From positions 1 to 25,909 of IMG/VR virus record IMGVR_UViG_3300017782_000191: a stretch of 25,909 nt of DNA. One strand, 5' to 3'. The translations under genes were made by a program, and so were the position numbers. The notes under the pieces are model-generated. The model was not told the DNA's origin, did no database searches, and saw only the letters and a list, made by a program, of their open reading frames with translations. Of this stretch, positions 1 to 25,909 are shown piece by piece; the stretch's first letter is position 1, and every line of letters begins with the position of its first letter. This DNA comes from a virus.

Positions 1-945
1 ACTGACACAGGTATCTTAAGCGTTGCAGAAGACACAACACCGCAACTAGGCGGATCGTTAGATGTAAACGGCAACAAAATTGTAAGCGTAAGCAATGGTG
101 ACATTGATATTGAACCGAACGGAACAGGTAATGTGCTGTTGGGCAACTTAACATTTGATGCGGATCAAACTGTAGGAGCAGGACAAGACAATTATGTACT
201 AACATATGATCACGGTACAGGTGTAATTGGTTTAGAGGTTGCAGCAAGCGGCGGGTTAGCAAATGTTGTAGAAGATACTACTCCGCAACTAGGCGGCGAC
301 TTAGATGTAAATGGCAACAATATCGATTTCGGCGACTGTGCTACACCAGGCACAGATGACACACTTGTATTTGGTGCAACAGGTGATGTACACATGTACT
401 ACAGTGCAGCTGAAGCATTTAGAATTGTTGGTAACACATCTGGCGCAATAACAATTGAAAATGAAGGCGGAATATACCTTCAAGACACAACTTCGGGTAT
501 TAGTTTAAATTCAAACGCCGGTGCTGTTGCTTTATACTATCAAGGCAACAATAGATTAGTAACAACTTCAAATGGTATCACAGTAGATGCTGCAACAACG
601 TTCTTTGGTGGTAATTTAATTAGCGATGTTGAACTTCGCGAATACAAAGAAGACATATACGATTTAGGTACTACAAGTGGTACAATTACACCTAATATTA
701 CAAATGGCAATGTGCAGAAAATTACACTAAATGGTAATTTAACATTTAGCGGATTTAACACTCCTGAAGCAGGAGAATCGTTAACACTAATTATTGACAC
801 AAATGGTACAGGTAGAACACTAACATCAACTATGTTATTCGCAGGCGGCACAAAAACACTATCAACAACTGATACAGTTGACATTATAAGTGTATTCTAT
901 GATGGCACAACATATTATGCTTCACTAAGCACAAACTTTAGTTAA
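1..945 (+). CDS. Tail fibre protein, 5' end outside the window
   Basis: The reading frame is open from base 1 and ends at the TAA before 945, so this is the C-terminal part of a longer gene. The first internal ATG (133) is not a credible start, because the frame before it carries the same repeat found after it. Two copies of a fibre repeat are visible, each of the form V-x-EDTTPQLGG-x-LDVNGN, at nt 22-84 and nt 262-320; this repeat is common in tail fibres of marine tailed phages. The rest is Thr/Gly/Asn-rich beta-type sequence, and the last 75 residues form a compact Gly/Thr-rich C-terminal domain. It probably belongs to the receptor-binding part of the virion, as it heads a run of adhesin and fibre genes. 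Fibre identity is likely; the receptor is unknown. Confidence 0.75.
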   Translation, partial: TDTGILSVAEDTTPQLGGSLDVNGNKIVSVSNGDIDIEPNGTGNVLLGNLTFDADQTVGAGQDNYVLTYDHGTGVIGLEVAASGGLANVVEDTTPQLGGDLDVNGNNIDFGDCATPGTDDTLVFGATGDVHMYYSAAEAFRIVGNTSGAITIENEGGIYLQDTTSGISLNSNAGAVALYYQGNNRLVTTSNGITVDAATTFFGGNLISDVELREYKEDIYDLGTTSGTITPNITNGNVQKITLNGNLTFSGFNTPEAGESLTLIIDTNGTGRTLTSTMLFAGGTKTLSTTDTVDIISVFYDGTTYYASLSTNFS

Positions 946-956
946 GGAATTTACAA

Positions 957-1214
957 ATGGACTTTAGAAAATGGATTGTAATCGCAACAGCAGATTGCGA
1001 TAGTGTTAATTGGAGAGATCCTTACATTATTGATAAAAATAGTAGATCTAGTAGAAAAAGCATTGACGGGACACAAACATTAATTAGTTATAATGAATTA
1101 TTACCCAACAGCATCAATGCAATTAGTAGCAAGGGCAATGAATTAGATAAAGCTGCATTAAATGCGTTGATGGCAACGGATGCATGGCATGTAGCTGATG
1201 AATTAGGGGATTAA
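957..1214 (+). CDS. Hypothetical small phage protein (85 aa)
   Basis: This short ORF starts at ATG 957, eleven bases after the upstream fibre stop, with an AAGGA Shine-Dalgarno at about 944-948. It stops one base before the LamG adhesin start. The product is soluble and mixed in charge, with no signal peptide, membrane segment or motif that I recognise. The N-terminus (MDFRKWIVIATAD) looks like a beta strand and the C-terminal half is helical with several Asn and Ala residues. Its place between two fibre-type genes suggests a small accessory factor of the fibres, such as a chaperone or adaptor, but the sequence itself does not show this. Confidence 0.6.
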   Translation: MDFRKWIVIATADCDSVNWRDPYIIDKNSRSSRKSIDGTQTLISYNELLPNSINAISSKGNELDKAALNALMATDAWHVADELGD

Positions 1215-1215
1215 T

Positions 1216-3279
1216 ATGCCTTTAGGTGCAAGTAGATTAAACTTTCTAGCAAAAACACAGGTTGTAGTAGAAGCAGAAGTTATCGGAACAAAAGTTGGAT
1301 TAGCAGCAATTGGTAATGCACAGATTGATACAGCACAATCACAGTTTGGCGGTGCTAGTGCTCTATTTGATAGCAGTGGCGATTATCTAGCATTAAACAG
1401 TCAATCAGCAGGACCTGCACTAATACCATCAACAGGAGAATTTACCGCAGAATTATGGTTGCGTTTAGATGTTAATAACACAACGCAAGCATTAATACAT
1501 CAATATAATTATTTAGGAGGAGCTAGTAATCTAAATGGTAGATTTAGTTTCTATGTAAACAGCAGTGGTAAATTAGTATTGTTTATTGGCGGCACTGGAA
1601 CATTTACTATTACTGGATTCTCAACAGTATCTACAGGAGTTTGGCATCACATTGCGGTTACGAGAAATAGTAGCAATAGATTTGATGTTTGGTTAAATGG
1701 AACTAGTCAAGGCAATGCAACAAGTAGTATTAGTATAGTTGAAACTGCTTATACAGCAATAGCAAGTGCAAGTCATAGTCCGAATTTCTACTTAGATGGA
1801 CGAATTGACGAATTGCGTATCTCTGACACTGCACGTTATACAACATCCTTTACACCAAGTACAAGTGCGTTTATACATGACGACAATACATTGTTATTAG
1901 CACACATGAATGGCACTGATGGTTCAACTACATTTACAGATGACAAAGGTGAAAGAGAACAAAATGGTTTATCAGCAGTTGGCAATGCTGCATTAGATGT
2001 CACACAAGCAAAATTTGGTGGTACAAGTCTCTATACAGCAACTACAAGTAATGGTTATGCAGAAATTACAGATACTGATGAGGTAGATCTAAACCAATAT
2101 AGTAATTGGACTGTAGAGTTCCAGATTTATCCTGACAGCGCAAGCGGCAACAGACTCTTAAATCATGCACAGGCAGGATCGTATAATGGTTATTATATTA
2201 GAATGTCAAAAGCAGGTACAAATAACTATATGCAATGGGTTAGTTATAATGGCAGTAGCAATGTTACTAGACAGACTGTAAGTGGCGGACTAAATTACAA
2301 TCAATGGAATCATGTTGCCTTTGTTAAGAGTGGTTCGAACTTTAAGATCTACGGTAACGGAATACAAATTTACTCTACTTCGAGCTTTACGCAAGTGCCA
2401 GGGCCAAGTACAGCTTCGTTAATAATTAATGGTGGTGTTCAAAGCGGAAGTCCATATAATGCTAGATCGGTGTTTACAGGAACTGGACATTATTTAGACG
2501 AGATAAGAATATCAAAGATTGCAAGATATACAGGTGCATTTACACCACCAACAGCAGCACATATAAATGACTCAAATACAGTTTTATTAGCACACATGAA
2601 TGGCACTGATAATTCAACCGACCTCTTTGATGACAATGGTACAAGAGCACAAGTTGGATTAGAAGCAGTTGGTAATGCACAAGTAGATACTGCTGTAAGC
2701 TATTTCGGCGGCGGCAGCTTCCTAGGAGACGGATCAGGCGATTATTTAGATACAGGACAACCTTTAATACCAGAATATGACGACTGGACTGTAGAATGTT
2801 GGTTTAGATTCGATAATGCCACAGGTGAAGAAATTATAGCAAGTCAATATGCAGGTGGCACTGACGGTAGAGCAGTGTTCCTATACAGACATAGCAGTAC
2901 TGCCAAATTAAGATGCTTTATTAATGGTTGGAGTACACTAGAATCTACAACTGTATTAACAAACAACACTTGGTACCATGGTGCTGTAAGTAGAGATGGT
3001 GATACACTTAGATTGTTTGTTAATGGTACACTTGAATCTACACAAACAGCAAATGAAAATGTAATGCAAACTGAGAATTTCTGGATTGGACAACGTGCAG
3101 GTGGCAATGCGATTGATGGGAATATAGATGAGTTCCGTGTGTCAAGTGTAGCAAGATATACTGCTAGTTTTACACCGCCAACAGGACCACATGGCAATGA
3201 CTCAGATACATTGTTATTAGCACACATGGACGGCACTGATGGTTCAACTACATTTACAGATGATAACTCAAACTCATAA
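1216..3279 (+). CDS. Triple LamG/concanavalin A-like lectin adhesin
   Basis: This 687-residue protein is made of three tandem jelly-roll lectin (LamG-like) repeats at about residues 28-245, 250-475 and 481-687. Each repeat opens with a G-L-x-A-[IV]-GNA ... FGG-x-S motif. Each contains a W-T-[VA]-E-[LFC] strand (motif of the LamG_3 type) and W-[HY]-H-x-A-V or W-N-H-V-A-F, and each ends with [IL]-DE-[LIF]-R-[IV]-S ... ARYT ... F-T-P followed by LLLAHM-x-GTD. Such domains bind carbohydrates and occur in phage fibres, so a role in attaching to host glycans is likely. The ATG sits two bases after the previous stop. A 56-bp part of the first and third repeat ends is almost identical in DNA, which points to recent internal duplication or gene conversion. 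No catalytic residues are evident. Confidence 0.85.
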   Translation: MPLGASRLNFLAKTQVVVEAEVIGTKVGLAAIGNAQIDTAQSQFGGASALFDSSGDYLALNSQSAGPALIPSTGEFTAELWLRLDVNNTTQALIHQYNYLGGASNLNGRFSFYVNSSGKLVLFIGGTGTFTITGFSTVSTGVWHHIAVTRNSSNRFDVWLNGTSQGNATSSISIVETAYTAIASASHSPNFYLDGRIDELRISDTARYTTSFTPSTSAFIHDDNTLLLAHMNGTDGSTTFTDDKGEREQNGLSAVGNAALDVTQAKFGGTSLYTATTSNGYAEITDTDEVDLNQYSNWTVEFQIYPDSASGNRLLNHAQAGSYNGYYIRMSKAGTNNYMQWVSYNGSSNVTRQTVSGGLNYNQWNHVAFVKSGSNFKIYGNGIQIYSTSSFTQVPGPSTASLIINGGVQSGSPYNARSVFTGTGHYLDEIRISKIARYTGAFTPPTAAHINDSNTVLLAHMNGTDNSTDLFDDNGTRAQVGLEAVGNAQVDTAVSYFGGGSFLGDGSGDYLDTGQPLIPEYDDWTVECWFRFDNATGEEIIASQYAGGTDGRAVFLYRHSSTAKLRCFINGWSTLESTTVLTNNTWYHGAVSRDGDTLRLFVNGTLESTQTANENVMQTENFWIGQRAGGNAIDGNIDEFRVSSVARYTASFTPPTGPHGNDSDTLLLAHMDGTDGSTTFTDDNSNS
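1888..1943 (+). repeat. Direct DNA repeat, copy 1 (partner 3208-3263)
   Basis: This 56-bp segment encodes the TLLLAHM...GTDGSTTFTDD end of LamG repeat 1. It matches 3208-3263 at 54 of 56 positions by eye, with the same codons almost throughout. The equivalent segment of the middle repeat (around 2578-2633) is much more diverged. Confidence 0.85.
3208..3263 (+). repeat. Direct DNA repeat, copy 2 (partner 1888-1943)
   Basis: This is the second copy of the 56-bp repeat, placed exactly 1320 bp (440 codons) downstream of the first, at the end of the third LamG repeat. The two differences change Asn to Asp-like codons in the HM-[NG/DG]-TD stretch. Confidence 0.85.
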
Positions 3280-3290
3280 GGAGAAATTAA

Positions 3291-4001
3291 ATGGCATGGC
3301 CAAGCGGAACAAAAGCAAGCACAACAAACTGCGATCAACCTAGCGATTTAATTGCAAATGCAAGAGCAGACATAAAACAAAACATTGACAATGTTAATGA
3401 TGTAATTGACACATTCGCAATAAGCACACCTACTGACGGTGACTTATTGCGTTACAGTTCGTCAACAGGTAAGTTCGAACAGGTTGCAGGAGCTGGTATA
3501 ACAGGATTCGCACATATTGTAAGTTATGGTACAATCATCACCACAACAGATACAAATAGTATTGCACCTGTTACTGTTACAACAACACTTAAGACACCTG
3601 CAAATTCAGATGTTAGTGTTGTAAGCAACAATTTAAGATTAACAGCAGGCACATGGTTTATAGAATCTAATTCGTCACCTGATAACACATATACAGGTGG
3701 TGACTTTATAGAATTTCTAGTGTTATATGATGACACAGGTAACGAATCAATTACTAGTGCAGAAGCAAGAAGAGTAGGCGGTACTACACTAAATCCATCA
3801 ATATCAATGGAGCGCCTTAATGGGTTGTTTACATTATCCAGCACAAGTGACCTAGTGTTATATGGTAAAGGTATAGATGCTGGAACAGAGTCAACATTAA
3901 AATATTCGCCTGCTGCTACACCTATTATTGATAGTGCTGGTTCAAACACTACATCTAATGCAGGACTTGGTTTATACTTAAAAATTGTCAAGATTGCATG
4001 A
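3291..4001 (+). CDS. Tail fibre/structural protein with MAW-type N-terminal module
   Basis: This 236-residue protein starts after a good AAGGAG Shine-Dalgarno (about 3278-3283). Its first 45 residues (MAWPSGTKASTTN...D.P..ARADIKQNIDNVNDVID) form a short helical module that recurs at the start of the protein at 21963-22421 and is common at the N-terminus of marine phage fibre proteins. The remaining 190 residues are beta-rich with Thr, Ser and Asn, like a head or knob domain. By position and composition it is a virion fibre component. The N-terminal module probably docks the protein to a common tail site, which is an inference from its re-use in two genes. Confidence 0.65.
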   Translation: MAWPSGTKASTTNCDQPSDLIANARADIKQNIDNVNDVIDTFAISTPTDGDLLRYSSSTGKFEQVAGAGITGFAHIVSYGTIITTTDTNSIAPVTVTTTLKTPANSDVSVVSNNLRLTAGTWFIESNSSPDNTYTGGDFIEFLVLYDDTGNESITSAEARRVGGTTLNPSISMERLNGLFTLSSTSDLVLYGKGIDAGTESTLKYSPAATPIIDSAGSNTTSNAGLGLYLKIVKIA

Positions 4002-4007
4002 ATCTAG

Positions 4008-4026
4008 GTGGATATTACAAGTCCAC
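4008..4026 (+). other. Small hairpin before the late-type promoter
   Basis: GTGGA at 4008-4012 can pair with TCCAC at 4022-4026 across a 9-nt loop. It lies directly between the stop at 4001 and the TATAAATA at 4027. It has no U-tract and may be a processing or weak termination element; the function is uncertain. Confidence 0.35.
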
Positions 4027-4034
4027 TATAAATA
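4027..4034 (+). promoter_or_regulatory. T4-type late promoter-like octamer TATAAATA
   Basis: An exact TATAAATA, the known -10 octamer of T4 late promoters, lies 31 bp before the start of the 4066 gene in one of the few real gaps among the virion genes. No -35 box is needed in that promoter class. The same octamer appears in the gap before 12011. The phage late sigma factor that would read it is not in the window, so this is an inference from motif and position. Confidence 0.5.
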
Positions 4035-4065
4035 ACTATGTTATAACAAATTAAAGGAGACTCAT

Positions 4066-4488
4066 ATGAGCGCAGCTTCAAATTATACTGAGGACAGAAC
4101 GTTAGACTTCTGGTTAAAAGCTAATAGTCAATCAACAGCTAGTCCTGCAACGGTATACCTTGCACTGTTTAATTCGGATCCATCAACAGGATCAACACTA
4201 GAGAATTTAGAAGCAGGTACACTAACAGACGAATGTGGTGGAGGAGCGTATGCAAGATTAGCTGCTTCTTTCGGCACTATCACAAACGGGTCTGTATCAA
4301 CAGATGCAAACGTAACATTCGCAACAGCATCAGATGGTAATTGGGGTACAATTACACACGTTGCAGTAATGGATGCACTAACATCAGGTAATGTACTATT
4401 CTATGGTGCACTAGATACAGCACGTGAAATTCTACAAGATGATACATTCCAGATTACATCAGGATCGTTGACTGTAACTTTAGCGTAA
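4066..4488 (+). CDS. Tail fibre-like structural protein
   Basis: The 140-residue product starts at ATG 4066 after AAGGAG (4054-4059). Its pattern is an N-terminal YTEDR-x-LDFWLK segment, then YLALFNSDPSTGS and GGGAYARL-A-x-SF, and a C-terminal strand W-GTITHVAVMDA-x-TSGNVLFYGAL. This matches a family widespread in phages of marine and soil bacteria that is usually annotated as a tail fibre or virion structural protein. It is full length for the family. It is the first gene after a possible late promoter and precedes a large repetitive fibre gene and the fibre-tail adaptor, so it is probably part of the fibre attachment apparatus. Confidence 0.7.
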   Translation: MSAASNYTEDRTLDFWLKANSQSTASPATVYLALFNSDPSTGSTLENLEAGTLTDECGGGAYARLAASFGTITNGSVSTDANVTFATASDGNWGTITHVAVMDALTSGNVLFYGALDTAREILQDDTFQITSGSLTVTLA

Positions 4489-4502
4489 CGGGGTAAAACC
4501 CT

Positions 4503-5696
4503 ATGTCGCAGTATGTTATACTAAATGATGACTATCTTACCAGTGGTTATGTAGATGCCAGTTATGTTGGCACAGATAGTGATCTATATGTACAATCGGG
4601 ATATGTTCGCGCTGGTGAGTTAAAGACTGCTAGTGCAAGCATATCAGCGACTGCGACTGTTAGTGTTGACGGCGTAAGAACACGCATAGGCACAGTACTA
4701 AAAGTATCATCAGGTACATTATCTGTAAGTGCAGGTGTTACAAAAGCGTTCGCTGCTACACTAGAACACACATTTAACGAACAAACATGGGCGGATGCAG
4801 GCACTTGGGAGAAATCAAGAGCTGAAGCATGGCGCCCTGTTGTAGCAGTAGACGGTCTACGTGTTGCACAAGGTACTGGTACATTTACAAGTACAATTAC
4901 TTTAGATGCACAAGGACGCACTACAAGAAATCCAAGCACACTATTTGTTAATTTAGGCACAATGAGTGTTGATGGTGTAAAAACTATTAATGCTTATCCT
5001 GTTGAACAGTTAAGCGAATTTACAGTAGATGTAGAAGGATTTACAAATGTACAAGCTGCACCTGTTAGCTTGTCTAGTGTGTTTACAATGCCATCGTTTA
5101 CGGCATTAGGCATAAGAACAGGTACAGGTACACTATCCAGTGCATTTACACAAACAGCAGATGCACGATTAAATCGAAGAGGCACAGTATTACAGGCAAC
5201 ACTTGGTGATATTAGTATTGATGGCGTAAGAACTAGAAATACATCAGCAACAATAAACTCACAGGCAAATATTAGCATTGCAGGTAAATCAATTAGAAAC
5301 GGCACTATACTAAGTGCAAGTTTAGGCGATTTAGATGCAAGTGCTAGATTAATTAGATCACTAGGCACAGTAGAATTAGCAGCACAAGCAATCTTCTTTA
5401 GTAAATCAACAGTATTCTATGGAGGAACGGCAACTGCGTCGGCACAGTTTAATTTAACTGGCGATTTACGAGTCTTTAAAATAGATCCATATAGGATCCA
5501 TAATATAGATTCAGAGACAAGAATTGCAGAAATTGCGGAAGAAATACGTTTATTTGGGGTTAATTCAGAAACTCGCTTAAATACTATAACGCAAGAAAAT
5601 AGAACTTATGTAGTGCCATCAGAGACAAGAACACTTGTCATACAACCCTTGGTATTTGTCAATATACCAGGTACTTCGAGAAATAGGAGAGAATAA
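4503..5696 (+). CDS. Repetitive fibre protein with ETR-repeat C-terminus
   Basis: This 397-residue protein has repeated beta-type units. Phrases such as V-DGVRTR-x-GTVL and I-DGVRTRN recur at roughly 30-45 residue steps, with short G-T-[LV]-x-[VA]-x-[AVS] strands between them. The last 80 residues carry a second, finer repeat of about 10-11 residues built around SETR or ENR (SETR..I..E.R...V.SETR..TI..ENRTY.V.SETR). Such short ETR repeats are seen in marine phage structural proteins and fit a thin trimeric or beta-helical shaft. The start at 4503 has only a weak GGGG ribosome site inside a small GGG-TAAAA-CCC hairpin. Its TAA overlaps the ATG of the adaptor gene by one base. It is probably a fibre shaft. 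Confidence 0.65.
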   Translation: MSQYVILNDDYLTSGYVDASYVGTDSDLYVQSGYVRAGELKTASASISATATVSVDGVRTRIGTVLKVSSGTLSVSAGVTKAFAATLEHTFNEQTWADAGTWEKSRAEAWRPVVAVDGLRVAQGTGTFTSTITLDAQGRTTRNPSTLFVNLGTMSVDGVKTINAYPVEQLSEFTVDVEGFTNVQAAPVSLSSVFTMPSFTALGIRTGTGTLSSAFTQTADARLNRRGTVLQATLGDISIDGVRTRNTSATINSQANISIAGKSIRNGTILSASLGDLDASARLIRSLGTVELAAQAIFFSKSTVFYGGTATASAQFNLTGDLRVFKIDPYRIHNIDSETRIAEIAEEIRLFGVNSETRLNTITQENRTYVVPSETRTLVIQPLVFVNIPGTSRNRRE

Positions 5697-6025
5697 TGCC
5701 AAGTTTAACAGGTTTCCAAACTGACAGAGTAGGCACATATATCGAGAAAGATCCATATGCTGCACTAGATTACAGTTTAGACTTTACTAATTGGTTGCCG
5801 CAAGGCGAAACATTAACAGCATTATCTGTTACTGTAGAAACAATCAGCGGTGACACAACCCCGCTTGCACTAGATTTGTCAACAAATACAACCACTGTTG
5901 CAACAGCGTTTCTAAGCGGCGGCACAGCAGGTAAAATTTACAATGTAGAATATAAAATTACTACTAATAATTCTAAAACAGACAGTAGAAATATTAGAGT
6001 GAAAGTAGCAGAAAGGCAGGCATAA
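5696..6025 (+). CDS. Phage fibre-tail adaptor protein
   Basis: The 109-residue product shows the pattern of the fibre-tail adaptor family: KDP-x-A-x-LDYSLDFTNWLPQGET in the first third, a strand with VTVETISGDTTPL, then FLSGGTAGKIYNVEYKITT-NNSKTDSR near the end. Members are about 100-120 residues, so this one is complete. They are thought to link fibres to the tail. The gene starts by a one-base TAATG overlap with the fibre gene and ends in another with the TerS-like gene, which supports translational coupling. Confidence 0.7.
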   Translation: MPSLTGFQTDRVGTYIEKDPYAALDYSLDFTNWLPQGETLTALSVTVETISGDTTPLALDLSTNTTTVATAFLSGGTAGKIYNVEYKITTNNSKTDSRNIRVKVAERQA

Positions 6026-6348
6026 TGAGCGATAAGAAGACATCACGCCCAGCAAAATATAAAACTATAGACAGGAACTTAGTTTATAAACTTGCTTGCA
6101 TTCAATGTACAGATCAAGAAATAGCAGAAGTAGTTGGCATCACAGCTGACACACTAAAACGTAGATTTGGTACACTACTAGAAAAAGGCAGACACGAAGG
6201 TAGACAAAGTTTAAGACGTTCAATGTATGAAAAAGCAATTGACGGTGATACAAGACTGCAAATCTTTCTGTCAAAACAGTATTTAGGTATGCGTGACACA
6301 CCTGAAGATACACAAAATACAACACCGTTACCGTGGAGTGATGACTAA
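6025..6348 (+). CDS. Terminase small subunit-like HTH protein
   Basis: The 107-residue protein starts with a basic RPAKYK segment. A helix-turn-helix of the terminase small subunit or homeodomain-like type follows, with CTDQEIAEVVGITADTLKRRF at about residues 32-53. The second half (GRQSLRRSMYEKAIDGDTRLQIFLSKQYLGMRD) has the SLRR-x-x-YE-x-A-x-x-G-[DN]-x-x-x-x-I-[FW]-L-[SG]-K-Q-[YW]-LG pattern seen in short TerS-like phage proteins. It would recognise the packaging site and regulate TerL. One virion gene separates it from terL. A plain regulator is possible, but the pattern and location favour TerS. Confidence 0.72.
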   Translation: MSDKKTSRPAKYKTIDRNLVYKLACIQCTDQEIAEVVGITADTLKRRFGTLLEKGRHEGRQSLRRSMYEKAIDGDTRLQIFLSKQYLGMRDTPEDTQNTTPLPWSDD

Positions 6349-7100
6349 TGGCAAATTTCGGTTCTTTCCAACACAACTTTGATGCACCATATGGACTTGG
6401 TGTAGTCAGCGGCAGATTCCCTAAATTACATGGCGTACAAAAATTTGGATACAATCCATCGGTGCCAAGCAATGCGACAGAAACTGTTTGGGACGGATCG
6501 TCACTGTATGCTTACCCAGATGCAGCAGATTATGTAGAAGTAGTATGCGACGATGGCACTAATGACGTTGATGGCGGCACTGGTGCAAGAAGTGTTACTA
6601 TTGAAGGGTTAGATGCAAATTACAATAAACAGTCAGAAACAATTACATTAACTAATCCAGACAGCGCAGGCGTTGAAGGAAAAAGTGTAAATCAATATAT
6701 TAGATTGTTTAGAGCATATGTTGAAACAGCAGGGTCACAGCAAACTAATGATGATGACATCAACTTCTATATCGGTGATGCTAATGTTGCGTTAATCAAA
6801 GCAACAGTTGGACAAACACTAATGGCAATATATACTGTACCAGCAGGATTTAGAGCATATGTTGTACAGCTTGATGTAGGTAGTTCAAAAGATTTAGAAC
6901 ACGAAGTATCACTAGTAGTTCGAAACGGGGGCAACGCATGGAACACAAAATCCTTTATAACTATGCGTGGCGGATTTATAGAAAAAGGTTATGAAATGCC
7001 GATTGTCGTTGATGAACAACACGACATTGAAGTGAGGGCAATATCCAGTGCAACGAGTGCAGTAAGTGCTGGGTTTGAATTATTATTGGAGAAAAAATAA
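6348..7100 (+). CDS. Virion structural protein, function unknown
   Basis: This 250-residue protein overlaps the TerS-like stop by one base (TAATG) and ends directly at the terL GTG. It has features of a family common in phage structural regions: a TETVWDGSSLYAYPDAADYV strand, DVDGGTGARSVTIEGLDANYN at about residues 75-95, and MAIYTVPAGFRAYVV in the second half. These proteins are usually annotated as virion proteins of unknown role, possibly decoration or head fibre proteins. There is no enzymatic motif. Its placement between terS and terL is unusual. Confidence 0.55.
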   Translation: MANFGSFQHNFDAPYGLGVVSGRFPKLHGVQKFGYNPSVPSNATETVWDGSSLYAYPDAADYVEVVCDDGTNDVDGGTGARSVTIEGLDANYNKQSETITLTNPDSAGVEGKSVNQYIRLFRAYVETAGSQQTNDDDINFYIGDANVALIKATVGQTLMAIYTVPAGFRAYVVQLDVGSSKDLEHEVSLVVRNGGNAWNTKSFITMRGGFIEKGYEMPIVVDEQHDIEVRAISSATSAVSAGFELLLEKK

Positions 7101-8351
7101 GTGCCCTTAAGTGAACCACAAAAAAACATATGCAATTCAGACGCACGATTTAGATGTGCTGTAACTGGTAGACGTTTCGGCAAAACACACGTTGCAATGC
7201 GTGAGCTTTCGAGATTCGCAAGTAATCCAGGCAGTCAAGTATGGTACGTTGCGCCTAGTTATAGAATGGCAAAAGGCATTGTTTGGGATCAACTAAAAGC
7301 AAGATTAAAAGATCTACGTTGGGTAGATTTAACAAATGAAGCAGAACTTACATTGCGTCTTAAGAACGGCAGCAAGATAAGTCTGAAAGGCGCAGATTCC
7401 CCAGATAGCTTGCGTGGAGTAGGACTTAACTTCATCGTACTAGACGAGTTCCAAGATTTAGATCCTAAAGTATGGACAGAAGTATTACGTCCAACACTAT
7501 CGGACAAAGGCGGACATGCATTGTTCCTAGGTACACCACGAGGCGTAGGTAGCTTCTCGCACGAAATGTATTCAGAAGCACTTGCAAAAGATGACTGGGA
7601 TGGATTTACATACACCACACTAGAAGGTGGCAATGTGCCAGAGTCGGAAGTAGAGCAAGCAAAACGTGACATGGATTTACGCACATTCGAACAAGAATAC
7701 CTTGCTTCGTTTACGACTTATTCAGGTGTTGTATACTACAACTTCGATAGAAAACAAAGTCTGCTTGATATGACAGGCACAGAAAATTTAGAACTACACT
7801 GCGGTATTGACTTTAACGTAGATCCTATGAGTGTATGCGTTACAGTTATACAAGGCAACATTGTTTATGTAATTGACGAAATTACAATGATGGGTTCAAA
7901 CACAGACGAAATAGTTGAAGAATTACGCAACAGATATCCAAAGTCAAGAATAACAATGTACCCTGATCCTGCTGGCAGACAACGCAAAACATCCGCTGGT
8001 GGTAGAACAGATTTAAGTATTCTGCAAAATGCAGGTTTCCAAGTACAAGTTAAAAACACACATGCACATATCAGAGATAGAGTGAATAGTGTAAATGCTA
8101 AGTTGAAAAACACAGCAGGAGAGAGATCTCTGTTTATTGACCCTAAATGTAAACAGGTCATAAACAGTTTAGAGAAGATGGTATATAAACCGGGCACGTC
8201 AATAATTGAAAAAGACGGAGAACTAGACCATATGGCAGACGCAGTAGGATATCTAATTGACTTCTTATTTCCGTTACGCACAGATAGTACTAGTTCAACA
8301 CCACATCGTTGGGCCTTCGCCGGCAGTACACAGAATAGGAGATGGAGTTAA
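7101..8351 (+). CDS. terL: Terminase large subunit (DNA packaging ATPase/nuclease)
   Basis: The protein has 416 residues, near the usual length. Walker A is GRRFGKT at residues 23-29, very close to the N-terminus. Walker B plus the catalytic glutamate is IVLDE at 112-116. A G-T-P-R-G-V motif like the coupling motif III follows (around residue 148). The RNase H-like nuclease domain has candidate metal-binding aspartates D237 (GIDFNVDP), D289 (YPDPAGR) and D380 (DHMADAVGY). It cuts concatemeric DNA and pumps it into the prohead through the portal. The start is GTG at 7101, directly after the previous TAA. The next in-frame Met would remove Walker A, so GTG is required. The stop overlaps the portal ATG. 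Confidence 0.95.
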   Translation: MPLSEPQKNICNSDARFRCAVTGRRFGKTHVAMRELSRFASNPGSQVWYVAPSYRMAKGIVWDQLKARLKDLRWVDLTNEAELTLRLKNGSKISLKGADSPDSLRGVGLNFIVLDEFQDLDPKVWTEVLRPTLSDKGGHALFLGTPRGVGSFSHEMYSEALAKDDWDGFTYTTLEGGNVPESEVEQAKRDMDLRTFEQEYLASFTTYSGVVYYNFDRKQSLLDMTGTENLELHCGIDFNVDPMSVCVTVIQGNIVYVIDEITMMGSNTDEIVEELRNRYPKSRITMYPDPAGRQRKTSAGGRTDLSILQNAGFQVQVKNTHAHIRDRVNSVNAKLKNTAGERSLFIDPKCKQVINSLEKMVYKPGTSIIEKDGELDHMADAVGYLIDFLFPLRTDSTSSTPHRWAFAGSTQNRRWS

Positions 8352-9865
8352 TGCCCATAATTAGAGACAGAGTCATAAAAAGTGACGCAATTACAAATGT
8401 AGGTATCATAATGGAGACACATGATGCTTATGCACATTACAACAATAGATGGAAGTTCCTAGGTGATAGTTACCAAGGCGGATATGACTACTTTACAGGT
8501 AGATATTTAGAACCATACTATTATGAGTCAAGAGAAGATTACGAAAAGCGTTTACGTCAAGTTGCGCTTGATAACCATGTAAAAAGTGTTGTAGGCATAT
8601 ACAACAGTTTCTTATTTAGAAAACAACCCAAGCGAGATTATGGCGCACAAGAAAACACACCAGGTCTACGTGCGTTCCTAGCAGATGCAGATTTAGATGG
8701 CAGAAGTTATGATAGTTTTATGCGTGACCTAAGTTCTTACACAATGGTATACGGCAACACATGGGTTATTGTAGATAAACCCATATCAAATGCCATGACA
8801 AGAGCAGAAGAATTGCAGCAAGAAATTCGTCCATATGTGTCAATGTTTACTCCTGAAAATGTACTAGACTGGGAATACACAAGACAGGCAAACGGTCTAT
8901 ACACATTAACATATTTAAAGGTTAAAGAAGAAGTATATGAAGATGACCAGTATATTAGAGAATATACACCAACAGAAATTAATGTGTACAAATTAAACGG
9001 CGCTGATAAAACAGGTGATATTATTGATAGTATGCCTAATCCACTAGGTAAAATACCAGCTGTATGTGTGTATGCACAGCGCAGCAACATTAGAGGTGTT
9101 GGCGTATCAGCAGTAGGTGACATTGCAGATATACAAAAAGAACTGTACGAGTTTGGGTCAGAGATTGAACAAATTATACGTTTAACTAACCACCCAAGTT
9201 TAGTACTAGAACAAGGCGTTGAAGCAAGCGCAGGTGCAGGTGCAATTATACAAATGCCACCAAGTGCAGATCCTGCTAAAAAACCATATCTATTACAACC
9301 AGATGGTGCAAGTATTGAAGCTGTACTAGACACAATGGCACGTAAGGTTGATAACATTGATAGAATGGCATGCTTGGGCGGTATACGTTCTATCGAAAGT
9401 AGACGTTTGTCAGGCATTGGTTTACAAACAGAATTCCAAATGCTTAACGCTAAACTTGCAGATTTCGCAATGAATTTAGAACATGCAGAAGAACAAATAT
9501 GGCGTCTATGGTCAGAGTACCAGGGCAGTGCTTGGGATGGCGAAGTTGAATATCCAAGAAGTTTCTCTATACAGGACAAATTTAATGATGTGCAAATGCT
9601 TAAACTTGCAAAAGATAGCGGCATTACAGATCTTAAAATGCTGTCAGAAATAGACAGTAAAATCTACAATATTATATTCGAAAAAGAATATGAAGTACCA
9701 GTTGCAGCGCCAGCACCAGCAGCAGCAGTAAATGGCATGGCACATCCAACTGTAACTAATCCAGAAGAAATGGTTAATCATATCCGTGCAATGGTTAATG
9801 AGGGATTTACAAACGATGAAATAATCGAACTACACCCAGAACTATCAGGATTATTTGGTGGGTAA
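8351..9865 (+). CDS. Portal protein
   Basis: I place the start at ATG 8351, which overlaps the terL TAA by one base and lies 8 nt after AGGAGA (8337-8342). The upstream in-frame ATG at 8342 overlaps that ribosome site and is less likely. The 504-residue product has the layout of a portal: an N-terminal helical part with YYESREDYEKRLRQVALDNHVKSVVGIYNSFLF, a beta-rich wing, a central segment where GS-EIEQIIRLTNHPSLVLE precedes LQPDGASIEAVLDTM, and a helical stem-crown. An Ala/Pro-rich stretch (around residue 455) precedes the C-terminal helix. It forms the dodecameric DNA gate at the head vertex. The assignment relies on the position after terL, size and fold pattern. Confidence 0.8.
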   Translation: MPIIRDRVIKSDAITNVGIIMETHDAYAHYNNRWKFLGDSYQGGYDYFTGRYLEPYYYESREDYEKRLRQVALDNHVKSVVGIYNSFLFRKQPKRDYGAQENTPGLRAFLADADLDGRSYDSFMRDLSSYTMVYGNTWVIVDKPISNAMTRAEELQQEIRPYVSMFTPENVLDWEYTRQANGLYTLTYLKVKEEVYEDDQYIREYTPTEINVYKLNGADKTGDIIDSMPNPLGKIPAVCVYAQRSNIRGVGVSAVGDIADIQKELYEFGSEIEQIIRLTNHPSLVLEQGVEASAGAGAIIQMPPSADPAKKPYLLQPDGASIEAVLDTMARKVDNIDRMACLGGIRSIESRRLSGIGLQTEFQMLNAKLADFAMNLEHAEEQIWRLWSEYQGSAWDGEVEYPRSFSIQDKFNDVQMLKLAKDSGITDLKMLSEIDSKIYNIIFEKEYEVPVAAPAPAAAVNGMAHPTVTNPEEMVNHIRAMVNEGFTNDEIIELHPELSGLFGG

Positions 9866-10124
9866 GTATGTACCGGATATGCCAGATACTTTTATTGAAG
9901 GTACTGAACAAAGACTGAGAGAAGTGTTGGTTGAATATGACGATAACATTCGCAGATTCGAAACACTAAACTCTAAAAAGGCAGGCGTGAGGGCGCGGCA
10001 TAATCTACTCGAGTTGTATGCAATATGCAAACTGAGACGTAAAGAGATCTTGGAACGCAAGCGTACACTCGGGTGGGTTGAGCATCCTAGTTGGGATGGT
10101 ATAGAAGAAGACAATAATTTATAG
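9858..10124 (+). CDS. Small helical hypothetical protein after portal
   Basis: This ORF overlaps the end of the portal gene. Candidate starts are TTG 9855, GTG 9858 and ATG 9879. GTG 9858 lies 7 nt after AGGA (9847-9850) and is my choice, giving 88 residues. The sequence is strongly charged and almost entirely helical (TEQRLREVLVEYDDNIRRFETLNSKK then LLELYAICKLRRKEILERK), ending with a GWVEHPSWDG segment. It could be a coiled-coil scaffold or connector helper. I do not recognise a family. It sits between portal and scaffold genes, which favours a head-assembly role. Confidence 0.6.
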   Translation: MGKYVPDMPDTFIEGTEQRLREVLVEYDDNIRRFETLNSKKAGVRARHNLLELYAICKLRRKEILERKRTLGWVEHPSWDGIEEDNNL

Positions 10125-10136
10125 GAGGGTAATAAA

Positions 10137-10190
10137 ATGCCGATGAAGAAAAAGAAAAAGAAGAATACTAAACGTGGAGGACGCAAATAA
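10137..10190 (+). CDS. Lysine-rich 17-residue mini-protein
   Basis: A perfect AGGAGG Shine-Dalgarno (10123-10128) lies 8 nt before ATG 10137, twelve bases after the previous stop. The ORF encodes MPMKKKKKKNTKRGGRK and ends at TAA 10190. Eleven of 17 residues are Lys or Arg, so the peptide would bind nucleic acid or acidic protein surfaces. The strong ribosome site argues that it is translated. The location between portal and scaffold suggests a role in packaging or head assembly, but this is only inference. It is far below normal ORF length limits. Confidence 0.55.
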   Translation: MPMKKKKKKNTKRGGRK

Positions 10191-10222
10191 GCGCCTAAAA
10201 CACACGTTTATTACACAAATAT

Positions 10223-10253
10223 AATAAATATATTTGATACTGCCAGGGGGCAG
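10223..10253 (+). promoter_or_regulatory. Late promoter-like AATAAATA plus leader hairpin
   Basis: AATAAATA at 10223-10230 matches the T4-type late octamer at 7 of 8 positions. Nine bases later, CTGCC (10240-10244) pairs with GGCAG (10249-10253) over an AGGG loop. The arrangement matches the one before the 12011 gene and would put a small GC hairpin near the 5' end of the scaffold-capsid mRNA. Both the promoter and the leader function are inferred. Confidence 0.4.
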
Positions 10254-10289
10254 GGAGTAGACTCAACTCAAGAAGAAAGAGGTAACTAA

Positions 10290-10982
10290 ATGAACGCAGA
10301 AACAGCGGTTAATGAAACGGAGAACACTGCAACTCCACAACAACAGCAGGCAAATACACAGGAACCAGCAGAAAATCTTCTGTCACAAGATGATGTAAAT
10401 CGTATTGTAGCAGATAGAGTAGCAAGAGAAAGAGCTAAGTTTGAAAAGAAATATTCAAACGTAGATTTAGATCGCTACAATGAGCTTGTTGCAAATGAAG
10501 AACAGTCACGTACATCTGAAATGGAGAAGCGTGGTGAATATGAAAAGCTGCTAAAGGAGCAGGCCGAAAAGTTTAATGGCAAGATTAGTCAATATGAGAC
10601 TGAGTTGCAAAACATTAAAGTAGATGGCGCATTGTTATCCGAAGCTAGTAATAATAGAGCTGTTAATCCGCAACAGGTAGTGCAACTGCTAAAAACACAA
10701 TTACGCCTAAATGAAGCAGGCGCAGTTGATGTAGTAGATGCAAATGGGCAAGTGCGCTATACGGAGAATGGTGATCCACTAACTCCAAATGCATTAGTTC
10801 AAGAGTTTCTTTCTGCAAATCCACACTTTGTTCAAGCAGGCCCAAGCGGCAGTGGCACTGGACAAGGTATTGGTAATCAGACACCTGTGGTTGATAATGA
10901 CATATCCAAGTTGGATATGAACAACAAAGAGCACCGAGCTAGGTATAGAGAAATTATGTCTAGTAAAGGTATTCGTTTATAA
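10290..10982 (+). CDS. Scaffold protein
   Basis: The 230-residue product is rich in Gln, Glu, Asn and Lys, starts with a disordered TPQQQQANTQEPAEN segment and continues with a long helical coiled-coil (DDVNRIVADRVARERAKFEKKY through KGEYEKLLKEQAEKF-type segments, about residues 33-120). The C-terminal part has a Gly/Ser linker and a final HRARYREIM helix. This is the usual composition of phage scaffold proteins, and it lies directly before the capsid gene. It would guide capsid assembly and then be released or degraded. The start at 10290 follows AAAGAGG (10276-10282). Confidence 0.82.
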   Translation: MNAETAVNETENTATPQQQQANTQEPAENLLSQDDVNRIVADRVARERAKFEKKYSNVDLDRYNELVANEEQSRTSEMEKRGEYEKLLKEQAEKFNGKISQYETELQNIKVDGALLSEASNNRAVNPQQVVQLLKTQLRLNEAGAVDVVDANGQVRYTENGDPLTPNALVQEFLSANPHFVQAGPSGSGTGQGIGNQTPVVDNDISKLDMNNKEHRARYREIMSSKGIRL

Positions 10983-11003
10983 TTGCTATATTAGGAGAAT
11001 ACA

Positions 11004-11849
11004 ATGGCAGTCACAACAACAACATTAACAGCAGAATTGTTCAGCAATGTTATGCAATCTGCACTGTTCACATTAAGTGAGCAAACAGTCATCCGTCCGT
11101 TAATTCGTAACTACGACATGACAGGAACACCAGGTCTAACAGCTCAAGTTCCGATTTACCCAGCACTAGCAGCTGGTGATCTAACAGAAGGTACTGATAT
11201 CTCAACACCTACATCGTTCGATCCAACAAACGCAACTATCACAGCTTTAGAGCGTGGTGTTATGGTAACACTAACTGACATGGCAATTGAATCTGCAAAC
11301 GAAGACGTTGCAGCAGCAGTTGGTCGTCAAATTGGTGACGCAATGGCCAAGAAAGTAGACACAGAATTAGCTGGTCTATTCGGCGGTTTCTCAAACACAG
11401 TAGGTTCAGGCGCAGCTGAAATCACAGTAGAAGATCTGTTTAAAGCAGCAGCAACTCTACGTTCAAACAACGCACCTGGTCCATATGCATGTGTACTACA
11501 CCCATATCAAGCACACCAGATCAAACTACAGCTAACTAACGCTGGTTCAACTATGTCACACGCATTAAGTGATGTAGGTAACGCAGCATTAAATGATGGT
11601 TTCGTAGGTCAGATCGCTGGCATGAACATCTTTGAATCAACTGTTATCACAGGCGACTCAGCAGGTGCATTTGTTGGTGCAGCATTCGCACAAGACGCAC
11701 TAGGTTACATGATCAAGCGTGATATGCGTATCGAAGAGCAGCGTGATGCTTCTCTACGTGCAACTGAGCTAGTAGGTTCAATGGCATACGGCGTTAAAGA
11801 AATCTTTGACGGATATGGTGTTGGTATTATCGGCGACGCAAATCTATAA
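11004..11849 (+). CDS. Major capsid protein, HK97 fold
   Basis: The 281-residue protein follows the scaffold gene by 21 bp, with AGGAG before the ATG. It has an N-terminal arm, then TVIRPLIRNYDMTGTPGLTAQVPIYPALAAGDLTEGT-type strands where the E-loop is expected. A spine helix contains AAVGRQIGDAMAKKVDTELAGLF (about residues 107-130), and an A-domain contains CVLHPYQAHQIK...G-x-AGMNIFES. It has no protease domain. Codon use differs from its neighbours: all nine Arg codons are CGT, whereas AGA dominates nearby, and C-ending Asn and Phe codons are frequent. This fits selection for very high expression. A strong hairpin follows the gene. Confidence 0.9.
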   Translation: MAVTTTTLTAELFSNVMQSALFTLSEQTVIRPLIRNYDMTGTPGLTAQVPIYPALAAGDLTEGTDISTPTSFDPTNATITALERGVMVTLTDMAIESANEDVAAAVGRQIGDAMAKKVDTELAGLFGGFSNTVGSGAAEITVEDLFKAAATLRSNNAPGPYACVLHPYQAHQIKLQLTNAGSTMSHALSDVGNAALNDGFVGQIAGMNIFESTVITGDSAGAFVGAAFAQDALGYMIKRDMRIEEQRDASLRATELVGSMAYGVKEIFDGYGVGIIGDANL

Positions 11850-11867
11850 TATTAGTTAAACTAATAT
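11849..11867 (+). other. Hairpin just after the capsid gene
   Basis: ATATTAG at 11849-11855 pairs with CTAATAT at 11861-11867 over a TTAAA loop. It begins at the capsid stop and is the first of three successive stem-loops. It is AT-rich and may protect the mRNA 3' end. Confidence 0.5.
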
Positions 11868-11876
11868 AACTTCACT

Positions 11877-11910
11877 AGAATAGGACCTCCCTCAGGGTCC
11901 TATTCTTATA
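11877..11910 (+). terminator. Terminator-like hairpin after the capsid gene
   Basis: AGAATAGGACC (11877-11887) pairs perfectly with GGTCCTATTCT (11896-11906) over an 8-nt loop, giving an 11-bp stem followed by a short T/A stretch (TTATA). The U-tract is poor, so it may act as a partial terminator or as an mRNA 3' stabiliser. Either role would raise capsid mRNA above that of the downstream tail genes. Confidence 0.75.
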
Positions 11911-11916
11911 TGTGCT

Positions 11917-11943
11917 ATAGAGAGCAAAATTGCCCTCTATTTC
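11917..11943 (+). terminator. Second stem-loop with T-rich flank
   Basis: ATAGAG (11917-11922) pairs with CTCTAT (11935-11940). After one mismatch an inner GCAA/TTGC stem continues, and TTT follows at 11940-11942. It backs up the stem at 11877. Both lie before a late-type promoter, so this gap looks like a transcription-unit boundary. Confidence 0.55.
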
Positions 11944-11952
11944 TCTGAATAC

Positions 11953-11960
11953 TATAAATA
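11953..11960 (+). promoter_or_regulatory. T4-type late promoter-like octamer TATAAATA
   Basis: An exact TATAAATA lies after the two terminator-like hairpins and 50 bp before the adaptor gene at 12011. It has the same octamer as 4027-4034. Position at a clear transcription boundary makes promoter function plausible; no cognate sigma factor is visible in the window. Confidence 0.55.
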
Positions 11961-11970
11961 CATATGGATA

Positions 11971-12010
11971 GGTAGAAGGACTACCCCGTACAAGGAAGGA
12001 GCAGTACTCC
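11971..12010 (+). promoter_or_regulatory. 5' leader with two hairpins, one covering the RBS
   Basis: GGTAG (11971-11975) pairs with CTACC (11981-11985) ten bases after the late-type octamer, near the expected mRNA 5' end. A second small hairpin, GGAG (11998-12001) with CTCC (12007-12010), would bury part of the Shine-Dalgarno GGAAGGAG immediately before ATG 12011. This could lower or regulate translation of the first gene of the head-tail operon. Confidence 0.4.
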
Positions 12011-12463
12011 ATGGCAATACTAGCAACAATATCTGATGTCCAAGACTATGAACCGGACATTCTAGACTACGGTATACTAGATTTCGAAGAAGAAATCATA
12101 AAAGCGCAAGCAGATGTATTCCGCGAATTAAGAATTAAATGGTGGCCCACACAACAAGTAGGGTTATATGATGTACGCTACTTAACTGGCGGCAATCAAG
12201 AACCAGATGAAGACCTGTACACAGCTAGTCAATTAACCAGAGCAACATGTTATCATGCACTTGGTTATCACATCTATCCTAAATTAGCAAAATTCGATAT
12301 AGATCAAGATATCTTCGAACGCAAGATGCAGTTCTATAGAGAAGAGTTTAACCGTGAAATAGACTTAGTTCTAAGAGATGGTGTAGAATATGATATTGAC
12401 TCTAGTGGTACTGTTACAGACGACGAAAAAGAAGCAACACATTATCTACGCCTAAAAAGGTAA
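12011..12463 (+). CDS. Head-tail adaptor (connector) protein
   Basis: The 150-residue product is acidic and helical, with DYEPDILDYGILDFEEEIIKAQADVFRELRIKWW at the start, then a QLTRATCYHALGYHIYPKL helix and a C-terminal basic HYLRLKR. Head-tail adaptors of the gp6/gp15 type are helical bundles of this size and lie right after the capsid gene. It would sit under the portal and join head to tail. The start at ATG 12011 follows GGAAGGAG. The assignment rests on position and helical content. Confidence 0.6.
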   Translation: MAILATISDVQDYEPDILDYGILDFEEEIIKAQADVFRELRIKWWPTQQVGLYDVRYLTGGNQEPDEDLYTASQLTRATCYHALGYHIYPKLAKFDIDQDIFERKMQFYREEFNREIDLVLRDGVEYDIDSSGTVTDDEKEATHYLRLKR

Positions 12464-12468
12464 GATAA

Positions 12469-12921
12469 ATGAGCAACAGAGAAAAAATTATAACAAATAT
12501 AATTGCAGTCCTAGAGGATATCGGTGATCCAAGATTACCGTTTGTTACTCGCGAACCCTTTGATCCAGAAAAATTAGCAATTACACAATTTCCTGCACTA
12601 CTAGTACAAACTGGTAATGAATTACGAGAAGACTTCTCAATGGGCGGGAATAGACGAGGTACTATTGAAGTATCAATAAGAGGATTTGTCCGCAGCGATG
12701 GCAGAAAAGGCCATGTGCAAACAGTTGACGAAAAGCGCAATGTGCTAATCGAAGCAATTGAAGAAACACTAAACGAACGCCGCGATAGAGAACTAGATGT
12801 ATGTGCAGAAGCTGCAACTACACACGTTACACAAATAGAAATAGTTGACAGAACACCGCCACTAGGTGAGTTTCTGCTAACTGCTGAAGTAAAATATAGC
12901 TTTACAAAAGGAGCAGTATAA
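12469..12921 (+). CDS. Tail terminator protein (gpU-like)
   Basis: The 150-residue protein begins with a helix (NREKIITNIIAVLEDIG) and then has FPALLVQTGNELRE, RRGTIEVSIRGFV and a C-terminal strand GEFLLTAEVKYSF. This helix plus beta-sheet pattern with a P-A-x-x-V strand is typical of siphovirus tail terminators, which cap the tail tube and set its final length together with the tape measure. Its stop overlaps the ATG of the next gene by one base. Its location between the adaptor and tail tube genes supports the call. Confidence 0.65.
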   Translation: MSNREKIITNIIAVLEDIGDPRLPFVTREPFDPEKLAITQFPALLVQTGNELREDFSMGGNRRGTIEVSIRGFVRSDGRKGHVQTVDEKRNVLIEAIEETLNERRDRELDVCAEAATTHVTQIEIVDRTPPLGEFLLTAEVKYSFTKGAV

Positions 12922-13169
12922 TGCCAACACAATATGTAAAAATGTATAAAGAAGGTAATATGGAGCGTATTCCAGAAGACCGAGTAGAGAGATTTCGAGA
13001 GCACGGATGGTCCGTTGAACTTGAAGTAAAGTCTTCATCAAAGAACAAAATTAAAGCTTCTGCGACGGTGACTTCTAAATCCAAAACTGATGACTGCGAT
13101 TGCGATCAAGAAGATTGTAATTGCAACGATTCAGTAGAGGATGATATGCCAACAGACGAGGAGAACTAA
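12921..13169 (+). CDS. Small protein with acidic Cys cluster
   Basis: The 82-residue product begins with a short KMYKEGNMERIPEDRVERFREHGW segment that resembles small phage head or tail proteins of the HeH type. A basic Ser/Lys stretch follows, then an acidic tail with four cysteines at residues 59, 61, 66 and 68 (CDC...CNC). The C-x-C pairs in an Asp/Glu-rich setting look like a metal-binding site. No known virion protein of this position has such a tail, to my knowledge. It is coupled to the terminator gene by a TAATG overlap and ends one base before the tail tube ATG. Confidence 0.6.
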   Translation: MPTQYVKMYKEGNMERIPEDRVERFREHGWSVELEVKSSSKNKIKASATVTSKSKTDDCDCDQEDCNCNDSVEDDMPTDEEN

Positions 13170-13170
13170 A

Positions 13171-13569
13171 ATGGCAACATTTACAGGCGAAAATGGCCAA
13201 GTAAAAGCAGGCGCTGATGGCGCTGAAGTAGCAATCGCTGAAGTTCGTTCATGGACACTTGAACACACAAAAGATGTAGTTGAAGATACAGTTATGGGCG
13301 ATGCAGCAAGAACATATAAATCGGGATTGCATTCCTTTACAGGAACAATGGAAGTAGTGTATGACACAGGTCATGACGCACTAGGATCCTTTGACCCATC
13401 AGATGATACAGATCTATTTGTTGAATTCTATCCAAGTTCAGCAGCAGGTAACAAGTTCCAAGGACAAGTTATTGTAACATCTGTATCAAGAAGTGCAAGC
13501 TTTGATGATATGATCACTGCAAGTGTGAGTTTCCAAGGAACAGGCGCACTATCAAGCGCAGCAGTATAA
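13171..13569 (+). CDS. Major tail tube protein
   Basis: I use ATG 13171, seven bases after GAGGAG (13158-13163). The in-frame ATG at 13141 lies inside the previous gene and has no ribosome site. The 132-residue product has the tail tube pattern: an N-terminal GxVKAGADGAEVAIAEVRSWTLEHT strand pair, VMGDAARTYKSGLHSFTGTMEVVYD in the middle, and a final beta strand ending with VSFQGTGALS. Tube proteins form stacked hexameric rings. Size and position before the gp10-like and chaperone genes agree. Confidence 0.8.
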   Translation: MATFTGENGQVKAGADGAEVAIAEVRSWTLEHTKDVVEDTVMGDAARTYKSGLHSFTGTMEVVYDTGHDALGSFDPSDDTDLFVEFYPSSAAGNKFQGQVIVTSVSRSASFDDMITASVSFQGTGALSSAAV

Positions 13570-13570
13570 C

Positions 13571-13864
13571 ATGTTGCAACTATCAGTTCGTGGGATAGAT
13601 AAGGTAATGGACGGTCTTGAAAAAGAAAAAGATCGTATTGTTGACCAGATCGCCGAGGACAGTTTAGATTTAATAAAATCTAAAACTCCTATTGATAAGG
13701 GACAAGCAAGAGACGGTTGGCGCCGCGAAAGTGTTAAAGATGGATTTAACATTGTCAACCGAGTCCCATACATCGACCTACTCGAAAAAGGCAGATCAAA
13801 ACAAGCACCACGTGGTATACTAGGTCCTACCACACGGGAGATATCTAAAAGGAGATATAAATGA
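13571..13864 (+). CDS. HK97 gp10-like tail completion protein
   Basis: The 97-residue protein shows the gp10 family pattern: an N-terminal V-x-GIDKVMDGLEKEKDRI helix, TPIDKGQARDGWRRES at about residues 38-53, then NRVPYIDLLEKGRSKQAPRGIL at about 62-83. Members join the head connector to the tail in HK97-type phages. It starts one base after the tube stop and its stop overlaps the chaperone ATG (ATGA-type). The C-terminus is short but complete for the family. Confidence 0.8.
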   Translation: MLQLSVRGIDKVMDGLEKEKDRIVDQIAEDSLDLIKSKTPIDKGQARDGWRRESVKDGFNIVNRVPYIDLLEKGRSKQAPRGILGPTTREISKRRYK

Positions 13865-14199
13865 GTATTAAAGACAACATCAAATCACATTTCCGTGATA
13901 AAGTATCAGGTGAATTAAAAAAGATTACAGTAGAAGAGTGGAAGTCAGACATTTACCATAAAAATGCATATAGCTTCGCAGTCGAAAGTAAAATTATTAA
14001 TTTACAACAGCAAGGTAAAACAGTTGAAGCACTAGTTGAAAGTGTATTACAAAAAGCATTAGATCCAGAAGGTAAACCTATGTTCCATAGTTCAGACAGA
14101 CACATGCTGATGTACGAAGCTGATCCAAGTGTATTATTAAGAATTGCTAGTGTGTTAAATGATGCTACTACAGAATATGACGATATTGCAAAAAACTAA
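13861..14199 (+). CDS. Tail assembly chaperone, short form (G-like)
   Basis: The 112-residue unshifted product ends GCA AAA AAC TAA. Its position between tail tube/gp10 genes and the tape measure gene is that of lambda gpG. It is a mixed alpha/beta soluble protein with a C-terminal helix. In lambda-like phages the chaperone coats the tape measure protein during tail assembly and exists as a short form and a -1 frameshifted long form. The stop codon directly follows a canonical slippery heptamer, which strongly supports this identification. Confidence 0.82.
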   Translation: MSIKDNIKSHFRDKVSGELKKITVEEWKSDIYHKNAYSFAVESKIINLQQQGKTVEALVESVLQKALDPEGKPMFHSSDRHMLMYEADPSVLLRIASVLNDATTEYDDIAKN

Positions 14200-14375
14200 A
14201 ACAGGACGTTGAATTACAACTTCTATGCCGAGTTGGTGAAACATTAGGTAAAAGCTTAGATGAGGTAATGCAACTCAGCGTCCTAGAATTAGAAATATGG
14301 TACGAATACTTTCGTATGCAGCAGGAGACTATGAAGAATGGCAACGCAAACAATAAACATTCAGGTAAAAGATAA
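13861..14375 (+). CDS. Tail assembly chaperone, frameshifted long form (G-T-like)
   Basis: A -1 shift on A AAA AAC at 14190-14196 skips the TAA and continues in an open frame to TAA 14373-14375, adding 59 residues for a 171-residue fusion. The extension starts LKQDVELQLL and contains a SVLELEIWYEYFRMQQ helix. The W-Y-x-Y-F pattern near the end resembles T domains of other phages, which recruit the tape measure protein. The extension has no good start of its own and overlaps the tape measure ATG by 38 bp. The ratio of the two products matters for tail assembly in lambda. Confidence 0.82.
14190..14196 (+). promoter_or_regulatory. Programmed -1 frameshift slippery site A AAA AAC
   Basis: The heptamer A AAA AAC is in the correct phase (GCA AAA AAC TAA), with XXXYYYZ registered on zero-frame codons. 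It is the last sense codon pair before the stop. A stop right after the slip site is a common stimulator. I see no strong downstream hairpin by eye, only a possible weak one. Confidence 0.85.
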
Positions 14376-16851
14376 AACTGCCGGTGCATTAGGTAACATT
14401 GACAGACGTCTAAAAGGTATCGAAGGCACAATGGTTGGTGTAAACAAGGTTGCAGGTTTAGCAGCTGGTGCACTGGGTGCTATTGGTGGTGTAAATGTTA
14501 TTGGAAGTATAGTTAAAACTACTGCTAGATTCCAAGATCTTCGTACTGCATTAGCAAGTGTTACAGGATCAGCAAGGGAAGGTGCAAATGCATTCGCCTT
14601 TGTTAGTCAATTCGCAACACAAACACAATTTGGAGTCGATACCCTTAGTGAAGCTTTTATTAAGTTAAAAGCTGCGGGTATCGAACCCACACAGAAATTA
14701 TTAACAACATTTACAGATACAGCAGCAGTTACAACAGACCAACTTGGTACACTAACTGCTATGACAGACTTATTCGCAAGAACTACATCAGGTGGTTTAG
14801 GTTTAGAAGAATTAAACAGACTTGCAGATAGAGGTGTACCTGTATTTAAGATCCTAGAAGAGCAGTTAGGTATTACAAGACTAGAAGTATCTGAGTTTGG
14901 TAAAACTGCTGAAGGTGCAAGAAAAATTACAGAAGCACTAACTACTGGGTTAGATGCAAGCTTCGGTGGTGCAACTGCTGAACGTGCAAACAACTTATCA
15001 ACAGCAATATCCAACATGCAAATTGGTTTCCAAAACGTACAAGATGCAGTTGGATCAGGTGGATTTGGCGGTGCACTAACAGAATTAGTTAACCTGTTTA
15101 ACGAAGCACTTGCAAGAGTAATACCGCTTGCAAAACAAATTGGCGAAGATTTAGGATTTGGTATATTCCAAGCAACTAAGTTTCTACGAGAAAACACATT
15201 CGAACTAGGACAGTTTATTAAAGGCGCAACAATACTAGCAAGTGTACTAGGCGGCGCTGGTCTGATAAAAGTATTAAGCGGCGTTGCAACAGGTATAAGA
15301 ACAGTTACTATTGCAATGGCAAAGAATCCGTTTGGATTATTAGCAGTAGGTGCAGCTAGTTTAATCACATATTTAAGTATGGAGAATGGACTAGGTAGAA
15401 CAATTTCGCAAGTTAGCGCAGTGTTCAATAGACTTGGTGAAATAGCAAGCGCAGTTGGTACATTCTTAAAAGATAGCTTTAATAAAGTTGTAGAAAAAGT
15501 AACAGGTGCATTTGACAACTTCATAAACAAAGTTATAGGTGGTGTAAATGCAGTAGCTGAATTTGTTGGTATAGGTAAAATTGTAAATGTTACAAGTCAG
15601 CAGATGCGAACAGCAGTTGGCGATGTTGCAACACAAGCATTTACAGCGTTGTCTACAAAAGTAAGTGATGCTGTTGACAGTACAATTGAATATGTAAATG
15701 CAAGTGATCTAGCACAAGCTGCAACAGAAAAAGGCACAGCATTAATATCTGAATTAACTAAAGTATATCAAGATGCTGGTATGAGTTATGATGAAGCAAC
15801 AACAGCAGCTAGACAAGAATACGAAGCAACAATACTAAAAAATCACGGGTATGACGAAACAAACATTATATTACCGAAAATTGTAAGTAATCAGAATAAG
15901 GTTACAAGTGCATTTGGCACCACAACTACAAAAACAAAAGATTTAGCTAAAAATATAGATAGTCTAAAAGACAAGTATGCAGAGTTTATGTTTACATCTA
16001 CGCAATTAGCACAAGCAGAATATGCAAAAGATTTAGAAGCGTTTAAGGCAGCGTTAGATAGTAAAACTATTTCTAATGAAGATTACAACGCACTACAATT
16101 AGCTGCTGGTAAGAAATTACAAGATGCATTGGCAAAAATTGAAGATGAAAAAACTGCAAAGATTAAAGAAGAAAACCAAAAGCGTATTAGAGATTATCTA
16201 AATGCAGGCAACACAATCTTAAACGCAGAAGATAAAAGAAGATTGCGAGAAGAAGGCGCTGATGAAAGACGCAGACGCATGACTGATGAAAGAATCGAGT
16301 TTGAAAAGAAATCAGAGCTTGAAAAAACACAGTTCGCAATTGGTCAAGTTGGAGATGCTCTTACTGCACTAGGACGCTACAATAAACGTGCATTCGAAGC
16401 AGCAAAAGCATTCAACATTGCAAGCGCCATAATGAATACATATGCAGGTGCCACAAAAGCACTAGCAACATATCCGCCGCCCTTCAACTTCATCGCTGCT
16501 GGTGCTGTTATTGCAAGTGGTTTCGCACAGGTTGCAGCTATTAGAAGTCAACAGTACACAGGTAGACAACGTGGTGGTGCGTTACAAATTGGTAGAGAAA
16601 CAGTAGTTGGTGAAGATGGACCAGAGATTATTGTTCCGAAGCAACCTAGCACTGTTATACCAAGAGAAGTAGCAGAAGCAATTGACGGACTAGGCGGAGG
16701 CAATGGTGGAGAAAATGTTATTGTAAACTTCTCTATCACAACAGTTGACGCAGAAGACTTCGATCAATTATTAGTAAAACGTAGAGGCACTATTGTAGGT
16801 ATTATTAACCAAGCAATGCAAAAACGTGGTAAACGAGGAGTAACATCATAA
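14338..16851 (+). CDS. Tape measure protein
   Basis: The protein has 837 residues, is long and Ala/Gly/Thr-rich, and is mainly helical. The N-terminal tape-measure domain (about residues 55-230) has FQDLRTALASVTGSAREGANAFAFV and GLGLEELNRLADRGVPVFKILEEQLG, the standard pattern. Hydrophobic Gly/Ala segments follow, then a charged coiled-coil (about 545-660). The C-terminal end has GGALQIGRETVVGEDGPEIIVPKQPSTVIP, typical of siphovirus tape measures. By the usual 0.15 nm per residue the tail would be roughly 125 nm. The start at ATG 14338 has AGGAG (14323-14327) inside the chaperone extension. Confidence 0.93.
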   Translation: MATQTINIQVKDKTAGALGNIDRRLKGIEGTMVGVNKVAGLAAGALGAIGGVNVIGSIVKTTARFQDLRTALASVTGSAREGANAFAFVSQFATQTQFGVDTLSEAFIKLKAAGIEPTQKLLTTFTDTAAVTTDQLGTLTAMTDLFARTTSGGLGLEELNRLADRGVPVFKILEEQLGITRLEVSEFGKTAEGARKITEALTTGLDASFGGATAERANNLSTAISNMQIGFQNVQDAVGSGGFGGALTELVNLFNEALARVIPLAKQIGEDLGFGIFQATKFLRENTFELGQFIKGATILASVLGGAGLIKVLSGVATGIRTVTIAMAKNPFGLLAVGAASLITYLSMENGLGRTISQVSAVFNRLGEIASAVGTFLKDSFNKVVEKVTGAFDNFINKVIGGVNAVAEFVGIGKIVNVTSQQMRTAVGDVATQAFTALSTKVSDAVDSTIEYVNASDLAQAATEKGTALISELTKVYQDAGMSYDEATTAARQEYEATILKNHGYDETNIILPKIVSNQNKVTSAFGTTTTKTKDLAKNIDSLKDKYAEFMFTSTQLAQAEYAKDLEAFKAALDSKTISNEDYNALQLAAGKKLQDALAKIEDEKTAKIKEENQKRIRDYLNAGNTILNAEDKRRLREEGADERRRRMTDERIEFEKKSELEKTQFAIGQVGDALTALGRYNKRAFEAAKAFNIASAIMNTYAGATKALATYPPPFNFIAAGAVIASGFAQVAAIRSQQYTGRQRGGALQIGRETVVGEDGPEIIVPKQPSTVIPREVAEAIDGLGGGNGGENVIVNFSITTVDAEDFDQLLVKRRGTIVGIINQAMQKRGKRGVTS

Positions 16852-17462
16852 TGGCATATATAGGAACATTTCCAAGTGATCCAGGATTTAGTGCAGCAGG
16901 ATTTAAGATGAATGCACCGACTAAAAAAACCGTTACATCAAGTGGCAGAATGACAAGATTACAAACTGCTACTACATTATGGACAGGAACACTAGTATTT
17001 CCTCCCATGACACTGTTAGAGTTTAGACCGATACAAGCGTTTATTGCACTAACGCAAGGATCGTTACATGAATTCGATATTGTAATACAAAATGTAAGTT
17101 TAAGCACATCACCGAATAGAGATACAGTAAGTGCAAGTGTAGATGGTAATCACTCTATAGGTGATACAACTATACAACTAGATACAAATATTAGCAGCGG
17201 CAATGTAATTAAAGCAGGCGACATTGTAAGATTCGCAAACCATACTAAAGTATATATGGCAACAGCAGACTGTAACACAGATGGCGGTGGCAACTGTACA
17301 TTAAACATTCAACCTGCGCTGTTAGAATCACTAACAAACAACGAAGGTATTACTACAAATAACACACCGCTCAGAATGATACTTGCAAATGACACACAAG
17401 AATTTGGATATCAAACAAACAGTCTTGTAAGTTATGAACTAGATGTAAGAGAGGTATTCTAA
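16851..17462 (+). CDS. Distal tail / minor tail protein
   Basis: The 203-residue protein begins with PTKKTVTSSGRMTRLQTATTLWTGTLVFPPMTLLEFRPIQAFI (about residues 24-66) and has an embedded beta domain with SVDGNHSIGDTTIQLD...GDIVRFANHTKVYM. It ends with NSLVSYELDVREVF. This pattern recurs in tail modules of marine phages directly after the tape measure gene, where lambda gpM or the distal tail protein would be. It overlaps its neighbours by one base on both sides (TAATG). The precise tip role is inferred from order. Confidence 0.65.
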   Translation: MAYIGTFPSDPGFSAAGFKMNAPTKKTVTSSGRMTRLQTATTLWTGTLVFPPMTLLEFRPIQAFIALTQGSLHEFDIVIQNVSLSTSPNRDTVSASVDGNHSIGDTTIQLDTNISSGNVIKAGDIVRFANHTKVYMATADCNTDGGGNCTLNIQPALLESLTNNEGITTNNTPLRMILANDTQEFGYQTNSLVSYELDVREVF

Positions 17463-18031
17463 TGACAAGAGGACTTAGTACTGCACAAAACACATACCTT
17501 GCAGGCGATAGTCTTGTTGTTGCAAGTTTAGTAGAAATTGGATTGTATGGCACAACTAATTTATATTACACAGACTCACCGTTTGATATTACAATAAACA
17601 GTAGAACCTATGATGCACAAGGTGTGTTTCTAGGTGTATCAGAAAATCAAGAAACAGCAGATCTACAAGTTACAAGCATCAACTTAACACTATCAGCACT
17701 AGATAGTAATACTGTGTCAACTGTTGCTAAAAGTGCAAACATTAACCAGACAGTTACAATTGAAAAAGTTTTATTAGATCCTACTACATATGCACCTATC
17801 GGCACTAACGAAACTATTGTCATATTCAAAGGTAAAATAGTTGGTTATCGAATAGATAACAATAATGACACAGCAACATTGGTTCTAGAAATTAACAGTC
17901 AATTTACAAACTTCCTTAAAACAGTTGGACGTAGAACAAACTTGGGTAACTTCCAGAAAGAACATCCAACAGACTTCAGCATGGAATATAGTCATGAACC
18001 AACTAGAGATATTAAATGGGGAAGAGTATGA
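17462..18031 (+). CDS. Minor tail protein, DUF2163/gpL-like
   Basis: The 189-residue beta-rich protein has VVASLVEIGLYGTTNLYYTDSPFDITINSRTYDAQGVFLG at its start, then strands of ADLQVTSINLTLSALD and a C-terminal FLKTVGRRTNL..FQKEHPTDFSMEYSHEPTRDIKWGR. The LxxGR-TN...H..D-x-[FS]-[EM] ending is typical of DUF2163 or gpL-type tip proteins that precede the J gene. Unlike lambda gpL there is no Cys cluster for an iron-sulphur site. It overlaps the next gene by ATGA. Confidence 0.65.
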   Translation: MTRGLSTAQNTYLAGDSLVVASLVEIGLYGTTNLYYTDSPFDITINSRTYDAQGVFLGVSENQETADLQVTSINLTLSALDSNTVSTVAKSANINQTVTIEKVLLDPTTYAPIGTNETIVIFKGKIVGYRIDNNNDTATLVLEINSQFTNFLKTVGRRTNLGNFQKEHPTDFSMEYSHEPTRDIKWGRV

Positions 18032-18516
18032 TAAGAGAAGTTAAACCTAAAGAGATTGGATTGTTATGTGACTTATGTGCTGAACATGCGCTTGATGCAG
18101 GACTTGTAACACATGATCAACTTGACAGAAAGTTTGTCAAGGAACAAATTAAAAAAGGCATTATAAATCCTAATATGCAAATCTACGTGTACGAAGAAGG
18201 TGACCAGTTTATAGGTTATGTAGCAGGTGCAGGTAAACAGAAAATATGGAACGGCACAGTGTATGGAGAAATAATATTATTCTTCGTGCATCCTGAAGCT
18301 AGAAAAGGTAAACGTATTGCAGACGAATTGTTTATGGCAATACAAGATTGGTTTGTTGAAGTTGGTTGCGTATACATGCAAGCAAGTAATATGATATTTA
18401 ATGAAGATTATCAACCCGATGACGAATGGTTAACAAAAGCAAGAACATATTACAAGCAACAAGATATGGCAGAGTGCGGATATCACTTTGTTAAGGACTT
18501 GGAGATGTTTAGATGA
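18028..18516 (+). CDS. GNAT-family N-acetyltransferase in tail-tip cluster
   Basis: I choose ATG 18028, which forms an ATGA overlap with the previous stop; ATG 18016 lies further inside the previous gene. The 162-residue product reads MIREVKPKEIGLLCDLC, typical of GNAT starts. Motif A is the strand IILFFVHPEARKGKRIADELF (residues about 82-103), the acetyl-CoA pyrophosphate loop. The spacing of the G in R-K-G-K-R is slightly different from the standard R-x-x-G-x-G. It sits where lambda-like phages usually have an NlpC/P60 gene (gpK). The substrate is unknown. It could modify a tail protein or a host target. Confidence 0.75.
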   Translation: MIREVKPKEIGLLCDLCAEHALDAGLVTHDQLDRKFVKEQIKKGIINPNMQIYVYEEGDQFIGYVAGAGKQKIWNGTVYGEIILFFVHPEARKGKRIADELFMAIQDWFVEVGCVYMQASNMIFNEDYQPDDEWLTKARTYYKQQDMAECGYHFVKDLEMFR

Positions 18517-21152
18517 GTGGTGTAGTTGATGCAATTGTAGAAATTGTAGAAACAATCGTTGAAGTTATTGTAGACGTAGTAGTAGGCATTATTGACTTCG
18601 TAGGAGATGTAATCGGATTTATTATGAGTCCTTTCGGTGCATTCGGTGGACCAGACATGGGCGATCCAGGGCAAATTGCACAGGGGGTAACGGTTACACG
18701 AAATGGATCGAACGTGCCGTTACCGGTCGTTTATGGACACAGAAAAGTAGGCGGCACTAACATATTCACTGAAACTAACGGTGTTGAAAACTCAAACTTA
18801 TACGTTGTATATGCATTATGCGAAGGCGAAATACAAGGTCTACACAAAGTGTTTGTTAATGACACTGAATTACCAAGAGGCGGGCAACAATACCCTAATG
18901 GTACAACATATGTTGTAACTGAAGGTAGATATGCAAATAGAATAGCATTACAGTTCTTTAATGGTTCAGAAACACAAGGACAAAGTGCGTTAGCAAACGA
19001 ATCTGCTAGTTGGAAGACTAAAAAACGTACACTGCCGGGTGTTGCATATGTAGTGATACGTTATTATTGGGCACCTATTGAATCACAAGAAGAAGCAGAC
19101 AACAACCCGTTTGGCGGTGGTATTCCGCAGGTTAATTTCGAAGTATTTGGTAAGAAAGTGTATGATGTTACAACACATGGCAGTGGTGAAAATTTAAGCG
19201 GAGCTTATGCAAACAGAACAAAGTCCTACAGTGTAAATCCTGCAAACTGTTTATTAGACTTTATAGAAAATCCTAGATACGGCGCAGGACAAGCTGTTGA
19301 TACAATTAACGCAGAAACATTTAAGATTGCTGCAAACAAATTTAATCAAACAGTACAATATTCAAATAACCAGTCAGGTCGTGCTATGACAATGCATGCC
19401 GTTATAGACACAAGTCAACAGGTTATTACAAACACGCAATTACTGTTACAAGGTTGCAGAAGTGTGTTTCCGTTTGTCAATGGACGCTATAAGTTAAAAG
19501 TAGAAGATGGCGGACATGCAACAGACATTACTAGTGCTGTTGTAAATGTTGCATATGACGTAGATGCAAACGAAATAATCGGCGGTGTAAAATTAGTAGG
19601 TGAGCGCAAAAGTTCAAAGTACAACAGAGTTATTGTAAACTATATTGACCCAGACAAAGCGTTTAGTAACCAGCAAGTTACATTCGAGCGTTCAGGGCGT
19701 TTAGCACAAGATAACAATGAAATATTAGTTGGTGAATTTACATTCCATACACTTACAAATGTAGCAATTGCACGTGATATTGCACAAATGATATACGATA
19801 AAAGTAGATCACAACGCACAGTAACGTTCAACGCTACACACGAATTATTAGATGTTGAAGTTGGTGACATTATTACTGTCACTGATGAAATATGCGGATT
19901 GTCATCAGATACATTTAGAGTAGTTGGTATGAAACTTAAAAAGGATCTTACTGTTGAAATAGAAGCTGTTGAACATGATGCAACATTATATCCGTTTGTC
20001 CGAGGTGCACAAGTTGATATACCGCCGCCGTTATACTTGCCTGACTTCTATAGTATTATACCGCTTGTAAGAAAACTACCACAGTTTCCAGTAGGCATTG
20101 TACATGTGTATGACGACTTGATAGGCGACTTCTCTAACTTAGATCCAGGCACAAACGATCCGCCTGTACCGCCTAGTTATGGTGACATTGGTGATCACAG
20201 TGGATTACCACCTGCTGCACCGCCTTCTGACAATGGTGGTATTGACAACTACTATCCGCCAGGAGGTGCGCCGCCCACAACAGGACCGCCTGTTACTGTA
20301 CCGCCCGGATATGATCCTGTGTTACCCCCTGTACTAACACCTGTTACTGCATTCCAAGGACATACTACACAACGTCCGATAGACGGTTATTATGGACGCA
20401 TTACACAAACAGAAGCAGCAATAGCAAGAGGCGAAGCACCTAACGGACCATATAGGTTTTATAACGATTATGCAAATGGCATGTACCAAGTGCTTGCAAA
20501 TAAAGGATTCGCAGCTATTGATCTTACTAATGGTTTCTGTCCAGTGTATGTAAACACTAAAGCATTACACACACTAAGCGGCGACAGACTTACAAATGTT
20601 ATGAAAAGAGAACCCATGGGTATAGGTTATTACAGACCTCCAGGCACAGGATTTCTTTATCAAGATAGTTATTCGTTTACTATTCAAGCACCGACTGATC
20701 CAACTATTACACACGTAAGAATTATTGGTTATGACAATGGACAAAAAGTTAGTGATGGTGTTTACAACTTCGGCCCAGTTGGACAAGACTCAGCAGCAGT
20801 TGGCGCCTTCGCACTTACACAAACTATTGTAAACTTCCAGATATCATCGCCTACTATTGTATTCGAAGCATTCTTTATAAGAAATTACGGCAATCCTATC
20901 GAAACTACATATGCAGCAGGCGGCAACTTTACTACGTTAAAAACAGATGGTTACTTGCCTACTTGGTTTACAGGTGTCAATTATGTAAATGAGTTCTTTA
21001 CACGAGGTTATACATATAGAGATAGACACGGACGTTGGGTAATAGACAAAGGTCTAAATGGATATCTAAACTTCTTGGTATATCATAGATACAATATTGC
21101 ACTAGCAGCAGATATTAACGTTAGTACAAGACACTCACTAGGAGGTAATTAA
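18513..21152 (+). CDS. Tail tip attachment protein (lambda J-like)
   Basis: The 879-residue protein begins with a very hydrophobic Val/Ile-rich helix (residues 3-41), followed by GQIAQGVTVTRNGSNVPLPVVYGHRKVGGTN, the standard J N-terminal domain. A region with NCLLDFIENPRYGAG (the J phage tail domain) lies in the first third. It then has a Pro-rich hinge at about residues 540-612, with runs of PP, and a C-terminal beta domain of about 265 residues that is probably receptor binding. It starts by ATGA overlap with the GNAT gene. It would sit at the tail tip and contact the receptor. Confidence 0.88.
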   Translation: MSGVVDAIVEIVETIVEVIVDVVVGIIDFVGDVIGFIMSPFGAFGGPDMGDPGQIAQGVTVTRNGSNVPLPVVYGHRKVGGTNIFTETNGVENSNLYVVYALCEGEIQGLHKVFVNDTELPRGGQQYPNGTTYVVTEGRYANRIALQFFNGSETQGQSALANESASWKTKKRTLPGVAYVVIRYYWAPIESQEEADNNPFGGGIPQVNFEVFGKKVYDVTTHGSGENLSGAYANRTKSYSVNPANCLLDFIENPRYGAGQAVDTINAETFKIAANKFNQTVQYSNNQSGRAMTMHAVIDTSQQVITNTQLLLQGCRSVFPFVNGRYKLKVEDGGHATDITSAVVNVAYDVDANEIIGGVKLVGERKSSKYNRVIVNYIDPDKAFSNQQVTFERSGRLAQDNNEILVGEFTFHTLTNVAIARDIAQMIYDKSRSQRTVTFNATHELLDVEVGDIITVTDEICGLSSDTFRVVGMKLKKDLTVEIEAVEHDATLYPFVRGAQVDIPPPLYLPDFYSIIPLVRKLPQFPVGIVHVYDDLIGDFSNLDPGTNDPPVPPSYGDIGDHSGLPPAAPPSDNGGIDNYYPPGGAPPTTGPPVTVPPGYDPVLPPVLTPVTAFQGHTTQRPIDGYYGRITQTEAAIARGEAPNGPYRFYNDYANGMYQVLANKGFAAIDLTNGFCPVYVNTKALHTLSGDRLTNVMKREPMGIGYYRPPGTGFLYQDSYSFTIQAPTDPTITHVRIIGYDNGQKVSDGVYNFGPVGQDSAAVGAFALTQTIVNFQISSPTIVFEAFFIRNYGNPIETTYAAGGNFTTLKTDGYLPTWFTGVNYVNEFFTRGYTYRDRHGRWVIDKGLNGYLNFLVYHRYNIALAADINVSTRHSLGGN

Positions 21153-21153
21153 T

Positions 21154-21951
21154 ATGTCAGGCACAGGATATTATGATGCAAACAGTGGATTCTACAGAGC
21201 GCAAAGCATAGAAACTTGGGACAATTATGATGGATCAAGTGCAGGCGGTCCGTCATGGGAAGACTGGCAAACTTGGAACGGCAACGCACAACTGCCACTA
21301 AGTTTTACAACTGGTATAACGGATTATGGTTCTAAAGACATAGTACAAGTTACATCTACTATAGAAGCAACACACCCTGTTAAAACTACTATCATATATG
21401 GTGATACAGTAGACTCAAGCGGAGGAGCAATTGACTCACCTAGCACATATGTAGTAAATCCAGATGACACTGGCATACCAGCATTCAATGCACGTTACTT
21501 CCAGTTTACAGTTAGTATTACAGAAGATTCAGCTGGTGCTGACACAACTGAAGAATATTATATTGCAGGTATAAACACACGTTTAGGCGGCGAGACTACA
21601 AGTGCTACACTAGCAAACATAGATTCAAGCACACTTGCAGGTACTGTCGGCGTAAGAGAACTAGAAGCATTTACAGGCATTGGCAATATAAAAAGCATAG
21701 TGATAACACCGCATTCAATACTAACAGGGGGCGGCACCTTTTATGTCGATACTGGGTATGTAGCATCAGGTTACTCTACACCAGAAGGCGGACTGTCACT
21801 GCCACATGTAGTAGTAGAAAAAGGCACACCCAACAAGCTATACATATATGATATAGCTGACAACAACACAGCAATAGATTGCACATTCGACGCAGTAGCA
21901 ACAGGATATGCTGCAATAACAGCAGATGAAAATGGTAACATTACACGTTAA
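21154..21951 (+). CDS. Tail-tip associated structural protein
   Basis: The 265-residue acidic protein starts two bases after the J stop with an excellent AGGAGGT ribosome site (21140-21146) inside the end of the J gene. It begins with GYYDANSGFYRAQSIETWDNYDGSSAGGPSWEDWQTW, an aromatic-rich segment, and continues as beta-type sequence with many Thr, Ser and Gly. Proteins with this start are found next to J in marine phage tail modules, annotated only as structural. It is probably a fibre or accessory of the tip. Confidence 0.55.
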   Translation: MSGTGYYDANSGFYRAQSIETWDNYDGSSAGGPSWEDWQTWNGNAQLPLSFTTGITDYGSKDIVQVTSTIEATHPVKTTIIYGDTVDSSGGAIDSPSTYVVNPDDTGIPAFNARYFQFTVSITEDSAGADTTEEYYIAGINTRLGGETTSATLANIDSSTLAGTVGVRELEAFTGIGNIKSIVITPHSILTGGGTFYVDTGYVASGYSTPEGGLSLPHVVVEKGTPNKLYIYDIADNNTAIDCTFDAVATGYAAITADENGNITR

Positions 21952-21962
21952 GGAGAAACACA

Positions 21963-22421
21963 ATGGCATGGGCCAACAGTTCAAATGTATCAACAACTAA
22001 TTTAGACGCAGGCACAGACTCTCCTGCAGCAGCACGAGGCGACATTAAACTTGCAATGGACGAGCTTGTAAATGTAATTGACGGTAGAGACACATCAGAC
22101 GGTGTTTGTCCGTTAAACGCTGCAAGCAAAGTACCAGCTGCAAACTTACCAGATGAGTTTAACACAACTGCAACAGTAGACTTAACACTAGATCCAAGCA
22201 CAGGCAAAGTACGCATAGAAGAAATACTTAACCTAGCACCACAAACTGTTGCACAACTAAACGCACGTACAGGTGTAGAACAAGGCGATATAGCAATGTG
22301 TTCAGATGGAGATGTAGGCACAGAATGTCTAGCTGTTGCTGTCGTAGAAGATGACTCAGCAGGTACAGAAACACCTACATGGAAGGTAGTATCAATCGGC
22401 GCTGCAATTAGTGCAACATAG
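21963..22421 (+). CDS. Short fibre protein with MAW-type N-terminal module
   Basis: The 152-residue product starts MAWANSSNVSTTN and continues with DSPAAARGDIKLAMDELVNVIDGRD, the same N-terminal module as the protein at 3291-4001. It then has a small beta domain (AVVEDDSAGTETPTWKVVSIG). The shared module in two fibre clusters of the same phage suggests a common attachment site or a domain reused by duplication. AAGGAG (about 21950-21955) precedes the ATG. Virion role is inferred. Confidence 0.6.
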   Translation: MAWANSSNVSTTNLDAGTDSPAAARGDIKLAMDELVNVIDGRDTSDGVCPLNAASKVPAANLPDEFNTTATVDLTLDPSTGKVRIEEILNLAPQTVAQLNARTGVEQGDIAMCSDGDVGTECLAVAVVEDDSAGTETPTWKVVSIGAAISAT

Positions 22422-22433
22422 TGTATATACAGT

Positions 22434-22658
22434 ATGGACATAAAAACATGTAGAGACTGCGGACATCCGCAAACTGTAAAAGCTGAACAGGTAGTAACGT
22501 ACAAGTATATACGCAAAGAACCTGCACACTGGCAAGGTAAATGCAATTGGTGTAAATTGTATAAGATTGGCGTATGTAATGCTTTACCTAGTATGAAATT
22601 TAGTGAATATGACTGGCAAATCGCCAAGTTACGCAACGAATTAGAAGAGGATGCATAA
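22434..22658 (+). CDS. Small Cys-containing hypothetical protein
   Basis: The 74-residue product has C6-x2-C9 and C37-x2-C40 plus C48. The two C-x2-C knuckles suggest a zinc-ribbon-like site. It has no strong ribosome site. It lies at the end of the late gene run, followed by the regulatory gap. The C-terminal FSEYDWQIAKLRNELEEDA is helical. No family is recognised with confidence. Confidence 0.5.
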   Translation: MDIKTCRDCGHPQTVKAEQVVTYKYIRKEPAHWQGKCNWCKLYKIGVCNALPSMKFSEYDWQIAKLRNELEEDA

Positions 22659-22665
22659 ATATTAC

Positions 22666-22773
22666 TGAGCAAGACACTAAACTAAAATAAGGTTATATCA
22701 CACTCTTCCGTTTTAGTTTCCTGTTAAAATGCTGTCACATTTACACTTGTAATTCCTATAAGTGTCTTGCTCA
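22666..22773 (+). other. Split 22-bp inverted repeat, possible structured RNA
   Basis: TGAGCAAGACACT (22666-22678) pairs perfectly with AGTGTCTTGCTCA (22761-22773). Directly adjacent AAACTAAAA (22679-22687) pairs perfectly with TTTTAGTTT (22711-22719). The 5' arm is thus a continuous 22-nt strand while the 3' arm is split by a 41-nt insert (22720-22760). The hairpin loop is 22688-22710. Part of the insert has a small TTACA/TGTAA stem. This is in the gap between late genes and the promoter at 22833. It may be a noncoding RNA or transcript-end element. Confidence 0.6.
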
Positions 22774-22774
22774 C

Positions 22775-22787
22775 TACACTTCGTGTA
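22775..22787 (+). other. Small hairpin with UUC loop
   Basis: TACAC at 22775-22779 pairs with GTGTA at 22783-22787 over a TTC loop. It is followed by AAAA rather than T on the + strand, so it is not a typical + strand terminator; on the - strand the T-run precedes it. Confidence 0.35.
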
Positions 22788-22801
22788 AAATTCGTTATAT
22801 G

Positions 22802-22830
22802 CCCTGTTAGTTTATACTAGCAGGGTATTT
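22802..22830 (+). terminator. Terminator-like hairpin ending the late genes
   Basis: CCCTGTTAG (22802-22810) pairs with CTAGCAGGG (22817-22825), nine pairs with one G-T wobble, over a TTTATA loop, followed by TATTT. It lies eight bases before the -35 box of the next promoter, so it separates two transcription units. Confidence 0.7.
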
Positions 22831-22832
22831 CC

Positions 22833-22861
22833 TTGACATTCGCTTTTAGACGTGTTATTAT
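22833..22861 (+). promoter_or_regulatory. Sigma70-type promoter TTGACA-17-TATTAT
   Basis: The -35 box TTGACA (22833-22838) is perfect, the spacer is 17 nt and the -10 box TATTAT (22856-22861) matches five of six. Transcription would start near 22868, leaving a leader of about 40 nt before ATG 22907. It should be read by host polymerase soon after infection and drives the five-gene operon that ends at 25486. Confidence 0.85.
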
Positions 22862-22906
22862 ACATATGTGATAAATACAACTGACAGCAACAAAGGAGAC
22901 TGTATA

Positions 22907-23587
22907 ATGAATATCTTAGAAGATTTAGGTTTAGAAAAATCAGCAAACATTAATATAACTAACAACAATAATAACAATAATGACACTAACAACAAAATAA
23001 CAACTACTACTCTTTGCCATAAAAGCAATGCAAGAAGTAAGACGACTTCGTCTAGATCTCTTGGCAGAGAATCAAAGTCAAAAGAGAAAGTCACATTGAA
23101 ACTCCCGCAGATGTGGCGAGGCGTCAAACTAGACCTATTCTGTAATGGCAAAAACAAAGACGGCAGTGACATGATGAAACTGAACGTGGGTGTAATACGA
23201 CACGACAACGGAGAGATAGTTCCTCTACAAGCAAGTCTTAATTCAAGCTGGGATAGTGGCGTGCGTAGAAGTGTAGACACTCGTGAATGGCGTGAAAGCA
23301 ATCACTGGATTAAAATGAAAATGCACAAGCGAGAACTTGAATATGTGTACAACATAAGAGCAAGTAAGATTGGTCTTAAGCAGAAAAAAGGCGGCACTGA
23401 AATGGTTGCGTTTGTTTATAAACATCAAGATACTTGGTGTGTTGACATTGGTAGAGATGGCGTTATATACAACTTCGAACTAACAGATGAAGTTAACGAA
23501 AAACAGTCAACAGGCAATATGATAGCAACTGCGTATGCAGGAGCAAGAGCAACAAGATTAATTAAACCCCAGGAGTTAGGAATATGA
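22907..23587 (+). CDS. Hypothetical protein with Asn-rich tract
   Basis: I start this at ATG 22907 after AAGGAG (22893-22898); the longer in-frame GTG at 22868 coincides with the predicted transcription start. The 226-residue product has a helical MNILEDLGLEKSA start, then a low-complexity Asn tract (seven Asn in a row at residues 19-25), a Lys/Arg/Ser-rich segment (about 37-65) and a folded remainder with several Trp and charged residues. It is the first gene of a promoter-driven operon, so an early role such as host takeover or DNA metabolism regulation is possible. No family was recognised. Confidence 0.6.
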   Translation: MNILEDLGLEKSANINITNNNNNNNDTNNKITTTTLCHKSNARSKTTSSRSLGRESKSKEKVTLKLPQMWRGVKLDLFCNGKNKDGSDMMKLNVGVIRHDNGEIVPLQASLNSSWDSGVRRSVDTREWRESNHWIKMKMHKRELEYVYNIRASKIGLKQKKGGTEMVAFVYKHQDTWCVDIGRDGVIYNFELTDEVNEKQSTGNMIATAYAGARATRLIKPQELGI

Positions 23588-24072
23588 TACGCTACAACAA
23601 AAGAATTGATATAAAAACAAACACACAAGGTGTTACAAGTATTTGCACAGACAGAGGCACAACATATCGCACAAGTTTAGTACGTACAGAATATGGAACT
23701 CCTAGAACTACGTGGTGGGATAAACAACACAAGAGCGAACTAAGAGAATGGCAAAAGGATGCACTGCTAGGCGAGTTTGATAGATGCTATCGCAGAATTA
23801 GCGCAACACACCTACTACAGTATTATCTAGTGTATGAAGAAAACAAAGGATTCAATCAACCTCATGATATAGTGTTTGCAAGAATACCTACAGCACAACT
23901 ATGGATACTTGGCACACAACAAGAGATATGGTTACACAAGTCAGACTTAGAGAACTTCTCACTACATCCTACTACAAGTCATAAGTTTAATTTAGAATTA
24001 GCTAATGATAGACAACAATGGTATAAACATATACTAGATCCTATTGAACAATATATAAAGGAAGTAGCATGA
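23584..24072 (+). CDS. Hypothetical protein, early operon
   Basis: The 162-residue product is coupled to both neighbours by ATGA overlaps. It is rich in Trp, His, Gln and Arg, for example TWWDKQHKSELREWQKDALLGEFDRCYRRI, and ends in a helix (WYKHILDPIEQYIKEV). I recognise no motif, membrane segment or metal site. It carries none of the motifs missing from the methyltransferase that follows (no F-x-G-x-G). Confidence 0.6.
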   Translation: MIRYNKRIDIKTNTQGVTSICTDRGTTYRTSLVRTEYGTPRTTWWDKQHKSELREWQKDALLGEFDRCYRRISATHLLQYYLVYEENKGFNQPHDIVFARIPTAQLWILGTQQEIWLHKSDLENFSLHPTTSHKFNLELANDRQQWYKHILDPIEQYIKEVA

Positions 24073-24821
24073 AGTTTGACCTAGTAATTGGTAATCCTCC
24101 TTATAACAGCTTAGATACTTCAAGAGAAAATACATCTCATAGAGGACAAGGCGATAACCTTGCTAAAAAATTTACTATTAAATCTTTAGATTTATTAAAA
24201 TCCACTGGACATATGGCATATATTTTACCATATGGCGAACGAACGTATTCAATTGCTCTAGCAGAGTCATATAGACTGCAAGGGTTATATAAGATTGACA
24301 GTGCAGAACAACATTTCAAACACGTTTCAACTAATCCTTGCATATTTTATTTTGATAAAAACAAAGTTGCGAGTAAGGTAGAAGACAATTACAAAGCACA
24401 CACTCGCACTATTCCAGATGCAAATATAGGAAGTATCTTTAAGAATCAACCAGGTCGACTAAATCGTGCGGACTATGAAGACGCATTGCGTGACTCAGGA
24501 AAGTATAGAATTGTAGTAACTACTCGAGTACAAGGATATACTGATGATGTTGGTATTGTAGAGCAAATGAAAGACTCAACAGTGGGTAACTGGCGTGTAG
24601 TAATGAATTGTACAACATCAAAAGGAAAATTTGGTAAACTTATAGTTGAAGCACCAGACAGTATTTTAAGCAAAAGTGTACACTGTTTAATTTGTAAAGA
24701 TGAGGCACATGCAAATACTCTAAAAGAGTATTTGGAATCCAAGGCAGCAGCAACTATTCTAGCAGAAGTAAAGTTAAATGCATGTAATAGTAAAAAGTTT
24801 TTACAGTACATCCCGCTGTGA
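24069..24821 (+). CDS. NPPY-type adenine DNA methyltransferase, lacking motif I region
   Basis: The 250-residue product begins MKFDLVIGNPPYN, so the catalytic motif IV NPPY is at residues 9-12. Sequence after it (KSTGHMAYILPYGERTYS, then YFDKNK) fits motifs V-VI of N6-adenine methyltransferases of the Eco57I type. The usual N-terminal part with the SAM-binding motif I (F-x-G-x-G) is absent and is not found in the preceding ORF. Either the gene is a truncated relative, as seen in some phage proteins, or it works with another protein. It could protect phage DNA from host restriction. The ATGA overlap shows this start is the used one. Confidence 0.7.
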   Translation: MKFDLVIGNPPYNSLDTSRENTSHRGQGDNLAKKFTIKSLDLLKSTGHMAYILPYGERTYSIALAESYRLQGLYKIDSAEQHFKHVSTNPCIFYFDKNKVASKVEDNYKAHTRTIPDANIGSIFKNQPGRLNRADYEDALRDSGKYRIVVTTRVQGYTDDVGIVEQMKDSTVGNWRVVMNCTTSKGKFGKLIVEAPDSILSKSVHCLICKDEAHANTLKEYLESKAAATILAEVKLNACNSKKFLQYIPL

Positions 24822-24851
24822 AAGAAATTATAGATCAATAAAGGAAATAGC

Positions 24852-25394
24852 ATGAACCTAGCAAAACAATATCACGAACACAACCCAGAAGCAGGCGTAG
24901 GCAAACAGTATCCATATCTGTTAGAAAAACTACAACACGTGAATAGCTTCAATAGTATACTAGACTTCGGTGCCGGTAAGGGAGGCACAGCACGTTGGTT
25001 AAACCAAGAACTTAAATTAGACATACAATGTTATGATCCAGGTGTAGATGAATACAATGATAGTCGTATAGTAACAAATAGATATTGGGATTATATATAC
25101 TCAGCAGATGTACTAGAACATATCCCTCTAGCAGAATTAAAACAACACACACTACCGTTACTAGCAGGAACAATCAATTATGAAATGTACTTGATAATAG
25201 ATCTAACACCAGCAAAGAAAACATTACCAGATGGACGCAATGCACATATAACATTATTAACAGAAGACGCTTGGGTAGAAGTATTAAGAGAACATATAAA
25301 GATACAAGAGATTAGTATAGATGAACAACCAGATAAGAACTTTGGCACAAGACGTAGACTGTGTGTAACAGGTAGAAGAACAAAGAAACAATAA
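24852..25394 (+). CDS. Class I SAM-dependent methyltransferase
   Basis: The 180-residue protein has motif I ILDFGAGKGG (residues 36-45), an acidic post-I residue in CYDPGVDE, and YIYSADVLEHIP as motif IV-like loop (about residues 79-90). This is the small-molecule or protein methyltransferase type rather than a DNA adenine enzyme, as there is no NPPY. The substrate is unknown. It follows the NPPY gene by 30 bp with a ribosome site AAGGAAA (24841-24847). The length is short but complete for the core Rossmann fold. Confidence 0.78.
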   Translation: MNLAKQYHEHNPEAGVGKQYPYLLEKLQHVNSFNSILDFGAGKGGTARWLNQELKLDIQCYDPGVDEYNDSRIVTNRYWDYIYSADVLEHIPLAELKQHTLPLLAGTINYEMYLIIDLTPAKKTLPDGRNAHITLLTEDAWVEVLREHIKIQEISIDEQPDKNFGTRRRLCVTGRRTKKQ

Positions 25395-25486
25395 TGTTTG
25401 ATAGAGTAGAGTTAGATGTAGTAATAGTAACACTAGTAATAATAATACTGTTATGGATGGATCCCTTACATATAATATACAATTGA
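25394..25486 (+). CDS. 30-residue single-pass membrane mini-protein
   Basis: An ATG at 25394 overlaps the TAA of the methyltransferase by one base (TAATG), the coupling style used across the window. The product starts MFDRVELD and has a hydrophobic run of about 15 residues (VVIVTLVIIILLWM), then DPLHIIYN and TGA. The charged N-terminus and single hydrophobic segment fit a small membrane protein. Possible roles include a holin-like, superinfection or host-membrane effector; none can be shown. The ORF has no separate ribosome site, so translation depends on coupling. Confidence 0.45.
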   Translation: MFDRVELDVVIVTLVIIILLWMDPLHIIYN

Positions 25487-25717
25487 AAATACAGTAAAAG
25501 ATCTATGTAAAAATGTAGTAAGAGAACTGTGTTGGGTTGTATGGGGGTATGACGAGTTGTAGCTTGGATTAAGTTGTCTGAACCCGCCCCCTCGAATCTC
25601 TCTAATAAAAACAATGACTTACAGTAAAAACCTAACGTAGCACCTCTAAAATGGCGATTCAGAGTAAAATCAAATGTGAAAACTCTACATAAATGGTTCT
25701 AATATTGTAGATAACTC
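25487..25717 (+). other. Noncoding stretch with repeat and structured segment
   Basis: I see no supported gene in this gap. It holds two exact copies of TACAGTAAAA (25490-25499 and 25620-25629) and a diverged AGAGTAAAAT (25661-25670). A GC-rich core (25521-25603) has several possible helices and is listed separately. A TATAAT box at 25471-25476, inside the end of the mini-gene, has only a poor -35. Confidence 0.5.
25521..25603 (+). other. Candidate structured RNA/DNA element (pseudoknot-capable)
   Basis: AGAGA (25521-25525) can pair with TCTCT (25599-25603). GGGTT (25534-25538) can pair with AACCC (25581-25585), and GGGGG (25543-25547) with CCCCC (25587-25591). The last two pairs interleave, as in an H-type pseudoknot, or are alternatives. 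An inner stem GACGAGTT/AAGTTGTC (25551-25558 with 25571-25578, one mismatch and one wobble) is also possible. The G/C runs stand out from the AT-rich surroundings. Size resembles a small RNA, but no tRNA cloverleaf fits. Confidence 0.4.
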
Positions 25718-25746
25718 TTGACAACAGTGTCGTTGTACTGTACAAT
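25718..25746 (+). promoter_or_regulatory. Sigma70-type promoter TTGACA-17-TACAAT
   Basis: A perfect -35 TTGACA (25718-25723), a 17-nt spacer and a -10 box TACAAT (25741-25746) point rightward. Transcription would start near 25753. No gene begins in the following 150 bp, so the promoter has a long leader or makes a noncoding RNA. Confidence 0.8.
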
Positions 25747-25775
25747 ATAGTTAATAACAATTAATATCAACCATG

Positions 25776-25889
25776 CCCGTAGGGTGCAATGCAGGGTGCT
25801 GCAATATGTCTTAATTAACGATTAGAAATTTAATGATATTCTTATACCCTATGCTACCCTAACATCAGAGTAGTTCAATGGTGCACGGG
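25776..25889 (+). other. Nested inverted repeats downstream of the second promoter
   Basis: Three nested pairs occur in the predicted transcript: CCCGT (25776-25780) with ACGGG (25885-25889), AGGGT (25781-25785) with ACCCT (25856-25860), and AGGGT (25793-25797) with ACCCT (25846-25850). AGGGTGC is directly repeated (25781-25787, 25793-25799). The middle loop is AT-rich. It may be a leader structure or small RNA; no ORF with a ribosome site lies here. The stretch 25890-25909 is T/A-rich and runs off the window. Confidence 0.45.
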
Positions 25890-25909
25890 TACAGTATTAT
25901 TTTATTTCT

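Follow-up and report, generated by a model that had tools for sequence, protein, structure and literature searches.

A programmed -1 ribosomal frameshift very likely provides the marine phage studied here with two tail assembly chaperones from a single start codon, as judged by comparison with related sequences. The window, i.e., the entire virus record of 25,909 bases, contains for this purpose the slip site A_AAA_AAC at the end of a short chaperone gene ('G'), a stop codon directly behind it, an open -1 frame ('T' part) and, past the stop codon, a long-range RNA stem (Table 1). A sequence-only reading had proposed a chaperone fusion of the lambda G/GT type, and this view agrees with the gene order, the chaperone fold and profile, and the retention of the slip site among relatives.

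Table 1 Features of the chaperone region in the window
Feature	Position	Strand	Evidence or remark
Major tail (tube) protein	13171..13569	+	phrog_10528, 1.3e-13; neighbour upstream
Tail completion protein, HK97 gp10-like	13571..13864	+	Pfam PF04883, 6.5e-6; phrog_169, 1.2e-11
Short tail assembly chaperone 'G', 112 aa, zero frame (predicted)	13861..14199	+	ORF; phrog_344; AlphaFold2 fold
Slip site A_AAA_AAC, zero-frame phase (X_XXY_YYZ)	14190..14196	+	Sequence; in phase in 79/80 distinct contexts
-1 frame extension ('T' part), 59 codons + stop (14373-14375)	14196..14375	+	No stops in relatives; dN/dS; model
Zero-frame stop TAA, directly 3' of slip site, within 6-nt spacer	14197..14199	+	Adjacent in 76/80 contexts
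6-nt spacer, slip site to stem	14197..14202	+	Sequence; stop codon inside spacer
5' arm of putative stimulatory stem, AGGACGTTGA	14203..14212	+	Pairing, covariation, codon skew
3' arm of putative stimulatory stem, TCAGCGTCCT	14275..14284	+	Pairing, covariation, codon skew
Tape measure protein	14338..16851	+	Pfam TMP_3, 9.3e-15; phrog_3336, 4.2e-27

Genomic context and the short chaperone

The window harbours a structural gene cluster of a tailed phage (terminase, portal, capsid, tail terminator, tail tube, tail completion and tape measure proteins), in which the chaperone gene is located between those for the major tail (tube) protein and the tape measure protein. Based on the terminase, the closest annotated relative is phage DSL-LC06 (67 % identity), followed by the Pelagibacter phages HTVC202P, 111P, 112P and 026P (50-52 % identity). 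Elsewhere in the window, a GNAT acetyltransferase (18016-18516; Pfam, 3.9e-7) is encoded between tail genes within the tail cluster, a protein with three concanavalin A-like lectin/laminin G domains (1216-3279; 4.4e-56) is likely a tail fibre or adhesin, and an Eco57I-like methylase fragment (24069-24821; Pfam, 2.3e-9) as well as a second methyltransferase (24852-25394; 3.4e-7) lie close to the window end.

In profile searches, 70 of 71 relatives matched phrog_344 (tail assembly chaperone; best value 5.4e-8). The AlphaFold2 model of G, for which the alignment was restricted to sequences from IMG/VR, from a genome contig and from the window, has a pLDDT of 84. The HK97 tail assembly chaperone (2OB9) was the only PDB match of this model below an E-value of 1e-3 in the fold search (E 5.9e-4; TM 0.6, 18 % identity in the matched region); among predicted viral structures, it also hit proteins named as tail assembly chaperones. 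A sequence search of the PDB with G yielded nothing meaningful. The zero-frame product is a tail assembly chaperone as predicted from modelled fold, profile and gene position.

Slip site and adjacent stop codon

The 3' end of the chaperone gene reads GCA AAA AAC TAA, confirming the earlier observation of an A AAA AAC heptamer in zero-frame phase with TAA next to it. Nine in-phase X_XXY_YYZ heptamers are found in all in the forward genes of the window; only one other of them is an A_AAA_AAC, and there the -1 frame is shut after 8 codons. Related loci were drawn from IMG/VR, isolate phages and one genome contig, resulting in 80 distinct contexts. An in-phase A_AAA_AA(C/G) slip site is present in 79 of these (A_AAA_AAG in 2), and the stop codon follows directly in 76. 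Within the window family (73 rows), this stop is TAA in 70 cases, TAG in 1 and TCG-TAG in 2. The Asn codon of the slip site is AAC in all 69 aligned rows, although AAT accounts for 59 % of the Asn codons in these genes. To judge from these sequence patterns, the arrangement of heptamer, stop codon and -1 frame is more than chance. A silent variant of the slip site that breaks the heptamer would be GCAAAGAAC.

The single context without a slip site belongs to a distant relative (L183, Marine virus AG-345-A17; approximately 1240-1330), which lacks the heptamer and carries a T-like stretch (NNQWKFLYSLAKELGKTVAEL) in the +1 frame, past the stop, after AAA AGC TAA; this phage may use +1 frameshifting instead. 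A contig assigned to a bacterium (L177, MAG of Porticoccaceae, NZEU01000001.1) contains the same phage cassette and is probably a phage contig binned into the MAG.

In E. coli, slipping at A_AAA_AAC is weak as compared to A_AAA_AAG; use of the former has been reported for the haloarchaeal virus HCTV-2 (PMC5009743). The slip-to-stop distance averages 26 and 36 nt in surveys (PMC10885494). Upstream of the slip site, an SD-like element (GAGG/AGGA/GGAG, about 10-13 nt before it) occurs in 47 of the 73 window-family rows, and 62 of the 73 rows have GAG as the Glu codon at position -3; the window itself has no such element about 10 nt before its slip site.

A covarying stem downstream of the stop codon

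The sequence-only reading had seen no clear stimulatory hairpin downstream and considered that the site may be a simple variant without a stimulator. Both points have to be revised, since a 10-bp stem, perfect with one G-U pair and enclosing a 62-nt loop, begins 6 nt after the heptamer, where the usual spacer for such structures is 5-9 nt (PMC5009743). With 62 nt separating its arms, the stem easily escapes visual inspection. It is present in the minimum-energy fold of the window (-26.2 kcal/mol, z -3.3). Folding from the stop codon onward gave z-scores of -2.7 to -6.2 for seven window-family members, all of which except L008 pair from +5 or +6 with the homologous 3' arm.

Across an alignment of 69 gapless relatives (A3), 94.9 % of the stem cells are paired vs 27-42 % in controls with the 3' arm displaced by 1-3 columns, and 31 cells are changed on both stem sides vs 8.5 in shuffles (0/500), the rows being related sequences whose kinship is only partly corrected by tree contrasts. 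For the latter, a tree of the upstream G gene was used, with slip site and stem excluded. Pair 19/90 switches between A-U and G-C on both sides together in about 7 of 8 independent contrasts and never against (p 0.016). The ninth stem pair is broken in 14 of the 69 rows, and the stem of one relative (L173) comprises only 5 bp. An Rfam search gave no match at E-values up to 1.

Such a stem could be incidental to a real frameshift, arising from amino acid conservation at both arms, which indeed encode conserved residues (EDxE, SVLE). Synonymous shuffles of single sequences often yield just p 0.01-0.2, with as many as 20 % of draws equalling the observed stem; since they are too weak as sole proof, covariation and tree contrasts were used instead. 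The incidental origin is nevertheless very unlikely on several grounds. Firstly, the 3'-side change at pair 19/90 is often silent, with Ser28 encoded by AGT where codon 5 specifies Thr or Ile and by AGC where it specifies Val, i.e., on the tree the choice of the Ser codon tracks base 1 of codon 5. Secondly, rare codons are fixed at the arms: the Glu codon overlapping the start of the 5' arm is GAG in 64/64 relatives (21 % background), and in the 3' arm Val is encoded by GTC in 60/64 (7 %) and Leu by CTC in 25/40 (1 %). Thirdly, the usual 3' arm is lost in three relatives (L008, L013 and L026), where the same 5' arm pairs with GTGTCC 14 nt earlier (+67-73). Finally, roseophages possess an unrelated stem at the same +6 offset. 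Thus, the comparative evidence argues that the stem is a conserved, covarying and previously overlooked RNA structure past the stop codon. A literature search with partial coverage of subscription papers found no description of it, so an earlier one is possible; three papers naming the relatives CRP-811, DSL-LC06 and the HTVC phages mention no frameshift.

Slip-plus-stop units in other phage families

Three further chaperone families were scanned. All 81 loci of the roseophage family (CRP-811) contain A_AAA_AAC with an adjacent stop, followed at +6 by a 12-bp stem of different sequence with a 79-nt loop. Of its cells, 96.0 % are paired, with 14 double changes among 44 distinct rows, and the tree test points in the same direction (2.4 of 4 contrasts, none against), the events being too few for significance. 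The pelagiphage family of HTVC111P/112P (82 loci) has A_AAA_AAG and an adjacent stop throughout, together with a 7-bp hairpin at +5; no covariation was found for this hairpin, whose arms hardly vary. In the HTVC202P pelagiphage family (81 loci; L002 and L344-L423), A_AAA_AAC is directly followed by the stop in 71 loci, and the scan shows no such stem. The stem is therefore not universal; as the comparison of families indicates, the slip-plus-stop unit persists across changes in the element that follows it.

In HTVC202P and HTVC026P, the slip site is embedded in a run of nine As (GTA AAA AAA AAC TAA). Because of this run and the missing stem, transcriptional slippage is a live possibility in the HTVC202P family, with RNA polymerase adding or dropping an A and some mRNAs consequently encoding the fusion in frame. 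An A-run also precedes the -1 extension of the window, but with 6 As it is shorter than the runs of more than 7 As associated with this process (PMC3711429), and slippage would not account for the constancy of phase and of the C at position 7, nor for the adjacent stop and the stem at +6. For the window, it is accordingly very unlikely.

The -1 frame extension

Frameshifting at the slip site is predicted to result in a fusion of 171 aa with the junction peptide YDDIAKNLKQDVE. The earlier description of a -1 frame open for 59 codons, containing a W-Y segment (IWYEYF) and overlapping the tape measure start, proved correct; the overlap amounts to 38 nt. Relatives that lost the heptamer or have stops in the -1 frame had been named as evidence against the fusion; apart from the one context lacking the slip site, neither was encountered, stops in the extension frame occurring in 0 of the 69 aligned relatives vs 69/69 and 68/69 in the other two frames. 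Median pairwise dN/dS in this alignment is 0.157 in the -1 frame vs 0.78 and 2.49 in the others, and on this sequence evidence the extension is considered protein-coding and under purifying selection. The AlphaFold2 model of the T part is helical (pLDDT 83). A match spanning the junction links the fusion to phrog_16513, a tail assembly chaperone profile, with E-values of 3.5e-4 (window) and 1.1e-8 (DSL-LC06); profile matches of the T part by itself are weak, and its comparison with Pfam gave chance-level families only.

Alternatively, the extension could represent a separate protein, translated from an internal start codon and coupled to termination of G. Many relatives have ATG, GTG or TTG at about extension codon 9-11, but the residues upstream of that codon are conserved as protein (L1, E3, D4, E6 and L7), in 21 of 79 relatives extension codons 1-20 include no start-like codon, and a -1 frame start before the slip site is missing in 78 of 79, rendering this possibility highly improbable. 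That G alone is formed, with heptamer, stop and extension being decaying remnants or a sequencing error, would agree with the annotation of only the short form in the GenBank relatives (DSL-LC06, HTVC111P/112P/202P/026P and CRP-811), but is contradicted already by conservation, given the recurrence of the arrangement in dozens of independent contigs and complete isolate genomes, the purifying selection on the -1 frame and the covarying stem, and has a negligible probability.

Two GenBank entries (L179, 1406-1552; L180, 1406-1558) place a hypothetical protein on the minus strand across the -1 extension of a pelagiphage chaperone, probably a spurious gene call that probably came about because the frameshift is unannotated.

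Proposed mechanism

With programmed -1 frameshifting as the preferred explanation, most ribosomes would read positions 13861-14196 and end at TAA, releasing the 112-aa G, while a minority would slip one base back at A_AAA_AAC and add 59 residues to yield the 171-aa GT. The stem presumably reaches the mRNA entry of the ribosome while the Lys and Asn codons are decoded, pausing the ribosome and driving the slip; both tRNAs would then re-pair one base back and reading would resume with CUA. Since the stop codon is located inside the spacer, unshifted ribosomes should terminate before melting the stem, which only shifted ones would cross. By analogy to lambda gpG/gpGT, G and GT may coat the tape measure protein, with the T part recruiting the tail tube protein at a set ratio. 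In lambda, the G:GT ratio is about 30:1, and both proteins act on the tape measure (PMC5009743).

One may speculate further, as a tentative extension of this scheme, that the stop codon is itself a working part of the signal: slipping would compete with the release factor while the stem holds the ribosome, the G:GT ratio would be set by release factor supply, and the stem would never be melted by unshifted ribosomes. Related marine phages would then keep the slip-plus-stop unit and swap the stimulator (long-range stem, short hairpin or longer A-run).

Relation to known frameshifting systems

The slip site of lambda is G_GGA_AAG, while the window uses A_AAA_AAC with the stop directly behind it and a conserved downstream stem. 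As far as the lambda gpG/gpGT system is described in PMC5009743 (citing Levin 1993 and Xu 2004), it shares with the window the order of tube protein, chaperone and tape measure as well as an extension ending over the tape measure start, and the roles of G and GT are presumed to be the same. With respect to E. coli dnaX, the window shares an A-rich heptamer and a stem about 5-6 nt downstream, the majority of its relatives also an SD-like element, and the HTVC111P/112P phages A_AAA_AAG plus a short hairpin. The window differs in having AAC, no SD-like element and the 62-nt loop; moreover, the dnaX shift shortens the product, whereas that in the window extends it. A stop right after the heptamer, followed by a stem, is otherwise known from HIV-1 sites in which the next codon was made a stop, and in these constructs the release factor competes with slipping (PMC4373837). 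The HIV-1 case is an engineered construct in human cells, whereas the arrangement in the window is natural and conserved in phages.

By its sequence features, the window case is lambda-type G/GT frameshifting in a dnaX-like variant with long-range stem and adjacent stop. Since frameshifted tail chaperones are a long-known class, it represents a new member thereof; as a variant, it is marked by a stop codon immediately behind the slip site, by a covarying stem of long range and by A_AAA_AAC as the heptamer. The G/GT class thereby gains uncultured aquatic phages, among them relatives of pelagiphages and roseophages. With slip site and stop constant and the RNA structure differing by family, what spacer, stop and stem each contribute to -1 frameshifting in bacteria becomes directly testable, and a heptamer as weak in E. 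coli as A_AAA_AAC prompts a concrete question on the tRNA-Asn of the hosts.
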